DNA of 64,000 nucleotides from positions 62,001 through 126,000 of the forward strand of contig NZ_JANYGH010000079.1 in assembly GCF_025362475.1 (NCBI RefSeq). The letters run 5' to 3'. Under the pieces are notes generated by a model. It made no database searches and had not been told where the DNA came from. It was given only the letters and a program-made list of their open reading frames with translations. A program made the position numbers and the translations under genes. How positions within the stretch are numbered: the stretch's first letter is position 1; each line of letters starts with the position of its first letter. Shown here one piece after another: positions 1-64,000 of the stretch. Source of the stretch: Mucilaginibacter sp. Its GTDB lineage: Bacteria > Bacteroidota > Bacteroidia > Sphingobacteriales > Sphingobacteriaceae.

Positions 1-44
1 TTCTTGGGAAACACCTGATAATGAAACAGTAATATCAGATTTCA

Positions 45-1163
45 TCAATCATAAGTATGCCGCTCAAAATCATAATCGGATTGTGATGTGATGATCTTTT
101 TACGCCGCTCCACATCAATACCCAAATTATGCTCGTAGGTATCGTCAGTAACAGTAATGTCCCTGTTCTTTTCCTTTTCGGCCATATATAGATTAGCTTC
201 GGCAGTTTTGGCTATAGCGGTATCATATGGACCTTTAGGCGACATGAGCTTTACAAACACAGGCAAACACTCAAATAAAATAAACAGGTAACCTATAAAA
301 GATATGGCCATATAAGTATCCAGGTCGCGGGTGCCGTTTTCGTTGAAGGATAACTGCCCAAGCGCCCAGTTACGATCTGCAAAGCCCGCTACATTGGATA
401 GGCTATCCAGTTGATGATCGGTAAACAACCTGGTGCTGTTGAGGCCCTCATAGTCCTTTCGCTTGCTCAGGTATTGATCCATTTGCCCCAGGTTATCCGT
501 TACCGTTTTTAGCCGGTTTTCTTTTTCCTCCAATACACTTTGTTTTTGTTTGGCATAGGTCCCGTAACCAGTAATGCCCGACGTTTGATTGGTTTTATCA
601 CCAAATACTTCCTGGTTAAGCAGAAAACGGGAACGGTTGATATCTTTTTCCAGGGAGTCTTTTTCTTTCTTCAGATCATTGTTCTTACCCATCTCCATTG
701 CATACTTTTGATTGTATGTTTTTTCGAGCGTATCAATTTTACGGTGCTGCCCTTTCAGATAGGACGTTTTTAATTTCTGACGGATCTCCTTATCAAAGAT
801 TTTCAACTCCAGGGGGCGGGATATCACTATACCGATCATTATGGCCAATAAAATACGCGGAGAAGCCTGCAATATCTGCTGATTGGTTGTACCCTCTTTA
901 TTAATGCTGGATACTATATAACGGTCCATGTTAAAAATGGCTGTTCCCCATAGTAATCCAAATAAAATGGCAAACCCTACGGCAAAGGCATCGCCATTAA
1001 AAACAAAGTACATGGCATAACCACCAGACAGGGAGGCAAACAGCGCCGTAAAAAATATGGTAGCTCCAATACCCACATACTTATTATGCTCGATGGGGTA
1101 TTTTTTTAGGGTATCTATATGTGCTCCTGAACAAAACCAGAAAAAGCGGGTAACTTTTTTCAT
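45..1163 (-). CDS. DUF4407 family membrane protein
   Basis: A 372-residue inner-membrane protein of unknown function that matches the DUF4407 family by its opening (FWFCSGAH, then a YVGIGATIFFTAL helix) and overall layout. Hydrophobic segments lie at about residues 29-54, 58-77, 103-118 and 285-307. Between the third and fourth is a long charged region (about 120-240) rich in K, E, D and Q that looks like a coiled coil. The start is an ATG and the length is usual for the family. It stands alone on the minus strand, with its stop 45 bases from the window edge, so any downstream partner is out of view. Family membership is by recognition and no biochemical role is known. Confidence 0.85.
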   Translation of the reverse strand: MKKVTRFFWFCSGAHIDTLKKYPIEHNKYVGIGATIFFTALFASLSGGYAMYFVFNGDAFAVGFAILFGLLWGTAIFNMDRYIVSSINKEGTTNQQILQASPRILLAIMIGIVISRPLELKIFDKEIRQKLKTSYLKGQHRKIDTLEKTYNQKYAMEMGKNNDLKKEKDSLEKDINRSRFLLNQEVFGDKTNQTSGITGYGTYAKQKQSVLEEKENRLKTVTDNLGQMDQYLSKRKDYEGLNSTRLFTDHQLDSLSNVAGFADRNWALGQLSFNENGTRDLDTYMAISFIGYLFILFECLPVFVKLMSPKGPYDTAIAKTAEANLYMAEKEKNRDITVTDDTYEHNLGIDVERRKKIITSQSDYDFERHTYD

Positions 1164-1346
1164 CTATATGATCTGTTTAAATTTAATGCCGGTTAATATT
1201 TATGTAAAATTATTAATCGCACATTACCAATCCACTGCCTTTTTGGTGCTAAAAATAGCGCTTTATACAGCAAACCATATAATAAACGCTCTTAGGTATT
1301 GATTGTTACAAAATTTGAGCATAATTATTTGCAATAGAAAAAAAGC

Positions 1347-1354
1347 TACCTTTG
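1347..1354 (+). promoter_or_regulatory. Candidate -7 box for the rhodanese operon
   Basis: TACCTTTG fits the Bacteroidota -7 consensus TAnnTTTG and lies 19 bases before the rhodanese ATG. The nearest TTTG upstream (1328-1331) is closer than the usual spacing for a -33 element, so only the -7 half is convincing. Confidence 0.35.
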
Positions 1355-1373
1355 GGTTATAATTTTATTAATC

Positions 1374-1688
1374 ATGAACGAGATAACCGTACAGGAACTA
1401 AAAGAGAAAATTGACAAAGGTGAGGATTTTCAACTGATTGACGTCAGGGAAGATTTTGAATATGAAACATCAAATTTGGGCGGCCAGTTAATACCCCTTG
1501 GTGGCATTTTAATTGAAGCCGAAAAGATCCGTAAAGATAAACCGGTTGTAGTAATGTGCCGCAGTGGTAAACGCAGTGCAGCCGCCATTATGCAGCTGGA
1601 ACAACGTGGCTTTACCAATCTATCTAATTTAAGCGGCGGCATTTTAGCCTGGGCTGCAGAAATTGACCCTACACTTAATGTATATTAA
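1374..1688 (+). CDS. Single-domain rhodanese-like protein
   Basis: A 104-residue single rhodanese domain, predicted cytoplasmic because no signal peptide is visible. It has the LIDVRE motif at about residues 21-26 and the active-site loop CRSGKRS with the sulfur-carrying cysteine at residue 62. Proteins of this size move sulfane sulfur through a cysteine persulfide, but the physiological acceptor cannot be read from the sequence. The gene starts a tight cluster: the next gene begins two bases after its stop, and the SPFH gene follows. The family assignment is secure and the substrate is unknown. Confidence 0.92.
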   Translation: MNEITVQELKEKIDKGEDFQLIDVREDFEYETSNLGGQLIPLGGILIEAEKIRKDKPVVVMCRSGKRSAAAIMQLEQRGFTNLSNLSGGILAWAAEIDPTLNVY

Positions 1689-1690
1689 CC

Positions 1691-1879
1691 ATGGGCTTTA
1701 AATTAGTGCTCAATGTATTGTACACCATAGGAGTAGTATTGTGCGCCTTTGTGGCATATCAATATTTTCTGGCTAAAAACTACCCGGTTGTAGGCGTAGC
1801 TATATTTGCCGGAGTTGTTGTTATAATCTTAAAAATAAGACTGTTAAAAGACGTAAAGAACTCTCAGAAAAAGGTGTAA
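1691..1879 (+). CDS. Small two-helix membrane protein
   Basis: A 62-residue protein made almost entirely of two hydrophobic stretches (about residues 4-25 and 32-50) and ending in a lysine-rich tail. It resembles the roughly 60-residue Sphingobacteriaceae membrane proteins that I recall as DUF6358, though I cannot confirm that label. It sits two bases after the rhodanese gene and ten bases before the SPFH gene, so it is probably co-transcribed with both. No function can be assigned. Confidence 0.7.
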   Translation: MGFKLVLNVLYTIGVVLCAFVAYQYFLAKNYPVVGVAIFAGVVVIILKIRLLKDVKNSQKKV

Positions 1880-1888
1880 CTTCATTGC

Positions 1889-2794
1889 ATGTTTATAGCA
1901 ATATTAGGAGTTATTGTACTCGTGGTGGGTATAGTACTCAAACGCTCACCTGAGCCCGCAAATCATTTCAGTAACATTGTAAGTATAGCTGGAGGAGCAA
2001 TGGTAGCCATAGGGCTGCTGTTATCCATGTTTAAGGTTATTGAACCGGGTAAAGTAGGGGTACAAACCCTTTTTGGCAAGGTACAGGATAATGTTTTAGA
2101 GAGCGGATTGCATGTCATCAACCCAGCTGTTGAGATCACAATTTTCGATATTCAGACACAAACCTACACCATGAGCGCTGTTAACAGCGAGGGGCAAAAA
2201 GAAGGTGATGATGCTATTCGGGTACTATCATCTGATGGGTTAGAGGTTACCATCGATCTATCAGTGTTATACAAAGTAATGCCCGATAAGGCCGGCTACA
2301 TTTTGCAAAACATCGGCGAAGATTATATCGGCAAAATTGTTCGCCCGGTGTCACGCACTGCCATACGTGACAACGCGGTAAATTACGCGGCGGTTGACTT
2401 GTATTCAACCAAAAGGCAGGAATTCCAGGATAAAATAAACCGTTACATAACGGCAAACTTTGCTAAAAGAGGGTTGGAGCTTCAACAAATTCTCGTGCGC
2501 AATATCACCCTGCCAGCATCTGTAAGGGCAAGCATCGAATCAAAGATCAACGCCGAGCAGGATGCTCAGAAAATGCAATTTGTATTGCAGAAAGAAAAGC
2601 AAGAGGCAGAACGTAAGCGGGTAGAAGCACAAGGTATCGCCGACTATCAAAAAATTCTTTCAACCGGCTTGTCTGACAAACAGTTACAATACGAAACCAT
2701 CAAGGCACAAATGGCTATAGCTACTTCGCCAAATGCCAAAGTGATCATTATTGGCGGAGGCAGAGGAAATCCAATAATGCTGAGCGATAAGTAA
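1889..2794 (+). CDS. SPFH/prohibitin-family membrane protein
   Basis: A 301-residue prohibitin-type SPFH protein. Two N-terminal hydrophobic stretches (about residues 2-17 and 31-48) precede the band-7 domain, which begins at VIEPGKVGVQTLFGKV and continues through the basic LYSTKRQEFQDKIN region. It ends in an alanine/glutamate-rich helical part (KEKQEAERKRVEAQG) typical of prohibitin oligomerisation segments. Such proteins form large membrane-bound rings that organise membrane domains or hold proteases such as FtsH. The gene is last in the rhodanese cluster and is followed by a clear hairpin. Family confidence is high and the specific partner is unknown. Confidence 0.9.
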   Translation: MFIAILGVIVLVVGIVLKRSPEPANHFSNIVSIAGGAMVAIGLLLSMFKVIEPGKVGVQTLFGKVQDNVLESGLHVINPAVEITIFDIQTQTYTMSAVNSEGQKEGDDAIRVLSSDGLEVTIDLSVLYKVMPDKAGYILQNIGEDYIGKIVRPVSRTAIRDNAVNYAAVDLYSTKRQEFQDKINRYITANFAKRGLELQQILVRNITLPASVRASIESKINAEQDAQKMQFVLQKEKQEAERKRVEAQGIADYQKILSTGLSDKQLQYETIKAQMAIATSPNAKVIIIGGGRGNPIMLSDK

Positions 2795-2851
2795 ACACGA
2801 ATTTCACGAATGAAGGCGAATTTCACGAACCTTGTTTGGAACCATAAATGA

Positions 2852-2881
2852 TAAAGGCCACCCTATCCGGGCGGCCTTTAT
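2852..2881 (+). terminator. Hairpin terminator after the SPFH gene
   Basis: TAAAGGCC and GGCCTTTA arms enclose an inner CCC/GGG pair. The hairpin lies 58 bases after the SPFH stop and is symmetric, so it may also stop transcripts from pyrH running the other way. Confidence 0.6.
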
Positions 2882-2955
2882 TAATTATCGCGTAGCATGA
2901 ATCTTTGTTCCTACGTATGCCGCGTGGTTTGTTTATTTTTAGACAGCCTCTCTGT

Positions 2956-2984
2956 ATGACAAGCCTTTTAAAACGTCATTTCCA
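2956..2984. repeat. Truncated copy of a dispersed GTCATCCTGA-type repeat
   Basis: ATGACAAGCCTTTTAAAACG, followed by TCATT, closely matches the right end of the repeat at 34080-34240 (ATGACAAACCTTTTAAAACG) and, less closely, the one at 42826-42977. The left half is missing, so this looks like a relic. Confidence 0.6.
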
Positions 2985-3042
2985 CCTTCGGAGTTTTTCC
3001 GAATTCTATCAGCCAGAATGATAAAATAATTGAAAATGCCTC

Positions 3043-3747
3043 TTACCTTACCAGTGTACCTATGGCTTCGCCAAGGGCTATTTTCATAAAGTTGCCTTCT
3101 TTGTTCATATCAAATACAATAATAGGCAGCTTGTTTTCCTGGCAAAGCGTTATGGCGGTCATATCCATTACATTTAAGCCTTTGTCATATACTTCCTGGA
3201 AAGAGATTTCGTCATAACGGGTAGCCGAAGGATCTTTTTCAGGATCGGCTGTGTAGATACCATCAACACGGGTACCTTTCAGTACAACGTCTGCCTTAAT
3301 TTCAATAGCGCGTAATGATGCAGCGGTATCAGTGGTAAAATACGGGTTACCGGTACCGGCGCCAAATATTACTATTTTACCCACCTCTAAATGGTGCATA
3401 GCACGGCGGCGGATGTATGGCTCACAAATTTGTTCCATTTTAATGGCCGATTGCAGGCGAGTTTCAACTCCAATGCTTTCCAGCGCATTTTGCAGGGCCA
3501 TGCAATTGATCACAGTAGCAAGCATACCCATATAGTCGGCCTGAGCGCGTTCCATACCTGATTTTTCTGCGCTTAACCCTCTGAAAATATTACCGCCACC
3601 AACAACGATTGCAATTTCGATCCCCGCGTCATAAACGTTTTTTATGTCCTGTGCATATTGCAAAACCTGGGCATTATCAATACCATATTGCCTGGTGCCC
3701 ATCAGCGATTCGCCCGAAAGTTTCAGTAAAATTCTTTTGTACTTCAT
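3043..3747 (-). CDS. pyrH: UMP kinase
   Basis: UMP kinase of the amino-acid-kinase fold, 234 residues, converting UMP and ATP to UDP and ADP for pyrimidine nucleotide synthesis. Visible motifs are the N-terminal KLSGESLMG phosphate loop, [10 protein letters not shown], the [11 protein letters not shown]-binding stretch and [13 protein letters not shown]. The length is standard. In many bacteria pyrH directly follows rpsB and tsf. Here nagA and a palindromic repeat lie between tsf and pyrH, so pyrH probably has its own promoter. A possible -7 box (TATTTTTG, minus strand) lies near 3840-3847. Confidence 0.98.
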
Positions 3748-3872
3748 TTGGTGTGATTTGTTAATAATAGAAATAGATGGAACTTGCTTTTGTGGATATC
3801 ATGAATTGATATAGCTCTGTTCATATGTGCGTAGTTCGCCAAAAATAAAGAATAAAAATCAGTGTTAAAATT

Positions 3873-4994
3873 TTATGTTGTCTTTGTTAAAAAATCACCT
3901 TGTAAAATGGTGCCTTCCACCTCAAAATCAGCATTAAAAATAACCAGGTCGGCATCAAAGCCTTTTTCTATTTTGCCCTTTTTAAGTTGTTTTGCCAGCT
4001 GAGCGGGGTATAGCGAGGCCATGTTAACAGCTTCGGCAAGGTCAATACCCACACATTTTACACAATTTTCAACAGCCTTCAACATGGTAAGGCATGAGCC
4101 AGAGAGTGTGCCATCGGGCATGGTATACCTGTCGCCTCTTAATTCATGTTGATAAGTACCCTCTTTAGTTGAAGTTACGGCATCGGTAATTAAATATAGC
4201 TTATCGCCAAGTTCGCGCTTAGCCAACCGGATCATCGCAAAATCAACATGAATACCGTCGGCTACAATGCTGGTATATGGCCGTTCTTCAAAAATGGCAG
4301 GAATATAACCCGGTTCGCGGTGATGCATCTGCGGCATGGCATTAAACAAATGCGTTACCGCCTGCACTGGTTTGTTTAAAAACGCCTTTCCTTCAGCATA
4401 CGTAGCATTGCTATGGCCTGAAGAAATGATAATGCCCTGGCTATATAGATAATCAATCACTTCCTGATCCTGCAGCTCGGGCGCTATGGTGATCATTTTT
4501 ATCTCGCCTTCGGCACGTTCTACCCAGCCTTTAACCTCGGCAAGGGAAGCCTTCTTAATATACTTTTCCGGATGCGCGCCCTTTTTTGCCGGGTTTAAAT
4601 ATGGCCCTTCCAGGTGCAAGCCCCAAAAAGCACCCTTGGCTTCTTTACGGTATAGTTTAGCAGCATCGATACCCGCTTCAACAATATCATTGGTATTGGT
4701 GCCAATGGTCGCAAAAACGCCGGTAGTTCCCTGGTTAAGCAAGTCTGTTTCTAAACGCGCTAATGCATCAACAGTTGGTGTGCCGGCAAAAAGCTTTCCA
4801 CCGCTACCATAAATTTGGAGGTCGATAAAACCGGGGGCAAGGTATGAACCATGAAGATCTTTTCTTTCAGCATCGGCGGGGATAGCTATATCATCAATAA
4901 CATCGATGATTGACCTGCCAGAAATTAAAACGGCTTTGCCCCGGGCAATTTGCCCGTTTGAAATGAGTTGGAGATTGTAGAGTGCTGTTACCAT
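3873..4994 (-). CDS. nagA: N-acetylglucosamine-6-phosphate deacetylase
   Basis: A 373-residue amidohydrolase that removes acetate from GlcNAc-6-phosphate, feeding amino-sugar catabolism and cell-wall recycling. Diagnostic stretches are PGFIDLQIYGSGGKLF near the N terminus, the metal-binding HLEGPYLNPAKKGAH, the histidines in SSGHSNATY and THLFNAMPQMHHREPG, and the catalytic aspartate in LITDAVTST. No nagB is adjacent. The gene sits between tsf and pyrH on the same strand but is separated from tsf by a terminator and a repeat, so it is likely expressed independently of the ribosomal block. Confidence 0.95.
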   Translation of the reverse strand: MVTALYNLQLISNGQIARGKAVLISGRSIIDVIDDIAIPADAERKDLHGSYLAPGFIDLQIYGSGGKLFAGTPTVDALARLETDLLNQGTTGVFATIGTNTNDIVEAGIDAAKLYRKEAKGAFWGLHLEGPYLNPAKKGAHPEKYIKKASLAEVKGWVERAEGEIKMITIAPELQDQEVIDYLYSQGIIISSGHSNATYAEGKAFLNKPVQAVTHLFNAMPQMHHREPGYIPAIFEERPYTSIVADGIHVDFAMIRLAKRELGDKLYLITDAVTSTKEGTYQHELRGDRYTMPDGTLSGSCLTMLKAVENCVKCVGIDLAEAVNMASLYPAQLAKQLKKGKIEKGFDADLVIFNADFEVEGTILQGDFLTKTT

Positions 4995-5018
4995 GATTCC
5001 TGAAGGGTTTTAACAACA

Positions 5019-5109
5019 TGTCATTGCGAGCGCAGCGCGGCAATCGCGAACTGTGCGTCTTCGCTCTGTATAGTTTGCGGTTGCTTCGTCGTTCCTCCTC
5101 GCAATGACA
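5019..5109. repeat. Palindromic intergenic repeat, GTCATTGCGAG type
   Basis: A 91-base element begins with TGTCATTGCGAG and ends with its exact reverse complement CTCGCAATGACA. The interior is GC-richer and imperfectly paired. I recognise this type as common between genes in Sphingobacteriaceae. It separates nagA from the tsf terminator. Confidence 0.8.
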
Positions 5110-5138
5110 GGAGAATTATCAAACAATATCGCAAAAAA

Positions 5139-5168
5139 AATCCCCCTCGTTTTAAAACGAGGGGGATT
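5139..5168 (-). terminator. Terminator of the rplM-rpsI-rpsB-tsf block
   Basis: A perfect 30-base palindrome with 15-base arms (AATCCCCCTCGTTTT and its complement) lies seven bases after the tsf stop. On the minus strand it runs into a T tract, as expected of an intrinsic terminator. Confidence 0.9.
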
Positions 5169-5174
5169 AAATAT

Positions 5175-6026
5175 TTAAGCTCCTAAAGCTACTCGCTTAA
5201 AGGCAGTAACTGTTAAACCTTTTTCAACAGTGCTCAGGAATTGAGCAACGCTTTTTGAAGAGTCTTTTACAAACTCCTGGTTTAACAAAGTAGAATCTTT
5301 ATAAAACTTGTTTAGTTTACCTAAAGAGATTTTTTCAACCATTTCTTCCGGTTTACCTTCTGCACGGATCACATCTTTAGCAATCTCTAACTCACGCTCA
5401 ATTACAGAAGCATCAACACCATCTTTATCAACAGCAATAGGGTTCATAGCTGCAATTTGCATTGCAACATCTTTACCTGCTTCGTCAGCACCTTCTGGGT
5501 TTGAGTTTAAAGCAACCAATACGCCTAAACGGAAGTTACCATGTACATAAGCGATAACTTTTTCGCCAGTAATGATCTCTAATTTAGATACACCAATTTT
5601 TTCGCCGATTTTACCTGTTTTATCGATAATAGCTTCACCAATAGTTGTAGTGGTGTTTTCTGTATCGATAGAAATAGCGTAAAGCTCTTCGATGCTTTTT
5701 GGTTGGTTTTCAACAGCTTTGTTAGCAACTTCATTAGCGAAAGCAACAAACTCAGCGTTTTTAGCCACGAAATCAGTTTCGCAGTTAAGTTCAATAATAA
5801 CACCAGTTTTACCATCAGCAGATGTGCGTGAAATAACAACACCTTCGTTTGATTCTCTGTCCTGACGGCTTGCTGCAACTTTAGCGCCTTTTTTTCTTAA
5901 AAAGTCGATAGCTGCTTCAAAATCACCGTTAGTTTCGGTTAATGCTTTTTTGCAATCCATCATACCGGCACCTGTTTGTTGGCGCAGTTTGTTTACGTCG
6001 GCTGCAGATATTTGTACTGTAGACAT
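5175..6026 (-). CDS. tsf: Elongation factor Ts
   Basis: EF-Ts, 283 residues, the nucleotide-exchange factor that regenerates EF-Tu-GTP. The N-terminal UBA-like domain reads DVNKLRQQTGAGMMDCKKAL and is followed by the conserved TDFVAKN motif near residue 80. The ORF track extends 14 codons upstream, but the family starts at MSTVQISAADV, so I place the start at the internal ATG. It follows rpsB after about 155 bases and is the last gene of the ribosomal block before a strong terminator. Confidence 0.97.
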   Translation of the reverse strand: MSTVQISAADVNKLRQQTGAGMMDCKKALTETNGDFEAAIDFLRKKGAKVAASRQDRESNEGVVISRTSADGKTGVIIELNCETDFVAKNAEFVAFANEVANKAVENQPKSIEELYAISIDTENTTTTIGEAIIDKTGKIGEKIGVSKLEIITGEKVIAYVHGNFRLGVLVALNSNPEGADEAGKDVAMQIAAMNPIAVDKDGVDASVIERELEIAKDVIRAEGKPEEMVEKISLGKLNKFYKDSTLLNQEFVKDSSKSVAQFLSTVEKGLTVTAFKRVALGA

Positions 6027-6181
6027 GTTTTTAAGTTTTTTATTGTAAGTTATGAGTGATAGTTGCAAGCAAAAGTAAAGCTCTACTGTAACCTGTAACT
6101 ATTTCTATTATTAAAAAATATGGGTTGTATAATGCAGCTATAAAAACTTACAGCACACAACATACAACCCACAAATTATGA

Positions 6182-7042
6182 TTACTCTTCTGTTGTTTCG
6201 GCAGCAGGAGCTTCAGTTTCAGCGTCAGCTACAACATCAGCAGTTTTCCTTGTTCTTTTACCACCTTCGTTTTCGCTGCGGTCTTTAACTTCAGGAGCAT
6301 CAGCTTTAGCTTTCGCGGTAGCTGCTTCTTTTTCTGCTTCGTCTTCTTTGTCGCGTTTGCGTTCATCTAAACCTTCTTCAATTGCTTTGATGATAATGCT
6401 GGTGATCAATGAAATTGATTTTGTAGCATCGTCATTGGCAGGAATAGGGAAATCGATGTTTGAAGGATCAGAGTTGGTATCAACCATAGCAAATGTAGGG
6501 ATGTTCAACTTCAAAGCTTCTGAAACTGCGATATGTTCTTTCTTAACGTCGATAAGGAATAATGCTGCAGGTAAACGGTTCAAATCAGAGATACCACCTA
6601 AAAGGGTTTCTAATTTGATACGCTCACGTTGTATCATCAGTCTTTCTTTTTTAGAAAGGTTGCTGTAAGTACCGTCTTTAGTCAATTTATCGATGTTTGA
6701 CATCTTTTTGATTGACTTACGTACAGTAGCAAAGTTAGTTAACATACCACCCAACCAACGCTCGGTGATGTATGGCATGTTTACGCTTTTTGCATAGTCA
6801 GCAACGATATCTTTCGCTTGTTTCTTTGTAGCAACGAATAATACCTTACGGCCTGATTTTACAATTTGTTTGATAGCTGCAGCAGCTTCTTCAACCTTAG
6901 TTAAGGTTTTATTTAAATCTATAATGTGGATACCGTTACGCTCCATGAAAATGTACTGTGACATTTTCGGATCCCATTTGCGGGTAAGGTGACCAAAGTG
7001 TACACCTGCATCCAGTAAATCCTGATATGTTGTTCTTGCCAT
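6182..7042 (-). CDS. rpsB: 30S ribosomal protein S2
   Basis: Ribosomal protein S2, 286 residues, a late-binding component of the 30S subunit near S1. It begins with the usual LLDAGVHFGHLTRKWDPKM and contains the ERWLGGMLTNF motif. Beyond about residue 228 is an acidic, alanine-rich tail (KDEAEKEAATAKAKAD and on to the end) that extends past the core and is common in Bacteroidota S2. The gene is 18 bases from rpsI and has an unusually strong ribosome binding site for this phylum. Confidence 0.98.
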   Translation of the reverse strand: MARTTYQDLLDAGVHFGHLTRKWDPKMSQYIFMERNGIHIIDLNKTLTKVEEAAAAIKQIVKSGRKVLFVATKKQAKDIVADYAKSVNMPYITERWLGGMLTNFATVRKSIKKMSNIDKLTKDGTYSNLSKKERLMIQRERIKLETLLGGISDLNRLPAALFLIDVKKEHIAVSEALKLNIPTFAMVDTNSDPSNIDFPIPANDDATKSISLITSIIIKAIEEGLDERKRDKEDEAEKEAATAKAKADAPEVKDRSENEGGKRTRKTADVVADAETEAPAAETTEE

Positions 7043-7050
7043 TGTGTTGT

Positions 7051-7056
7051 CCTCCT
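7051..7056 (-). promoter_or_regulatory. Strong Shine-Dalgarno site of rpsB
   Basis: AGGAGG eight bases before the rpsB ATG is a full anti-16S match. Most genes in this window show no such site, so it is noteworthy and fixes the rpsB start. Confidence 0.75.
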
Positions 7057-7060
7057 GTGA

Positions 7061-7447
7061 TTAACGTTTACTGAATTGGAATCTCTTACGTGCTTTCTTA
7101 CGACCTGGTTTCTTACGCTCAACCATACGGTCATCACGTGTCATAATACCTTTAGCGCGTAATGCTGGTTTCTTTTCAGGATCCAGTTCAACGATGGCTT
7201 TCGCGATAGCTAAACGAACGGCTTCTGCCTGTCCTTTTACACCACCACCGGCAACATTTACTTTAACATCAAATTTTCCGGTGCTACCAGAAACCTCAGT
7301 GCTCTGAGTTACGATGTACTGTAATGGCAATGTTGGGAAGTACTCTTTGTAATCTTTACCGTTAACGATGATCGCACCATTTCCTTCTGAAAGGTAGATG
7401 CGGGCAACGGCTGTTTTTCTTCTGCCTGAAGTGTTAGTTGTTGGCAT
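7061..7447 (-). CDS. rpsI: 30S ribosomal protein S9
   Basis: Ribosomal protein S9, 128 residues. It shows the N-terminal GRRKTAVARIYL motif, the GGGVKGQAEAVRLAIAKA core, and the basic C-terminal tail ending KRFQFSKR that reaches toward the P-site tRNA. It lies between rplM (26-base gap) and rpsB (18-base gap), the usual rplM-rpsI order. AAAGGAG at 7455-7461, seven bases before the ATG, is a good ribosome binding site and supports the annotated start. Confidence 0.98.
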   Translation of the reverse strand: MPTTNTSGRRKTAVARIYLSEGNGAIIVNGKDYKEYFPTLPLQYIVTQSTEVSGSTGKFDVKVNVAGGGVKGQAEAVRLAIAKAIVELDPEKKPALRAKGIMTRDDRMVERKKPGRKKARKRFQFSKR

Positions 7448-7473
7448 TTCTTTTCTCCTTTAAAATTAAAAAG

Positions 7474-7911
7474 TTAAATGGTTGTTGGATTTTGTGCTGC
7501 ATGAGGATGCTCTGCACCTGCGTATACATGCAGGTTACCAAATAATGCTTTACCCAAACGACTTTTAGGTAACATACCACGAACGGCTTTTTCAATTACG
7601 CGTTCAGGATGTTTTGCCATTAACTCCTTAGGAGAAATGAAACGCTGACCACCTGGATAACCAGTGTAAGAAACATATTGCTTTGCGCTCAATTTGTTTC
7701 CGGTCAACTTTACCTTGTCTGCATTGATAACTATTACATTATCACCGCAGTCTACGTTCGGGGTGAAATCTGGCTTGGTTTTACCACGAATGATCATTGC
7801 GATCTTAGTGGACAAGCGCCCCAAAATCTCGCCTTGTGCGTCAACAACAACCCATTGTTTGTTAACGGTTTTTTTGTTGGCTGAGACAGTTTTGTAACTT
7901 AACGTATTCAC
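7474..7911 (-). CDS. rplM: 50S ribosomal protein L13
   Basis: Ribosomal protein L13, 145 residues, an early-assembling 50S protein. It shows WVVVDAQGEILGRLSTKIA, the KPDFTPNVDCGDNVIVINA segment and the RAVRGMLPKSRLGKALF motif. It is the first gene of the minus-strand block rplM-rpsI-rpsB-tsf. A well-formed Bacteroidota promoter lies about 55 bases upstream, leaving a leader that contains a short hairpin. Confidence 0.98.
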   Translation of the reverse strand: MNTLSYKTVSANKKTVNKQWVVVDAQGEILGRLSTKIAMIIRGKTKPDFTPNVDCGDNVIVINADKVKLTGNKLSAKQYVSYTGYPGGQRFISPKELMAKHPERVIEKAVRGMLPKSRLGKALFGNLHVYAGAEHPHAAQNPTTI

Positions 7912-7965
7912 TTGCTTTAAATTAAATTGTTTAAACGTTTATTATACCCCGCATTTTCGGGACTG

Positions 7966-7996
7966 CAAAGATACAGCTATTTATGTTATTAACAAA
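7966..7996 (-). promoter_or_regulatory. Promoter of the rplM operon
   Basis: On the minus strand TTTG (7993-7996) is followed after 19 bases by TATCTTTG (7966-7973), matching the Bacteroidota -33/-7 pattern. The transcript leader of roughly 50 bases holds a small dyad, CCCG-N6-CGGG (near 7949-7962), which could be structural or regulatory. Confidence 0.75.
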
Positions 7997-8111
7997 TAGT
8001 TTTTAAGGAAATTTCACGGGTAATTATTCAATAATTTATCACAGCTTATATTATACTTTTTAAACCGATAGCTATATATTAGCAAAGAACTATTATTAAT
8101 TCCCTAAATTG

Positions 8112-9398
8112 ATGTCACCCTTTTGCAGGTTTGCGCTTGCTGTATGCTTTATTGTTTTAAACTCAATTCCGCTTTCTGCGCAAACCAGGGTAAGCCTGGA
8201 GGATTCATTAAAAACGCAAAGTGACGCTAATGGCTTCTTAAATTCAATTTTCAGCAGTAAAAAACCAGCCACTGCCGATACCAGCCGCGAGGAAAAGAAT
8301 TTTTTTTGGGCTATACTGCCATCCGCTGCTTATAACCCAAGCGTGGGCTTTGCCGTCGGGGCTACCTCAGCTGCCGGCAAATACTTTGGCGACAGGCACA
8401 ATACCATCCTATCAGTAATGAACGCCGGTGCATACATTTCAACAAACGGCCTTTCAACATTGGAGCTAAAACACAATGCGTTCACTTCAAAAAACATATG
8501 GAACCTGCAAGGTACATTACAGGTAGGCAAAACTATAGCCAAAGATAATGGCCTGGGCACAGGATACCGTAGTATTGGCGATGGCCCCTTCCATATGGGC
8601 GATCAGCATTTTAATGATAATCCCGACGAATTCCCTTTAAGGTATACCTACCTAAAAATAAACGAACGCATTTACCGTAAAATAACAGATCATATTTATG
8701 TTGGAGCCGGCCTTAGTTTTAACTTTTACAATAATATTGATGATAACCGGGCAAACATCCCGGCAACCGATACGCACAACTTTAGGTACAGTGTGCATAA
8801 AGGCTACTCTCCTGACCATTATAATGCCAATGGCATTTTAATAAACTTTCAATACAACAGCCGAGATCAGCCAAACAGGGCATTCAAAGGCATTTATGCG
8901 GATGTTATTTTACGAACCAACCAAGGCTGGCTGGGCAGCAATCATAACGCGGTTCAATTAAAAGCGGAGTTCAGGAAATACTGGAGTTTAAGTGATACCG
9001 ATCCCGAAAATGTTTTAGCTTTTTGGCACTGGGCCAATTACCTGCTTAAAGGATCGGTACCCTACCTGGAATTACCAGGCACAGCAAGTGATGCCTATGG
9101 CCGTATTGGCCGCGCTTTTATTATCGGCCGGTTTAAGGGCCCATCCTTTGTTTACAATGAGGCCGAGTACCGTTTTCCATTAACCGGCAACAAGTTATTA
9201 AGTGGCGTTACATTTGTAAATATCGAATCGGCAAACAACCAGCGGGATATTAAGCTGTTTAGCCATTGGGAGCCGGGAGCCGGTTTTGGCTTAAGGTTGT
9301 TGTTCAATAAATTTACCCGATCAAACATGTGCTTTGATTATGCCCGGGGCAGTTATGGCTCAAGCGGCTTCTTTTTGGGACTTAACGAAGTTTTTTAA
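8112..9398 (+). CDS. Outer-membrane beta-barrel protein, BamA/TamA surface-antigen type
   Basis: A 428-residue predicted outer-membrane barrel resembling the C-terminal surface-antigen domain of the Omp85 (BamA/TamA) family but without visible POTRA domains. A signal peptide (FALAVCFIVLNSIPLSAQ) is followed by alternating amphipathic strands, including ILPSAAYNPSVGFAVGA. Late features are FEREKYW-like LKAEFRKYWSL and the glycine-rich GAGFGLRLLFNKFTRSN near the end. I start at the ATG one codon after the TTG in the ORF track. It is a single-gene unit with a very strong terminator 55 bases after its stop. The cargo or partner is unknown. Confidence 0.75.
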   Translation: MSPFCRFALAVCFIVLNSIPLSAQTRVSLEDSLKTQSDANGFLNSIFSSKKPATADTSREEKNFFWAILPSAAYNPSVGFAVGATSAAGKYFGDRHNTILSVMNAGAYISTNGLSTLELKHNAFTSKNIWNLQGTLQVGKTIAKDNGLGTGYRSIGDGPFHMGDQHFNDNPDEFPLRYTYLKINERIYRKITDHIYVGAGLSFNFYNNIDDNRANIPATDTHNFRYSVHKGYSPDHYNANGILINFQYNSRDQPNRAFKGIYADVILRTNQGWLGSNHNAVQLKAEFRKYWSLSDTDPENVLAFWHWANYLLKGSVPYLELPGTASDAYGRIGRAFIIGRFKGPSFVYNEAEYRFPLTGNKLLSGVTFVNIESANNQRDIKLFSHWEPGAGFGLRLLFNKFTRSNMCFDYARGSYGSSGFFLGLNEVF

Positions 9399-9453
9399 AC
9401 CCCGCCCGCAATAGTGCTGTTGATTTATTCCTGGGGGAAATTTGAAAAAAAGT

Positions 9454-9503
9454 ATTACAAAATAAAAGGGGCGCAAAAATTTGCGCCCCTTTTATTTTGT
9501 AAT
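9454..9503. terminator. Perfect bidirectional terminator hairpin
   Basis: A 24-base arm starting ATTACAAAATAAAAGGGGCG and its exact complement are separated by two bases. The A/T-rich outer part gives a T-rich tract on both strands. It lies between convergent genes (stops at 9398 and 9514) and should stop transcription both ways. Confidence 0.9.
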
Positions 9504-9513
9504 ATATAACTGA

Positions 9514-9924
9514 TTATAATGAATCTGTTGAAGTAAACCCACCTTCTTGAAGCGGTTCCTGGTGTCTTTTAAGCAAAGGCGATCCCTCGGTGAAAATACC
9601 CATGATGAATAACAAACCACCAAATAAAACCTGAGGTATCCATAATTTCGAGCTGAAGTCATAAACCCATGGAGAGCACATCAGGAATGAACCCATAATT
9701 ACATCATTTACATTGTGCATGCTCATCGGGAACACTTTAATAAAGCCCAGCTTGTTATCTGCAAAAATAGCCATGATCAGTTGTAACCATCCGACGATCA
9801 GGGGCAGGAATAAAGCCGCGCCGCCAATATGTAATGTATCAAATGTCCACAGTGTAGAGATCAGTAACAGGGCTACTACATAATTTAAAAATGCATAAAA
9901 TGTTGTTGGAATAAAGCTTTTCAT
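9514..9924 (-). CDS. SPW-repeat-like membrane protein
   Basis: A 136-residue integral membrane protein with about four hydrophobic helices. A segment near residue 83 reads CSPWVYDFSS, the hallmark of the SPW family, in which a Ser-Pro-Trp motif sits in a helix. The N-terminal half carries a related but degenerate repeat (LLISTLWTFD). The last 25 residues are polar. SPW proteins have no established biochemical role. The gene is alone on its strand and shares a bidirectional terminator with the beta-barrel gene. Confidence 0.65.
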   Translation of the reverse strand: MKSFIPTTFYAFLNYVVALLLISTLWTFDTLHIGGAALFLPLIVGWLQLIMAIFADNKLGFIKVFPMSMHNVNDVIMGSFLMCSPWVYDFSSKLWIPQVLFGGLLFIMGIFTEGSPLLKRHQEPLQEGGFTSTDSL

Positions 9925-10244
9925 TTTTTAGCGAATTGTTGTATAGTGTATCTATATTTTATATATGTGTCTCAAAAATCGTTGCAAAGCTAAGCATTTA
10001 TACAGTTTTTTGATATTTAAAATTGCCCCGAACGCTTTTTATTGTTTAAAACAATTACCTTTAATTAATTGCAGTAATAATTCGCTAAAGATAGGCGTTT
10101 TTAAAATTAAAGCAATCCATTTTTCTTTCTACAACCGGGCACCACAGATAAAGCCCGTTAATTCATCCGCTATTACAATAATACCCAGATTGCAATACCA
10201 GCAATTGAGGGTAAATTAACATCTAATCTAAAACTATTAAGATC
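9925..10244. other. Intergenic stretch without a convincing gene
   Basis: About 320 A/T-rich bases upstream of two divergently arranged genes. The 84-codon ORF on the plus strand (9965-10219) starts from ATG but has no recognisable domain, signal peptide or conserved motif, so I treat it as chance. No clear TAnnTTTG promoter was found for either neighbour. Confidence 0.5.
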
Positions 10245-10376
10245 ATGAGCAAGGACAGACAAGCCGTAAAAGAAAAAAAGAAACCAGCCGCAGAAGGAGG
10301 CAAAAAAGCCCCATCTGATTATCAATCAGGCAAAAAAGATGCTGTAAAACCTATTGGCGGCGATAAGAAAAAGTAA
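10245..10376 (+). CDS. Small lysine-rich protein, 43 residues
   Basis: A short ORF missed by the track: ATG, 43 codons, TAA. The product is highly charged, with lysine at more than a quarter of positions, plus Gly, Pro and Ala, ending GGDKKK. It has no hydrophobic segment and is probably disordered. Similar tiny basic proteins occur in Sphingobacteriaceae, but I cannot name a family. It stands alone, followed at once by a palindromic repeat region. The regular codon use and absence of an alternative gene in 660 bases support it modestly. Confidence 0.5.
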   Translation: MSKDRQAVKEKKKPAAEGGKKAPSDYQSGKKDAVKPIGGDKKK

Positions 10377-10404
10377 TTTTTTTGACGAAGGATTTTCGGA
10401 GCAA

Positions 10405-10575
10405 AGAGCAAGGATTTTTGGACGAAGGATTTTCAGACAAAGGACAAAAGATAAAAAACTGTTTAAAGTTCCTTATCTTTTGTCCTTCTGTCTTTTGTCT
10501 GAAAGTCCAAACGTCCTTCCGTCCTTTGTCTGAAAGTCCTTTGTCTTTTATCTAAAAATCCTTGCTCCTCACTCC
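10405..10575. repeat. Large imperfect palindrome of GGACAAAAGATAA-type motifs
   Basis: GAGCAAGGATTTTT (10405-10418) recurs inverted near 10551-10566, and CAGACAAAGGACAAAAGATA recurs inverted as TATCTTTTGTCC with TTTGTCTGAAAGTCC. Inside are several shorter copies of GTCCTTTGTCTGAAAGTCC. The whole could fold into one long arm and fills the gap between the 43-residue ORF and the subtilase. Confidence 0.75.
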
Positions 10576-10592
10576 AAAGTCCCAAAAAAAAT

Positions 10593-12236
10593 CTATTTTC
10601 TTTCCCCTTGCATAGTGGCTGCTATTTGTAAAGCTTTATAAGCATTTACAATGCCGCCGGTTTTGCATAGGGTAGTAAAATCAACCTTTTCGGTTTTTGA
10701 GCCGGGTTTGTAAACCATGGTACCCGTTAATGGCGTGGCCGAAGCCAAGATAACCTGTTTTAACTGTTTCGCACTCAGGGTTGGGTAATATTCCAATATT
10801 AAACCAGCTATACCGCTTGTTATGGGCGCCGAAAAGCTGGTTCCGTCTTCGGTATTAAATTCCGCATCAGTATCAATGGTGGTTACCTTTACACCAGGTG
10901 CAAAAACATCTACCATCTTTTTGCCGTAATTGCTAAAATCTCCGGCCAGGTGATCATTCAAACGTGAGCCGGAAGCACCCACATTGATCAGGTTATCAGC
11001 ATCCGTAGTTGATCCATCCAAAAACAGATCATTCGGATAATCCGGATCCTTGTCCATATCATCGTTATCATTCCCTGCAGCCAATACCAGCAGTACATCT
11101 TTTGCAGCTGCATACTTAAATGCCTCGTCAACCCATTCTTTATGTGGTGATATTTTTTTACCAAAGCTCATATTAATAATCTTTGCGCCATTATCAACCG
11201 CGTAATGTATGGCATTGGCAACATCCTTATCATACTCATCGCCGTTAGGCACCGCTTTAAGCGCCATGATCCTTACATTATCTGCAACTCCATTTATTCC
11301 GTAATTATTCCCACGCACAGCGCCTATCAATCCGGCTACTCCTGTACCATGGGATGCATCAGCAAATTTTAAAAGATTGTTGCCATAGGGTTTATGATCC
11401 AGGCTATCCACATTATCGCCAACTATCCTTTTGCGTGCTTCCAGATCGGGCGATAAGTTGTTGTTAAGCTTTTCCAGGTATTCGCTTAAATCCTTAATGA
11501 TAGCGGCATTTGTTTTGTTGCCACCCTCCTGCGAAAATATGGTAGCCCAAACATATTTGCTTTGGCTTAAGGTATCGTTTGTTGTTTTAATCCTTACAAG
11601 ATCGGCTTCTTTAAAAGTATCGCCGGCACCTATATTAAGCGACTTTTTGATATACCCGCTTGTTGCCATCAAAGCATTCATGATAGGCTGCAGCTGTGCC
11701 GTTTCCGTCTGCGATTTATTTATAGTAGTATCATAAATGGTTTTAACTCGCTGCCAGTAAGCAAATGCCTTTTTATCCGTAGCTGTAGCTTCAGTCAAAG
11801 CAGCGTATTTACCTTTAAGCTTATTATACTCACGTACTTCTTCGGTAGTTTCATTAAAATCGGCTTTGCCGCCTGCACCACCTAAAAAATTCCAGCCATG
11901 TATATCGTCAACATAACCGTTATGGTCATCATCAATACCGTTGCCGGGTATTTCCTTTGTATTTATCCATAAGATGCTTTTCAGATCTTTTTGCAGGGTA
12001 TCCACCCCGCTATCAATAGTAGCTATAACTACCGTTTTGCTTTTTTTACCTTTTACAAAAAGATAAGCCGGTTTTAAACTGATGCCAAAGTAGCCATCGT
12101 CTTTAAGGTCCATTAATTGCCAGTGCCTTGGCGGTTCGGGTTCTGGCCTGGGCATTACCTGCGCCGACACCGGTTGATCAATTGTTAAAGCAGCTAATAA
12201 GAAAGTACAGGTAATGAAAGAGCGAAAATTAAACAT
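10593..12236 (-). CDS. Secreted subtilisin-like serine protease (S8)
   Basis: A 547-residue S8 peptidase with a Sec signal peptide (FITCTFLLAALTIDQPVSAQ). The catalytic triad is visible: aspartate in ATIDSGVDT (Asp75), histidine in ASHGTGVAGLIG, and serine in GTSFSAPITSGIAGL. The oxyanion asparagine is probably in VLAAGNDNDD. Between Asp and His lies an insertion of about 200 residues, longer than in classical subtilisin but usual for this Bacteroidota subgroup. It is predicted periplasmic or exported, probably for protein degradation. It follows the aldehyde dehydrogenase on the same strand by 24 bases, but no functional link is evident. Confidence 0.93.
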   Translation of the reverse strand: MFNFRSFITCTFLLAALTIDQPVSAQVMPRPEPEPPRHWQLMDLKDDGYFGISLKPAYLFVKGKKSKTVVIATIDSGVDTLQKDLKSILWINTKEIPGNGIDDDHNGYVDDIHGWNFLGGAGGKADFNETTEEVREYNKLKGKYAALTEATATDKKAFAYWQRVKTIYDTTINKSQTETAQLQPIMNALMATSGYIKKSLNIGAGDTFKEADLVRIKTTNDTLSQSKYVWATIFSQEGGNKTNAAIIKDLSEYLEKLNNNLSPDLEARKRIVGDNVDSLDHKPYGNNLLKFADASHGTGVAGLIGAVRGNNYGINGVADNVRIMALKAVPNGDEYDKDVANAIHYAVDNGAKIINMSFGKKISPHKEWVDEAFKYAAAKDVLLVLAAGNDNDDMDKDPDYPNDLFLDGSTTDADNLINVGASGSRLNDHLAGDFSNYGKKMVDVFAPGVKVTTIDTDAEFNTEDGTSFSAPITSGIAGLILEYYPTLSAKQLKQVILASATPLTGTMVYKPGSKTEKVDFTTLCKTGGIVNAYKALQIAATMQGERK

Positions 12237-12260
12237 GTATAAGTATTAGTAATAAAAATT

Positions 12261-13802
12261 TTAGAGGTCGAATTTGATCCCCTGGGCTAAAGGCAACGTT
12301 TTTGAATAGTTAATAGTATTGGTTTGTCTTCTCATGTAAACTTTCCATGCATCAGAACCAGATTCGCGGCCACCGCCGGTTTCTTTTTCGCCGCCAAAAG
12401 CGCCGCCTATTTCTGCGCCCGATGTACCGATGTTTACGTTGGCAATTCCACAATCAGAACCAGCGTATGATAAAAATTGTTCTGCCTCGCGTAAATTATT
12501 CGTCATAATGGCCGATGATAAACCTTGCGGCACACCATTCTGCAAATCGATAGCCTCTTCAAGCGTAGTATATTTTATAAGGTAGAGGATAGGTGCAAAA
12601 GTTTCGTGCTGTACAATTTTAAAGTGATTTTCCACTTCAGCAATACATGGCTTTACATAACAACCAGATGCATAAGCGCCGCCTTCCAGCTTACCGCCTT
12701 CAACAACAAATTTGCCACCTTCGGCCTTACATTTTTCTATAGAATCCAGGTACAGGGCAACAGCATCATGATCAATCAACGGCCCCATGTGGTTATGCTC
12801 ATCCAGGGGATTACCTATGCGGATTTGACCGTAAGCGCTCACCAGTTTTTGTTTAAAAGCTTCGTAAACACTTTCGTGTATAATAAGCCTTCGTGTACTG
12901 GTACAGCGCTGGCCTGCGGTACCCACGGCGCCAAAAACAGCACCTATAAGTGACATGTCCAGGTCGGCATTTTCGCTGATGATGATGGCATTATTCCCAC
13001 CAAGCTCAAGCAAACTTTTGCCTAAGCGGGCGCCAACAGCCGCGCTAACAGCTTTACCCATACGGGTTGATCCGGTGGCTGATATAAGCGGTACGCGGGT
13101 ATCATTTGCCATTAACTCACCGATATTTCTATCGCCGATGATGAGGTTTGATACACCTTCTTCAATGCCATTTCTTTTTAAAACATCCTGCGCAATGTGC
13201 TGGCAGGCTATGGCGGTCAATGGTGTTTTTTCTGATGGTTTCCAGATACAAACATCGCCGCAAACCCAGGCCAGCAGGGCATTCCAGCTCCATACCGCAA
13301 CCGGGAAGTTAAACGCCGAAATGATACCCACAATACCCAGTGGATGGTATTGCTCATACATGCGATGTTCGGGCCTTTCGGAGTGCATGGTTAAGCCATA
13401 CAACTGCCTGCTTAATCCCACGGCAAAATCGGCGATATCAATCATTTCCTGTACTTCGCCAAGGCCTTCCTGCAGGCTTTTACCCATCTCGTAGGATACC
13501 AGGGTACCCAGGTCCTGCTTATTGGCACGCAAAGCCTCCCCAATCTGGCGCACTATCTCACCACGTTTTGGCGCAGGAGTTTGGCGCCAGCTTTTAAATG
13601 CTTTAGCGGCTTGCTCAATTACCTGGTTATAATCGGCTTCGGTAGCAAATTTAACCGTGGCTATCTTTTGGCCATCAACGGGCGATGTAATATCTTTTAA
13701 AGTTGCATCGGGACTGCTGCCCCAGTTACTGCCGGTACTAAAAGCTTCATTAATATCGTTTATATGTAAACGTTTTAGAATATCTGTAATATCGAGGCTC
13801 AT
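12261..13802 (-). CDS. ALDH7-type aldehyde dehydrogenase (antiquitin-like)
   Basis: A 513-residue NAD-dependent aldehyde dehydrogenase. The nucleophilic cysteine lies in GTAGQRCTSTRRL and the general-base glutamate in LLELGGNNAII. That wording, together with GVSNLIIGDRNIG and the C-terminal GGAFGGEKETGGGRESGSDAWK, points to the ALDH7/antiquitin group. Its members oxidise alpha-aminoadipate semialdehyde (piperideine-6-carboxylate) in lysine breakdown. The ORF-track start is a TTG that falls inside a promoter -7 box, so I use the ATG six codons later (MSLDITDIL). No other lysine-catabolic gene is in view, so the substrate is inferred from family only. Confidence 0.9.
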   Translation of the reverse strand: MSLDITDILKRLHINDINEAFSTGSNWGSSPDATLKDITSPVDGQKIATVKFATEADYNQVIEQAAKAFKSWRQTPAPKRGEIVRQIGEALRANKQDLGTLVSYEMGKSLQEGLGEVQEMIDIADFAVGLSRQLYGLTMHSERPEHRMYEQYHPLGIVGIISAFNFPVAVWSWNALLAWVCGDVCIWKPSEKTPLTAIACQHIAQDVLKRNGIEEGVSNLIIGDRNIGELMANDTRVPLISATGSTRMGKAVSAAVGARLGKSLLELGGNNAIIISENADLDMSLIGAVFGAVGTAGQRCTSTRRLIIHESVYEAFKQKLVSAYGQIRIGNPLDEHNHMGPLIDHDAVALYLDSIEKCKAEGGKFVVEGGKLEGGAYASGCYVKPCIAEVENHFKIVQHETFAPILYLIKYTTLEEAIDLQNGVPQGLSSAIMTNNLREAEQFLSYAGSDCGIANVNIGTSGAEIGGAFGGEKETGGGRESGSDAWKVYMRRQTNTINYSKTLPLAQGIKFDL

Positions 13803-13817
13803 AATTGTTACTTTTGT

Positions 13818-13825
13818 CAAAGGTA
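13818..13825 (-). promoter_or_regulatory. -7 box of the aldehyde dehydrogenase gene
   Basis: TACCTTTG on the minus strand, 15 bases before the ATG at 13802, fits TAnnTTTG. A good -33 element at the right distance is not obvious. The box overlaps the TTG that the ORF track used as start, which argues against that start. Confidence 0.5.
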
Positions 13826-14042
13826 AAAATCTTTAAGGCAATTTTTTGATCACCCGCTCATTGCCTGCTAATTGATTGTCATTAATTATCAAGGCTTTGC
13901 AATTAACATTTGTTAAAATGTGTGAATGTTGAAAACTAAATTGTCGATTGGACGCTTACTTATTGTATTTTCAACTAAATAAGTCTTTAAATAAGCAATT
14001 TTAATTGTTAACCTAAAGCGGATGTTCTGCAAACATAATTGA

Positions 14043-15446
14043 ATGGAAGAAGAATTTGAATTTGGTTTTACCGAAGATCCAAAGTTTTCGGTAGAGCGGT
14101 ACGAGGAGATGATCCGCAATCACGACCAGTACTTTTTTGATGCCCAGGCGTTTGAGAACATTATCGACTATTACATCGAAAAAAATGATCCCGCCAAGGC
14201 ACTGCAGGTGGCCGAGTACGCACGTAATCAACACCCATTTGCAGCGGTTTTTTTAATTAAACAAGCGCAGTTGCTTGTAGTGGGCAACAAAGTGCCCGAA
14301 GCTTTTGCCGCCCTTGAAAAGGCTGCTATGCTTGAGGCCTCTGATGCTGATATTTATATTATTCGCGGCAACCTGTATGAAAGCATGGAGCGGTTTGGCG
14401 AAGCTTTGGAAAATTATGAAAAAGCCCTTGGCCTTGCCGAGGAAACCGACGAGATATTACTGCACATAGCCTACGTTTACCAAAACATGGGCGATTATGA
14501 TACTGCCATAAGCTACCTTAAGCTTTGCCTTAAGCAAAATATGGAAAACCAGGATGCCCTTTACGAACTGGCTTTTTGCTATGACGTAATGGACAACCAG
14601 CAGGAGAGCGTGCAGTTTTATCAGCAGTATATTGATAATGAGCCTTACAGCTATGCCGCATGGTACAACCTGGGCAACGCTTATACCAAGCTGAGCTTGT
14701 TTGAGAAAGCGATAGATGCTTATGATTATGCTATCCTGATAAAAGATAGTTTTGCATCAGCCTACTTTAACAAGGGTAACGCCCTGGTTAACCTGGAGAA
14801 ATATGCCGAAGCTATTGAAGTTTATCGCCACACGTTTGAGTATGAGCAGCCTAATGCCGACACCTATTGCGCTATTGGCGAATGCTACGAAAAGCTGGAG
14901 CAAATGGATGATGCCCGCGCATTTTATAAAAAATCGGTTAAAATGGATCCTAAGCTGGCCGATGCCTGGTTTGGTATAGGTGTTACACTCGATTTTGAGG
15001 AGCGTTATTTTGAGGCCCTGCACTTTTACAAAAAAGCGCTGGATCTTGATATTGCCAATGCCGATTACTGGTTTGCCATTGCCGATGCCGAATATAAACT
15101 GGGCCACATGACCGAGGCTGAACAAGCCTATGAAAAAGTAGTGGAACTAAACCCATTGGATATTGATGCCTGGCTTGATTACTCCTCTATATTATATGAG
15201 CAGCAAAGGTTAGTAGGCGCTATAGAGATCATCTCGCAGGCGATAAAGAATAATCCCGAAGCAGCAGAATTGTATTACCGAATGGTGGCTTACCTGTTTG
15301 CCAAAGGCGATTACAACGAAGCCCTCAATCACCTGGAAATGGCTTTAACCAGCGACCCGGAAAAACATTATATCCTGTTTGATTATCTGCCTCAATTGCA
15401 AAAAAACAAAGTGATAGTTGATATCATTAACAGGTATACGAAATAG
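14043..15446 (+). CDS. Tetratricopeptide-repeat protein
   Basis: A 467-residue soluble protein made almost wholly of TPR units. Repeats such as ADAWFGIGVTLDFEERYFEA and AAWYNLGNAYTKLSLFEKAI recur at 34-residue spacing from about residue 70 to the end, roughly ten in all. No signal peptide or membrane helix is visible, and the N-terminal 30 residues are acidic. TPR scaffolds bind other proteins, and nothing in the sequence names the partner. The gene is monocistronic, with a terminator about 65 bases downstream. Confidence 0.9.
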   Translation: MEEEFEFGFTEDPKFSVERYEEMIRNHDQYFFDAQAFENIIDYYIEKNDPAKALQVAEYARNQHPFAAVFLIKQAQLLVVGNKVPEAFAALEKAAMLEASDADIYIIRGNLYESMERFGEALENYEKALGLAEETDEILLHIAYVYQNMGDYDTAISYLKLCLKQNMENQDALYELAFCYDVMDNQQESVQFYQQYIDNEPYSYAAWYNLGNAYTKLSLFEKAIDAYDYAILIKDSFASAYFNKGNALVNLEKYAEAIEVYRHTFEYEQPNADTYCAIGECYEKLEQMDDARAFYKKSVKMDPKLADAWFGIGVTLDFEERYFEALHFYKKALDLDIANADYWFAIADAEYKLGHMTEAEQAYEKVVELNPLDIDAWLDYSSILYEQQRLVGAIEIISQAIKNNPEAAELYYRMVAYLFAKGDYNEALNHLEMALTSDPEKHYILFDYLPQLQKNKVIVDIINRYTK

Positions 15447-15448
15447 CA

Positions 15449-15657
15449 AATGTGCAGATTTCAGATGTGCAGATGATGAGCTGCAATGATTTGATGATAT
15501 TAAATGAAAAAGCAGGTGGGAGTTAATTCCACCTGCTTTTTTTATGGCCTAAACGTTTTGATTCTTTTCATTTGTAATTGGTGCACCTTCAATATCATTT
15601 AAAATTTACACATCTGCAAAATCATCTCCACATCTGAAATCTGCACATCTGCACATC
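15449..15657. repeat. Inverted pair of GATGTGCAGATTTCAGATGTG repeats
   Basis: ATGTGCAGATTTCAGATGTG near 15449-15468 recurs in inverted orientation near 15627-15650, where CACATCTGAAATCTGCACAT is seen. The arms flank the TPR terminator. Repeats of this wording are familiar in Sphingobacteriaceae intergenic DNA. Confidence 0.65.
15511..15543 (+). terminator. Terminator of the TPR gene
   Basis: AGCAGGTGG, a nine-base loop and CCACCTGCT are followed by a run of T residues. It lies 64 bases after the TPR stop. Confidence 0.85.
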
Positions 15658-16367
15658 TACCTTTTCTTTGTATTTATTAAAACCACTCCGTTTTTTCCTT
15701 TGTCGCCCCACAAGGTCGTTGCTTCTTTATCTTTTAAAACATTGATGCTTTCTATGTTATTTGGGTCAATCAGCTTAAATTTCGATTCTGCTATTATTTT
15801 ATTGTCCAAAACATATAGCGGTTTGGAACCTGTAACAACATTATCAGCGATAAGCGATCCTTTATGAATAGCAGCAGTATCCTGCACACTACCCGTTTTG
15901 TTTCCTGTTGATTTTGCCGGCTTTTTGCTATCTTCCAAAGTATAGCTTATCGGAATAGCGTACTGCACCCTTACTTTTTCCCCATTCTCCATCCCAGGGA
16001 TCCATTTGGGCGATAGTTTAAGTACCCGCACAGATTCCTCGTCCATATCCGGGCTCACACCTTTTACAACTGTGATATTTGACAGCGAGCCACTGGGTTC
16101 CACAATAAAGCTGCATATAACCCTGCCTTCAATCCCCTTCTCCCTGGCTGCTTTAGGGTATTTTATGTTTGAGCCCAGGAATTTGCCCAGTGCTTCAATA
16201 CCGCCGGGAAAGGCCGGCAATTGTTCAACAGCCCTGTAAACCCCATTCTTGTCGGGGCCAGATACGCCAACAACCTTGTCTGGGGTAGCTATCCCTTCAA
16301 CTTTGCTTTGAGATGATTTCTTACCATCATCAGCCAGTGTATAGCTTATCGGAACGGCGTATTGAAC
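15657..16367 (-). pseudogene. Frameshifted C-terminal part of the M56/TonB protein
   Basis: This 236-codon frame continues the M56 gene after a one-base loss and has no start of its own: the ORF-track M is a TTG read as leucine in LPAFPGG. It encodes the end of the first TonB C-terminal domain (QYAVPISYTL), a linker, a second TonB C-terminal domain (KVRVQYAIPISYTL), and a plug-like ending (SINVLKDKEATTLWG then GVVLINTKKR). The last segment resembles the short plug motif of Ton receptors and recurs in Bacteroidota BlaR1-like proteins. Restoring one G at about 16367 joins it to the upstream frame as a protein of roughly 650 residues. Confidence 0.8.
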
Positions 16368-17614
16368 CTTACTTTTTTATTGTTTTGCTTACCCGCTTTC
16401 CATTTTGGCGAAAGCTTAAGTACCCGTACAGATTCCTTGTCTATATCCGGACTAACGCCTTTTACTACCTTGATATCTGATAACGAGCCATCTTCCTCAA
16501 CAATAAAGGAGCAGATATCTCTGCCCTGGATTTTCTTTTCCCGCGCGTCTTTTGGATACCTGATGTTTGTGCTTAAAAACTTCCCGAAAGCCTCAACGCC
16601 GCCCGGAAACTCGGGCAATTGCTCAACCTCTTTAAATACTTTGCTTTTCTTATTGGTTGTATCTGGCCTGTTGTTTTTTTCATTATCCGCAAATTGATCC
16701 TTGTTATCAGGAAGAATTACAGATAAATCAACCTTTGAAGCAGGAAGTACAAATAGCTCCTCTGCCTTGCTGTTAATAGCGGTAACAGTTTTACTATTGT
16801 TTATGGTTGCTGATGATAAAATAAGCATCAGTATAAATAGTGGCGCCGAAAGCCCATATTTAATGAGCGAGATTCGGTGTGATTTATTTTTTTGTAACAT
16901 AAAAATACGCTGTTTTAATAAACTGTGACTAAAAAATGGATTCACCAGCCGGTGGGCCGGCGCATTAAATGTTTGCGTCAATAGCAATAGTGCATAATCG
17001 GCTTTACTGGTGCCTGCCTGCACGGCCTGCCTATCGGCAATGTACTCATGGATGTGTTTAATGGCAAAGCGATACAGGTAAACTACCGGGTTAAACCAAT
17101 TGATGATCATCACCAGTTCGATAAGCAATACATCGGCCGAATGCCATTGCTGAGCGTGTACCTGTTCATGAGCTTCAATAACTGCATTATCAGCATTGCT
17201 GTCATTTAACTTTACCGTTTTAAAAAAAGAATAAGGAACATCTGCCTGGGGCCTGCTAATTACCTCTTTTAGTTTAAATAACTGCCAGGTAAGTTTTGCC
17301 GATAAAATCAATATTCCGCTTAAATACAATATGGCTAATATTTCGCCCATGCTAATATGCCTGTCGTCAATGGGCTTAAAGTGGTAATCCATTACCGGCA
17401 TACTATAAATGGTATATTTTACCTGTTGCGTAATAAAAAGGTTCTGCACCCAATCTGCCTGTATAACCGGTATAAAAAACGACAATAAGGCCGCAGTTAC
17501 CAGGTAAATGCGATTAAGCTGGAAAAAGGTTTCCTTACGCAGCAATAAAACGTAAAACACATAAAACAGTACCAGGTAAATATTTACCAGCAATAAATAT
17601 TGCCACCAATTCAT
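16346..17614 (-). CDS. M56 (BlaR1-like) metallopeptidase, truncated by frameshift
   Basis: The N-terminal 422 residues of a BlaR1/MecR1-like membrane peptidase. Hydrophobic helices lie near residues 4-25, 36-52, 90-108 and 250-268. The zinc site is HEQVH at 149-153 (HExxH), followed by the NWFNPVVYLYR helix. From about residue 330 a TonB C-terminal domain begins (EFPGGVEAFGKFLSTNIRYP) but ends early in RFNTPFR. The duplicated domain downstream continues VRVQYAIPISY instead, so one G was lost in the codon after KVR. Such proteins usually cleave or inactivate their BlaI partner, encoded three bases upstream. The frameshift may be real or a sequencing error. Confidence 0.85.
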   Translation of the reverse strand: MNWWQYLLLVNIYLVLFYVFYVLLLRKETFFQLNRIYLVTAALLSFFIPVIQADWVQNLFITQQVKYTIYSMPVMDYHFKPIDDRHISMGEILAILYLSGILILSAKLTWQLFKLKEVISRPQADVPYSFFKTVKLNDSNADNAVIEAHEQVHAQQWHSADVLLIELVMIINWFNPVVYLYRFAIKHIHEYIADRQAVQAGTSKADYALLLLTQTFNAPAHRLVNPFFSHSLLKQRIFMLQKNKSHRISLIKYGLSAPLFILMLILSSATINNSKTVTAINSKAEELFVLPASKVDLSVILPDNKDQFADNEKNNRPDTTNKKSKVFKEVEQLPEFPGGVEAFGKFLSTNIRYPKDAREKKIQGRDICSFIVEEDGSLSDIKVVKGVSPDIDKESVRVLKLSPKWKAGKQNNKKVRFNTPFR

Positions 17615-17616
17615 AA

Positions 17617-17988
17617 CTACTTGTCTTTAAGTTTCTCAATCAGTTTCATGATCTCATCAGCCTCTTTCAGGTCGATCTTTTCCTTTTTCACAAAAAACGA
17701 AAGCATACGATTAACCGAATTATCAAAATAGCCACTCAATAGTTTATCTGAAGCAAAATCCTGGTATTGATCTTTACTTACTATAGGATGGTACTGATGG
17801 CTTTTCCCAAATGCAGTGTGGCCAACAAACCCTTTTGTTTCCAATATCCTGATAATTGTTGATACCGTATTATAGGCCGGCTTTGGCTCAGGTAGCAGAT
17901 CGATCACATCTTTTACATAGGCTTTTTCCAGTTGCCATAATACGTGCATAATTTGTTCTTCGGCGCGGGTTAACTCTTTAATTTCCAT
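17617..17988 (-). CDS. BlaI/MecI/CopY-type transcriptional repressor
   Basis: A 123-residue winged-helix repressor of the BlaI/MecI family. The N-terminal DNA-binding part reads LTRAEEQIMHVLWQLEKAYVKDVIDLL and PAYNTVSTIIRILETKGFVG, followed by a helical dimerisation tail. The length is normal. It is encoded two bases before the M56 peptidase, the usual operon in which the membrane peptidase relieves repression. The palindrome upstream (18081-18096) is a plausible operator for autoregulation. What signal the pair senses is unknown, and no beta-lactamase is adjacent. Confidence 0.92.
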   Translation of the reverse strand: MEIKELTRAEEQIMHVLWQLEKAYVKDVIDLLPEPKPAYNTVSTIIRILETKGFVGHTAFGKSHQYHPIVSKDQYQDFASDKLLSGYFDNSVNRMLSFFVKKEKIDLKEADEIMKLIEKLKDK

Positions 17989-18080
17989 GTGCTTTTTGTA
18001 AAAATTGTTGATGTTTATTTAAAATCACATCAACCGTTCCAATTGGTTAATCTAAGGTAAATACTATAAATTAAATTAAC

Positions 18081-18096
18081 AACTAAAAGTTTAGTT
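18081..18096. promoter_or_regulatory. Candidate BlaI operator palindrome
   Basis: AACTAAAAGTTTAGTT has two exact 7-base arms with a 2-base centre, and a half-related TAAACTTTT follows at 18107-18115. It lies in the divergent region between blaI-like and beta-CASP genes, 93 bases from the repressor start. Repressor binding is inferred from position. Confidence 0.5.
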
Positions 18097-18155
18097 TTAT
18101 TAAAATTAAACTTTTAATGCCCATATTCGTTCAGCTATTTCATACCAAATTATAA

Positions 18156-19559
18156 ATGAATATAACCTTTCATGGCGCTGCCCGTACCGTTACCGGCAGC
18201 AAGCATCTCATCAAATTAAATGATGGCACCGGTATATTATTGGATTGTGGCATGTTCCAGGGCATGGGCGAGCAATCTGAAGATTGGAACGAGCATTTTG
18301 GATTTAACCCCAAAAAAGTTGACCACATGGTGCTATCCCACGCGCATATTGACCACTGCGGATTAATACCCCGTTTGGTTGCCGAGGGATACAATGGCCC
18401 TATTTATAGCACATCGGCCACTATGGATCTTACGCGAATCCTGCTCCTGGATTCGGCACATATCCAAATGCAGGATGCCACCTATATGAACAAGCGCCTC
18501 GCCCGTAAAGGCCAGCCATTAATAGAGCCGCTTTATACCGATGAGCAGGCGATGGAGGCACTTCGGTTATTTAAAATTGTTGAATATAATGAGGAGTTTG
18601 ACATTACGCCACAGGTTAAGCTAAAGTTTACAGATGCGGGCCACATATTGGGCAGCGCGGCAGTGCATTTATCAATAATGGAAGATGGAAAACCTACCCA
18701 TATTACATTTAGTGGTGATGTTGGGCGATATGATGATATGTTGTTAAATGATCCACAGGTATTTGATCAATCAGATTACATTTTACTGGAATCAACCTAC
18801 GGCGATTCATTGCATAAAGATATCGGCCCTATTGAGGATGCCTTATTAGAGATTATTAAAGAAACCTGCGAGGTTAAACGGGGCAAAGTAATCATTCCCG
18901 CATTTAGCGTAGGGCGTACGCAGGAAATATTGTATGCCTTAAATGCCCTGGAGTTAAGAGGGGTATTGCCGGATCTGCCTTATTTTGTAGATAGCCCATT
19001 ATCAAAAAAAGCTACTGAGGTGATTATGAACCATCCCGAGGTTTATAATAAGGCGGTGAAAGAAGTGCTAAAAACCGACCCCAATCCATTTGGCTTTAAA
19101 GGACTCCGGTTTATTGAATCAGCCGAGGAGTCTATTGCCTTAAATGATGACCTGCGTCCAAGTGTTATTATTTCCTCATCGGGTATGGCCGAAGCCGGAC
19201 GCGTAAAACACCATATTAAACAAAACATCGGTAATAATAAAAATACCATTTTAATGGTTGGTTACTGTGAACCTAACTCATTAGGCGGCCATTTGCTTGC
19301 CGGGGATAAGGAAGTGCATATTTATGGCGACCTGTATACCGTTAATGCCGAAGTAAAGTCGATCAGATCAATGAGCGCCCACGGCGACTATGAGGATCTG
19401 CTTCATTTTTTAGCTTCCCAGGACCCGGAAAAAGTAAAGGGCATTTTTCTTGTTCACGGCGAATACGAGGTTCAACAACATTTTGCCCAAAAGCTAAAAG
19501 AGAAAGGCTTTAAACATATCGAGATTCCTTATCAGCATCAGCGGATAGAATTGCAATAA
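18156..19559 (+). CDS. MBL-fold beta-CASP RNA-processing nuclease-like protein
   Basis: A 467-residue metallo-beta-lactamase protein of the CPSF/YSH1-like beta-CASP group. It opens TFHGAARTVTGSKHLI, carries the zinc motif HAHIDHCG (HxHxDH) near residue 60, and has the later metal ligands GHILGSAAVHL and SGDVGRYDD. The beta-CASP cap includes IIPAFSVGRTQEILYAL, and the RMMBL end reads MSAHGDYEDLL. Family members are RNA endo- or exonucleases acting in the cytoplasm. It is divergent from the BlaI gene and precedes the RES-Xre module, with no evident functional link to either. Confidence 0.9.
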   Translation: MNITFHGAARTVTGSKHLIKLNDGTGILLDCGMFQGMGEQSEDWNEHFGFNPKKVDHMVLSHAHIDHCGLIPRLVAEGYNGPIYSTSATMDLTRILLLDSAHIQMQDATYMNKRLARKGQPLIEPLYTDEQAMEALRLFKIVEYNEEFDITPQVKLKFTDAGHILGSAAVHLSIMEDGKPTHITFSGDVGRYDDMLLNDPQVFDQSDYILLESTYGDSLHKDIGPIEDALLEIIKETCEVKRGKVIIPAFSVGRTQEILYALNALELRGVLPDLPYFVDSPLSKKATEVIMNHPEVYNKAVKEVLKTDPNPFGFKGLRFIESAEESIALNDDLRPSVIISSSGMAEAGRVKHHIKQNIGNNKNTILMVGYCEPNSLGGHLLAGDKEVHIYGDLYTVNAEVKSIRSMSAHGDYEDLLHFLASQDPEKVKGIFLVHGEYEVQQHFAQKLKEKGFKHIEIPYQHQRIELQ

Positions 19560-19562
19560 GTG

Positions 19563-19601
19563 GAAAAATTTCTTTTTTTAATAGAAAAATTTCTAAATTT
19601 G
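19563..19601 (+). promoter_or_regulatory. Paired operators over the RES-Xre promoter
   Basis: GAAAAATTTCT occurs twice, at 19563-19573 and 19584-19594, exactly 21 bases apart (two helical turns). Each copy contains the palindrome GAAA-AA-TTTC. The second abuts TAAATTTG (19594-19601), a good -7 box 18 bases before the antitoxin ATG. This is the arrangement expected of a self-repressing toxin-antitoxin operon. Confidence 0.6.
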
Positions 19602-19619
19602 TTATAAGAGATAAATATC

Positions 19620-20111
19620 ATGGAAAACGATAAAAATCCATCAGCAAAACAAAAAAAGCCCAAGTCCTATCATACACATGCGGCTGTTAGTTATGTTTCT
19701 GATTTTGAGGTGGGGTATAATATCCGGCCAAAATATACTGATGCCATCAGTTTATTAAACAGTTCAAAAAAAGGGCTGGATGCAAAAACGGCTCTCGATT
19801 TTTTATCACTATCTGGTTTTACCCAGGATGAGTTCCAGGAAACATTTAAAACCACGGTTAAAACTATTCAAAACCATGTTAACCGCGATTTAAAACTGGA
19901 TGCTGCCTTAAGCGAAAAACTCCTCAAATCCTTTGCATTATTTGATACCGGTATAGAAATATTCGGATCGGGCCAGGCATTTCATCAGTGGCTTAATACA
20001 CCTGCTTATGGCCTTGGCAACAGGCTACCTTTTGATATCATGGATACCATAACCGGCATTCAGCTCATCGAAGAAGAACTGATTCGCATACAATTTGGCG
20101 ATCTGGCTTAA
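19620..20111 (+). CDS. Xre/MbcA/ParS-type antitoxin of a RES-Xre module
   Basis: A 163-residue antitoxin of the Xre/MbcA/ParS group. The helical N-terminal half resembles the Xre-like DNA-binding domain (GLDAKTALDFLSLSGFTQDEF and on). The C-terminal half is the toxin-binding DUF2384 region, with FGSGQAFHQWLNTPAYGLGN and a PFDIMDTITGIQLIEEEL ending. It lies three bases upstream of a RES-domain toxin, the canonical order. It should block the toxin active site and repress its own promoter, where two matching palindromes are present. Confidence 0.9.
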   Translation: MENDKNPSAKQKKPKSYHTHAAVSYVSDFEVGYNIRPKYTDAISLLNSSKKGLDAKTALDFLSLSGFTQDEFQETFKTTVKTIQNHVNRDLKLDAALSEKLLKSFALFDTGIEIFGSGQAFHQWLNTPAYGLGNRLPFDIMDTITGIQLIEEELIRIQFGDLA

Positions 20112-20114
20112 AAG

Positions 20115-20564
20115 ATGTTGGTATACCGTATTGCGCTTGCCAAATATTCAGGTAAACTGATGGCCTCGGGCAGGGCAGCCCGTTGGAACCCTAATGATAT
20201 GGAGATGATATATACAGCATCGTCACGATCATTAGCCTGCCTTGAAAACGTTGTTCACCGCAACCAGATAGGCTTAACCATGGCCTTTAATGTCACGACC
20301 ATTAAGATCCCTGATAATATCAATATAAGTAACATCAAGATCACCGACTTGCCTCCCGATTGGCGAGACTTTAACCAAATGCCTTTGACCCAAAGCATTG
20401 GCGAAAAATGGATCATAGAAAAAAAATCGGCTATTTTAGCTGTACCCTCCTCCATTATCGACGAAGAAATAAACTACCTCCTTAATCCCGGACATGATGA
20501 TTTCAAAAAAATAAAGCTGGTTACAACAATGCCCTTCGCATTTGATCAAAGAATAAAACAATAA
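20115..20564 (+). CDS. RES-domain toxin
   Basis: A 149-residue RES toxin. Conserved features are the opening YRIALAKYSG, the ASGRAARWNP loop containing the catalytic arginine region, the YTASSRSLACLE helix and the late AVPSSIIDEEINYLLNP segment. Characterised RES toxins degrade or phosphorolyse NAD+, arresting growth. The length is normal for the family and no truncation is seen, so the toxin is probably intact. It is directly downstream of its Xre antitoxin and ends in its own terminator. Confidence 0.9.
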   Translation: MLVYRIALAKYSGKLMASGRAARWNPNDMEMIYTASSRSLACLENVVHRNQIGLTMAFNVTTIKIPDNINISNIKITDLPPDWRDFNQMPLTQSIGEKWIIEKKSAILAVPSSIIDEEINYLLNPGHDDFKKIKLVTTMPFAFDQRIKQ

Positions 20565-20597
20565 AAAAAGCGATGGATTAACTGCATCGCTTTTTTT
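20563..20597 (+). terminator. Terminator of the RES-Xre operon
   Basis: AAAAAAAGCGATG and CATCGCTTTTTTT arms with a nine-base loop overlap the toxin stop codon. The T tract on both strands suits a bidirectional terminator facing the minus-strand M28 gene. Confidence 0.9.
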
Positions 20598-20622
20598 AAG
20601 TGAGTAATGCCAGCGGCATTCC

Positions 20623-22191
20623 TTAAAACGCCCTTACCGGTTGTGGCTTAGGCAAAGCCTTACGTGGTATCATCTCTGCACGTTGCGAAGTATTATATAC
20701 AAACGATGCAATAATGGTGGCTGCTTGTTTTAAATCATCCTCAATTAACCTGTCATAAGTATCCTGGTTACTGTGGTGGGTACGTGAACCGTAATCAATG
20801 GCATCCTGGATAAACTGGAAGCCCGGAATACCAACCGCATCAAACGACTGGTGATCTGTACCGCCGGTGTTGCTGACGGTTACTGTTGCAGCGCCGAGGT
20901 CTTTAAACGGCTCAAGCCAGCTTTTAAATATTGGCCCGGCTGCCGAGTCGCCTTGTAAATAGATACCCCTTATTTTACCTGTACCATTATCAAGGTTATA
21001 GTATGCCGAAAGTTTGGCTTGCTCCGGCTTCAGTTCCATCGTTTTAGGATCGCCGAAATGGTTCAGCACATAACCGCGTGAGCCAAACAAACCTTGTTCT
21101 TCAGAGCTCCAAAGTGCTATCCTGATAGTACGTTTTGGTTTAAAACCAATGGTTTTCAATATACGCATAGCCTCCAGCATTACCGCGCTGCCGGCAGCGT
21201 TATCAGTAGCACCTGTTGCTGCATGCCATGAATCAAGATGGCCGCCAAGCATAACTACCTGGTCTTTTAATTTTTTATCGGTACCCGGTATTTCACCAAC
21301 TACGTCATAACCCTGCATATCATCGGTAAAAAACTGCGTTTTAATATCAGCTTCCAATTGTACCGGCTTACCAGCGTTTACCAGGCGTAAAATACGCTGG
21401 TAATCTTCACTGCTGGTTTCCAGCTCTGGCGCTACGGCTTTAGCGGTATCGGCATATGAAGCGCCATTGGTTGTAAATACGGTACCATCTGTTCCGCGCG
21501 CCTGAGTCAGCACCAAAGCAACTTTTTCTTCCTTTAAAAATGTACCCAATGATGCTCTGAAGGCGCGTAATTTACGCATTGCAGCAAACTGAGCTGAGTT
21601 TGGATCAACCGCAGTGCGCGGGCGGGCGGGGGCCATTGTCGCCTTTTCCATAGTAGCCAGTTCCTCATCGGTATAACGGGCAGCATCAGATTTGAAGGTA
21701 CGCTCGGTAAGTGGTTTGGTATCAAATATTACAATTTTGCCTTGCAGCTTACCTTTATACTGGTCAAGCTGGGCAGCCGAATCTGCTTTTATAACCATTA
21801 CATCGCCTTTGATCAATCCGCCGGTGCCAGGTGTCCATGCTTTAGGGATAGCTATAATAGCGTGATAGTAAGGAACAGTGATGGCTGCATAGTTTTTTTG
21901 AACTTCCCAGCCTTTGCCAAACTTGCCCCATGGTTCTAATTTAGCGTTTGCCATTCCCCACGTTTTCAATTGTTCAACGGCCCAGTTCTGTGCACGTTTT
22001 AATCCGGGAGAATTAGCCAACCGGGGACCAGATACATCGGTTAGGTAAAAAGCGGTTTCCATCACTTTGGAGTGATTTAAACCCTCTTCCCTGATTTTTT
22101 GGACCATTGCCGGGTCAACTGTTTCCTGTGCAAACAGCTGAGCACCTATGCCTGCAGACAGCAGGCACGAAAAAAGTAATTTTAGTTTCAT
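20623..22191 (-). CDS. Secreted M28 family zinc aminopeptidase
   Basis: A 522-residue exported metallopeptidase of family M28 (carboxypeptidase Q/aminopeptidase-like). It has a signal peptide (LLFSCLLSAGIGAQLFAQ), a protease-associated insert in the middle, and the dinuclear zinc site. The ligands and catalytic residues are visible in LGGHLDSWHAATGATDNAAG, the SSEEQGLFGSRGY glutamates, the aspartate in YNLDNGTG and the terminal HHSNQDTYDRL. Its role is periplasmic or extracellular peptide breakdown. It is alone on its strand. Confidence 0.93.
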   Translation of the reverse strand: MKLKLLFSCLLSAGIGAQLFAQETVDPAMVQKIREEGLNHSKVMETAFYLTDVSGPRLANSPGLKRAQNWAVEQLKTWGMANAKLEPWGKFGKGWEVQKNYAAITVPYYHAIIAIPKAWTPGTGGLIKGDVMVIKADSAAQLDQYKGKLQGKIVIFDTKPLTERTFKSDAARYTDEELATMEKATMAPARPRTAVDPNSAQFAAMRKLRAFRASLGTFLKEEKVALVLTQARGTDGTVFTTNGASYADTAKAVAPELETSSEDYQRILRLVNAGKPVQLEADIKTQFFTDDMQGYDVVGEIPGTDKKLKDQVVMLGGHLDSWHAATGATDNAAGSAVMLEAMRILKTIGFKPKRTIRIALWSSEEQGLFGSRGYVLNHFGDPKTMELKPEQAKLSAYYNLDNGTGKIRGIYLQGDSAAGPIFKSWLEPFKDLGAATVTVSNTGGTDHQSFDAVGIPGFQFIQDAIDYGSRTHHSNQDTYDRLIEDDLKQAATIIASFVYNTSQRAEMIPRKALPKPQPVRAF

Positions 22192-22308
22192 AGTTAATTA
22201 AATAATGAGATCAGTCAGTAAACAAACCTATTTATTAATCAGCATAAAACCATAACTGTGGCTTAACAAATTTGTTACATGTAAAAGTTTTTGCGGTATA
22301 TTTGAACT

Positions 22309-22515
22309 ATGAGCGATTTTAGATTAGACCGGACTGCTTTTAAAGCCCAGACAGCTAAAGAAGCCGCCGACCAAACAGCGTATTATAAACAGCTTACCTG
22401 GCAGGAAAGACTACGCATAGCAAACTACCTCAATAGTGTTGCTTATAATTACCCGGAGAATAATCCTCCAAGAATGGACAAAACCGTGTTCAGTATCAGG
22501 ACGATAGAAAAATAG
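22309..22515 (+). CDS. Small protein partnered with a nucleotidyltransferase
   Basis: A 68-residue polar protein with no membrane segment and no domain I recognise. It is rich in charged and aromatic residues (FRLDRTAFKAQTAKEAADQT) and contains the helical WQERLRIANYLNSVAYNY. Its stop touches the ATG of the nucleotidyltransferase gene, so the two are surely co-transcribed. Paired small ORF and nucleotidyltransferase genes occur in Bacteroidota, and toxin-antitoxin-like roles have been suggested for related minimal nucleotidyltransferase pairs. That role is only a possibility here. Confidence 0.7.
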   Translation: MSDFRLDRTAFKAQTAKEAADQTAYYKQLTWQERLRIANYLNSVAYNYPENNPPRMDKTVFSIRTIEK

Positions 22516-22975
22516 ATGGGTAATATTTTCAATCAGGATTTCAGAGATTTTATTGACCAACTTAATAAGAATGACGTTAAGTATGTGCTGATTGGTGGGT
22601 ATTCTGTCATTTTGCACGGGCACCCGCGAACTACCGGTGACATGGATATTTTGGTTGCAAAAACAGTTGACAATTATAGAAAGCTAAGAACCGCATTTTT
22701 GCATTTCGGTATGCGCGTTTTTGATATGACGGAGGAGAAATTTTTAAATGAAAATATAGAGGTTTTTACATTTGGCAGACCTCCGGCGTCTATTGATGTA
22801 ATGACATCTGCACTGGGGGGTTGACTTTGATTCTTGTTATAATAGCGCTATCTATTTTGAAGAAGATGGTTTACTTGTCAGAACTATTCATTTGAATGAC
22901 CTTATTAATGCTAAAAAGGCATCGGGCAGATATAAAGACCTTGACGATTTAGATAACTTAACCAAAAACCTTTAA
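22516..22975 (+). pseudogene. Nucleotidyltransferase gene with a frameshift in a G6 run
   Basis: The first 102 codons encode a minimal nucleotidyltransferase: VKYVLIGGYSVILHGHPRTT followed by GDMDILV, the GG/DxD catalytic signature. Translation then ends at TGA just after the G6 run at 22815-22820. Removing one G restores an open frame (VDFDSCYNSAIYFEEDGLLV and onward to ASGRYKDLDDLDNLTKNL) ending at 22975, giving about 152 residues, a normal length. The ASGRxKDxxDLxxL tail is typical of the family. Either the gene is broken, the G run is phase-variable, or the base count is a sequencing error. Confidence 0.8.
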
Positions 22976-23086
22976 TTAAGCATTCCACCCACAAAAAGCA
23001 TACGGTTTTATACTAACAACATGTCCTGGAAAACGCTACAATTCAGCATCCAGAATAACAATGGCAACAGATATATCGAGCTGAAA

Positions 23087-23779
23087 TTAATTAATTAGCA
23101 ATTTATACCCCCGGCCATGCACGTTAATGATCTCCACATTAGGATCATCCTTTAAGTACTTACGGATCTTGCTTAGGAATACATCCATGCTGCGGCCATT
23201 AAAGTAATTATCATCATGCCAGATGTTGAGCAGGGCTTCTTCGCGGGTAAGCACCTCGTTTTTACGCATACACAGCAGGCGAAGCAGTTCGGCTTCTTTG
23301 GTTGATAATTTTTGATTTGACTCGCCTATGGTGATGATCTGTGAGGTATAGTCAAATGAATAGCGGCCTATTTTGAAGCTGGTTTGTTTTTCTTCTTCAG
23401 ATTTTTCGGTTCCGCTGGTGCGTTTAAGCAGGGCGTTTATACGCAGCAACAGCTCCTCAATACGGAACGGTTTGGTTATGTAATCATCGCCGCCAAGGTT
23501 AAATGCCTGTGTTTTATCTTCTATCATACTTTTTGCAGTAGCAAAAATGATAGGCACATTAGGATTTATCTTCCTGATATCCTTACCTAATGTAAAGCCG
23601 TCCTTTTTGGGCATCATTACATCAAGTATCAGCAAATCATAAACCTGCTTGGTAAAGGCCCGTAAGCCTTCTTCCCCGTCCTTGCACAAAACAACATCGA
23701 ACTTACCTTTTAGCTGCAGGTAATCCTGTAACAGCAAACCCAAATTGGCATCATCTTCAACCAGTAGTATTTTCTTCAT
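23087..23779 (-). CDS. OmpR-family response regulator, RprY-like
   Basis: A 230-residue response regulator. The receiver domain has acidic residues in LVEDD, the phosphoacceptor Asp53 in LLILDVMMPKKDG and lysine in DYITKPF. The winged-helix DNA-binding domain occupies about residues 130-230 and shows KLSTKEAELLRLLCMRKNEV and NVHGRGYKLLI. It lies about 105 bases downstream of its sensor kinase on the same strand. By resemblance this is the RprX/RprY type common in Bacteroidota, where RprY controls metabolic and stress genes. Targets here are unknown. Confidence 0.93.
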   Translation of the reverse strand: MKKILLVEDDANLGLLLQDYLQLKGKFDVVLCKDGEEGLRAFTKQVYDLLILDVMMPKKDGFTLGKDIRKINPNVPIIFATAKSMIEDKTQAFNLGGDDYITKPFRIEELLLRINALLKRTSGTEKSEEEKQTSFKIGRYSFDYTSQIITIGESNQKLSTKEAELLRLLCMRKNEVLTREEALLNIWHDDNYFNGRSMDVFLSKIRKYLKDDPNVEIINVHGRGYKLLIN

Positions 23780-23884
23780 GTTTTTTTGTCCTGAACTCCG
23801 GCAGATCCGAAAACCGGGAAGCTTATATATCGTTATTACTTACTTATGTACGACTCTATTTTTAGTCTTTTTGAATCGAACCCT

Positions 23885-25681
23885 TTACGCCACTGCGAAT
23901 TTCAACTCAAACTCTGATCCCTTTTCCTTTTCAGATCTTACGCTTATGGTACCGTTTAAGCGCTTAACTATGGTGTTAACGTAGCTTAACCCCAATCCAA
24001 AACCCTTTACGTCATGAATGTTCCCTGTCGGAATGCGGTAAAACTGCTCAAATATTTTTGCCTGCTGATCGCGATTCATTCCTATCCCCTTATCCGCAAC
24101 CTTAATAATTACCTGTCCGCTCCGGGTAAATGTACTAATGGTAATTTCGGGCTTATCGTTACTGTATTTAATGGCGTTATCTATGAGGTTATATAGCACA
24201 TTTGAAAAATGGAGTTCATCGGCTATAATCACCGCGTGCTCCGCATCAAGCTCAAGCGTTGTTTTGGCGTTGCACTTATGCAGTTTAAGTGCCATGCTAT
24301 CCAATACAACGGCTATCATATCGTTTACATCAAGGGGCTTCTTATCAAGCTTGAAGTCGTTTTTTTCAATGCGGGCGATATTTAATACCCGTTCTATATG
24401 ACTACCTAAACGTTCGTTCTCCTCAAAAATTATGTTTGCCAGGCGTGCTACACGGCTTTGATCGTTTGTTATTTCGGTATCTCTTAAAGCCTCGCTGGCA
24501 ATCATGATGGTTGATACCGGGGTTTTAAATTCATGGGTCATATTATTGATAAAATCAATTTTCATTTCAGACACCTTTTTCTGTTTCAGGATAGAGAAAA
24601 TGGTGTATCCAAAACAAAATACCAACACAATAAGTAAACCGCCTGTAGTGCCCATGGTGGCCGTCATCTTACTTAATATGAGCGAATTTTTTTGTGGAAA
24701 AGATAGCTTGATCATGCCGGGATCATTGATCACATCTTTACTAAAAATAGGGGTTTGGTAAGTGTTAGCTGCAATAAATTCCGGCTTGCCCCCTTGCAAA
24801 TCGTTAGCCTTTGAAAATATGAGCGAATCATTACTGGTGGTAACCTCATAGCTAAAGGGCAAATTAATTCCCTTACTATGTAATTCAAACCTAAGCAGGG
24901 TATCTATCCAGAAGGGGCTTAAGCGCTTATTTAAAGGCTGGCCAGAATTGCGGTAATCTTCGGCCAGGTTTTCAATTACGCTTGTTTTATTGCTGTTTAA
25001 ATTTTGCAGGGAATCGGTCACCAGCATTTTTTTTATCTGGGCAAACTGCCTTTCCTTTTGCTTGCGCTGCTGCTCACGCACCCAAAGCGGGTTAAGTTTT
25101 GGTATCTGGATCAATTGTTTCCCAATCATCGGATCCTGGTAAAAATACCGGAGGGTATCATACTTATGCAGCTTTTTGGGGATTCTAAATTTAGTGATGC
25201 GCGTTCTTACAGCCTGCGGGGTAAGCCTAACGTGTACAACGCCCAACTCATCTGTTTGCTCCTCAACCAGAAAATCAACCGTACCTTCCTGCATCAATAA
25301 ATTACTGAGCTCATCGTCCAGCTTTTTATGCATGATCATGCGCTCCAGGCTATCTCTTAAAAGCGCTATTTTCCTTTGCTTATACGTTTGTTTCTTTTTT
25401 GTTTTAGCGGTGTATGGCCTGTTTGTACTGCTTTTAACAACTTTTACTCCCGCTTCATCAATAGCTATTACTTTATCCTGAGCTTTTGCGTTTAAAAAAT
25501 TATTGGCATCCTGCTTGGTTACTTTTGATACCACATTATTAAGAGCCTCGTTAACAGAACGATCAAACAGCTCGGATTGCATCTGGTACGATTGCCTTAA
25601 AAAGTACAATTGCATGGCCATTACGCCCAAAAGCGCAAGTCCCATTAATCCAATAATCAATCCAATACTTCGTTTCTTCAT
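23885..25681 (-). CDS. Membrane sensor histidine kinase, RprX-like
   Basis: A 598-residue sensor kinase. A transmembrane helix (about residues 6-28) and a second (about 345-366) enclose a long periplasmic sensor region of around 315 residues rich in lysine and arginine. The cytoplasmic part has the phosphorylated histidine in NMTHEFKTPVSTIM, the N box LYNLIDNAIKYSND, the G1 box VADKGIGMN and the G2 box GFGLGLSYV. It pairs with the response regulator encoded next. The ligand sensed by the periplasmic part is unknown. Confidence 0.93.
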   Translation of the reverse strand: MKKRSIGLIIGLMGLALLGVMAMQLYFLRQSYQMQSELFDRSVNEALNNVVSKVTKQDANNFLNAKAQDKVIAIDEAGVKVVKSSTNRPYTAKTKKKQTYKQRKIALLRDSLERMIMHKKLDDELSNLLMQEGTVDFLVEEQTDELGVVHVRLTPQAVRTRITKFRIPKKLHKYDTLRYFYQDPMIGKQLIQIPKLNPLWVREQQRKQKERQFAQIKKMLVTDSLQNLNSNKTSVIENLAEDYRNSGQPLNKRLSPFWIDTLLRFELHSKGINLPFSYEVTTSNDSLIFSKANDLQGGKPEFIAANTYQTPIFSKDVINDPGMIKLSFPQKNSLILSKMTATMGTTGGLLIVLVFCFGYTIFSILKQKKVSEMKIDFINNMTHEFKTPVSTIMIASEALRDTEITNDQSRVARLANIIFEENERLGSHIERVLNIARIEKNDFKLDKKPLDVNDMIAVVLDSMALKLHKCNAKTTLELDAEHAVIIADELHFSNVLYNLIDNAIKYSNDKPEITISTFTRSGQVIIKVADKGIGMNRDQQAKIFEQFYRIPTGNIHDVKGFGLGLSYVNTIVKRLNGTISVRSEKEKGSEFELKFAVA

Positions 25682-25801
25682 GTGTTAACAAACAAAATTA
25701 TTTTAAATAACCCAACAAAACAGGCATTTAACAAAATTTAACAATTGTTAATATACAATAACGATTTGAAAAATAGCGTATTGCTACTGACATTGCGGCA
25801 T

Positions 25802-25832
25802 AAAAAAAGCCCCTTTAATGAAAGGAGCTTTT
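25802..25832 (-). terminator. Terminator of the DUF3127 gene
   Basis: Read on the minus strand, AAAAGCTCCTTT pairs imperfectly with AAAGGGGCTTTTTTT across a four-base loop. It lies just after the DUF3127 stop. Confidence 0.75.
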
Positions 25833-25854
25833 AAATATCTAATGAGCCTGCTGC

Positions 25855-26220
25855 TTAAAATGGCAGATCGTCATCATCGCTTGATGAGCTGATATCAGCT
25901 GATGGAGCGGCATATTCTGGGGTTGAGGCGGCGCCTGCACCAGATAAAACGTTAATTTTCCACAACTGCAATGAGTTGAAATAGCTTTTCTTACCTGATT
26001 TATCAGTCCATGGACGGCCTTTCAGGTTAAAGAAAACTTCAACGTCGTCACCAATCTTCACGTTGTCCATTAAAGCGCAACGGTCCTGTATGGCTTCAAA
26101 CTTTAAATATTCGGGATACTGAGGATTCTCAACATACTCAATTATCAGTTCACGCTTTTTTAGTGACTCTGTTACCTGCTGTGTTGGTGACACCTCATGT
26201 ACTTTACCTTTAACTTCCAT
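25855..26220 (-). CDS. DUF3127 OB-fold-like protein
   Basis: A 121-residue protein of family DUF3127, typical of Bacteroidota. The core (about residues 1-92) has alternating strands such as KRELIIEYVENPQYPEYLKF, then the DDVEVFFNLKGRPWTDKSGKK stretch seen in the family, and resembles a single-stranded-DNA-binding OB fold. The tail is flexible and acidic, ending SSDDDDLPF, much like the acidic tip of SSB that recruits repair and replication proteins. That resemblance suggests a nucleic-acid role, but this is inference. The gene has its own terminator. Confidence 0.85.
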   Translation of the reverse strand: MEVKGKVHEVSPTQQVTESLKKRELIIEYVENPQYPEYLKFEAIQDRCALMDNVKIGDDVEVFFNLKGRPWTDKSGKKSYFNSLQLWKINVLSGAGAASTPEYAAPSADISSSSDDDDLPF

Positions 26221-26302
26221 AATCTTAAAAAATTTAAAATGTAAAGTTAATAGTTAGGAAATTAAAATAGGGGGTTTTTAATTCATAAATTCGCAAAATA
26301 TT

Positions 26303-27475
26303 ATGCAAGTTTTCCACAACGAGAGTAAAATAATAATTACCTGTAATAAAAGGTTATCGAGCTACCTTCAACAGGAAGTAGAAGAATTGGGTTTTACGCC
26401 AACCCGCGTTTTTCAAACAGGGGTCGAGCTTAAAGGTACCATAACGGATACTATCGCGCTAAATTTAAATCTGCGCTGCGCAAGCCAGGTGCTTTACCTT
26501 ATAAAAAGCTTTAAAGCCGATGACCCTAAGCAGCTATATGATGAGCTGGTAACTATTGAATGGGAAAAGCTGATAGACTTTAGCGGCTATTTTTCAGTAA
26601 CATCAAACGTTAATAATGAGCATATACTTACGCCATTGTTTGCCAATGTGAAAGTGAAAGATGCCATTGTAGACAGGATTAAGGAAGTTAAAGGCGTGCG
26701 CCCGAACTCTGGTTCTGAGGCTAATAAAACGTTGGTTCACCTTTACTGGCAGGATAGCGATGCCGATATTTTCATGGATACATCGGGCGAAACACTGGCT
26801 AAGCACAGCTATCGTAAAATACCGGGTAAGGCCCCAATGCTGGAGGCTTTGGCAACATCAACCATTATGGCCACCAATTGGGATAGGAAGAGTACTTTCA
26901 TCAATCCAATGTGCGGTTCTGGTACGCTGGCCATTGAAGCGGCACTGCTGGCTACTGATAAACATCCTGGTTTATTTAGGATGAACTATGGCTTTATGCA
27001 CATTATGGGCTATGATGAAAACGTGTTTTTTGTAGAGCGCCGTAAATTAAAAGATAAGGCTAAAAAGGAAACCGGCTTTAAAATTATAGCTACAGATATA
27101 TCTGAAGATGCCATTGATATCGCCCAAAAAAATGCTAAAACTGCCGGGGTAGAACATTTAATTGACTTTGCTGTTTGTGATTTTGAAGATACCGAAGTAC
27201 CCGAAGATGGTGGTGTGGTAATGTTTAACCCGGAATATGGTGAGCGTTTAGGTGTACACAGCAAACTGGAGATCACCTATAAAAGAATGGGCGATTTTCT
27301 GAAAAAGAAATGCGGCGGATACCGCGGATATGTTTTTACGGGCAACGCCGACCTTGCAAAAAAGATAGGTTTGCGCCCGTCAAGAAGGATTGAATTTTAT
27401 AATGGCAAGCTGGATTGCCGTTTATTTGAGTATGAGCTGTATGAAGGCAGCAAACGAGAACCAAAAGAAGAATAA
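26303..27475 (+). CDS. THUMP-domain class I RNA methyltransferase, RlmL-like
   Basis: A 390-residue SAM-dependent RNA methyltransferase. The N-terminal THUMP/ferredoxin-like region (about 1-160) resembles that of RlmL. The catalytic Rossmann domain shows FINPMCGSGTLAIEAALLAT (SAM site), an ATDISEDAIDIAQKNAK helix and the catalytic motif NPEYGERLG, where other families have NPPY. By family it makes m2G in 23S rRNA, position 2445 in the E. coli enzyme, but the exact site here is inferred. The following gene begins at the next base. Confidence 0.9.
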   Translation: MQVFHNESKIIITCNKRLSSYLQQEVEELGFTPTRVFQTGVELKGTITDTIALNLNLRCASQVLYLIKSFKADDPKQLYDELVTIEWEKLIDFSGYFSVTSNVNNEHILTPLFANVKVKDAIVDRIKEVKGVRPNSGSEANKTLVHLYWQDSDADIFMDTSGETLAKHSYRKIPGKAPMLEALATSTIMATNWDRKSTFINPMCGSGTLAIEAALLATDKHPGLFRMNYGFMHIMGYDENVFFVERRKLKDKAKKETGFKIIATDISEDAIDIAQKNAKTAGVEHLIDFAVCDFEDTEVPEDGGVVMFNPEYGERLGVHSKLEITYKRMGDFLKKKCGGYRGYVFTGNADLAKKIGLRPSRRIEFYNGKLDCRLFEYELYEGSKREPKEE

Positions 27476-27973
27476 ATGAAAAAGATCATATTAATTGCAG
27501 TAGCCGTTTTATTTTCAGTTTACAGTATGGCCCAAACGGAGCTTGCCTTCCCTTTCCAGGGAGGGGCTCCTGTAATGAGCACTTTTTTTCAAGATAGCCT
27601 TAAAGTATCGCCAGAAATAGTTAGCAAGAAAGCTACAGGAACAGCTGTATTTAAATTTACTGCTGATGAAAAGGGAACTATTAAAAGAATAGTGATTTAT
27701 TACGCTGATGATTATATTTTGACGGCTCCAATTATTGAAGCCCTCAAAAAATCAAATCATAAATGGATCATTCCCGATCATGAAAAATCACATGATTTTG
27801 TATTGCCGTTTTCAATAGGCTTTACTCCGCCCGCGGTGGCAAGTAAAGCTTTAGAGAAGCACGTGTATGATTTTTACACCCATCGCAAGCCTATTTTATC
27901 GACTAACCAGGTGCCTATGGATAATGCCACCCTGTTGCCTACTGTAGTTATCAATTACGATTTAGGTAAATAA
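27476..27973 (+). CDS. Exported protein with a TonB-C-terminal-like fold
   Basis: A 165-residue protein with a signal peptide (MKKIILIAVAVLFSVYSMAQ). The middle part, TAVFKFTADEKGTIKRIVIY through IIEALKKSNHKWIIP, has the pattern of the TonB C-terminal domain (strand, glycine turn, helix, then KW and a final strand), although no TonB partner is near. It starts directly at the stop of the RNA methyltransferase gene. The function is unknown and the domain resemblance is moderate. Confidence 0.65.
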   Translation: MKKIILIAVAVLFSVYSMAQTELAFPFQGGAPVMSTFFQDSLKVSPEIVSKKATGTAVFKFTADEKGTIKRIVIYYADDYILTAPIIEALKKSNHKWIIPDHEKSHDFVLPFSIGFTPPAVASKALEKHVYDFYTHRKPILSTNQVPMDNATLLPTVVINYDLGK

Positions 27974-27977
27974 TAAA

Positions 27978-28850
27978 TTACCCAAATAGGTTGCTGCTTA
28001 AATACCTGTCGCCGCGATCACAGCAGATAAAAACAATGATGCCTTCTTTTAATTCGGAGGCTAATTTTATTGCTGCTGATAAAGCGCCGCCACTGCTCAT
28101 ACCGGCAAATACACCTTCAACTTTAGCCAGTTTACGGGCCATTTGGGTAGCATCTTCTTCAGATATATCCATCACCCTGTCAACTCTTGAAGCATCAAAT
28201 ATTTTGGGCAGGTAAGCAAGCGGCCACCTGCGGATGCCGGGGATAGATGAGCCTTCGGTAGGCTGGCAGCCTACTATCTGGATACCAGGATTCTTTTCTT
28301 TAAGAAACATGGAGCAGCCCATAATGGTGCCGGTTGTACCCATAGCACTTACAAAATGGGTTATTTTACCTTCGGTATCCCGCCATATCTCCGGACCGGT
28401 GGTTTTAATATGAGCACCGTAGTTATCGGGATTGCCAAACTGGTTCACCAAAAAAAATTCACCGGTAGCTGCTTTTTCTTCGGCGTAATCACGGCAAAGT
28501 TCTATCCCTTCCAGCAAAGTTACTTTGGCGCCAAAAGCTTCCATGGTAAGCGTACGTTCGCGGGTTGAGTTTGATGGCATAACCAGCTCAATCTCCAGAT
28601 CAAATAAACGAGCAATCATGGCCAGGGCAATGCCTGTGTTGCCGCTGGTGGCTTCAATAAGCTTTGTGCCGGGTTTAATATCGCCACGTTCAATGGCACT
28701 GCGAATCATATTAAGCGATGCACGATCCTTTACACTGCCACCTGGATTATTACCTTCCAGCTTAGCAAATATTTGTACGTTGGGGTTAGGATTTAGCTTT
28801 TTTATTTCAACCATAGGCGTATTGCCTATCAGATCAATCAGTGCCGCCAT
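27978..28850 (-). CDS. cysM: Cysteine synthase B (O-acetylserine sulfhydrylase)
   Basis: A 290-residue PLP enzyme joining O-acetylserine and sulfide to give cysteine. The PLP lysine is Lys41 in GGSVKDRASLNM, the substrate loop is ATSGNTGIALAM, and the phosphate-binding loop is SAMGTTGTIMG. The short length and the RRWPLAYLPKIFD segment favour CysM over CysK. Serine acetyltransferase, the previous pathway step, lies two genes away on the same strand, separated by a serine hydrolase. The stop lies only four bases from the convergent gene. Confidence 0.92.
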   Translation of the reverse strand: MAALIDLIGNTPMVEIKKLNPNPNVQIFAKLEGNNPGGSVKDRASLNMIRSAIERGDIKPGTKLIEATSGNTGIALAMIARLFDLEIELVMPSNSTRERTLTMEAFGAKVTLLEGIELCRDYAEEKAATGEFFLVNQFGNPDNYGAHIKTTGPEIWRDTEGKITHFVSAMGTTGTIMGCSMFLKEKNPGIQIVGCQPTEGSSIPGIRRWPLAYLPKIFDASRVDRVMDISEEDATQMARKLAKVEGVFAGMSSGGALSAAIKLASELKEGIIVFICCDRGDRYLSSNLFG

Positions 28851-29000
28851 AATATGTTTTCTTTAAGTATAGACTGTAAATGAAATTCATTTATTGAAAA
28901 CAAAATTAGCAGGAATATTTAAATAGCAGCTAAAAGCTGAATGCACAAAGCAGAAAGCCCCTGAATTGACTTTTAAATTACTTTTTCATCCCCCGTGAAT

Positions 29001-30143
29001 TTACTTATCAAGCGCCTGCTGTATGTGCATTTGCAGGTCAGTAACCCGTTGCTGACTAATGTTATCATTAACAATAATAATATAACCCAAGCCTTTCCCT
29101 GGATAAAACAGGCACATGGTATTAAAACCAATACCGGTATGCCCGTCATGATAAATGATCTTTGTGCCCTTATAATCAGTGTCCATCATCCAGCCCAAAC
29201 CAACACCGGTATCATCAGCGTTTTTCCAGGTAGGTTGATGGGTTAGTTTTATTGCGGGATCCTGCTCTTCCAGATTAGCCTTTAAATATTTAAGCATATC
29301 ATTAATGGTTGAGTTCATGCTTGGCCCGTTATAATAATCGGCCAGGTTAAGGTATGGCTGTGGCTTGTTGTTACCATCGTAACCCTGTGCAAAACGGTTA
29401 AAAAGCGACGCGGATATCTGGGTCTTAGTATCCTGCATTTGCAGATGCGTTTTTAGATAATGTGCCACGAGTTGCTCATATGGCTCGTGATAGATCCGCT
29501 CCAACAGCAAGATCAACACCATCATGCCGTTGCCATTATACCTAAACTTTGCACCGGGGATTGTATCTGGATGTAAGCTATGCAAATCCTTCAGCAAGCT
29601 ATCGGCTTTGTAAACGCTATAAAAATCAACCTGCGCCGCAAGGCTTAATTTCCGGAGGCTATCTTTTACCGCTTTTGGAAAAACATGGGCATTGCCCGGC
29701 AAGCCCGATGTATGATTAGCGAGGTTAATAAGCCTGATTGGGTGCCCTTTGTATTCGAGATTGGGATATCTGCCCGGCAAATATTTCCTGATATCATCAT
29801 TAAGATCTGCCTTCTTTTCAATAACAGCCTCTGCAAGCATGGTAGTTACAAAGGTTTTGGCAACCGAACCGAGGTTATAAAAATTATCTGCAGTGGGGAG
29901 TTTACCTGTTTCCTTTTTTACTTCGCCGAAATTGTACGTGTATGCTTTACCATCTTTGTAAATGCCTATAGATATTCCAACAGTGTTGGGCGTATCCATA
30001 TAAATTCGTGCTCCCTTATCAACCGCGGAATCGAGTTTACTTTTAAGCTGATTATCGCTTAATAAAGGTTTTGTATTTTGCGCGTTTACGCTTGAGTATA
30101 CAAAACACAAGTACAGCATGGCAGATATGGTAAGTGACTTCAT
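29001..30143 (-). CDS. Secreted beta-lactamase-related serine hydrolase (class C/AmpC fold)
   Basis: A 380-residue exported serine hydrolase of the beta-lactamase/DD-peptidase fold. It has a signal peptide (LTISAMLYLCFVYSSVNA), the nucleophile motif SxxK as SVAKTFVTT, the tyrosine motif as RYNGNG (YxN) and HDGHTG in place of KTG. The HxG version is usual for esterase or D-aminopeptidase relatives rather than for true beta-lactamases. Antibiotic resistance should therefore not be assumed. It sits between cysM and the serine acetyltransferase gene without an obvious link to either. Confidence 0.88.
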   Translation of the reverse strand: MKSLTISAMLYLCFVYSSVNAQNTKPLLSDNQLKSKLDSAVDKGARIYMDTPNTVGISIGIYKDGKAYTYNFGEVKKETGKLPTADNFYNLGSVAKTFVTTMLAEAVIEKKADLNDDIRKYLPGRYPNLEYKGHPIRLINLANHTSGLPGNAHVFPKAVKDSLRKLSLAAQVDFYSVYKADSLLKDLHSLHPDTIPGAKFRYNGNGMMVLILLLERIYHEPYEQLVAHYLKTHLQMQDTKTQISASLFNRFAQGYDGNNKPQPYLNLADYYNGPSMNSTINDMLKYLKANLEEQDPAIKLTHQPTWKNADDTGVGLGWMMDTDYKGTKIIYHDGHTGIGFNTMCLFYPGKGLGYIIIVNDNISQQRVTDLQMHIQQALDK

Positions 30144-30262
30144 TTATACAGATAGTAAGGGTATATCATTATCTGCAAATTGAAAAAATTGGCATCTTAT
30201 AATTACACAAGCTGGCCGGCTGCGGTAAACTCCCGGTGAAAGTGTAATAAATATCGGTGAAT

Positions 30263-31093
30263 TTATTTTTTCTCGCCAAAAATACGCCTGCTTAGCTTTT
30301 TAAGTATGCGAATATTTGGTGTATGATATACTCTTGAGTTTGCAGGCAAGCTTTTGGTAAGCCAAACGTTACCGCCAATAATACTATTACTACCAATTAC
30401 CGTTTCGCCGCCCAGGATAGTAGCGCCGGAGTATATAACAACATTATCCTCCACCGTAGGGTGCCGTTTGGTGAAAGCCATACTTTTATCAACGCTTAAA
30501 GCGCCAAGTGTAACTCCCTGGTATAATTTTACATGCGAGCCAATATTACAGCTTTCGCCAATTACAATACCGGTACCATGATCTATATAAAAATACTCGC
30601 CGATAACTGCTGCAGGGTGAATATCAATACCGGTTTTGGAGTGGCCATATTCGGTTAATATTCTTGGGATCAAGGGAACATCGCTCACATATAAACGGTG
30701 CGCAAGCCGGTAAAGCGAAATGGCAAAAAAACCCGGATAGGTACGGATAACCTCAAACTCACTGCGTGCAGCCGGGTCTCCATTAAATATCGCCTGGATA
30801 TCTGTATTGAGTACCTGGTAAAGTTGCGGTAGTTGTTCAAAAAAATCAGCTGCCCGCTTCTTGTTATCACATTCGGCGCAGGCTTTTGTTGCTTCCATGA
30901 GGCTGTATAATTCTGCCTCCAGTAACACAAATTCCGCCTTCAGCTCATCAACTGTAGCAAACATCTTAGCGGTTTGCTCGGGGTATAATAAATGAATAAC
31001 CCGTAGCGCCCACCTGGTAATTTCCTTATTTGAAGGCACATACTCAAGATTTTGCTGCTTGTCAAAAATCTGCTTGTAAAATTCCTGGCTCAT
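30263..31093 (-). CDS. Serine O-acetyltransferase
   Basis: A 276-residue serine acetyltransferase that makes O-acetylserine from serine and acetyl-CoA, the substrate of the nearby CysM. The N-terminal half is helical. The left-handed beta-helix shows hexapeptide repeats and the active-site histidines in DIHPAAVIGEYFYIDHGTGI and KLYQGVTLGALS. The long N-terminal domain with ACAECDNKKRA resembles the CysE-like group of Bacteroidota, sometimes named EpsC. The start gives MSQEFYKQI. It heads the minus-strand group here. Confidence 0.93.
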   Translation of the reverse strand: MSQEFYKQIFDKQQNLEYVPSNKEITRWALRVIHLLYPEQTAKMFATVDELKAEFVLLEAELYSLMEATKACAECDNKKRAADFFEQLPQLYQVLNTDIQAIFNGDPAARSEFEVIRTYPGFFAISLYRLAHRLYVSDVPLIPRILTEYGHSKTGIDIHPAAVIGEYFYIDHGTGIVIGESCNIGSHVKLYQGVTLGALSVDKSMAFTKRHPTVEDNVVIYSGATILGGETVIGSNSIIGGNVWLTKSLPANSRVYHTPNIRILKKLSRRIFGEKK

Positions 31094-31275
31094 GTTTTAT
31101 GAATGGGTTGCTTATGATAAACAACTATTTGCACTGCAAGTTTATGCAAAAGAATGTTGTTTACAAGTAAAAAAGGCTACTTAATTGGTGGATATAATAA
31201 TACAGGAATACTTTTCGTACCGAATTTGTAACAATTATTATATAATGTTCTAAACCATTCAAATTATTCCAAGTC

Positions 31276-31308
31276 TTTGGTTTTGGTATAGCTAATACCC
31301 TATATTTA
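31276..31308 (+). promoter_or_regulatory. Promoter of the TIM-barrel gene
   Basis: TTTG (31276-31279), a 21-base spacer and TATATTTA (31301-31308) match the Bacteroidota -33/-7 pattern with one mismatch. It lies 28 bases before the start codon. Confidence 0.55.
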
Positions 31309-31336
31309 CGGTAACCAATTACTAAAACGAAAAACA

Positions 31337-32221
31337 ATGACTTCCAGACGCTCATTCCTCAAGACTTCGGCTCTATTATCGGCCGGACTTTTAGCAGCAC
31401 CCCATTTATTTGCATATGACAAAAAACTTATAGGCCTGCAATTATATACCGTACGCGATGCTATGGCAAAAGATCCCGCTGCAGCGTTGGCCAAAGTAGC
31501 CAAATTAGGTTTTAACTCTGTTGAGGGAGCTACGTACACCGGCACCGAATTATTTTATGGCATGAATGCCAAAGGCTTTTCAAGTTTGCTAAACCAGGAA
31601 GGCCTCATTATGCCAAGCGCACATTATCGCCTTGGCGAAGAACTAGTTAATGGTGCATCGCAAATGGGCACAATTTTAAACGATTGGGAAAAAGCCGTTG
31701 ATGATGCTGCCGCAGTAGGTGTTAAATACATGGTATGTGCTTATTTATCGCAGGCTGAGCGCGGAAACCTGGAACATTACAAAACTGTTGCCGGTATGCT
31801 GGATGTTGCCGGCCAAACATGCAAGCAAGCAGGGATACAACTTTGCTATCATAACCACGATTTTGAATTTATACAGGAAGATGGTAAATACCCTTATGAA
31901 ACACTATTGGCCAACACTGATCCAGACCTGGTAAAAATGGAAATGGACTTGTACTGGATTACCAAAGCCGGCCAGGACCCCATTGCATTATTCAATAAAT
32001 ATCCGGGCCGCTTCCCGCTGCTGCATATGAAGGATATGGACAAAACACCAGAAAAGAAATTCACCGAAGTAGGTAATGGTATTATCGACTTTAAAAAGAT
32101 CCTGGCACAATCAAAAAAAGCAGGCATGAAATACTTTTTTGTTGAACAGGATGTATGCCCGGGCGATCCGTTTGATAGCATTGCGCAAAGTATCTCCTAT
32201 ATCAAAAAGAACCTGGTATAA
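31337..32221 (+). CDS. Tat-exported sugar phosphate isomerase/epimerase-like TIM barrel
   Basis: A 294-residue xylose-isomerase-like TIM-barrel protein (AP endonuclease 2 family). A twin-arginine signal, TSRRSFLKTSALLSAGLLAA, marks it for folded export, usual for cofactor- or metal-containing barrels. Conserved segments are IGLQLYTVRDAM, LCYHNHDFEF with metal-binding histidines and MEMDLYWI. The late LHMKDM and FVEQDVCPGD segments also match the family. Relatives isomerise or epimerise keto sugars; the substrate here is unknown. A decayed copy of its last 14 codons lies 1.1 kb downstream beyond the zeta-like kinase module. Confidence 0.88.
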   Translation: MTSRRSFLKTSALLSAGLLAAPHLFAYDKKLIGLQLYTVRDAMAKDPAAALAKVAKLGFNSVEGATYTGTELFYGMNAKGFSSLLNQEGLIMPSAHYRLGEELVNGASQMGTILNDWEKAVDDAAAVGVKYMVCAYLSQAERGNLEHYKTVAGMLDVAGQTCKQAGIQLCYHNHDFEFIQEDGKYPYETLLANTDPDLVKMEMDLYWITKAGQDPIALFNKYPGRFPLLHMKDMDKTPEKKFTEVGNGIIDFKKILAQSKKAGMKYFFVEQDVCPGDPFDSIAQSISYIKKNLV

Positions 32222-32240
32222 AATATTAGATCGAAGAAAA

Positions 32241-32270
32241 AGCCAGACCAAAAGACGTCTGGCTTTTTTT
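32241..32270 (+). terminator. Terminator of the TIM-barrel gene
   Basis: AGCCAGA and TCTGGCT arms lie 20 bases after the stop and are followed by a T run. It faces a convergent gene whose stop is at 32283. Confidence 0.85.
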
Positions 32271-32282
32271 GTAAGCCCGAAA

Positions 32283-32924
32283 CTATAGCTTAAACTTTCC
32301 TGAAGGTTTCACCCCATGAATAAACTCCTTTTTATAATTCTGATTGGCTTTTATTAATTGATACGCATCATCACTTAGCCGTTCCTTGCCAAAACTATAT
32401 TGAGCAAAGAGTTGGGGATATTTCAAATCACTGGATTGATAAGCAACTAATTCGCTTTTTTGGAAACTCATAATTTGCTGGTTTTTCCCTCCTGTTCCCG
32501 TATATATAAAATAGCTAAGGTCAAAATAAAAAAAGTATTTAGCCAGATTTTTAAAGCTTTCATTAAAATTAATAATCACGTTACTTCCTGATATTGTTAT
32601 ACCGCTTTGTTGCATACCACGAACAGCCACCCTATCTTTTGATTGCCGGGGATTATCTAAAAATAGAGCTACTAAAGAGGTAAAATACCCAGCATTCTTA
32701 GCTTCATCTACCATGTCTTTAAATGACTCATCGTTAAAGACAGTTTCCAATATAATATCTTTCTTTTGTTGGATAGCCTGACGAAAAATCTCCTTTGTCC
32801 GACCCTTATAAACATCCGTCATAATAACCTCAAATCCGGAAAGTTCATTGAGTCTTGTGCGAATAAAGGTTGACTTGCCAGCAGCATTACAACCGGATAC
32901 AAAAATGAGTTCCGGAACTTTCAT
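32283..32924 (-). CDS. Zeta-toxin-like P-loop kinase
   Basis: A 213-residue P-loop protein resembling zeta-type toxins. The Walker A motif is FVSGCNAAGKSTFIR near the N terminus. A TDVYKGR segment stands where zeta toxins have the conserved SPD region, and an arginine-containing RVAVRG lies mid-chain. Zeta toxins phosphorylate UDP-N-acetylglucosamine and block wall synthesis, but many family members are chaperone-like or of unknown target, so toxicity is not shown. Its ATG overlaps the stop of the preceding small gene by one base, the usual tight coupling of toxin and antitoxin. Confidence 0.75.
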   Translation of the reverse strand: MKVPELIFVSGCNAAGKSTFIRTRLNELSGFEVIMTDVYKGRTKEIFRQAIQQKKDIILETVFNDESFKDMVDEAKNAGYFTSLVALFLDNPRQSKDRVAVRGMQQSGITISGSNVIINFNESFKNLAKYFFYFDLSYFIYTGTGGKNQQIMSFQKSELVAYQSSDLKYPQLFAQYSFGKERLSDDAYQLIKANQNYKKEFIHGVKPSGKFKL

Positions 32925-33166
32925 TAATTATTTAGCTGTTTAACAACATGATCCTTTATACGTAAAGGCATATCATTTTCATCTGTTATAACCTCAATGG
33001 TAACTAAAAATTTATCCCCATTAGGAAGTTCTTTACGCCAATAGCCTCCATCTTCTTCAAACTGCGCATAGAATGGATTACCCAATTCAAAGGCGCGCTG
33101 GCGACCGAGCTCATGCATATTATCCATGTTCTCTAAAAGCCGATCCACTACATGAGTTGTGTTCAT
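32924..33166 (-). CDS. Small antitoxin-like partner of the zeta-like kinase
   Basis: An 80-residue protein using the internal ATG at 33166. The 24 upstream codons of the track have no family support and cross the likely promoter. The sequence is mixed alpha/beta with TIEVITDENDMPLRIKDHV near the end and no membrane segment. Its stop and the kinase start share a base (TAATG), indicating a two-gene operon. Role as antitoxin is inferred from order and coupling. I do not recognise the family with certainty. Confidence 0.65.
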   Translation of the reverse strand: MNTTHVVDRLLENMDNMHELGRQRAFELGNPFYAQFEEDGGYWRKELPNGDKFLVTIEVITDENDMPLRIKDHVVKQLNN

Positions 33167-33183
33167 TGTTAGGTATTTAAATT

Positions 33184-33191
33184 CAAATATA
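33184..33191 (-). promoter_or_regulatory. -7 box of the antitoxin/kinase operon
   Basis: TATATTTG on the minus strand, 17 bases before the ATG at 33166, fits TAnnTTTG exactly. A TTTG lies upstream, but with a spacer of about 24 bases, somewhat long. Confidence 0.55.
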
Positions 33192-33319
33192 AAAAATGAT
33201 AACCATTCGTAATAACAAAAGGGCTTTAAAAGAGCCAAGTAAAGAACCCATTACCGAAACGTACACTCATACAACATTTAAATAAACTAAAAGTTGATCT
33301 ATTAAGAAGGATTGTCTGA

Positions 33320-33361
33320 AACATTGCGACAGGCATAAATAAAATAAAGAACCTGGTATAA
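33320..33361 (+). pseudogene. Decayed 3' end of a second TIM-barrel gene
   Basis: These 13 codons and stop read NIATGINKIKNLV, matching the end of the intact gene, SIAQSISYIKKNLV, at eight aligned positions. An 18-base exact match (AAAGAACCTGGTATAAA at 33346, also at 32206) covers the final codons and stop. Upstream is an in-frame stop and no barrel sequence. Like the intact gene, it is followed by a terminator hairpin. I infer a former tandem paralogue, or a partial duplication, interrupted or replaced by the kinase module. Confidence 0.6.
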
Positions 33362-33389
33362 AAATTTTGTTACAAGCATTAAATACAGG

Positions 33390-33426
33390 CCATCACTCCC
33401 AAACAAAGTGATGGCTTTTTTATTTT
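33390..33426 (+). terminator. Terminator left behind the decayed gene end
   Basis: GCCATCACT and AGTGATGGC arms with an eight-base loop are followed by a T-rich tract. No intact plus-strand gene lies upstream within 1 kb, so it appears to be an orphan terminator of the decayed paralogue. Confidence 0.75.
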
Positions 33427-33489
33427 TATTCTATCCGGGTTAAATCGTATGTGCTTAAAATAACGTACATGATAAAAATAGATATCACC

Positions 33490-34020
33490 ATGATAAAATA
33501 CTTGTTGGTTATACTGGCAGCATCGTTCCTGTTCTCGTGCGCGGCACAGGCCCAAAGTGGTAAAGAATTATTAACCGGCGATGCCATGCCCGCCTTCTCC
33601 CTGACCGACCAAAACGGCAAAGAGTTTAAAACTGCCGACTATACAGGCAAAAAAGTACTGGTAATTTATTTTTATCCCAAGGATGAAAGTATGGTTTGCA
33701 CCAAAGAGGCCTGCGCTTTTCGCGATAGCTTTGACCAGTTTACCAAAGCCGGCGCTATGGTAATAGGCATAAACGGCGGTACGGTTGCCAGTCATAAAGC
33801 CTTTGCCGACCATTATAAACTCCCTTTTACTTTACTGAGCGACCCTGGCAATAAGGTTTATAATATGTTTGGCATCCACAAAAAGTTTTTCATGACGGGC
33901 AGAAAAACTTTTGTTATTGACCTGAAAGGCAAAATAGTTTATGCCCACGAAGCCATGATGCAGGGTAAGGAACATGCCGATGACGCGCTTCAGTTTATAA
34001 AAGCAGCTAAAACCAAATAA
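33490..34020 (+). CDS. Exported Bcp/PrxQ-type peroxiredoxin
   Basis: A 176-residue thioredoxin-fold peroxiredoxin. The active site VCTKEACAFRD holds the peroxidatic cysteine and a resolving cysteine five residues later, the Bcp/PrxQ arrangement. It reduces peroxides with thioredoxin-like donors. From the ATG at 33490 the protein has a signal-like N terminus (MIKYLLVILAASFLFSCAAQ) whose SCAAQ could be a lipoprotein or Sec site. The GTG start at 33451 and ATG at 33469 give longer leaders without added homology. Predicted location is periplasm or membrane surface. Confidence 0.88.
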   Translation: MIKYLLVILAASFLFSCAAQAQSGKELLTGDAMPAFSLTDQNGKEFKTADYTGKKVLVIYFYPKDESMVCTKEACAFRDSFDQFTKAGAMVIGINGGTVASHKAFADHYKLPFTLLSDPGNKVYNMFGIHKKFFMTGRKTFVIDLKGKIVYAHEAMMQGKEHADDALQFIKAAKTK

Positions 34021-34079
34021 GCGGCAATATTCAACACCTTTTTTTTGAATTATTTTTGTAAATATGCGACCCTACTTAC

Positions 34080-34240
34080 GACGTATTAACCAAAACAAAC
34101 TTTTTGTCATCCTGAACGATAGTGAAGGATCTATTCTCCAGTATGCTTGTTCTCCCTGTACAGTCTGCGAATAGATCCTTCGTGCCTCAGGATGACAAAC
34201 CTTTTAAAACGTCATTTACCTTTCAGAGTCTCGGGCTTTT
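34080..34240. repeat. Palindromic intergenic repeat, GTCATCCTGA type
   Basis: A core (34103-34199) begins TTTGTCATCCTGA and ends with its complement, with inner arms GAAGGATCTATTC and GAATAGATCCTTC. Flanks (ACGTATT on the left, AACGTCATTT and TTCAG on the right) are shared with the copy at 42826-42977. The rest of the 341-base gap shows no gene. The 62-codon plus-strand ORF lies inside this repeat. Confidence 0.8.
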
Positions 34241-34362
34241 ACACCTACCTATGACAAGCGGCGAAAGAGTCCCTGGATTTCACAACTATCAAAGGCGGAT
34301 TGAACAATAAAAATAGCATCTTCGCAACAGAAGCCCAACCGCTTATTTCATAAAAAAGCCGC

Positions 34363-35496
34363 ATGATCCGTTTTGTAATCTGTATCTTACTATTGCTGAT
34401 ATCATTATTTACTGTTTTAAAAGCATTTGAGTATCATATATGGATGCTGGCCATTATCGCCACAGAATTTTGCTGGATATTTATCATAATTACCATAATA
34501 GCGCTATTATCCGGATTTTATAGCTCAAAATATCAGCTTGCGGGCACCATTGGCGGCATCATCGCTTTGGTGTTATTTATTGTGCCGATAGTTAGCGCCT
34601 ATAATATAGCTGGCAGTTTAAAACAAAACTTCCAGGCAGCATTCGGACCAGGCAGCACCATTATTAACGGCGATAGTAATGAGCCTCCCTATAGTTTCTG
34701 GAATATGTTTAAAAGCAATAAGGAGGTTGCTTGCAAGGCTATCGCTTATCATACTTCGGCTGGGTTAAGCTTAACTATGGATTACTTTCCATCGCAAAAA
34801 GCAGGTAGCAAACCATGCGTTATCATAGTACACGGGGGCTCCTGGAATAAAGGCGATAACAAACAACTGCCGGAGTTGAACAGCTACCTGGCCACAGCTG
34901 GTTATAACGTGGCCGCTATAACTTATCGCCTTGCACCAAAATATCAAAGTCCGGCGCCTGTCGAAGATGTTCGGGCAGGGATAGCCTACCTGCGCAGGCA
35001 TGCTGATGAATTAAGTATTGATACCAATAATTTCGTTTTACTCGGCCGCTCGGCCGGGGCGCAGATAGCTTTATTGGCTGCTTATACTCTGCATGAGCCC
35101 GGTGTAAAAGCAGTAATTGATTATTATGGCCCTGCAGATATGATTTGGGGATATTCCATAGCGACAAGCCCACTGGTAATGGATTCGCGGAAAGTGATGC
35201 GTGACTATATTGGCGGGAGCTATCAGCAGGTACCGGCTAAATTTGCAGCTTGTTCGCCGCTTGAATTTGTGAGCCGGCAATCGATACCTACTTTAATTAT
35301 CCATGGGGATAACGATATACTTGTATCGCCCGAGCATAGCCGCAGACTGAATTTAAAACTTGAACAAAACGGGATAAAGCATTTTTTGCTAAAACTGCCC
35401 TGGGCTACGCATGGTTTTGATTTTAACCTCAATGGCCCCGGAGGCCAGCTGGCCACCTACACGGTTGAACGCTTTTTAAATGTGGTAACCAAATAA
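34363..35496 (+). CDS. Membrane-anchored alpha/beta-hydrolase esterase
   Basis: A 377-residue protein with three N-terminal membrane helices (about residues 2-20, 27-52 and 60-83) and an alpha/beta-hydrolase domain from about residue 130. The catalytic domain has the oxyanion segment IIVHGGSWNKGDNK, the nucleophile elbow GRSAG, the acid region in IPTLIIHGDNDILV and the histidine in PWATHGFDF. This fits BD-FAE/HSL-type esterases acting on acyl esters. With the helices it should face the membrane surface. The natural substrate is unknown, and it converges with the GPH-type transporter. Confidence 0.85.
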   Translation: MIRFVICILLLLISLFTVLKAFEYHIWMLAIIATEFCWIFIIITIIALLSGFYSSKYQLAGTIGGIIALVLFIVPIVSAYNIAGSLKQNFQAAFGPGSTIINGDSNEPPYSFWNMFKSNKEVACKAIAYHTSAGLSLTMDYFPSQKAGSKPCVIIVHGGSWNKGDNKQLPELNSYLATAGYNVAAITYRLAPKYQSPAPVEDVRAGIAYLRRHADELSIDTNNFVLLGRSAGAQIALLAAYTLHEPGVKAVIDYYGPADMIWGYSIATSPLVMDSRKVMRDYIGGSYQQVPAKFAACSPLEFVSRQSIPTLIIHGDNDILVSPEHSRRLNLKLEQNGIKHFLLKLPWATHGFDFNLNGPGGQLATYTVERFLNVVTK

Positions 35497-35572
35497 TATT
35501 GAACACATCTCAAACCACACAGAAAAGCGTGAGCGTTTGATGGGCATAGGAAGATGCAAATTTTCTCTTCTG

Positions 35573-36928
35573 TTAACTCCTTGCCCTGTGCTCCTTAAAC
35601 CTGCTAAAAAATACGATAGCCAGGAGGCAAAGCACACAGCCGCAGATGCCGTTAAGGCGCAAACCATAATCATTCCCCGGATCTTTTCCATACACGGTTA
35701 AAAACGCGAACAGGGCTATCCCCAGCGTTTGGCCCAATTTTACAAACAAGTATTTTACCGCAAAGAACATTCCTTCGCGGTTCTCACCCGTTCGTTCCGC
35801 ATCGTCCTGCGCTATTTCGGCAAGTATGGCATTGGGCAATATACCCAGCGAAGCCAGCGGGAACGATGCGCTTAATACCAGCATATAAATTTGCGCCGTT
35901 GGCGATAGCGGAAATTTTCCCAGGAAAAATATCGCCACAAAAATCACACTCAACAACCCAAACGAAAAAAGCACAATAGGTTTTTTACCTATTTTTTTCG
36001 ACAGATAATTTACAAACGGATAAAATACCAGCGAAAACAATACCATTGAACCCATTAATATACCACCCATAGACTCCGGAAGATTCAGCAATACCGTGAG
36101 GAAAAACAATAACCCGCTTGATATAATGCTTAATGACATATAGTAGGAGAAATCGGAGATAAGGTAGTATTTAAAATTACGGTTACTGAATGTTTTTTGA
36201 ATAGCGGCCAGCAAAGGTAAATGCGTAGGCTTGCTGCTTGAATATTTTTTTTCATCAATTGCTAAAACCGGGATCAGCATAATGAGGCCAGCAAAAGCAC
36301 ATAAGCCCCAAATGGTATATTGAACCGCCGAGTCGCGATCTGTTACATGAAAAATGTGCTGCACCAGGTCGGCAAAGTTATTCACCATGGCCGATATAAT
36401 AATCCCAATAACAAAGCCCACCTGTTGCAGGGATGAAAGCTTCACCTTTTCTGCCGCGGTTTCTGTAAGCTCGGGTAGTAAGGCATTATAAGGTATAATG
36501 TAGCTGGTGGCCGCCATAAAAAAGCAAACAAGTGTAAACGTTATCCAGGCGGCGTTGTGGATACTTTCGGCCCTTACCAGGGGGCAAAACGTTAAGGCGC
36601 AAAAAACAACGGCTGGCAATATTGTCCATTTCATGAATGGTATTCTACGCCCTTTGGGGTTAGTACTCTTATCGCTCAATGAGGCAATGAATGGATCAAA
36701 AACCGCATCAACAAACCTGCCCGAAGCCGCTATGATTGACATGACGTTAAGCACCCCAAATACCAGCAATTGCGGTACCAGCGGAATTAACCCCGAACTT
36801 GACGGTGGCAGGTAGAAGTAGGGGAGCATCACAATAATTATATTGGTCATGGTACTCCAGCCTATCATTCCACAGGCGTAAGCGAGCTGTTTTGAAAGAG
36901 GAAGTTTAGCAACCGGCATTGGCTGCAA
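35573..36928 (-). CDS. GPH-type (MelB-like) sugar:cation symporter of the MFS
   Basis: A 451-residue transporter with about twelve hydrophobic helices in the glycoside-pentoside-hexuronide (MFS_2) pattern. The conserved loop DPFIASLSDKSTNPKGRRIP between early helices, including GRR, is the MelB signature, and a related NYLSKKIGKKP loop lies between helices 8 and 9. Members import sugars or related compounds with sodium or protons. The substrate cannot be read, and no sugar-catabolic gene is adjacent. Stop 77 bases from the convergent hydrolase. Confidence 0.88.
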   Translation of the reverse strand: MQPMPVAKLPLSKQLAYACGMIGWSTMTNIIIVMLPYFYLPPSSSGLIPLVPQLLVFGVLNVMSIIAASGRFVDAVFDPFIASLSDKSTNPKGRRIPFMKWTILPAVVFCALTFCPLVRAESIHNAAWITFTLVCFFMAATSYIIPYNALLPELTETAAEKVKLSSLQQVGFVIGIIISAMVNNFADLVQHIFHVTDRDSAVQYTIWGLCAFAGLIMLIPVLAIDEKKYSSSKPTHLPLLAAIQKTFSNRNFKYYLISDFSYYMSLSIISSGLLFFLTVLLNLPESMGGILMGSMVLFSLVFYPFVNYLSKKIGKKPIVLFSFGLLSVIFVAIFFLGKFPLSPTAQIYMLVLSASFPLASLGILPNAILAEIAQDDAERTGENREGMFFAVKYLFVKLGQTLGIALFAFLTVYGKDPGNDYGLRLNGICGCVLCLLAIVFFSRFKEHRARS

Positions 36929-36995
36929 TATGCAAATATTAACTCAATAGCGGCAATAAAGTTAAATTATTCAAAACAGCGTTAGCCATAATCAT

Positions 36996-37790
36996 TTATA
37001 ACCCCGAATAATAATCATAACCCTGCTCGGCCCAGTAATCACGCGGGCGCTTATCGCTAAAGGAGATACTGCCCAAGCGTTTCAGGTTTTTGATGCCATA
37101 TTTTACAGGAATTATAAGCCGTAAGGGCGCGCCGTGCTTTGGCTGCAAGGGCTTTTCGTTCATCTCATAGGCCAGCATTGTTTGTGGGTGCATGGCGCTG
37201 GGCATATCAATACCAACATAGTATTCTTTATCGGGCGTTTCCATACCCACATATTCCAGCCGGGTTTGATCATCCAGTTTAAAATGAGTGATAAAATCGC
37301 TGAATTTTACACCTCCCCAATGCGAGATCTGGTCCCAGCCCTCCACGCATTTAAAATCATAAATGATATCTGTTTTGGGCAAGGCCTTAATATCATCCAG
37401 GCTAATGTTCAATACCTCGCCAGATTGCTTTTTTACCTGGAGTTTCCATGCCGCTATATCTATCTTTCCCTCCGATCCTACGTCACTGTTATGGCGTACA
37501 TTTTTGGCAGCCATTTCCTTAGGATACGTTTTTACAAGATGATTATTGCTGAAAAAAGTACGGAAGGCCAGTTCGGTTTTGTTTAACGCCCTGCGTAAAG
37601 GTTTGCGGGCCCCTGCGGTTATGCCTGCAGCTTCTTCGGGCGAGTTATACAGCCATTTCCAGCCACCATAAGCCACGCCGGATGCTACAAAAAATGTACC
37701 GAACGAAATAAAATTACGCCTCGTGATCTTTTGCTCAACCGTAAGCGGCTTTTTAGGGCCTTTATTTTTTTTACTGAATAGGTTTTTCAT
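36996..37790 (-). CDS. MsrP/YedY-like periplasmic molybdoenzyme
   Basis: A 264-residue sulfite-oxidase-fold molybdopterin oxidoreductase. It has the Tat signal TRRNFISFGTFFVASG and the molybdenum-ligand cysteine in DFKCVEGWDQISHWGG, the CVEGW motif shared with MsrP. The PLRLIIPVKYGIKNLKRLGS segment and the WAEQGYDYYSGL ending also fit. MsrP repairs methionine sulfoxide in periplasmic proteins. The ORF-track start lies 15 codons inside the cytochrome gene, so I choose MKNLFSKKN, leaving a 20-base overlap. The cytochrome b561 just upstream is its likely electron donor, in the place of MsrQ. Confidence 0.85.
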   Translation of the reverse strand: MKNLFSKKNKGPKKPLTVEQKITRRNFISFGTFFVASGVAYGGWKWLYNSPEEAAGITAGARKPLRRALNKTELAFRTFFSNNHLVKTYPKEMAAKNVRHNSDVGSEGKIDIAAWKLQVKKQSGEVLNISLDDIKALPKTDIIYDFKCVEGWDQISHWGGVKFSDFITHFKLDDQTRLEYVGMETPDKEYYVGIDMPSAMHPQTMLAYEMNEKPLQPKHGAPLRLIIPVKYGIKNLKRLGSISFSDKRPRDYWAEQGYDYYSGL

Positions 37791-38481
37791 CGGTTGGGGT
37801 TGGGGTTTCAATAACGGGTTGAGGATCGGGTTCATTTACCACTTCAAATCCGGATATAACTGATCTGAAATTATTCCAGCCGGCAAGTACTACCTGTACT
37901 ATGTGTATCAAAAAGAAAAACACATAGCCTATAGTGAGCGCGAAATGCAGGATGCGTGCAAAATGATAACCGCCACATATCCATGTTAAATAATAAAACT
38001 GAACCGGTTTATAAATGGCAAGGCCGGTTATTAATGAGCCAATGCCCATCACTATAATTGCAGTGTATGCAATGCGCTGGGCGGCGTTATATTTATTTTG
38101 AGGCGGCGCCATTTTTCTGATGTGCAGGTCATGCAGCAACACCAGCCACGCCTCTTTAAATGATTTTTTTTGCGGAACAAGCTCCCGCCACTCGCCAGAT
38201 ATTATGGTGTACAGTATATATACCAGCCCATTAATGGCAAAGGCCCACATAAACAAAAAATGAAAGGCCATACCTTCTGCCAGGCGGTGGGGTATGTTAA
38301 AGGTTTTATAAAACCACTCCGGGAAAAACATAAAATAGGTATGCCCGAACAGCTTTATTTTATACTCGTCATTAGCCCAGTAAATTAACATTCCACTCCA
38401 TATCATAATGGTGAGTATCGGGAAGTTTACCCAATGCGTCCACCGCATGGCTAAAGGGTGTTTTTCTTTTATTACTTTCAT
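37771..38481 (-). CDS. Cytochrome b561-like electron donor to the molybdoenzyme
   Basis: A 236-residue integral membrane cytochrome of the b561/Ni-hydrogenase b type, with four helices near residues 16-35, 67-90, 135-155 and 180-205. Haem-ligand histidines are plausible in RWTHWVNFP, AFHFLFMWAF and the ARILHFALTIGYVFFFLIHI stretch. The molybdoenzyme gene overlaps its 3' end, so the pair should form one redox unit moving quinol electrons to the periplasm. It follows DUF1223 on the same strand with a hairpin between, so co-transcription from the ECF promoter is possible but not certain. Confidence 0.85.
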   Translation of the reverse strand: MKVIKEKHPLAMRWTHWVNFPILTIMIWSGMLIYWANDEYKIKLFGHTYFMFFPEWFYKTFNIPHRLAEGMAFHFLFMWAFAINGLVYILYTIISGEWRELVPQKKSFKEAWLVLLHDLHIRKMAPPQNKYNAAQRIAYTAIIVMGIGSLITGLAIYKPVQFYYLTWICGGYHFARILHFALTIGYVFFFLIHIVQVVLAGWNNFRSVISGFEVVNEPDPQPVIETPTPTDEKPIQ

Positions 38482-38510
38482 TTAAAAAGTGGTTTTGGCT
38501 TGCAAAAATA

Positions 38511-38542
38511 CCTGTAACCGGTTAAACTTAACCAGGTACAGG
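38511..38542 (-). terminator. Hairpin between DUF1223 and cytochrome genes
   Basis: CCTGTA pairs with TACAGG and inner GGTTAA with TTAACC. There is no long T tract, so it could be an attenuating hairpin rather than a full terminator. Confidence 0.4.
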
Positions 38543-38573
38543 CTACATTAATATAAAACAAACAACAACCATA

Positions 38574-39371
38574 TTATTTACTGGTGCCATTACTATCAAA
38601 TGCTGTTTTGGCCGCGGCCAAAATAGTGCCGTTGTCCGCGTTTTGCACAAAGCCGATTACTTCATAACCCTGGGTGCTAAATCCCTGGGGCAGGGCAATA
38701 ATGGCGTTACCCTTACCATCGGCATTTATTGGCTGGCTTTGTATATTGCGCACAATTTGTACATGTGATAGTGTTTTGCCACCATTTTCACCGCGCTGCA
38801 CTTTGGTTTGCGCGGCCTTTTGCACAAGGGCCAACAGCAGGGTAGCATTCTTTTCTGTTCCTTCGCTATGGTATTGTACAGTAACATGGTCCTTATCTCT
38901 TTGAGCATTAAGGGTTAGTTTACCCGCAGCATTTGTACGTAAGCCGACTGTAATAGCATTGCGTAAATTACCTTCTTCCGAACCTACGAACTCTTTTTTT
39001 CCGTTAACTACAATCTGCGGTGTATAAACCGATTGCAGGTGTAGCCAGCTGGCATATTTGTTTTGTCTCTTTGAATAATCGGCGTTGCTAAAAACATCTT
39101 TCCACCCCAGGCGGTTCCAGTAATCAACATGATAGGCAAGTATGTAAACCGGTTTATCGCTATCCTCTTTCTGGATGCGTGCAACCAGTTCATCAGCAGC
39201 CGGGCAACTTGAACAACCCTCTGAGGTGAACAACTCTATGACAGCAAAACCGTTACTGACAGTTTTAACTTCACTGTTTTTATTAAGGCTTTTATGATTT
39301 ATAAAAGCCGATGATACCAAAACTGCAATGGCAAGGCTGGCAGTAAGGGCAAATATTTTAATTGATCTCAT
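38574..39371 (-). CDS. DUF1223 exported thioredoxin-fold protein
   Basis: A 265-residue exported DUF1223 protein. After a signal peptide (IFALTASLAIAVLVSSAF) it has VIELFTSEGCSSCPAADEL, whose CSSC is the thioredoxin-like redox pair typical of the family. The YHVDYWNRLGWKDVF and QSVYTPQIVVNGKKEFVGS segments complete the signature. Its biochemical role is not established. It lies divergently from the ECF sigma gene and has an inverted copy of the same promoter motif 30 bases before its ATG. This places it in that regulon, together with downstream cytochrome and molybdoenzyme genes if read-through occurs. Confidence 0.9.
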   Translation of the reverse strand: MRSIKIFALTASLAIAVLVSSAFINHKSLNKNSEVKTVSNGFAVIELFTSEGCSSCPAADELVARIQKEDSDKPVYILAYHVDYWNRLGWKDVFSNADYSKRQNKYASWLHLQSVYTPQIVVNGKKEFVGSEEGNLRNAITVGLRTNAAGKLTLNAQRDKDHVTVQYHSEGTEKNATLLLALVQKAAQTKVQRGENGGKTLSHVQIVRNIQSQPINADGKGNAIIALPQGFSTQGYEVIGFVQNADNGTILAAAKTAFDSNGTSK

Positions 39372-39401
39372 ATTTTAATAATCTATGTACGTTTTAACGG
39401 C

Positions 39402-39431
39402 TTAGTCGGCTTGCATTAAATAACCTTACAA
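39402..39431 (-). promoter_or_regulatory. ECF promoter of DUF1223 (copy B)
   Basis: On the minus strand TTGTAAGG (39424-39431), 15 bases, then CGACTAA (39402-39408). The arrangement and spacing are identical to copies at 39564 and 40495. It lies 30 bases before the DUF1223 ATG. Confidence 0.85.
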
Positions 39432-39563
39432 TAAATTTATTTTTTTTTGCGAGGGGACGGCAATTCGGCGGGATAACTGTTTTAATAAATTATAACCAAT
39501 AGGATATATGTAAATTTAGCATAATTCTATTTGTTTTTTCGCCACAAAAAAATCTGCATTTTA

Positions 39564-39593
39564 TTGTAAGGATTTGCCAATGTTAGCGACTAA
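39564..39593 (+). promoter_or_regulatory. ECF promoter of the sigma factor operon (copy A)
   Basis: TTGTAAGG, a 15-base spacer, then CGACTAA, 33 bases before the sigma ATG. With copy B it forms a divergent pair in a 255-base gap, as expected for an autoregulated ECF factor. Confidence 0.85.
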
Positions 39594-39626
39594 TGGAATT
39601 AAAACACACTATGAACATACCATTCA

Positions 39627-40199
39627 ATGGCTACTGAAAATCAATTATTAGATCCACGGCATTGGGTTAAGGCGCATGCAGATTACCTGTACGGTTACGC
39701 GCTGCCACGCTTAAATGATGAAGAACAGGCTAAAGACCTAGTGCAGGAAACATTTTTAGCGGCCCTTGAAAGAAAAGATAAGTTTGAAGGAAAAAGCTCC
39801 GAACGTACCTGGCTCACCGCTATCCTTAAAAACAAAATAATTGATGTGTACCGCAAAAAATCATCGGGCCTAAAAATGGCCGACGTTAAAGAGGCCGAAG
39901 AAGAGCAGCAGGATTTTTTTGATGCTGATAACGGGCATTGGAACAAAGCTCATTATCCCCAGCCTTTTGGTATTGAAGATCATGACCCATTGACCGGTAA
40001 GGAGTTTAACCAGATACTTCAAAAGTGCCTTCAAAAACTGCCGGCTTTATGGATGGCTGTTTTTACAATGAAGCACATTGATGATGCGGCTACAGATATC
40101 ATCTGCAACGATCTGAAGGTTACACAGGCCAACTTTTGGGTAATTATACACCGGGCCAAATTAAACCTGAGGGCATGTCTTCAAAGGAACTGGATTTAA
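39627..40199 (+). CDS. ECF-type RNA polymerase sigma factor
   Basis: A 190-residue ECF sigma factor. Region 2 spans about residues 15-80 (DYLYGYALPRLNDEEQAKDL then VQETFLAALERKDKF, RTWLTAILKNKIIDVYRKK). Region 4 spans about 125-185 (LQKCLQKLPALWMAVFTMKH and VTQANFWVIIHRAKLNLRAC). No signal or membrane segment is present. The gene is followed ten bases later by a zinc-type anti-sigma factor. Matching promoter motifs stand before itself, DUF1223 and the Met-rich gene, implying autoregulation. The inducing stress is inferred to be oxidative. Confidence 0.93.
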   Translation: MATENQLLDPRHWVKAHADYLYGYALPRLNDEEQAKDLVQETFLAALERKDKFEGKSSERTWLTAILKNKIIDVYRKKSSGLKMADVKEAEEEQQDFFDADNGHWNKAHYPQPFGIEDHDPLTGKEFNQILQKCLQKLPALWMAVFTMKHIDDAATDIICNDLKVTQANFWVIIHRAKLNLRACLQRNWI

Positions 40200-40209
40200 A
40201 GAAATTTAT

Positions 40210-40488
40210 ATGAGCCCACTAAAAAACATCATTTACAACTGCAGGCAAGCTACTTTTTTGATAGAGAAAAAACAGCTCCAAAAATTAGGGTTTCGCGAAA
40301 CTATAGAGTTGAGGATACACCTTGCAGGTTGTTCAATATGTATATTATATAACCAGCAAAGCCGCATTATCCACGAAATGGTAAAGCAGCTTTTTCTCGA
40401 TTCTATGAAAACATCGGGCACAAGGCTTGATGACGACTTTAAACAGGAATTACAGGAACGCATAGATGCCGAGTTAAATAAAAAATAA
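40210..40488 (+). CDS. Soluble zinc-type anti-sigma factor
   Basis: A 92-residue protein with the zinc-associated anti-sigma (ZAS/zf-HC2-like) pattern: the N-terminal CRQATFLIEKKQ and then HLAGCSIC, an H-x3-C-x2-C motif. No membrane helix is present, unlike most anti-sigma factors, so it acts in the cytoplasm. Redox-active zinc cysteines could themselves sense oxidants by losing the zinc. It directly follows the sigma gene, which supports the assignment. Confidence 0.82.
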   Translation: MSPLKNIIYNCRQATFLIEKKQLQKLGFRETIELRIHLAGCSICILYNQQSRIIHEMVKQLFLDSMKTSGTRLDDDFKQELQERIDAELNKK

Positions 40489-40494
40489 AATACT

Positions 40495-40524
40495 TTGTAA
40501 GGCTTATCCAAACCGCCCGACTAA
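40495..40524 (+). promoter_or_regulatory. ECF promoter of the Met-rich gene (copy C)
   Basis: TTGTAAGG, a 15-base spacer and CGACTAA, 26 bases before the ATG at 40551. Motif and spacer length are the same as in copies A and B. Confidence 0.85.
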
Positions 40525-40550
40525 GGTTGAAATGTTAATATAAAACCAAC

Positions 40551-40835
40551 ATGAAAACTAAAAATCAAAGTATGAAAACAATTATTTCAGGCGCATTGGC
40601 AGCAACCGTACTTGCTGTTTGTTTAACTCTTAACGTACAGGCTAAATCTCTATCTCCTGTTTTATCAAACGGATCAACTACAGCAATGAGCGATACCGGC
40701 AAAATGGCTAAAGATAAAATGAAGATGGCCAAAATGGAAAAGAAAAAAATGGCCAAAATGGACAATGATAAGATGAAGATGGATAAGAAGATGGACAAAA
40801 AGAAAATGACTAAGGATACTGCAAGTAAAATGTAG
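40551..40835 (+). CDS. Secreted Lys/Met-rich protein, MrpX-like
   Basis: A 94-residue exported protein of low complexity. A signal peptide (IISGALAATVLAVCLTLNVQA) is followed by a short Ser/Thr-rich stretch and then about 49 residues made mainly of Lys, Met, Asp and Ala. This tail has 12 methionines and about 18 lysines, in short units such as KMKMAKMEKKKMAKM. No globular domain is seen. It resembles by composition the periplasmic Met-rich scavenger MrpX, which absorbs hypochlorite and is repaired by an MsrP enzyme. Metal (copper) binding is the main alternative. It has its own ECF promoter. The start could also be the ATG at 40572. Confidence 0.8.
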   Translation: MKTKNQSMKTIISGALAATVLAVCLTLNVQAKSLSPVLSNGSTTAMSDTGKMAKDKMKMAKMEKKKMAKMDNDKMKMDKKMDKKKMTKDTASKM

Positions 40836-40860
40836 GTTGTTTTTGTTTTTTGATCGTTGG

Positions 40861-40887
40861 AGGGAGGTGATGCTCCCTCTTTTTTTT
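40861..40887 (+). terminator. Terminator after the Met-rich gene
   Basis: AGGGAG and CTCCCT arms with a six-base loop are followed by eight T residues. It precedes the peroxiredoxin gene by 25 bases, so read-through would be needed for co-expression. Confidence 0.8.
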
Positions 40888-40911
40888 AATTCCAATTTTT
40901 AAACAACTCAA

Positions 40912-41490
40912 ATGAAAAAGTATTTATTTATTATGATGCTGGCTTTTGCCGGCCTGCAGCTTTCGGCGCAAACCGGGCTTAAAAAAGGTGATGATGCTCC
41001 GACTTTTAGCGCGATAGATAATTCAGGCAAATCAGTCGACCTGAAAACATTACTAAAAGCCCACAAATCGGTGGCGCTGTTTTTTTACAGGGGCGAGTGG
41101 TGCCCTTATTGCAATAAGCATATCCAACAGTTACAGGATTCACTGCAGCTGCTTAGCGCAAAAGGGGCTTACGTAATTGCTGTAACACCCGAAACCAAAG
41201 AGAACATTAGCAAAACCATTCAAAAAACCCGCGCATCGTTTTCTATTGTTCAGGATAAAGGATACAGCATCATGAAGGATTATAAAGTTAACTATACTTT
41301 GGACGATGCCACAGTTGAAAAATACAAAAGCTTTGGCCTCGATCTTAATAAAAGCAACGGCAATACCGATCATGTACTACCCGTACCAGCAACTTATGTT
41401 ATTAATCAATCGGGCAAGATCGCTTTCGTGCACTTTAATAAGGATTATACCAGGCGTGCATCTGTAAATGATATCATGCAGGAGCTTTAA
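40912..41490 (+). CDS. Exported AhpC/TSA-type peroxiredoxin
   Basis: A 192-residue redoxin with a signal peptide (YLFIMMLAFAGLQLSAQ). The thioredoxin-like domain carries FYRGEWCPYCNKHIQQLQDS, with a CPYC pair at the redox site, and later VKSFG-like KSFGLDLNKSN and VPATYVINQSGKIAF segments. The family reduces peroxides or exchanges thiols and disulfides. It follows the Met-rich gene after a terminator-like hairpin and is followed by its own terminator. Its position in the ECF island suggests an envelope oxidant-defence role, which is inference. Confidence 0.88.
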   Translation: MKKYLFIMMLAFAGLQLSAQTGLKKGDDAPTFSAIDNSGKSVDLKTLLKAHKSVALFFYRGEWCPYCNKHIQQLQDSLQLLSAKGAYVIAVTPETKENISKTIQKTRASFSIVQDKGYSIMKDYKVNYTLDDATVEKYKSFGLDLNKSNGNTDHVLPVPATYVINQSGKIAFVHFNKDYTRRASVNDIMQEL

Positions 41491-41530
41491 TAGTATTATA
41501 CCCCTAAATAATGGCAAGTAATTGCAACAG

Positions 41531-41558
41531 ATCAGGTTCATTTGGGCCTGATTTTTTT
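41531..41558 (+). terminator. Terminator of the peroxiredoxin gene
   Basis: ATCAGG and CCTGAT arms with a ten-base loop are followed by a T run, 40 bases after the stop. Confidence 0.8.
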
Positions 41559-41597
41559 GTGCTGTTTTGAAGCGGGCTTGCTATATTTACCATTACT

Positions 41598-42107
41598 ATG
41601 AAAAAGCTGTTATTACTTGTTTTGCTGTATAGCACTGCTGCCTTTGCACAGGAAAAATTGAACCCCACTCAAAAGTTCAGCATTACAGGGCAGGTAACAA
41701 AAGAGTCGGTGATTACTATTGATTCTATTTTGCAGTATAAAGTACATGACATTGGCGAAATGAACGTCACCAACCACCTTGGTGAGTTTAAACATAAGGA
41801 CGATCAATTAAAAGGTGTTCTGCTGAAAGATATTTTAAGCCATACCACGTTTAAAACCGCCAGCCCCAAATTGTTGAGCCAGTTTTATTTTGTTTGCCAG
41901 GGTGCTGATGGCTACAAAGTAGTTTACTCATGGAACGAATTATTCAATACCGAAGTAGGCAACCATGTTTTTATCCTTACGGAGAAAAATGGAGTCAAAG
42001 CTGATAAAATGCCCGAAAGCCTGCAAATGAGTTCGGCTGCTGATTTTAAAACCGGTCGCAGGTATTTGCACAACCTGGATAAAATAATTGTAAAACAGGC
42101 CGAATAG
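41598..42107 (+). CDS. Exported protein with a reduced molybdopterin-oxidoreductase fold
   Basis: A 169-residue exported protein (signal peptide MKKLLLLVLLYSTAAFAQ). The pattern FSITGQVTKESVITIDSILQ, then LKGVLLKDILS, YKVVYSWNELFN and the C-terminal GRRYLHNLDKIIV matches small proteins assigned to the sulfite-oxidase-type molybdopterin-binding domain. The molybdenum-ligand CVEGW cysteine motif is absent. The only mature-region cysteine, in FYFVCQGADG, is in a different place, so catalysis is doubtful. A candidate promoter (TATATTTA at 41582) precedes it, and alkA-like follows after six bases. Confidence 0.65.
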   Translation: MKKLLLLVLLYSTAAFAQEKLNPTQKFSITGQVTKESVITIDSILQYKVHDIGEMNVTNHLGEFKHKDDQLKGVLLKDILSHTTFKTASPKLLSQFYFVCQGADGYKVVYSWNELFNTEVGNHVFILTEKNGVKADKMPESLQMSSAADFKTGRRYLHNLDKIIVKQAE

Positions 42108-42113
42108 GTTACC

Positions 42114-42743
42114 ATGTTTAAACAGTTTAACCACGCCAATTACCACGCCATTTGCGATGAGCTTGCCTTAGCTGATGCCGATTTGGCTGTAATTATCAAT
42201 ACCTATGGCTATCCACCGCTATGGTCAAGGCCAAACACGTTCGAAACCCTGGTGCACATCATCCTGGAGCAACAGGTATCGCTGGCGTCAGCACTATCCG
42301 CATTAAATAAACTACGGGAGCGGGTTCAGGAAATAACCCCGGCCAGGGTATTGTTATTAACCGACGAAGAGTTTAAAGCCTGTTATTTCAGTCGACAAAA
42401 AACCACCTATACCAAATATTTAGCAGAGGCTATGATCAACGGGCAAATCAACCTCCAAGAACTGGAGCAACTGCCTGATGAAATTGTTCGGGCCAAACTT
42501 ATTGCCCTCAAAGGCATCGGCAACTGGACGGCCGACGTGTATTTGATGTTTGTATTACAGCATGCCGATATTTTCCCCATCGGTGATCTGGCAGCGGTAA
42601 ATGCTTTGAAAAGAGTAAAATTGCTACCCAAAGATATTTCAAAACAAGAAATGATTGCGATAACCGAACAATGGGCGCCTTATAAAACTATCGCAAGTAT
42701 GCTGTTATGGCATTGGTATTTATCGGCACCGAGGAATAGCTAA
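42114..42743 (+). CDS. HhH-GPD DNA-3-methyladenine glycosylase, AlkA-like
   Basis: A 209-residue DNA glycosylase of the helix-hairpin-helix GPD superfamily, closest to the AlkA/3-methyladenine group. Conserved segments are ETLVHIILEQQVSLASALSA, the hairpin LKGIGNWTADVYLMFVLQHA and the following FPIGDLAAVNAL with the catalytic aspartate. It lacks the iron-sulfur cysteines of the EndoIII/MutY branch. It removes alkylated purines in base-excision repair. It starts six bases after the preceding stop, so is probably co-transcribed with the molybdopterin-like gene. Confidence 0.9.
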   Translation: MFKQFNHANYHAICDELALADADLAVIINTYGYPPLWSRPNTFETLVHIILEQQVSLASALSALNKLRERVQEITPARVLLLTDEEFKACYFSRQKTTYTKYLAEAMINGQINLQELEQLPDEIVRAKLIALKGIGNWTADVYLMFVLQHADIFPIGDLAAVNALKRVKLLPKDISKQEMIAITEQWAPYKTIASMLLWHWYLSAPRNS

Positions 42744-42756
42744 AATAAACGGAGAA

Positions 42757-42789
42757 AGACTTACGAAGTTTTAAAAACTTCGTAAGTCT
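42757..42789. repeat. Perfect short palindrome of ACTTACGAAGTTTT type
   Basis: Exact 16-base arms (AGACTTACGAAGTTTT) with a one-base centre, 13 bases after the glycosylase stop. No T run follows, so it may be a repeat or a weak terminator. Confidence 0.75.
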
Positions 42790-42825
42790 GGGATTCTACG
42801 GCTTGTCATGGATAGGTTCTACCTA

Positions 42826-42977
42826 TGACGTATTTACTAAAAACGCTTTTGTCATCCTGAGGAACGAAGGATCTACTCTCCGCTATGCTTCTTTGACCTT
42901 TACAGTCTGCGAATAGATCCTTCGTTCCTCAGGATGACAAACTTTTCCAACGTCATTTTCCTTTCAGTGTCTCCCGG
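42826..42977. repeat. Second copy of the GTCATCCTGA palindromic repeat
   Basis: The core 42848-42941 starts TTTGTCATCCTGA and ends with its complement. Inner sequence (GAATAGATCCTTCG) and flanks (ACGTATT at left, AACGTCATTT and TTTCAG at right) match the copy at 34080-34240. It lies between the convergent glycosylase and cphA genes, which otherwise leave nothing coding in this gap. Confidence 0.8.
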
Positions 42978-43022
42978 ATAGTAAAACTCGCAATGACATC
43001 ACTTATAATACCCTATGGCAGG

Positions 43023-45650
43023 CTATACGTTAAACAACCCGTTCCGCTCCTGTTCCTGGTAGTTTTGTACCGTTTCAATGGCGTTATCAACTACATCGCT
43101 TAAAGCGGTAATGAAAGTACCGGGTTTGGCAAGGCTCATAGCATGCTTTATGGCATCAATTTCTTTTGGCACTACTTCTATAGGCTTATCCGGATTAACT
43201 GATTTAATCCCTTCTATAAGCAAGCTCAAAATATTTTCTGCAGTACGCCCGCGCAGGTGTTTTTCCTGGCGAAGGATGATATAATCAAACATTTCGGCAG
43301 ATATTTTTCCAAGCTCGCGGATATCATCATCGCGCCTGTCGCCGGTACCTGCTATAATACCTATTTTCAATGGCGAATCGATATGCCTTAAAAACTCTCT
43401 GATACCATTATATCCGTCAGGGTTGTGGGCAAAATCAATCATGAAACGGAAATCCCTAAACTCAAAAATATTCATGCGACCCGGTGTTTGCGCTGCCGAT
43501 GGAATAAAGGTTTCCAATGAGGTTTTAATATCTTCCGTTTTGAAGCCCCATAAAAACGTAGCTAAAGTTGCCGCCAGCACATTTTCAATCATAAAAGGAA
43601 CGGTACCACCAAAGGTTAGCGGGATAAGAATAGTACGTTGTACCCTTATCTTCCAGTCGCCTTTTTGTATAGTGATAAACCCGTTTTCGCATATTGCAGC
43701 GATACCGCCCTTACGGCAATGCGATTTAATGATCGGGTTATTCTCGTTCCTGCTAAAATAAGCGATGTTACAATCTGCCTTATTGCCTATGCGTACACAA
43801 TATTCGTTATCAGCATTTAAAACGCCCCAGCCATCTTTTTTAACAGAGTTGAGCACTACACTTTTTACCCTTGCCAAATCATCAAGCGTATGGATATCAG
43901 AAAGGCCCAGGTGATCTTCCTGAATATTGGTTACTACACCAATATCGCAAAAGCCAAAGCCCAAGCCCGAGCGCAGGATGCCGCCGCGGGCGGTTTCCAA
44001 TACTGCAAAATCAACAGTAGGGTCTTTCAAAATAAACTCAGAGCTTACAGGGCCAGTAGTATCACCCTTTAACATCATGGTATTTTGCACATAAATACCA
44101 TCAGAGGTAGTAAAGCCCACCCTATGCCCATTATTTTTAACAATGTGCGCAATTAAACGGGTAGTGGTGGTTTTACCATTGGTGCCAGTAACAGCAATAA
44201 TGGGAATCCTTGCCGATTTCCCGGTTGGATAAAGCATATCAAGCACATGCCCGGCAACGTTACGTGGTAAGCCCTCGCTGGGTGCAATATGCATCCTGAA
44301 GCCAGGCGCTGCGTTAACCTCCAATACTACGCCTCCATTTTCGGTAAGGGGCTCATGAAGATTTTCGGCCATGATATCAATACCGCAGATATCCAGGCCA
44401 ATTATTTTCGAGATCCTTTCGCAAATAAAAATATTCTGCGGGTGTACATGGTCGGTAACATCAACAGACGTGCCGCCGGTGCTCAGGTTGGCGGTTGATT
44501 TTACAAATACTTTTTCGCCATTAGCAGGTATGGTATCCAGGGTATAACCCTTCTTTTCCAGCAGGTCAATCGTATCCCGGTCAATACCAATCAGCGTAAG
44601 CACATTTTCATGCCCATAACCGCGGCGTGGGTCGGTATTTTCCTTGTCAATAAGTTGCTGTATGGTTAATATTCCATCACCTTTAACATGGGCCGGATCG
44701 CGCAGGGCGGCGGCTACCATTTTATTATCAATTACCAGTACCCTAAAATCATAGCCGGTAACAAAACGCTCAACAATAACTTTATGTGATATTTTGGCAG
44801 CATGCTCATAAGCATCCATCGCCTCGGCTTCGGTTCGGATATTGATAGAAATACCCCTCCCATGATTACCATTCAGCGGTTTAAATACCAACGGGAAACC
44901 CACCTTGCGGATTGCCTCGGCCACTCCCTCTGCCGATGAAATGGTAATGCCTTTGGCAACAGGAATGGCCTGCTCCTGCAGCATGCGTTTGGTTTCATCT
45001 TTATTACTGGCAATATCAACCGCAATACTGCTGGTTTTCTCGGTCATGGTAGCGCGAAAACGCACCTGGTTTTTACCATAACCTAACTGCACCAGGGATT
45101 GATTGTTAAGTCTGATCCAGGGAATATCCCTTGCTATCGCTTCTTCAACAATTGATCCTGTACTTGGCCCTAAACGGGTATGTTCGCGAATCTCGCGCAT
45201 TTCCTGAATATCAGAGTCAAGATCATACTCCTCGCCCTTGATCAAAGCCTGGGCAATGCGCACTGCCGATTCAGCTGCAAATACCCCTACTTTTTCTTCA
45301 AGATAGGCAAATACTACATTATATACCCCTTTGGTTTTAGTTTCGCGGGTACGGCCAAAGCCGGTATCCATGCCTGCCAGGGTTTGTATTTCAAGTGCAA
45401 TATGCTCTATAACGTGGCCCATCCAGGTACCAGCAATAACCCGCTGAAAAAAACCTCCCGGTACACCCGGCGAACAGCGGTGAGTATATAATGATGGCAG
45501 TAAGCTTTCCAGGCGTTCATAAAAACCGTCAATTTCGTTAGATGGCTTGTGCTCCATCTCCTGCAGGTCAAGCCGCATTTGTATTAATTTTTTGCGGCGG
45601 ATGCTCCAGATGTTCGGTCCGCGCAGTACTTGTATATTCTCGATCTTCAT
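43023..45650 (-). CDS. cphA: Cyanophycin synthetase
   Basis: An 875-residue enzyme that builds cyanophycin (an aspartate backbone with arginine side chains) from ATP and the two amino acids. The N-terminal domain (about 1-160) contains HRCSPGVPGGFFQRV. The ATP-grasp domain has FPLVFKPLNGNHGRGISINI. The Mur-ligase-like domain from about residue 475 has PIIAVTGTNGKTTTTRLIAH and later IDFAHNPDGYNG, the usual order and length of CphA1-type enzymes. It is divergent from cphB, with a 270-base gap holding only a weak -7 candidate (45724-45731, minus strand). The polymer would be a nitrogen store. Confidence 0.96.
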   Translation of the reverse strand: MKIENIQVLRGPNIWSIRRKKLIQMRLDLQEMEHKPSNEIDGFYERLESLLPSLYTHRCSPGVPGGFFQRVIAGTWMGHVIEHIALEIQTLAGMDTGFGRTRETKTKGVYNVVFAYLEEKVGVFAAESAVRIAQALIKGEEYDLDSDIQEMREIREHTRLGPSTGSIVEEAIARDIPWIRLNNQSLVQLGYGKNQVRFRATMTEKTSSIAVDIASNKDETKRMLQEQAIPVAKGITISSAEGVAEAIRKVGFPLVFKPLNGNHGRGISINIRTEAEAMDAYEHAAKISHKVIVERFVTGYDFRVLVIDNKMVAAALRDPAHVKGDGILTIQQLIDKENTDPRRGYGHENVLTLIGIDRDTIDLLEKKGYTLDTIPANGEKVFVKSTANLSTGGTSVDVTDHVHPQNIFICERISKIIGLDICGIDIMAENLHEPLTENGGVVLEVNAAPGFRMHIAPSEGLPRNVAGHVLDMLYPTGKSARIPIIAVTGTNGKTTTTRLIAHIVKNNGHRVGFTTSDGIYVQNTMMLKGDTTGPVSSEFILKDPTVDFAVLETARGGILRSGLGFGFCDIGVVTNIQEDHLGLSDIHTLDDLARVKSVVLNSVKKDGWGVLNADNEYCVRIGNKADCNIAYFSRNENNPIIKSHCRKGGIAAICENGFITIQKGDWKIRVQRTILIPLTFGGTVPFMIENVLAATLATFLWGFKTEDIKTSLETFIPSAAQTPGRMNIFEFRDFRFMIDFAHNPDGYNGIREFLRHIDSPLKIGIIAGTGDRRDDDIRELGKISAEMFDYIILRQEKHLRGRTAENILSLLIEGIKSVNPDKPIEVVPKEIDAIKHAMSLAKPGTFITALSDVVDNAIETVQNYQEQERNGLFNV

Positions 45651-45920
45651 ACGTATGTTACGAAATTTTTAAACGGCTTTTTTTCTTTAAAACTATAAAA
45701 CTTAATAGGGTATTTAAAATTTTTAAAGGTAAAAAGGCATTATTTGTTTATAACAGACTGTGTTTTTGATGCATTTTATCGTAATTTGTATTGTAAAATC
45801 AGTTGATTAGTTGAATTAAGGTGATTTAGTGCATGTTTATCTGATAAATAATTAGAAATTTTAGGTAGCTCAATCAACTTTGTCAACCCAATCAGCTTTA
45901 ACAACCAAATTAAAAAAAGC

Positions 45921-46841
45921 ATGATTGTCCCGAAAGGAAAACTAATAATTATAGGTGGCGCGGTTGATATGGGGAGTAACGTAACCATACAGGAACACAT
46001 TTTACAGCCAGATTATATTAAATTTTTTGAACAGGGCATTTTACGGCGGATTATTACTGAGTCTGCTAAGCACGAAGGTTCGTTGGTTGAAGTTATTACT
46101 ACTGCCTCCCAAATTCCGGAGCTGGTGGGCGATGAGTACATAAAGGCATTTGGGCAGCTAAATGTTACCAATGTTAATGTACTACACATAAAAAGCCGTG
46201 AAGATGCGGCAAATAAAAATTACCTTGAGCGCATCCGTAAGGCAGACGTAGTGATGTTTAGTGGCGGCGATCAGCTTAGGCTAACCGCTATTTTTGGTGG
46301 TACCGAATTTTTACAGATCCTGAAACAACGTTTCAGGAATGAAAACTTTGTAATAGCGGGCACATCGGCAGGGGCGGCAGCAGCCTCAACCCACATGATC
46401 TATCGCGGCCAAAGTAACGAAGCCCTCATTAAAGGCGAAGTACAGATTACCGCCGGGCTTGGCTTTATTGATTCTGTTATAGTTGATACCCATTTTGTAC
46501 AGCGTGGCCGCATTGGCCGGCTCATGTATGCCGTAGCAACCAACCCGGGCATCCTGGGTATTGGCCTGGGCGAAGATGCGGGCTTATTGATTACAGAAGG
46601 TAATATGATGGAGGCTATAGGATCAGGCCTTATTATTTTGGTTGATGGCAGAAGCATTGTTGCCACCAATATCTATGACGTGGAATTAGGCTCGCCGGTA
46701 TCCATCGAAAATTTAAAGGTGCATGTCATGTCTATTTATGATAAATATGATCTTACACAACATCGTTTACTCATAAAAAAAGCGGTTAAGGTTGAAGACG
46801 GAGTTTTTATTCAGGCCCCCGATAGCGACCTTTTACAATAA
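45921..46841 (+). CDS. cphB: Cyanophycinase
   Basis: A 306-residue S51-type serine peptidase that cleaves cyanophycin to beta-Asp-Arg dipeptides. The start GKLIIIGGAVDMG is characteristic, and the nucleophile serine is in VIAGTSAGAAAAS. FSGGDQLRLTAIFGGTEF precedes it, and the VDTHFVQRGRIGRL segment carries the active-site histidine region. No signal peptide is seen, so it is cytoplasmic and acts on stored polymer. It is transcribed away from cphA and followed by the isoaspartyl peptidase, completing breakdown. Confidence 0.96.
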   Translation: MIVPKGKLIIIGGAVDMGSNVTIQEHILQPDYIKFFEQGILRRIITESAKHEGSLVEVITTASQIPELVGDEYIKAFGQLNVTNVNVLHIKSREDAANKNYLERIRKADVVMFSGGDQLRLTAIFGGTEFLQILKQRFRNENFVIAGTSAGAAAASTHMIYRGQSNEALIKGEVQITAGLGFIDSVIVDTHFVQRGRIGRLMYAVATNPGILGIGLGEDAGLLITEGNMMEAIGSGLIILVDGRSIVATNIYDVELGSPVSIENLKVHVMSIYDKYDLTQHRLLIKKAVKVEDGVFIQAPDSDLLQ

Positions 46842-46867
46842 ATAACCTACTCCTCAGTTATAAAAAA

Positions 46868-46960
46868 TGTTATCCTGAACTTGTTTCAGGATCTCACACG
46901 CTTGGTATAACCTTTAAGTTTACTTGTCCTGTGGGATGCTGAAATAAATTCGGCATGGCG
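46868..46960. repeat. Imperfect palindromic repeat, CCTGAACTTGTTTCAGG type
   Basis: TTATCCTGAACTTGTTTCAG at the left pairs imperfectly with the CTGAAATAAATTCGGCATGG stretch at the right. This is a further intergenic repeat family, between cphB and the isoaspartyl peptidase gene. It does not resemble the GTCATTGCGAG type. Confidence 0.65.
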
Positions 46961-46994
46961 AACTATATTTTTGAATCAATTTAAACAGTTCAAA

Positions 46995-47837
46995 ATGAAG
47001 ATCATTATTCATGGCGGTTTTTTCAGCGAATCGCAAACCAATCACGAGATAAAACAGGCCAAGCAACAAGCTTTAAAAGATATTGTGCAAGCCGGATACA
47101 GATACCTGCAAAACCATACCGCCCTGCAAACGGCGGTTTATACAGTTTGCCTCCTGGAGGATTGCGAATTATTTAATGCGGGTACGGGCTCACAAATACA
47201 AAGTGATGGTAAAATAAGGCTCAGCGCATCATTGATGGATGGCAAAACTCAAAAATTTTCTGGCGTGATCAATATTGAAGATGTAAAAAACCCTATTTGC
47301 ATCGCCGATAAACTCATGGCCTATGATGATCGTGTTTTAAGCGGCAAAGGCGCAAAAGAGTTTGCTACCAATAATGGGGTTGCCTATTACAACCCCGAAA
47401 CACCTCAGCGCCGCCATGAGTACGAAAAAAAATTAAGTGACTCCATCAGGCTGGGAACAGTGGGCTGCGTGGCGCTTGATGTTTACGGCAACCTGGCCGC
47501 GGCCACATCAACAGGAGGCAAGGGTTTTGAAATTCCGGGCCGGGTGAGTGATTCGGCAACTACAGCGGGTAATTATGCAAATACTTACGCCGGAATTTCA
47601 TGTACCGGTGTTGGCGAGGATATTGTAAGCGGATCTGTAGCCTCAAAAATTGTTACCAGAATTACCGATGGCATGGCCATATCTGCAGCTACTGAGAAAA
47701 CTTTGAATGAGTTGAAACCGTTTGATGGCTTTGCCGGGGTAATAGGAATATCAGCGGACGGTAAAATTTATCATGCCGATACACACCCATACATGGTGTG
47801 GGCACTGCATGATGGGGACGTGGAGGTTTTTGAATAA
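46995..47837 (+). CDS. iaaA: Isoaspartyl peptidase/type-2 asparaginase
   Basis: A 280-residue N-terminal-nucleophile hydrolase of the plant-type asparaginase/isoaspartyl peptidase family, made as one chain that cleaves itself. The nucleophile is Thr155 in RLGTVGCVALDVYGNLAAAT, followed by STGGKGFEIPGRVSD. The N-terminal HGGFFSES and ELFNAGTGS fit the alpha subunit. It splits the beta-Asp-Arg dipeptides from CphB into aspartate and arginine. The ORF-track TTG start adds eight unsupported residues, so I use the ATG giving MKIIIHGG. A repeat separates it from cphB. Confidence 0.92.
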   Translation: MKIIIHGGFFSESQTNHEIKQAKQQALKDIVQAGYRYLQNHTALQTAVYTVCLLEDCELFNAGTGSQIQSDGKIRLSASLMDGKTQKFSGVINIEDVKNPICIADKLMAYDDRVLSGKGAKEFATNNGVAYYNPETPQRRHEYEKKLSDSIRLGTVGCVALDVYGNLAAATSTGGKGFEIPGRVSDSATTAGNYANTYAGISCTGVGEDIVSGSVASKIVTRITDGMAISAATEKTLNELKPFDGFAGVIGISADGKIYHADTHPYMVWALHDGDVEVFE

Positions 47838-47981
47838 CAACATTATAGGCTTTTCTTGCGTTAAATGCAGGATAAACAAAATATCGCAACTATTTTACCC
47901 GGTTATAAGTATTGATTAGCTGGGTATTATGATTATATTTGTTTACTGATTAATTTATTAAACTCAGACAAGAAAAGTTAA

Positions 47982-48623
47982 ATGAGATATTTTTTCCTTA
48001 TTATCTTATGCTCAGTTAGCGTATCGGCGTCTGCGCAATGGTGGCAAAAACCCATAAATTCTATAAATAACGTATTTAAAAAGCACGAACGTTTTCCGCC
48101 GCTTGCCGGGTTAAAGGATAATTCTGTAAGCAAGTTGCCTACAGCTAAAATTGCCAAACTTAAAATTACTTCAAACATTCTTGAGCGTGCTCCTTATATG
48201 CTTTACATGCAAGAAATGTCGGTAATGAAAACGGCGCAGCATAATATGCGTTTTCGCGTTTACAATGCCGCCAGCTATAACTTTAGTGATCTGGCGCAGA
48301 TGTATTTAAAGCAAAATCGCCTGTCAGAAGCAAAATGGTATTTATTGCAAAGCCTCCAGATATCGCGCCAGCAAAACGACGACAGGCATACCATCACTAA
48401 TTTAATAGGGCTGGCTACCGTAAAGGCCGGTTATGGCGATTATACACAGGCGATGCAGGATCTTGATGAAGCCCGCGCCCTGGCTACTTCACATGGCCTT
48501 ACTATGGATGTAACAGCCATAAACAAACAAGCACGCTACCTGCAGGATAATAAATCGAACCCTAAAGCCGAGATCCGCTACGCTGAAACTGACGATACCG
48601 ATCAAAAAAAGGTAATTAAATAA
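47982..48623 (+). CDS. Exported TPR-like protein of unknown function
   Basis: A 213-residue protein with a signal peptide (FFLIILCSVSVSASAQ). The mature part, from about residue 85, has two to three TPR-like helix pairs (FSDLAQMYLKQNRLSEAKWY, then AKGYGDYTQAMQDLDEARAL-like), and the C terminus is polar and basic. It is probably periplasmic and binds other proteins. It is preceded by a gap of about 140 bases and followed by the unrelated DUF4062 gene. No specific role can be given. Confidence 0.75.
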   Translation: MRYFFLIILCSVSVSASAQWWQKPINSINNVFKKHERFPPLAGLKDNSVSKLPTAKIAKLKITSNILERAPYMLYMQEMSVMKTAQHNMRFRVYNAASYNFSDLAQMYLKQNRLSEAKWYLLQSLQISRQQNDDRHTITNLIGLATVKAGYGDYTQAMQDLDEARALATSHGLTMDVTAINKQARYLQDNKSNPKAEIRYAETDDTDQKKVIK

Positions 48624-48673
48624 CAGTTATCCTCACTTAAATAGCTGTTACCTTATTAAATATAACCTATTCC

Positions 48674-49843
48674 ATGAGTCAATTAAAAATTTTCGTTAGT
48701 TCCACATGTTATGATTTATCACAAATCAGGTCAGATTTATTTGATTTCCTATCTAGTACAGACTATCATCCAATCTTGTCGGAATATGGTACTTTCCCGA
48801 TCGATCCTGATAATGACACAATAGAAAATTGCATTCAGAATGTAGATACGGCCGATATTTTCATTTTAATTGTTGGAAATCGATACGGTTATATAACTGA
48901 CACGGGAAAATCTATAACTAATACAGAATTTTTGTATGCAAAACGTAGGGGAATTCCTATTTACATTTTTATCTACAAACCATTAATTAATATTCTTCCT
49001 TTTTGGAAAAAAAATATTGACGCAGACTTTTCAGACACCGTGGATTCCGTTAAAGTCATCGAGTTTGTAAATGAGTTAAGAAATAGCAATAAAAGCTGGT
49101 GTTTTGAATTTGAAAAAGCTCAAGAGATTATTGCAATTTTAAAAGTCCAATTATCTCATTTATTCCAAAGTGCCCTAGACCTAAGGAAAAAAATTAAGGT
49201 ATCCTCACAACCTGAATATTGGAAGAATTTATCTGCTAATGCAATTAATTTGGCATTGAATAAAGAAGGCTATTATGAGATATTATTTTTCGTTCAAGTC
49301 CTTAAAGATGAACTAATAAAATTCGAGAGCTTAAAGTTTGATTTAGATTATCATATTTTATTAGGCTCAAAAGAAAACATTCAACATCCGGAAGATTTGT
49401 TAAAATGGATTGGCGAAAAATTAGCATCTTTAGAACACTTCGCTCAGTCGGGGATGAATTTGATGAATACAGCTTACCCTTTTTATTATGCTGAGCCAGG
49501 CCATCCATCTGACCTTAAAGGCTTGTATTACGTAGCTTCTTCATTAGCCAGATTGTTTAAAGAAATGATATTGTGGTCAATAGATATAAAGTCAACTTAT
49601 ATGGATAAAGACTTTCTATTTTTAAGGGATACTTTTGCAAAATGTGTAGTAAAATCTGCAATGGAAATTTGGGAATATCCTGATAGAACCAGAGAAAGTA
49701 TAACCGATGCCTTAGAAAAATATATTGAGGGCGAGATTACTACAGTGCACGCTACCCTAACATTTGACATGGATGATGGCCTCTCTGATATTGTAAATAG
49801 TGAGATGAAACGATTGGTAGATAAGTATGCATCACAATTTTAA
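48674..49843 (+). CDS. DUF4062 (TIR-like) protein with unknown C-terminal domain
   Basis: A 389-residue protein. The N-terminal ~120 residues match DUF4062: KIFVSSTCYDLSQIRSDLFD, the conserved CIQNVDTADIFILIVGNRYG and the later SITNTEFLYAKRRGIPIYIF. The fold is related to TIR domains. DUF4062 is often the N-terminal part of STAND/NLR-type or other anti-phage-associated proteins. Residues 180-389 are mainly helical, and I do not recognise them. No NTPase motif is visible. The gene is clearly more A/T-rich than its neighbours, is not in an operon and ends in its own terminator, suggesting recent acquisition. Function is unknown. Confidence 0.75.
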   Translation: MSQLKIFVSSTCYDLSQIRSDLFDFLSSTDYHPILSEYGTFPIDPDNDTIENCIQNVDTADIFILIVGNRYGYITDTGKSITNTEFLYAKRRGIPIYIFIYKPLINILPFWKKNIDADFSDTVDSVKVIEFVNELRNSNKSWCFEFEKAQEIIAILKVQLSHLFQSALDLRKKIKVSSQPEYWKNLSANAINLALNKEGYYEILFFVQVLKDELIKFESLKFDLDYHILLGSKENIQHPEDLLKWIGEKLASLEHFAQSGMNLMNTAYPFYYAEPGHPSDLKGLYYVASSLARLFKEMILWSIDIKSTYMDKDFLFLRDTFAKCVVKSAMEIWEYPDRTRESITDALEKYIEGEITTVHATLTFDMDDGLSDIVNSEMKRLVDKYASQF

Positions 49844-49937
49844 CCAATTTTAGTTTTTTTTATGTAACAATAGCGTAAAATGCAGATGCATGTATACTAC
49901 AAGCAAAACATTATCGTATAATTGTTATTGTTATTAG

Positions 49938-49969
49938 GAGACAGCGTTTTGACTGTCTCTTTTTTTTAC
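49938..49969 (+). terminator. Terminator after the DUF4062 gene
   Basis: GAGACAG and CTGTCTC arms with an eight-base loop, then a T run. It stands about 95 bases after the stop and ahead of the S41 protease. Confidence 0.85.
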
Positions 49970-50039
49970 ATTAGCAATTATAAATTAGGCACAGATATTG
50001 ATGTTTTACACAACCCCCGATTTAATTACAGTAAAAGAT

Positions 50040-52184
50040 ATGTTTAAGAAAGTATATTTATTTTTAATGCTTGCTACAGCACTTGCATGTAAAGCATCCC
50101 CCTCTAAGCCAATTAAAGTAAGTACAGCAGATCTGGTGCCCGATGAGCAGCAGGTCATAGTTTGCAAAAAAATTGCTGAGCTTATTACCAATTACAATTA
50201 TAAAAAGGTTGAACTGAATGATTCTATATCAACAGTGATTTACAACCGATATATAAAATCTCTGGATGAGAACCACAGCTATTTTTTAGCATCAGATATC
50301 AAGGACTTTGAAAAGTATAAAACCGTGCTTGATGATGACATTAAAGCAGGTAACCTGAATGATGCTTTTTACATATTTAATGTTTTTCAAAAAAGATACA
50401 TTGAGCATGTAAACTACTCACTGGCCCGTTTAAACAAAAGCTTTGATTTTGATAAAAAAGAAACCTTTGTTTACGATCGCGATAAACTGCCATGGCCTGC
50501 TTCGCAAACCGAAATGGATGACATGTGGGGACAACGGGTAAAATATGACCTGTTGAATTTAAAAATAGCCAACCCAGATATGGCTAAAAATAAAGAAACA
50601 TTAAAAAAACGCTACACGAATTTATTGTCGCAAGCCGGCAAACTTTCAAACCAGGACGTTTTTCAATATTTCATGGATGCCTTTACCGAGACAATAGATC
50701 CGCATACCAATTACTTTAACCCATCAAACGCGGCTAATTTCAATATTGAAATGTCACGTCAGCTGGAAGGGATCGGCGCATCGCTGTTGGTTGAAAATGA
50801 ATATGTAACCATAAAATCTGTAGTACCAGGCGGCCCTGCCGATAAAAGCAAACAAATTTCTATTGACGACCGCATTGTTGGCGTTGCCCAGGGCAAAATC
50901 GGCGAATTTCAGAATGTTGTTGGCTGGAGAGTGGAAAACGCCATTGCCTTAATCCGTGGTACAAAAGGTACCGTTGTAAGACTGGAGATCTTACCTGCCG
51001 GAACAAGCGCCGGTGGTAAGCCAAAAGTGGTGGAGATGATACGCGAAAAGATCATTTTAAAAGATCAATCTGCAAAAAAGGAAATTCGTACCTACAACAA
51101 CAATGGTAAAGCGGTAAAAATTGGTGTAATTTCTATCCCGGCTTTTTATATCGACTACAATGATTACAAAGCAGGTAACCCCAACTATAAGAGCACTACT
51201 CATGACGTAAAACTGTTATTGGATTCCCTTAAACAGGAAAACGTTGACGGTGTGGTGATTGATTTGCGCGAGAATGGCGGCGGTTCATTAATGGAAGCCA
51301 TTGAACTTACCGGCTTATTTATAAAAAGCGGCCCGGTAGTACAGGTACGTGATACTAAAGACCAGGTTGATGTGGAGAAAGATGATGATCCATCAATCAC
51401 ATACGCAGGTCCCTTAGGTATATTGGTTGATCGTTTCAGCGCTTCCGCATCCGAAATTTTTTCGGGAGCGATACAGGATTATGGTCGCGGTATCATATTA
51501 GGTACGCAAACCTATGGTAAAGGATCTGTTCAAAACGCAATTGATCTGGATAGGATATTAGGTTCACCAATTAAGGATAAAATTAACCAGCTGGCAAACA
51601 GAGTATCTCCGGGTGCTAAAACAAGAGTATCAACCGGCAGCCAGAGCACTTATGGTCAGCTTAATTTAACTATAGCTAAGTTTTATCGCATTAGCGGCAA
51701 CTCAACCCAGCACAAAGGTGTAACGCCGGATATCCAGTTCCCGTCATTAATTCCGTTGGATAAATATGGCGAGGATACAGAGCCATCGGCTATGCCTTTT
51801 GATGTTATTCAGAAAAGTGATTTCACCAAAGCCGGTGATTTTACCTCTGTGTTGCCTCAGTTAACAAAACTGCATGATCAGCGTATGGCTACCAGCGAAA
51901 GTTATAAATACATGCTGGAAGATATTGCCGATTTTAAAAAGCACGAAACAGAAAACAGCGTAACTTTAAACGAAGGCGAATTGAAAAAACAACGCGACGC
52001 TGATGAGCAAAAAGCTTTAGAGCGCAATAACCTGCGCCGTGTTGCCTTAGGTTTACCAGCCCTTAAAAAAGGTGATAAAAAACCTAAAGATGAAGACCTG
52101 GATTTTGTAAAACGTGAAGCAGGCCAGATCATGACTGACTATATAAGCTTAGGATCAAAGTTTACAAGTATCTCAACGCAATAA
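50040..52184 (+). CDS. Periplasmic C-terminal processing protease (S41, Prc/Tsp type)
   Basis: A 714-residue S41 protease. From the ATG at 50040 there is a signal-like segment (KKVYLFLMLATALACKASPS), where ALAC may be a lipobox. The upstream TTG of the track adds no homology. An N-terminal helical domain is followed by a PDZ domain (IGASLLVENEYVTIKSVVPG then GPADKSKQISIDDRIVGVA). The protease core has DLRENGGGSLMEAIELTGLF, the nucleophile serine in DRFSASASEIFSGAIQDYG and the general-base lysine region TYGKGSVQ. It cleaves envelope proteins from their C termini. A charged C-terminal domain of about 120 residues follows. Confidence 0.93.
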   Translation: MFKKVYLFLMLATALACKASPSKPIKVSTADLVPDEQQVIVCKKIAELITNYNYKKVELNDSISTVIYNRYIKSLDENHSYFLASDIKDFEKYKTVLDDDIKAGNLNDAFYIFNVFQKRYIEHVNYSLARLNKSFDFDKKETFVYDRDKLPWPASQTEMDDMWGQRVKYDLLNLKIANPDMAKNKETLKKRYTNLLSQAGKLSNQDVFQYFMDAFTETIDPHTNYFNPSNAANFNIEMSRQLEGIGASLLVENEYVTIKSVVPGGPADKSKQISIDDRIVGVAQGKIGEFQNVVGWRVENAIALIRGTKGTVVRLEILPAGTSAGGKPKVVEMIREKIILKDQSAKKEIRTYNNNGKAVKIGVISIPAFYIDYNDYKAGNPNYKSTTHDVKLLLDSLKQENVDGVVIDLRENGGGSLMEAIELTGLFIKSGPVVQVRDTKDQVDVEKDDDPSITYAGPLGILVDRFSASASEIFSGAIQDYGRGIILGTQTYGKGSVQNAIDLDRILGSPIKDKINQLANRVSPGAKTRVSTGSQSTYGQLNLTIAKFYRISGNSTQHKGVTPDIQFPSLIPLDKYGEDTEPSAMPFDVIQKSDFTKAGDFTSVLPQLTKLHDQRMATSESYKYMLEDIADFKKHETENSVTLNEGELKKQRDADEQKALERNNLRRVALGLPALKKGDKKPKDEDLDFVKREAGQIMTDYISLGSKFTSISTQ

Positions 52185-52224
52185 CACCCAGCCCCCTAAA
52201 GGGGAGTTTAAAAATATATTTTGA

Positions 52225-52252
52225 GCCGCCTGTTTTACAGGCGGCTTTTTTA
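52225..52252 (+). terminator. Terminator of the S41 protease gene
   Basis: GCCGCCTG, a five-base loop, CAGGCGGC and a T run. A shorter CCCCTAAAGGGG dyad (common repeat wording in this phylum) lies just upstream at 52191-52204. Confidence 0.9.
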
Positions 52253-52325
52253 TTGGTGAATACTGCCGGTTAAGCATAAGCACAGCCTAAAACTTATTTG
52301 TACCCAAACGGTTTAAATATATACT

Positions 52326-53411
52326 ATGGCAAAAAAACCACTGCTTGAGTTTACCGACCGGGGAATTTACTGTCCACAGGGTATGTTTTACATCGACCCA
52401 TGGAAACCGGTTGATGATGCTGTGATTACTCACGCACATGCCGATCATGCCTACGTGGGGCATAAACGCTACCTGGCCCATCATTTATCAAGAGAGGTGC
52501 TGCGCTACCGTTTAGGTGAAATCACACTGCAAACCGTAGAATATGGCGAAACAGTGATGAAGAATGGAGTTGCCATATCTCTGTATCCTGCCGGCCATGT
52601 TATTGGCTCGGCACAAATCAGGGTGGAATACAAAGGAGAGGTTTGGGTAGTATCCGGCGATTACAAAGTGGAGAACGACGGCATCTCCACACCATTTGAG
52701 CCGGTACAATGCCATCACTTTATATCTGAGTGTACCTTCGGGATGCCGGTTTACACCTGGAAACCGCAGGTGCAGATCTTTGAGGAAATTAACAACTGGT
52801 GGCGCGGTAATATTCATAATGGTATAGCAACAGTTTTGGTTGGATACTCCCTCGGTAAGGCCCAGCGCATATTACAAAATTTGGACTTGCTTAACGGCAA
52901 AGTATATACCCATAGCGTGATAGAAAACACTAACGAAGCGCTGCGCCGTAATGGGCTGATATTAAACCCAACAGAAAGGATAACCCAGGAATCAGTAAAA
53001 GAAGAAGTGCGTAAGGGCTTGATCATAGCGCCGCCATCATCAGTTGGCTCACCCTGGATGCGTAAGTTTCAGCCCTATAGCTTTGGTTATTGCTCTGGCT
53101 GGATGTCTATCCGCGGAGCCAAACGCCGCCGGGCAGCAGACCGAGGATTTGCACTATCAGACCACGCCGACTGGACCGGCCTCATCAGCGCCATTGATGC
53201 CACCGGCTGCGAAAGTGTGTACCTTACCCACGGATATACGGCCACTTTTACACGTTACTTAAGCGGGATAGGATTTGATGCCCATGAAGTATATACTCTA
53301 TATGGCGGCGAAGAGGAGGAAGCCTCCCCACAACCAGCTTCTTTAGAAACGACACCTGAAAATCAGACCGAAGAAGATTCCGCAGAGGTTTCCGGGAGGG
53401 TGGAGTTATGA
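52326..53411 (+). CDS. Ligase-associated MBL-fold DNA exonuclease
   Basis: A 361-residue metallo-beta-lactamase nuclease of the group found beside bacterial ATP-dependent DNA ligases. The metal motif HAHADHAYVGHKRYL and the downstream YPAGHVIGSAQIR, VVSGDYKVENDG and SDHADWTGLI follow the family pattern. It processes DNA 3' ends or single strands for repair. The end is acidic. The ligase gene overlaps its stop by four bases (ATGA), so the two proteins are made together. The helicase and PdeM phosphodiesterase often found with this pair are not in the window. Confidence 0.93.
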   Translation: MAKKPLLEFTDRGIYCPQGMFYIDPWKPVDDAVITHAHADHAYVGHKRYLAHHLSREVLRYRLGEITLQTVEYGETVMKNGVAISLYPAGHVIGSAQIRVEYKGEVWVVSGDYKVENDGISTPFEPVQCHHFISECTFGMPVYTWKPQVQIFEEINNWWRGNIHNGIATVLVGYSLGKAQRILQNLDLLNGKVYTHSVIENTNEALRRNGLILNPTERITQESVKEEVRKGLIIAPPSSVGSPWMRKFQPYSFGYCSGWMSIRGAKRRRAADRGFALSDHADWTGLISAIDATGCESVYLTHGYTATFTRYLSGIGFDAHEVYTLYGGEEEEASPQPASLETTPENQTEEDSAEVSGRVEL

Positions 53412-55033
53412 AAACCTTTGCCCAGCTCTTTCTCTCTTTAGATGAAACCAACAAAACCAACGAAAAGGTGAGGGTTTTAAAAGACTATTTTATAGCTGTG
53501 CCGGATACGGATAAAATGCACATGCTTGCCTTGTTTACCGGCCGCAAACCTAAACGGCAAATCAACTCTACATTAGTGCGTAACTGGGCTGTGGAAGTAT
53601 CAAACATACCCGCGTGGCTGTTTGAGGAAAGCTATCATGTAGTAGGCGACCTGGCCGAAACCATGACGCTCTTAATGCCTCAAAGCGACATAGGAAGCAG
53701 CAAAAGCCTAACCGAATGGATTGCCGAGATAAATGCCCTTGCTGATAAAACCGAGGAGCAGAAAAAACTATGGCTCCTGGATTCATGGGCCATGCTGGAT
53801 AGCCAGGAGCGTTTCGTATTTAACAAACTGCTTACCGGAAGCTTCCGGGTTGGGGTATCCCAAAACCTGGTGATTAAAGCATTGGCCGATATCTCGGGCT
53901 TAGAGGCAGCGGTACTTACCCACCGCATTATGGGCAACTGGGTTCCCGAAACCTACCAGTATGCACAGCTGATGGAGGAGCAGGACGCTGCAGAAAATAT
54001 ATCAAGACCCTATCCATTCTTCCTGGCTTACCCTATACAGGAAACCTCCGAAAAGCAAAAAGCGCCACAAGAGATTGGCACGGCGCTTGGTAATGCAGCC
54101 GACTGGCAGGCTGAGTGGAAATGGGATGGGATTCGCGCGCAAATGATAAAACGAGGCGGCGAGATCTTTATCTGGAGCCGTGGAGAAGACCTTGTTACCG
54201 AGAAATTTCCCGAGCTGCACCCTTTCTTAAATGCACTGCCAGATGGTACTGTGATTGATGGCGAGATCCTGAGTTTTCGAAATGGCTCGCCTATGCCTTT
54301 CAATGTATTGCAAACCCGTATCGGCAGAAAAAACCTGAGTAAAAAAATACTGGAAGAAAGTCCGGTTGCTGTAATTGCTTATGATTGCCTGGAATTTAGC
54401 GGTGACGATATAAGACCAAAGCAACAAAGCGAAAGGCGGGTTATTTTAGAGGGACTTCAGGCTGCAACTTTGTATCCCGAAGTATTCCACATTTCGTCCC
54501 TGATACAGTTTGATAGCTGGGAGCATTTGGGCCAGGCCAGGGAGCAATCACGTGCCATGATAGCCGAGGGGGTTATGATAAAGCGCAAAAGCGCGGCATA
54601 CCAGGTTGGCCGCAGGCGGGGGGACTGGTGGAAATGGAAAATTGATCCCCTTACGGTTGATGCCGTGATGATCTATGCACAAAAAGGGCACGGCAGGCGG
54701 GCGGATTTGTATACCGACTATACCTTTGCTGTTTGGGATGGCGATAAACTGGTTCCCTTTGCAAAGGCCTATTCAGGCTTAACAGATGCAGAGATCAATA
54801 AGGTTGATTATTTCATTAAGCGCAATACCATCGATAAGTTTGGCCCTGTACGAACGGTAAAACCAGAGTTGGTTTTTGAAATAGGGTTTGAGGGAATCAA
54901 TAAGTCCACAAGGCATAAATCGGGCATCGCCCTGCGTTTCCCCCGCATTTTGCGCTGGCGGCATGATAAGCCTAAAGAAGAGGCAGATACGCTGGAAACA
55001 CTAAAGGCATTATTGGGCGACAGTACAGAATAA
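53408..55033 (+). CDS. ATP-dependent DNA ligase (ligase-associated repair type)
   Basis: A 541-residue ATP-dependent DNA ligase. The N-terminal helical DNA-binding part is followed by the adenylation site AEWKWDGIRAQM (lysine in KxDG), GTVIDGEILSFRN, the EGVMIKRKSAAYQVGRR and WWKWKIDPLTVDAVMIYA motifs, and an OB-fold domain with FEIGFEGINKSTRHKSGIAL and the terminal LRWRHDKP. It seals nicks after adenylation by ATP. It is distinct from the NAD-dependent LigA used in replication and is coupled with the upstream exonuclease. It is a repair enzyme. Confidence 0.95.
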   Translation: MKTFAQLFLSLDETNKTNEKVRVLKDYFIAVPDTDKMHMLALFTGRKPKRQINSTLVRNWAVEVSNIPAWLFEESYHVVGDLAETMTLLMPQSDIGSSKSLTEWIAEINALADKTEEQKKLWLLDSWAMLDSQERFVFNKLLTGSFRVGVSQNLVIKALADISGLEAAVLTHRIMGNWVPETYQYAQLMEEQDAAENISRPYPFFLAYPIQETSEKQKAPQEIGTALGNAADWQAEWKWDGIRAQMIKRGGEIFIWSRGEDLVTEKFPELHPFLNALPDGTVIDGEILSFRNGSPMPFNVLQTRIGRKNLSKKILEESPVAVIAYDCLEFSGDDIRPKQQSERRVILEGLQAATLYPEVFHISSLIQFDSWEHLGQAREQSRAMIAEGVMIKRKSAAYQVGRRRGDWWKWKIDPLTVDAVMIYAQKGHGRRADLYTDYTFAVWDGDKLVPFAKAYSGLTDAEINKVDYFIKRNTIDKFGPVRTVKPELVFEIGFEGINKSTRHKSGIALRFPRILRWRHDKPKEEADTLETLKALLGDSTE

Positions 55034-55094
55034 AAATTCAGATTACGGAAATTTTGTAATTACTTTGCCTGTAGAAAGCAATAAACGGATATAA

Positions 55095-55556
55095 ATGATA
55101 GTAATTAATAACTTCAATGAGTTTGAAGCTCAGATAGGTAAGGAACTGGGTGTTTCGTCATGGCACCAAATTACGCAGGAGCAGATCAATAAATTTGCCG
55201 ATGCAACATTAGATCACCAATGGATTCACACAGATCCGGAGAAGGCCAAAACCGACAGCCCATTCAAAACAACTATAGCCCACGGTTTTCTTACCTTATC
55301 CCTTATTCCATATTTATGGAAAGAGATAGTAGAGATCAGAAACCTTAAAATGGAGATCAATTACGGCATCGAGAGCCTTCGCTTTGCTCAACCCGCATTA
55401 GTTGATAGTGAGGTACGATTAAAAGTTAAACTGGCTGGCCTGCTTAACCTGCGCGGCGTAATTAAAGCCACAATGGCTATCGAACTCGAAATAAAAGATC
55501 AAAAGAAACCAGCCTTCACCGGCGAAGTAGTTTTCCTGTATCACTTTATTTCGTAA
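55095..55556 (+). CDS. MaoC-like hot-dog-fold dehydratase
   Basis: A 153-residue single hot-dog-fold protein of the MaoC/(R)-hydratase family. The catalytic region DATLDHQWIHTDPEKAK has the aspartate and histidine of the R-hydratase motif, and PFKTTIAHGFLTLSLIP follows. It likely hydrates enoyl-CoA or a related thioester, perhaps in fatty-acid metabolism. It follows the ligase by about 60 bases on the same strand and shares a bidirectional terminator with the receptor gene. The substrate is not known. Confidence 0.88.
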   Translation: MIVINNFNEFEAQIGKELGVSSWHQITQEQINKFADATLDHQWIHTDPEKAKTDSPFKTTIAHGFLTLSLIPYLWKEIVEIRNLKMEINYGIESLRFAQPALVDSEVRLKVKLAGLLNLRGVIKATMAIELEIKDQKKPAFTGEVVFLYHFIS

Positions 55557-55595
55557 TCAACAAAAATAAAAGCCCAAAAGGCAGAATACAAAAGC

Positions 55596-55630
55596 AAAAG
55601 CCCCCCGTTTATAATAAACGAGGGGCTTTT
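55596..55630. terminator. Bidirectional terminator between maoC-like and receptor genes
   Basis: AAAAGCCCC and GGGGCTTTT outer arms with CGTTTAT/ATAAACG inner arms form a long stem with one mismatch. It lies between two convergent stops (55556 and 55637). Confidence 0.9.
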
Positions 55631-55636
55631 CCATTC

Positions 55637-58582
55637 TTATTGTGGTCCGCCCGGGCCACCACCACCTGGACCGCCGCCGCCCGGGCCACCACCGCCGGGG
55701 CCGCCACGTTCGCCACGCGGTCTTTCACCCCGAATATCTTGTGTTGGTGCCTTGCCGGCAAATTTTTGCAGGCGCAGGGTAAAGGTTAGCAGGTAATAAC
55801 GGGCAAGCCTGTTAACACTTGATTGTGTAATTGAGCTGGCAGTTGTTGTTGATGAATAGCCTGTATTTTGATTAAATAAATCGAACCCGGAAAGACGGAC
55901 AGTCGCTACTTTGTTTTTCAGGAAACGACGCTCCACATACAGGTTTAAAATATTAGGATTAGTTATCTTAATGGTAGATGCATAGCCGTAGTTAGTTGCC
56001 TTGGTATAATCATAGCTAAATACCCAATCGCCAAAATAGTTTTTACCGTTAAGGCCGATATTCCAGGTTCTGATATTCGAGATACCATCGTTAAAATCAT
56101 TTTTTACAGAGTTAGTAGTTCTGTTTACAGCGTAATTGGTCAAAATTTGTGCATCAATTATATTAGGCAGATCGACCCTGAAACGTACCTCGGGAGTAAG
56201 GACCAGGTTTTTAGCCAGGTTTTTTTGTTGTGCTGCTGCAATTTCTTCCGGGGTGGCCAAAAGCGGATCCGTGATAACGCTGTGGCTTAAATCTGTTAAA
56301 TACCCCACATTATTATTGTATTGTGCGGTACCATTAAAAGTGAGTGAATATTTGCGCTCGGCCCATGGTTTAGAATAGGTTAAACGGCCGGTTAAATTAT
56401 AAAAACCATCGGCGTTTAAATATTGTGTAAAGATTCTGTTTGATGTAGCGGAAGTAATAGTATTGGTTACTACCTGGTTCTGGATTTTCTGGAAAGTAAA
56501 ATTCGCGAAGAATACATTACCGGTTGCAAAACTAAAGTTGTTATACCTGATGGATACATTGTTTGTAAACGCTGGTTTCAGTTCAGGATTACCTTCAACC
56601 GGATATGTAGCGTTTGAATAATCTATTACGGGCTGCAATTGGTTAAAGCTTGGCGCGGCGTTTGAGCCGTTATAATTAATGCTGAATGTTTTGCTTCGCG
56701 AGAAATTGTAAATAAAGCGGGCAGTAGGAATTATATTAAAAGTTGATTTATGAGTTGGATCTGCTTTTGGCGATTCGCCGTCTAAAACAGAAGGCTGTAC
56801 ACCCAAACCCAACGTGTAATTATATTTACTTTCGATAAAACGATAGTTTAAACCAACCTTGTTTGTTGTAAAGGTATAGTCGAACCTATTGCTTAACAGA
56901 TCGTATTGGTTGATGGTACCGGCATTGCTCAAAGTATCTGTTTCTTTATTATTGGTTGTAACCGAATGGTTAAAAGCATAATTAAGCTCCAGGTATGATC
57001 TTTTACCCAACGGCTCCAGGTACGATAAGTTTACACCATAGCTGTTGGTACGGCTGTAGGTATTAATTGTTTGGTTATCCGGAACCCGTGGTTCATCCGC
57101 AGTGTAAACCGTATAATTATAAATAGGGTTTTGATATGACCAGCTTGGAGCCGAACTTGCTGACGCGAAAATACTCAGGTTGCGGCGATGTTTAAATTTA
57201 TGGTTAAACAATGCCGTAATACCATAGTTTGGGGCCTGCGAATCGCCATTGGTAGTGGAAGTATATGCAGATGTTACGCCCGACTGACGGCTAAGGCTTA
57301 CCGCATCAGATTCATTAGTATTTGTTCCTCCGTAAGAGAATGTGGGTGTTACCTTTAAGTAATTTACCGTATCCGGCTTATACTCCATGTTCCAGTTAAA
57401 ACGGTGGTTGATGTTTTCATCTTTTTCAAGGCTGTTTTGATGCTGCTGACTTGGATTTGCCGATGATGTATTTTGCTGCAGAATATTGTTGATGGTTGTT
57501 GTAGTGTTATCTGCAAAGCTGTAGCTTCCATACACGCCAAGCTTTTTACCCCATTGATCACGGAAATTTACACCGATTGATTTGGCATCAGTGATTCCGT
57601 TTTGAGCTGTGATCAGGCTGCCACCGCCGCCACCACCACGGCCTGCGTTACCACGACCGCCGCCGCCGCCAAAGCCACCACCACCGCCGCCACCAACAGT
57701 ACCGAAAGAAAATGTATTAACATTGGTATTATTTAAACTTCCCTGAACGGCGATTTGCTGATCGCCATGAAAATTAAAAATGTTTAATGATCCTATATAA
57801 CGGTTTTTATTAGCCACCCCGTCAGATTGAGGCAAGGCATCCCGACCTTCGCCTACTGTACCCTGTGCGGTATAACCATAGTTTTTATCTTTCCTGATAG
57901 TAATATTCATCACCTTGGTAGGGTCCCCGGTTTTAATGCCGGTTAAGTTTGCCTGGTCGCCATAATCATCAATCATCTGAATATTTTCGATGATATCGGC
58001 AGGTAGGTTTTTAGTAGCGCTTTGCACATCGCCCCCCATGTAATCTTTACCGTTTATACGCACTTTGGTAACCTGTTTGCCCTGGGTTGTAATATTACCG
58101 TTTACATCCACATCAACACCAGGAAGCTTTTTTATCAGATCTTCTGTTGGGGCGTTTGCGCGTACCTTATAAGCTGCAGCATTGTAAACTACGGTATCCT
58201 CCTTAAGGGTAATGGGGTTAGCGGCACCAATTATATTAACCTGGTTAAGCACATTTGTTTCGGCCTTTAAAAGGATCACCCCCAAATCAACCGGTTTGCT
58301 GTTATCATCAAGGGCAAAATGTTTTTTAACACCAGTAAAGCCAATTGATGATATGGTGAGCGTAATTTTACTGCCTTTAACCCCTGGAAATGAAAACTTA
58401 CCATTAGCATCGGCAATAGTAAGCGTGCTGTCGCCCGTATTACTTACCAGCTTAATACTGCTACCGGGTAGCGATAGTTTTGTTGTATCGGCAATAATTC
58501 CGCTTACATCGCGGGTAGTTTGCGCATGTGCGCCAAGGGTGCTTAACAGAATAATGCTTAAAAAGAGAAAAAGGGGTTTCAT
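55637..58582 (-). CDS. TonB-receptor-like outer-membrane protein with glycine-rich insert and tail
   Basis: A 981-residue outer-membrane receptor. A signal peptide (PLFLFLSIILLSTLGAHAQ) is followed by a carboxypeptidase-regulatory-like domain (VSGIIADTTKLSLPGSSIKL), a plug domain (about residues 115-230: APTEDLIKKLPGVDVDVNGN) and a beta-barrel to about residue 940. Two features stand out: a run of about 30 residues near residue 297 that is nearly all glycine with a few Phe, Arg and Asn, and a C-terminal tail of repeated GGPGG units. Similar tails occur in Bacteroidota relatives. The ligand is unknown, and no SusD partner is adjacent, so this is not a classical SusCD pair. Confidence 0.88.
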   Translation of the reverse strand: MKPLFLFLSIILLSTLGAHAQTTRDVSGIIADTTKLSLPGSSIKLVSNTGDSTLTIADANGKFSFPGVKGSKITLTISSIGFTGVKKHFALDDNSKPVDLGVILLKAETNVLNQVNIIGAANPITLKEDTVVYNAAAYKVRANAPTEDLIKKLPGVDVDVNGNITTQGKQVTKVRINGKDYMGGDVQSATKNLPADIIENIQMIDDYGDQANLTGIKTGDPTKVMNITIRKDKNYGYTAQGTVGEGRDALPQSDGVANKNRYIGSLNIFNFHGDQQIAVQGSLNNTNVNTFSFGTVGGGGGGGFGGGGGRGNAGRGGGGGGSLITAQNGITDAKSIGVNFRDQWGKKLGVYGSYSFADNTTTTINNILQQNTSSANPSQQHQNSLEKDENINHRFNWNMEYKPDTVNYLKVTPTFSYGGTNTNESDAVSLSRQSGVTSAYTSTTNGDSQAPNYGITALFNHKFKHRRNLSIFASASSAPSWSYQNPIYNYTVYTADEPRVPDNQTINTYSRTNSYGVNLSYLEPLGKRSYLELNYAFNHSVTTNNKETDTLSNAGTINQYDLLSNRFDYTFTTNKVGLNYRFIESKYNYTLGLGVQPSVLDGESPKADPTHKSTFNIIPTARFIYNFSRSKTFSINYNGSNAAPSFNQLQPVIDYSNATYPVEGNPELKPAFTNNVSIRYNNFSFATGNVFFANFTFQKIQNQVVTNTITSATSNRIFTQYLNADGFYNLTGRLTYSKPWAERKYSLTFNGTAQYNNNVGYLTDLSHSVITDPLLATPEEIAAAQQKNLAKNLVLTPEVRFRVDLPNIIDAQILTNYAVNRTTNSVKNDFNDGISNIRTWNIGLNGKNYFGDWVFSYDYTKATNYGYASTIKITNPNILNLYVERRFLKNKVATVRLSGFDLFNQNTGYSSTTTASSITQSSVNRLARYYLLTFTLRLQKFAGKAPTQDIRGERPRGERGGPGGGGPGGGGPGGGGPGGPQ

Positions 58583-58610
58583 GATGTATGTTTAGCTTAC
58601 AAGTGTTTTC

Positions 58611-58673
58611 ATTTGTGTTTATAGACACAAATAAGATGCAAATGTTCAACTTATATAGCGCTAATTGTTCAAC
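58611..58673. promoter_or_regulatory. Candidate operator sites upstream of the receptor gene
   Basis: ATTTGTGT-N6-ACACAAAT (58611-58632) is a perfect dyad 29 bases before the receptor ATG. GTTCAAC occurs twice (58644 and 58667), 23 bases apart, around a TAGCGCTA palindrome. They may be regulator-binding sites. No regulator is linked. Confidence 0.35.
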
Positions 58674-58743
58674 AAACATACAATTGTTACATATTACGCA
58701 GCTAAAGGCCTATCAATCATATTATTGTTACATATATTAAACT

Positions 58744-58769
58744 AAAAAAGCCGGGCTGATGCCCGGCTT
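58744..58769 (-). terminator. Terminator of the collagen-like gene
   Basis: On the minus strand AAGCCGGGC, a four-base loop and GCCCGGCTT are followed by T residues, 32 bases after the stop. Confidence 0.88.
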
Positions 58770-58800
58770 GAGGTAATTTTATAAGATCAGTTTGTAAAAT

Positions 58801-59616
58801 TTAATTTAAATGTAGTGCAGAAGCTACGTCGTTATAGTTTTTGAAGTTAAGCCCCGGATGTGTAACCTGTAAAGTAGTTACAGAACCCCCAGGTATTACC
58901 ACCACCTTAAAATCATAGCCAGGTGAGTTGAAATTAGCTATAATATTAACAAAACCAACTCCTACATCAGATTGATATATGGCATTGGTAATTCTGATGA
59001 ATGGTAAAGAATAAAAACTGGTTGTTCCTGTTACTCTTAAATACACCAAAACAAGGCCACTGTTAACAATTGACTGAGTTATAGCCGGTACATTAAGTTT
59101 GGTTGCACTTGCTGCGCTAACGCTTTGGTTAGTTATAATATAGCTCTTAATATTTATGGAACCATCAGCTCCAGCCGGGCCCTGTGGTCCGGTGGCTCCT
59201 GTTGCGCCCGTTGCTCCATTAGCACCGGTTGCACCCCTGGGGCCCGCTGGCCCTGTAGCACCCGTTGCGCCTGTTGCACCAGTAGCGCCAGCTGGTCCCT
59301 GAGCACCTGTTGCGCCAGTTGCTCCATTGGCTCCCGTTGCTCCTGTTGCACCGGTAGCTCCCTGCGGACCTATTGGTCCTGTTGCTCCGGTAGCACCTGT
59401 TGCACCAGTAGCTCCTGTTGGGCCTGGTATACCTGTTGTTGCTCCTTGTGGTCCCTGTGGTCCCTGTGGTCCTGTAGCTCCGGTTTCGCCTTGAGGACCC
59501 TGTGCCCCATCAGCACCTGTAGCCCCCACCGGTCCGGGTGTTTTATCTTTCTTGCAGGAATTCATACTTATAGTGCAAGCCAATAAAACAGTAAATAAAA
59601 GTCGTAGTCTTCTCAT
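58801..59616 (-). CDS. Collagen-like triple-helix lipoprotein
   Basis: A 271-residue lipoprotein. The signal ends in the lipobox-like SMNSC, followed by KKDK. Residues about 26-160 consist of about 41 Gly-X-Y triplets, most of them GAT, GPQ or GPA, with one interruption near GATTGIPG. The proline and threonine content suits a bacterial triple helix. The last 115 residues are a mixed beta-rich domain ([20 protein letters not shown] onward) that I do not recognise and that could trimerise the stalk. The product would be an outer-surface fibre. The DNA repeats are coding and should not be read as a CRISPR array. Confidence 0.9.
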
Positions 59617-59833
59617 AAAAATATGATTTTAGTAGTATATAGACACGTTTTACGGATATGTGGATAATTAGTTTCACAAATTATTGACATGGATCATCTT
59701 TTTTATTAGCAGCCACACTTATAGACCTAAGGCTATCAATGTTTTATTAAACAATGCTTAACAATGCATGCAACAAAAGGGCTTAGACTTTCGTTATACT
59801 TAATAAACATTTAACCATTGAATAACATCACCC

Positions 59834-60106
59834 ATGAACAACATCAGCAGTAATTTACATGAAAAGGTCCATCACTGGATAGATGCGATAGGTTTCAGGC
59901 TAAACGCCTCGCAAACAAATGGCAAAAATCACATTACAACCAATCACTACTTTTTTGAGACCTTCAATTTCTTTGAAAAAGAAAAAAGAGACCATCCGGA
60001 AAGTACTAAATTCCTTTGTTTTGATGCGTATGGCGAGAAAATCAATGTAAAGTCATTGCTTGATCTGCAAATTGCTTTTTTCGAAAACATTAGCCAGCTT
60101 AAATAA
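59834..60106 (+). CDS. Small protein of unknown function
   Basis: A 90-residue soluble protein with no signal peptide. It is rich in His, Phe, Lys and Asn (NHYFFETFNFFEKEKRDHP) and ends LLDLQIAFFENISQLK. No domain is recognised. It has an ATG start, no tight neighbour and is followed by a 48-base palindrome. The downstream hairpin and isolated setting are the only supporting evidence for a real gene. Confidence 0.5.
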   Translation: MNNISSNLHEKVHHWIDAIGFRLNASQTNGKNHITTNHYFFETFNFFEKEKRDHPESTKFLCFDAYGEKINVKSLLDLQIAFFENISQLK

Positions 60107-60176
60107 TATTGACCTGCTCGCTGATGTTTTGGGGCAAATAAATAAAAAAAACGCGAGGCGTTACCGTGCGCCGGAT

Positions 60177-60224
60177 AAAGAAAAACAGGCTGATCATACA
60201 TGTATGATCAGCCTGTTTTTCTTT
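60177..60224. terminator. Perfect 48-base palindrome, probably a bidirectional terminator
   Basis: Two exact 24-base arms meet without a spacer, beginning AAAGAAAAACAGGCTGATCA. GC-rich inner stems and outer A/T blocks give T runs on both strands. It lies in the 234-base gap between the 90-residue ORF and the metalloprotease gene. Confidence 0.8.
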
Positions 60225-60340
60225 TAAACCTATCGAGATTTCCTGAAGTATGCTATTTTGTAAAAGGGAATTCCCAGACTGCCCCTTTTACTTATAATAC
60301 AGCCCCTTCTCACCCTCAAATTTTAACTATTTAATTAAAA

Positions 60341-62986
60341 TTAGTTATCCACATTTGTTTTTGACCAACAGTTCATGTAGCCTTTTCCAGTATTTTCGTT
60401 AATAATTTCGTCAGCATCTTTAATCCGGATTGTACCTCCGCCAGGCAGATTAACAATTGGCCGGGAAGGATTTAATGCCTCCTTTATCCTTAGCTTAAGA
60501 TCGGCATAATGCGCAGCAGTTAACGCATCGCCACCTTTTGGTAAACCGCTATCAATCTTCTTCAACTCGGCGCGCACCATAGGCCTGATATCAGATAATG
60601 CCATATTAATAGGTGTTAACCCAAAAGCCGCCAAAACCTGCGTAGGGAAGCCCGGAAAGCCTCTGAAATCATCTGTTAATAAGCTCCTCAGGTTTTCAAC
60701 ATAACCACGTTGCAGGTTGCGTTTAAAGGCATCAGGCTTACCCCCTGTAAAAATCCCTGGCCTAAGATCATCAAACAGCTGGGCTACGGTATAAGCAGCA
60801 GTACCATTTTTAGCTTCATTATCATACATGCGGGCAAGCCTTGACGGGCTAAGTACGTTTGCCAGCGCACCCACTTGCAGGCCTTTGATACGGTTGTAAA
60901 TAACGCCATTATCAAACTTGCTTAGTTCGGTTTTATTAATAAGCCAGTATGGGGTAGTAAATATTTGTTTATCTAAAAACTCAACCGCGTCATGTTGCAG
61001 GCTTTTGCTCACAAAATCATAAACAGGGCCTTTTTGATCATACGTTTTAAAGTTTTCGTTCATGCCGCCAATGTTGGTGGTTACATGGCCCATGTATCGG
61101 TAATACTGCCCTAAAACCTCATTGTACAACTCACTCACATCATCAAAGTTCTCCCCTTTTTGGAAGGTCCATTTTTCAAGGTTGGGTAAAATGCGTTTTA
61201 AATTGGCAATGCCATAGGTACTGGCCTTCATTGCATTATCACCCAAATCTTCGCTTTGCAAGCGTGGATCAATTGAAGTCCCTTGCCGGCCAAAATAATA
61301 AACAGGGTTCCCTGCTTTTTTAGTGGCCCAATCGGCTAAGATCACTTTTTCCTGATCGATAGTTTTGTTCCCCGGAAACCAGCTATAGCCCCATTTTACC
61401 GCCCACAAATCGTACTCGCCAATTTGAGGGTAAAGATGTGTAACGCCATCGCCTGGTTGGGCAACGTAGTTAAATCGGGCATAATCCATAATAGATGGTG
61501 CCGTACCATGCTTATCTGTAAATGATTTTGAACGTAATGAATCAACGGGGTAGGCATAGCTTGAGCCAAAGTTATGTGGCAAACCAAGCGTGTGACCAAT
61601 TTCATGCGATGATACAAAACGGATCAATTCGCCCATTTGCTCATCTGTAAACTGGGGCTTGCGTGCCGCCGGATTAACGGCCGCGGTTTGTATCAGGAAC
61701 CAATCGCGCAGTAAGCTCATGACATTATGATACCAACCTACATGACTTTCCAATATCTCGCCGCTCCGCGGATCTGACACATGGGGGCCGTATGCATTTT
61801 CAACATCCGATGCAAAATAACGAACAACACTATACCGGGCATCTTCTGTACTAAATTCAGGGTCTTGTTTTTTTGTTGGCGCCTCTTTACCTGTGATGGC
61901 ATTTTTAAAACCTGCAGCTTCAAAAGCTTTGTTCCAATCATTTATACCGGCAATAAGGTATGGCACCCATTTTTTTGGTGTCGCCGGATCAATATAATAT
62001 ACTATTTGCTTTTTTGGCTCAACCAGCTCGCCACGTTCATAAGCTGCCGGATCTTTGGGCTCCAGTTTCCAACGATGGATATAGGCGGTTATCGCCGATT
62101 TTTGCTTGTCGGTGCCATAATCTGTTTGGCGCTGACCAAAAAACCCAACCCTTGCATCACTGACACGGGCTTTCATAGGCGTTTTTGGCAATAATAACAT
62201 AGACGTATTTAACTCAAATGTAATTGCCCCATTGCTGTTATCGGTAGGTGATTCGCCCGACCGGTAGGTTTTTAAAGTACGGGCTTCCAAATTTATAGGG
62301 AAGCTTTTAATAGTATCGATATATGACCGCGTTGCATCAACGCCAGAAATTTTATATGCTTTTTTTACATCATCAGATAAACCTATGGCTGCAATATCTC
62401 CATTATAAAAATCAGATACATCTATCAATACACCTGTAGTATCTTTATTAAAAGCCTTGATATCAAAAGAAGCTAAAACAGCATCAAGGTTTGAGTTTTT
62501 AACAGACTCATACATATCTGATGTACTATCGGCCCTTATAGAAAAATTGGGCACGCGAATAAAAACTTGTTTATCATGGCGCTGCCATTTCCATACCTGC
62601 TCGTTCAGCTGCTCGCCGCCATATTGCTGACCAAATGTTTTTAAACCTGTAGGTGTTTTTATATAGCGGGTAACCACCAGCATTTCCCGGTTTAATAATG
62701 AATCCGGAATTTCAAAGTAGTACTTGCCATCAACTTTGTATGTATTGAAAAGACCGCTATCGGCTTTTATTTTGCCGGTAATTAAGTCGCTGAATTTTTT
62801 AATTCCCTCTTTTTTAGGAGTGCTGCCAGTGGTTGCCGTAGCGGTAGTGCCGCCGGGGCCAGTGGTGGTTTTAAGCGTTAAACTTTGGTTTGCTGTTTGT
62901 TTTTTAGTGGAGCAGGAGGCAGCTAAAATAGCTAACATTAATGCGGCGCCACGCATATATTGGCCAGCCAGGGAGGTTCGTTTCAT
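60341..62986 (-). CDS. Zinc-dependent metalloprotease lipoprotein (metzincin-like, DUF5117-type)
   Basis: An 881-residue secreted metallopeptidase. A lipoprotein-type signal (LMLAILAASCSTKKQ) is followed by a DUF5117/5118-like N-terminal region (about 70-400). The protease domain has SSHEIGHTLGLPHNFGSS, the extended metzincin zinc motif HExxHxxGxxH, with the catalytic glutamate. A Met-turn is plausible in PSIMDYARFNYV. Large families of this type are common in Bacteroidota and are thought to cleave host or environmental protein, but the substrate here is unknown. It is alone on its strand. Confidence 0.9.
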   Translation of the reverse strand: MKRTSLAGQYMRGAALMLAILAASCSTKKQTANQSLTLKTTTGPGGTTATATTGSTPKKEGIKKFSDLITGKIKADSGLFNTYKVDGKYYFEIPDSLLNREMLVVTRYIKTPTGLKTFGQQYGGEQLNEQVWKWQRHDKQVFIRVPNFSIRADSTSDMYESVKNSNLDAVLASFDIKAFNKDTTGVLIDVSDFYNGDIAAIGLSDDVKKAYKISGVDATRSYIDTIKSFPINLEARTLKTYRSGESPTDNSNGAITFELNTSMLLLPKTPMKARVSDARVGFFGQRQTDYGTDKQKSAITAYIHRWKLEPKDPAAYERGELVEPKKQIVYYIDPATPKKWVPYLIAGINDWNKAFEAAGFKNAITGKEAPTKKQDPEFSTEDARYSVVRYFASDVENAYGPHVSDPRSGEILESHVGWYHNVMSLLRDWFLIQTAAVNPAARKPQFTDEQMGELIRFVSSHEIGHTLGLPHNFGSSYAYPVDSLRSKSFTDKHGTAPSIMDYARFNYVAQPGDGVTHLYPQIGEYDLWAVKWGYSWFPGNKTIDQEKVILADWATKKAGNPVYYFGRQGTSIDPRLQSEDLGDNAMKASTYGIANLKRILPNLEKWTFQKGENFDDVSELYNEVLGQYYRYMGHVTTNIGGMNENFKTYDQKGPVYDFVSKSLQHDAVEFLDKQIFTTPYWLINKTELSKFDNGVIYNRIKGLQVGALANVLSPSRLARMYDNEAKNGTAAYTVAQLFDDLRPGIFTGGKPDAFKRNLQRGYVENLRSLLTDDFRGFPGFPTQVLAAFGLTPINMALSDIRPMVRAELKKIDSGLPKGGDALTAAHYADLKLRIKEALNPSRPIVNLPGGGTIRIKDADEIINENTGKGYMNCWSKTNVDN

Positions 62987-63074
62987 TTAAATGATATAGT
63001 TTAAACGTAAACTTATGCAAAAGTTTGCCCTTTTTAATAACGGTAAAGAGTTAATTACACAAAATGGTAGAAAT

Positions 63075-64000
63075 TTAGATACGCCTTTTTAAGGTTAACA
63101 CAACTTTATCGAGTTTTTTATCATGGTAAACATCAAGCAACAGGCTCCTGTCATTTCTTGATTTAAACAGGTCATCAATTTCTTCGAGGCTCATTTTTGA
63201 TACCGGCTTAAAGTTTATAGCAACTATCTCGTCATCTTTTTCAAGCCCGATCTCGTCACCCGCAGAGCCAGGTTCAACGCGGTTTATAATTATCCGCTCC
63301 AGATTTTTGCCTGCCGCGTAATATTCAATGCCGCTCATATCATGTTCAAAGGACTCTTTAAAGTTATTGTTGGGCTTTAAATACATTGCATTCCCGGAAT
63401 AATCAAATATAACAGAGAACCGCTTAAGCACACCAATACCCAGGTTACCATCCCGGGGTATGGAAAGATGTGTTTGATCCGCATCAGGGAAAGAAGATAT
63501 GATGCCCTTAATTTTAAACTTGCCTATTTCAAGGGCATCCAAACGGGCTATGTAGCCGTTAATCGGTCCGTTTAAGCCAATACCCAGGTTAGCCGAAGCG
63601 ATGAACTTTTGAGGAAGGCCGTATAGGGGGATGATCTTTTCTAACGATATCGGGTGGCCGGCACCAAGATCAATAACCAGTTTGCTATTAATTTCTTTCC
63701 CGTTCTGCAGTATAACTTTCCCGGTTACGTAGGGCTTCCTGTCTTCAACCGTGATAGGTATTAGCGTGCCTTTCCTGAAAACTTTGAGATCTTTAGGCCT
63801 GCAAACCGTAACCGTGCTATCCTGAAAATTGATTTTAACGGCCAGGTTGTTAAAAAATTCGTAACCGATGAGGCCGTGTATGGGCATCCCGGCATAGCCA
63901 GACAGGCTAAAAAGATCTTTTTTTAGTATGGCCGCGGCTACATCATAACTCACTAAACCAGGTATTTGAATTTCTAATGCCGAGGTAACATAAGCTTCGG
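63075..64000 (-). CDS. Retropepsin-like aspartyl protease with PDZ domain, 5' end off window
   Basis: The C-terminal 308 or so residues of a retroviral-type aspartyl protease followed by a PDZ domain. The frame stays open to the window edge (residues before the GTG of the track read ALEIQIPGLVSYD), so the GTG start is not real. Visible is one protease lobe with VIDLGAGHPISLE (aspartate motif DLGA) and GLIGYEFFNNL, then the PDZ-like segment (VEPGSAGDEIGLEKDDEIVA). The first aspartate motif should lie outside. Predicted periplasmic; the target is unknown. Confidence 0.8.
   Translation of the reverse strand, partial: EAYVTSALEIQIPGLVSYDVAAAILKKDLFSLSGYAGMPIHGLIGYEFFNNLAVKINFQDSTVTVCRPKDLKVFRKGTLIPITVEDRKPYVTGKVILQNGKEINSKLVIDLGAGHPISLEKIIPLYGLPQKFIASANLGIGLNGPINGYIARLDALEIGKFKIKGIISSFPDADQTHLSIPRDGNLGIGVLKRFSVIFDYSGNAMYLKPNNNFKESFEHDMSGIEYYAAGKNLERIIINRVEPGSAGDEIGLEKDDEIVAINFKPVSKMSLEEIDDLFKSRNDRSLLLDVYHDKKLDKVVLTLKRRI

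Follow-up and report, generated by a model that had tools for sequence, protein, structure and literature searches.

A candidate ECF sigma regulon for defence against envelope methionine oxidation in Mucilaginibacter

The window, a 64,000-nucleotide stretch of contig NZ_JANYGH010000079.1, comes from Mucilaginibacter, a genus of soil bacteria. It contains an island of three outward-reading units: a sigma/anti-sigma pair, a Met-rich/thioredoxin-like pair, and a DUF1223-b561-YedY operon. The first unit consists of an ECF sigma factor of the TIGR02943 family (39627..40199, + strand; NCBIfam, 166.8 bits, cut-off 162.2) and a soluble zinc-type anti-sigma factor, or ZAS (40210..40488, +), whose gene starts 10 nt past the end of the sigma gene. 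Further along the same strand lie genes for an exported, low-complexity Met/Lys-rich protein (40551..40835), an exported AhpC/TSA-family protein with a WCPYC (CxxC) site (40912..41490), and a secreted SUOX-fold protein (41598..42107). The leftward operon, on the − strand, opens with an exported DUF1223 thioredoxin-fold protein bearing a CSSC motif (38574..39371; PF06764, E 2.5e-59), followed by a cytochrome b561 (37771..38481; PF01292) whose gene overlaps that of a YedY-like molybdoenzyme (36996..37835; PF00174, E 7e-32). Pfam, NCBIfam and open reading frames place every gene named in the original prediction where it had been reported, but the gene at 41598..42107, which lies within the same range, had been overlooked.

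The anti-sigma factor has no Pfam match, and its hit to NF052368 (E 1e-10) falls below the cut-off. A reading of its 92 amino acids reveals no hydrophobic stretch or transmembrane segment, in keeping with the proposal of a soluble protein, and Cys11, His37, Cys41 and Cys44 (His37-x3-Cys41-x2-Cys44) are conserved in 25 homologues. Their spacing is exactly that of the redox-sensing factor RsrA, going by the positions quoted in PMC2893595. In motif spacing, lack of a transmembrane segment and location directly 3' of an ECF sigma gene, the protein corresponds to RsrA/MseR-type ZAS factors, and it has none of the six-transmembrane-helix character of ECF16 NrsF/DUF1109 proteins. The pair is thus closer in kind to RsrA, MseR and HrsE than the original prediction implied. 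Neisseria meningitidis MseR shares the residue spacing, yet sigma-E activity in that organism is described in PMC2893595 as unresponsive to peroxide, diamide and singlet oxygen, which counts against release of the sigma factor by redox change.

All three units have a common promoter upstream, TTGTAAGG-N15-CGACTAA, with a spacer of 15 nt in every case. Its core, GTAAGG-N15-CGACTA, lies 31 nt upstream of the DUF1223 start (39403..39429, −), 34 nt upstream of the sigma start (39566..39592, +), where it predicts autoregulation, and 27 nt upstream of the Met-rich gene (40497..40523, +). Only five exact copies occur in the 6.45-Mb genome. Outside the island, a fourth exact copy sits 34 nt upstream of an exported MsrB gene, and a copy with one mismatch sits 22 nt upstream of an exported MsrA gene. 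The promoter thereby connects the island with MsrA and MsrB, both exported, and gives independent evidence that methionine sulfoxide is its theme. The fifth exact copy, upstream of DsbD-like genes, falls within the birA coding sequence, where it encodes V-R-x-x-Y-L-x-R-L, and a near copy is also present in a sigma-less relative (G014); dsbD is for these reasons not claimed as a regulon member.

Dozens of Mucilaginibacter species share the divergent arrangement, as does Pedobacter, so the genes are not scattered among relatives, as they might have been had the proposed association been fortuitous. Across 80 GTDB loci, the promoter is found upstream of the sigma gene in 47 of 51 cases, the Met-rich gene in 39 of 40 and the DUF1223 gene in 51 of 61, and is nearly absent before genes internal to the units (YedY 0/79, b561 1/78, anti-sigma 0/50); spacers of 13, 14, 16 or 17 nt are almost never found. 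No exact copy occurs in 12 genomes of other families or in five sigma-less congeners. When msrA and msrB were positioned by tblastn, the promoter preceded one or the other in 13 of 18 sigma-bearing genomes and in none of the five sigma-less congeners (Fisher p 0.007), and their upstream regions held 19 sites against 0.012 expected, with none on the opposite strand. All of these statistics overstate independence, because the compared genomes are related. Several island-bearing species have no promoter before msrA or msrB. A relocated Met-rich gene (G013) and a relocated DUF1223 gene (G009) both retain the promoter outside the island, which suggests that a regulon, beyond a mere gene cluster, is under selection. 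Judged by the conservation of gene order and promoter among relatives, co-location of the gene set exceeds chance.

The Met-rich protein has the highest methionine content among window open reading frames of at least 60 amino acids. Its predicted mature part comprises 63 residues, including 12 Met, 19 Lys and no Cys. TIGR02953, the model for the pentapeptide MXKDX repeat, does not match the window protein, but it does match the G013 counterpart behind the same promoter (50.2 bits, cut-off 41), and the repeats look alike by eye across loci. Repeats of the MXKDX type have been reported from Brucella BcrX, which is homologous to MrpX (PMC8315932). The composition and the G013 match suggest that the window protein is MXKDX/MrpX-like, and the likening of the island to the SigF/NrsF-MrpX system proves apt. 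A terminator-like hairpin (40859..40880, +), detected as a consensus match, separates this gene from the peroxiredoxin-like one and may provide attenuation between them. The latter had been called a peroxiredoxin, an assignment consistent with its AhpC/TSA family; its WCPYC site and its closest solved relatives, which are ResA-type thiol-disulfide oxidoreductases, make thioredoxin-like an equally good label. The DUF1223 protein finds its best PDB match in 2axo, and its C53 and C56 are invariant among homologues.

The YedY-like protein (279 aa) has a twin-arginine N-terminus (RRNFISFG), a Mo-ligand region (FKCVEGW) and an MHP motif; R39, R40, C163, H216 and P217 are invariant in 12 homologues, and TatC is encoded in the genome. 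These features agree with the predicted Tat-exported, MsrP/YedY-like enzyme, but the score against the NCBIfam MsrP equivalog model, 90 bits, lies far below the cut-off of 207, so its substrate may differ from that of MsrP. In a profile search, its best PDB match is E. coli YedY/MsrP (1xdq, E 8e-20), with sulfite oxidases at 3e-10. As proposed, the membrane partner is a b561 cytochrome (PF01292) and not a protein of the MsrQ/YedZ type (ferric reductase family). In every one of the 60 loci that span 14 kb or more it adjoins YedY, and it is the probable electron partner between quinol and YedY. Group 1B of the sulfite oxidase family is defined by a Mo domain of ~30 kDa together with a cytochrome that differs from the group 1A one, and enzymes of group 1 are regarded as reductases (PMC7759655). 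The YedY-like protein, despite its MsrP-like motifs, appears to fit this smaller, uncharacterised 'YedY-like' group, an assignment made from the published description (279 aa, b561 partner).

The protein encoded at 41598..42107 is placed by fold comparison alone, since a PDB sequence search returned chance matches only and a profile comparison found no relation to YedY. Its AlphaFold model (pLDDT 76) retrieves sulfite oxidases, MsrP (1xdy) and PruR (7kom) in Foldseek. PruR, described from Agrobacterium and Vibrio, is a secreted protein of about 170 aa with a SUOX-type fold and no Mo-ligand Cys (PMC13259868); alignment and model give the window protein the same attributes, including the lack of a conserved Mo-ligand Cys. 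Unlike PruR, it is encoded within a putative oxidant-defence island, and no dcpA gene adjoins it. By analogy with PruR, it may bind a pterin.

The island resembles known Proteobacterial hypochlorite defences but is built from different parts. Like SigF/NrsF-MrpX-YedYZ of Azospira and BcrS/AbcS-BcrXQP of Brucella (PMC8315932), it would bring a YedY-type molybdoenzyme and an exported, Met-rich protein resembling the MXKDX type under the control of an ECF sigma factor with a GTAA...CG-type promoter; the HOCl response belongs to those systems. It departs from ECF16 systems in its TIGR02943-type sigma factor, its soluble ZAS in place of a six-helix DUF1109 protein, a b561 where they have YedZ/MsrQ, and the addition of a DUF1223 protein, a thioredoxin-like protein with a CxxC site, one with the SUOX fold and, frequently, the molybdate transporter genes ModABC, which adjoin the island in many loci. 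Neisseria sigma-E/MseR and Haemophilus RpoE2/HrsE likewise have a small cytoplasmic anti-sigma factor, which in the case of MseR bears a ZAS motif, and their sigma factors also control exported MsrA/MsrB; those regulons, as described in the available parts of PMC2893595 and PMC7907618, have msrAB and a DoxX cluster at their centre, with no Met-rich sink or YedY-b561 reported there. E. coli MsrPQ (YedYZ) likewise couples a Tat-exported YedY-fold molybdoenzyme to a membrane heme partner, but the window enzyme is shorter and of another subgroup, its partner is of the b561 type, and its control is by an ECF factor instead of a two-component system. A literature search, with subscription journals and preprints outside its scope, found no published description of this gene set in Bacteroidota.

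Taken as a whole, the evidence makes it probable that the island forms the core of a sigma-controlled regulon whose products shield envelope proteins from oxidation of methionine (and of thiols) and repair the damage. We infer both the inducer and the enzyme activities; by analogy, the former could be HOCl or peroxide. Given the RsrA-type residues, a thiol-reactive oxidant would oxidize the Cys/Zn cluster of the anti-sigma factor and free the sigma factor, which would recognize the promoter and transcribe its own operon. As predicted from promoter sequence, its further targets would be the Met-rich gene, from which transcription would run on into the thioredoxin-like gene; the DUF1223-b561-YedY operon; and the distant genes for exported MsrA and MsrB. 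The Met/Lys-rich protein would then serve as a sacrificial oxidant sink, while MsrA, MsrB and the YedY-like molybdoenzyme, drawing quinol electrons through b561, would reduce methionine sulfoxide. The CxxC proteins (DUF1223 and thioredoxin-like) may supply or buffer thiols, and genes for molybdate uptake, which lie next to the island in many relatives, presumably serve the molybdoenzyme.

Periplasmic proteins rich in methionine are able to bind Cu(I), and the window protein could bind metal. The island might accordingly be read as a module for metal (e.g., copper) stress, with this protein sequestering Cu(I) and the thiol proteins dealing with disulfides that the metal induces. Caulobacter SigF, the ECF16 prototype, takes part in the heavy-metal response (PMC3511200). 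A metal-stress role is nevertheless unlikely, as the regulon sites point to msrA, msrB and YedY rather than to genes for metal efflux or for oxidases, and the protein is Lys-rich and Cys-free, like MXKDX proteins. Membership of YedY in the sulfite oxidase superfamily (PF00174) would allow YedY-b561 to act as a sulfite dehydrogenase-like enzyme in an island handling sulfur stress, and DoxX genes carry the same promoter in one relative (G001), a parallel to the DoxX genes in sigma regulons of Neisseria and Haemophilus (PMC7907618). Oxidation of sulfite or other sulfur compounds is decidedly unlikely given that MsrP ranks far above sulfite oxidases in the profile search, the CVEGW and MHP motifs of MsrP are present, reduction is the reaction ascribed to group 1 enzymes (PMC7759655), and msrA/msrB share the promoter.

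The functional unit could also be narrower, comprising sigma/anti-sigma and the Met-rich protein, with YedY-b561-DUF1223 a separate respiratory module that happens to lie nearby. Three distant Bacteroidia genomes, and some loci in Mucilaginibacter, do have DUF1223-b561-YedY without the sigma genes. Such an accident of neighbourhood is highly improbable when the DUF1223 operon so regularly carries the promoter, even where relocated, and when Chitinophaga has Met-rich and thioredoxin-like genes directly beside b561-YedY in the absence of the sigma factor.

Within the reading of the island as a methionine-oxidation defence, a more tentative proposal is that the b561-linked YedY-like (group 1B) enzyme and DUF1223 constitute a second type of respiratory methionine sulfoxide reductase, parallel in function to MsrPQ; Bacteroidota would have assembled it independently, under a soluble anti-sigma factor that senses redox state, and the PruR-like protein would add a pterin-linked function. 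More broadly, the predicted regulon would join two known strategies in free-living Bacteroidota: a Met-rich sink with YedY, as in SigF/MrpX, and control of MsrA/MsrB by an ECF sigma factor that is itself held in check by a ZAS, as with MseR and HrsE. Its exact promoter makes the regulon directly testable, and repair of methionine sulfoxide becomes a concrete prediction for what the uncharacterised YedY-like/b561 enzymes and DUF1223 do.

The island has a divergent arrangement in a 6.45-Mb Mucilaginibacter genome, and each gene named in the original prediction is found at its expected position. Leftward genes encode a DUF1223 protein (38574-39371), a cytochrome b561 (37771-38481) and a YedY-like protein (36996-37835). 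Rightward genes encode an ECF sigma factor of family TIGR02943 (39627-40199), a 92-aa anti-sigma factor (40210-40488), a Met/Lys-rich exported protein (40551-40835), an exported AhpC/TSA-family protein (Prx-like, 40912-41490) and a secreted protein absent from the predicted set (41598-42107). Terminator-like hairpins follow the Met-rich gene (40859-40880) and the Prx-like gene (41529-41554) and could make the Met-rich product abundant relative to the Prx-like one. An HhH-GPD DNA glycosylase gene (42114-42743) starts 6 nt past the last of these genes and may be co-transcribed with it; the order recurs in one relative (G020).

All three island units are preceded by GTAAGG-N15-CGACTA, noticed by eye and then searched for, at 31 nt from DUF1223, 34 nt from the sigma gene and 27 nt from the Met-rich gene. 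The whole genome holds five exact copies, three within the island and one 34 nt upstream of an exported MsrB gene; a one-mismatch copy lies 22 nt upstream of an exported MsrA gene. Near matches in the whole genome number 12 versus 45 for the reversed control pattern, so the case for a promoter rests on position and conservation rather than on count. The fifth exact copy, inside birA upstream of DsbD-like genes (C44:15650-15676, minus strand), was discounted as a possible coding coincidence. The same codons carry an exact or near-exact site in roughly half the sigma-bearing relatives, and G014, which is sigma-less, has one too. The match is either fortuitous coding sequence or a promoter that selection has kept inside the gene.

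Among the best 80 GTDB loci retrieved with a YedY alignment (mostly Mucilaginibacter, plus small numbers from Pedobacter and Chitinophaga), the promoter, allowing at most one mismatch and a 15-nt spacer, precedes the sigma gene in 47/51, DUF1223 in 51/61 and the Met-rich gene in 39/40. Internal genes of these loci, used as negative controls, almost never have it (YedY 0/79, b561 1/78, anti-sigma 0/50), and spacers of 13, 14, 16 and 17 nt give one match at sigma genes and none elsewhere. A T immediately before GTAAGG is common to all sites in relatives, and an A follows CGACTA in 131/137. Exported msrA and msrB genes, located independently by protein search, carry the promoter upstream of one or both in 13/18 sigma-bearing versus 0/5 sigma-less congeners (Fisher p 0.007). 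These 19 sites compare with 0.012 expected at the genomic rate, and the opposite strand has none in 47 regions. Across 31 genomes, neither the five sigma-less congeners nor any of the twelve genomes outside the family contain the exact motif. At the level of sequence, msrA/msrB are tied to the island through the promoter in many species.

Relocated parts have kept their promoter: in G013 a Met-rich gene away from the island, whose product exceeds the TIGR02953 MXKDX cut-off, has it 27 nt upstream, and a distant DUF1223 gene in G009 retains it 25 nt ahead. Two related sigma genes share a cluster in G001 (C38:200000-213500), where at least one of them precedes a zinc-type anti-sigma (ZAS) gene. 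This cluster contains eight exact copies, including some upstream of DoxX-type genes and of an operon encoding a WCPYC protein and a DsbD-type fusion; it appears to be an alternative island architecture. A TonB-dependent receptor-like gene with an exact copy about 30 nt upstream in G017 and G013 is a possible extra regulon member. A paralogous sigma/ZAS pair adjoining a second msrA and msrB pair in G013 (C1:5482161-5484376) is a putative further sigma-Msr linkage.

The co-occurrence expected in relatives is borne out, as the divergent arrangement is found again in same-genus genomes. In the 60 of the best 80 loci that span at least 14 kb, a non-random sample selected by YedY similarity, b561 adjoins YedY in 60/60, DUF1223 is present in 51/60, sigma with anti-sigma in 43/60, the Met-rich gene in 34/60 and the Prx-like gene in 27/60. 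The island's YedY occurs in only 6/149 genomes sampled across the class, and the island is therefore lineage-restricted. Three distant genomes have DUF1223-b561-YedY with no sigma genes within 15 kb, indicating that this trio can exist independently. Many Mucilaginibacter loci have ModABC molybdate transporter genes next to the island, often directly beside the 41598-42107 gene; the window has none there.

The anti-sigma factor has Cys11, His37, Cys41 and Cys44, positions identical to those of RsrA, and the corresponding cysteines matter in MseR, whose sigma factor controls msrA/msrB (PMC2893595). Haemophilus RpoE2/HrsE controls msrAB, and HOCl and H2O2 raise rpoE2 expression (PMC7907618). Given these precedents, redox release of sigma would be the likeliest mode of control, with the anti-sigma factor presumably sensing oxidant. 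MseR gave no response to the oxidants tried (PMC2893595), so the inducer here is uncertain.

The twin arginines and C163 of YedY are invariant among homologues, and TatC is encoded in the genome, as are further PF00174 proteins. Its top profile match is E. coli YedY/MsrP, with MsrP-like CVE-W and MHP motifs; it scores below the MsrP equivalog cut-off, and its length and partner seem to fit YedY-like group 1B, which is without assigned function in a review (PMC7759655). YedY-b561 may reduce methionine sulfoxide, with the Met-rich protein a probable scavenger. DUF1223 belongs to a thioredoxin-fold family and the Prx-like protein has a CxxC and resembles ResA; the electron and thiol routes of the island are putative. 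The predicted model of the 41598-42107 product resembles, with moderate confidence, sulfite oxidases/MsrP and PruR, a secreted pterin-binding protein of ~170 aa with a SUOX fold (PMC13259868). The alignment of the 41598-42107 product has no conserved Mo-ligand Cys, and a role involving pterin is conceivable.

The proposed likeness to the SigF/MrpX/YedY system holds, as the island's design matches both ECF16 SigF/MrpX/YedYZ and Brucella BcrS/BcrXQP (PMC8315932). Its promoter resembles that of B. japonicum EcfF, GTAAC-N14-15-CG (PMC3420878), in being of GTAA...CG type. However, the anti-sigma class and cytochrome differ from those of ECF16, so the island is not a member of that group, though it probably works like one. 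Gene set, conservation and promoter are established from sequence, and the novelty lies in a Bacteroidota system in which a ZAS-type anti-sigma factor would govern a probable Met-rich sink along with YedY and MsrA/MsrB.
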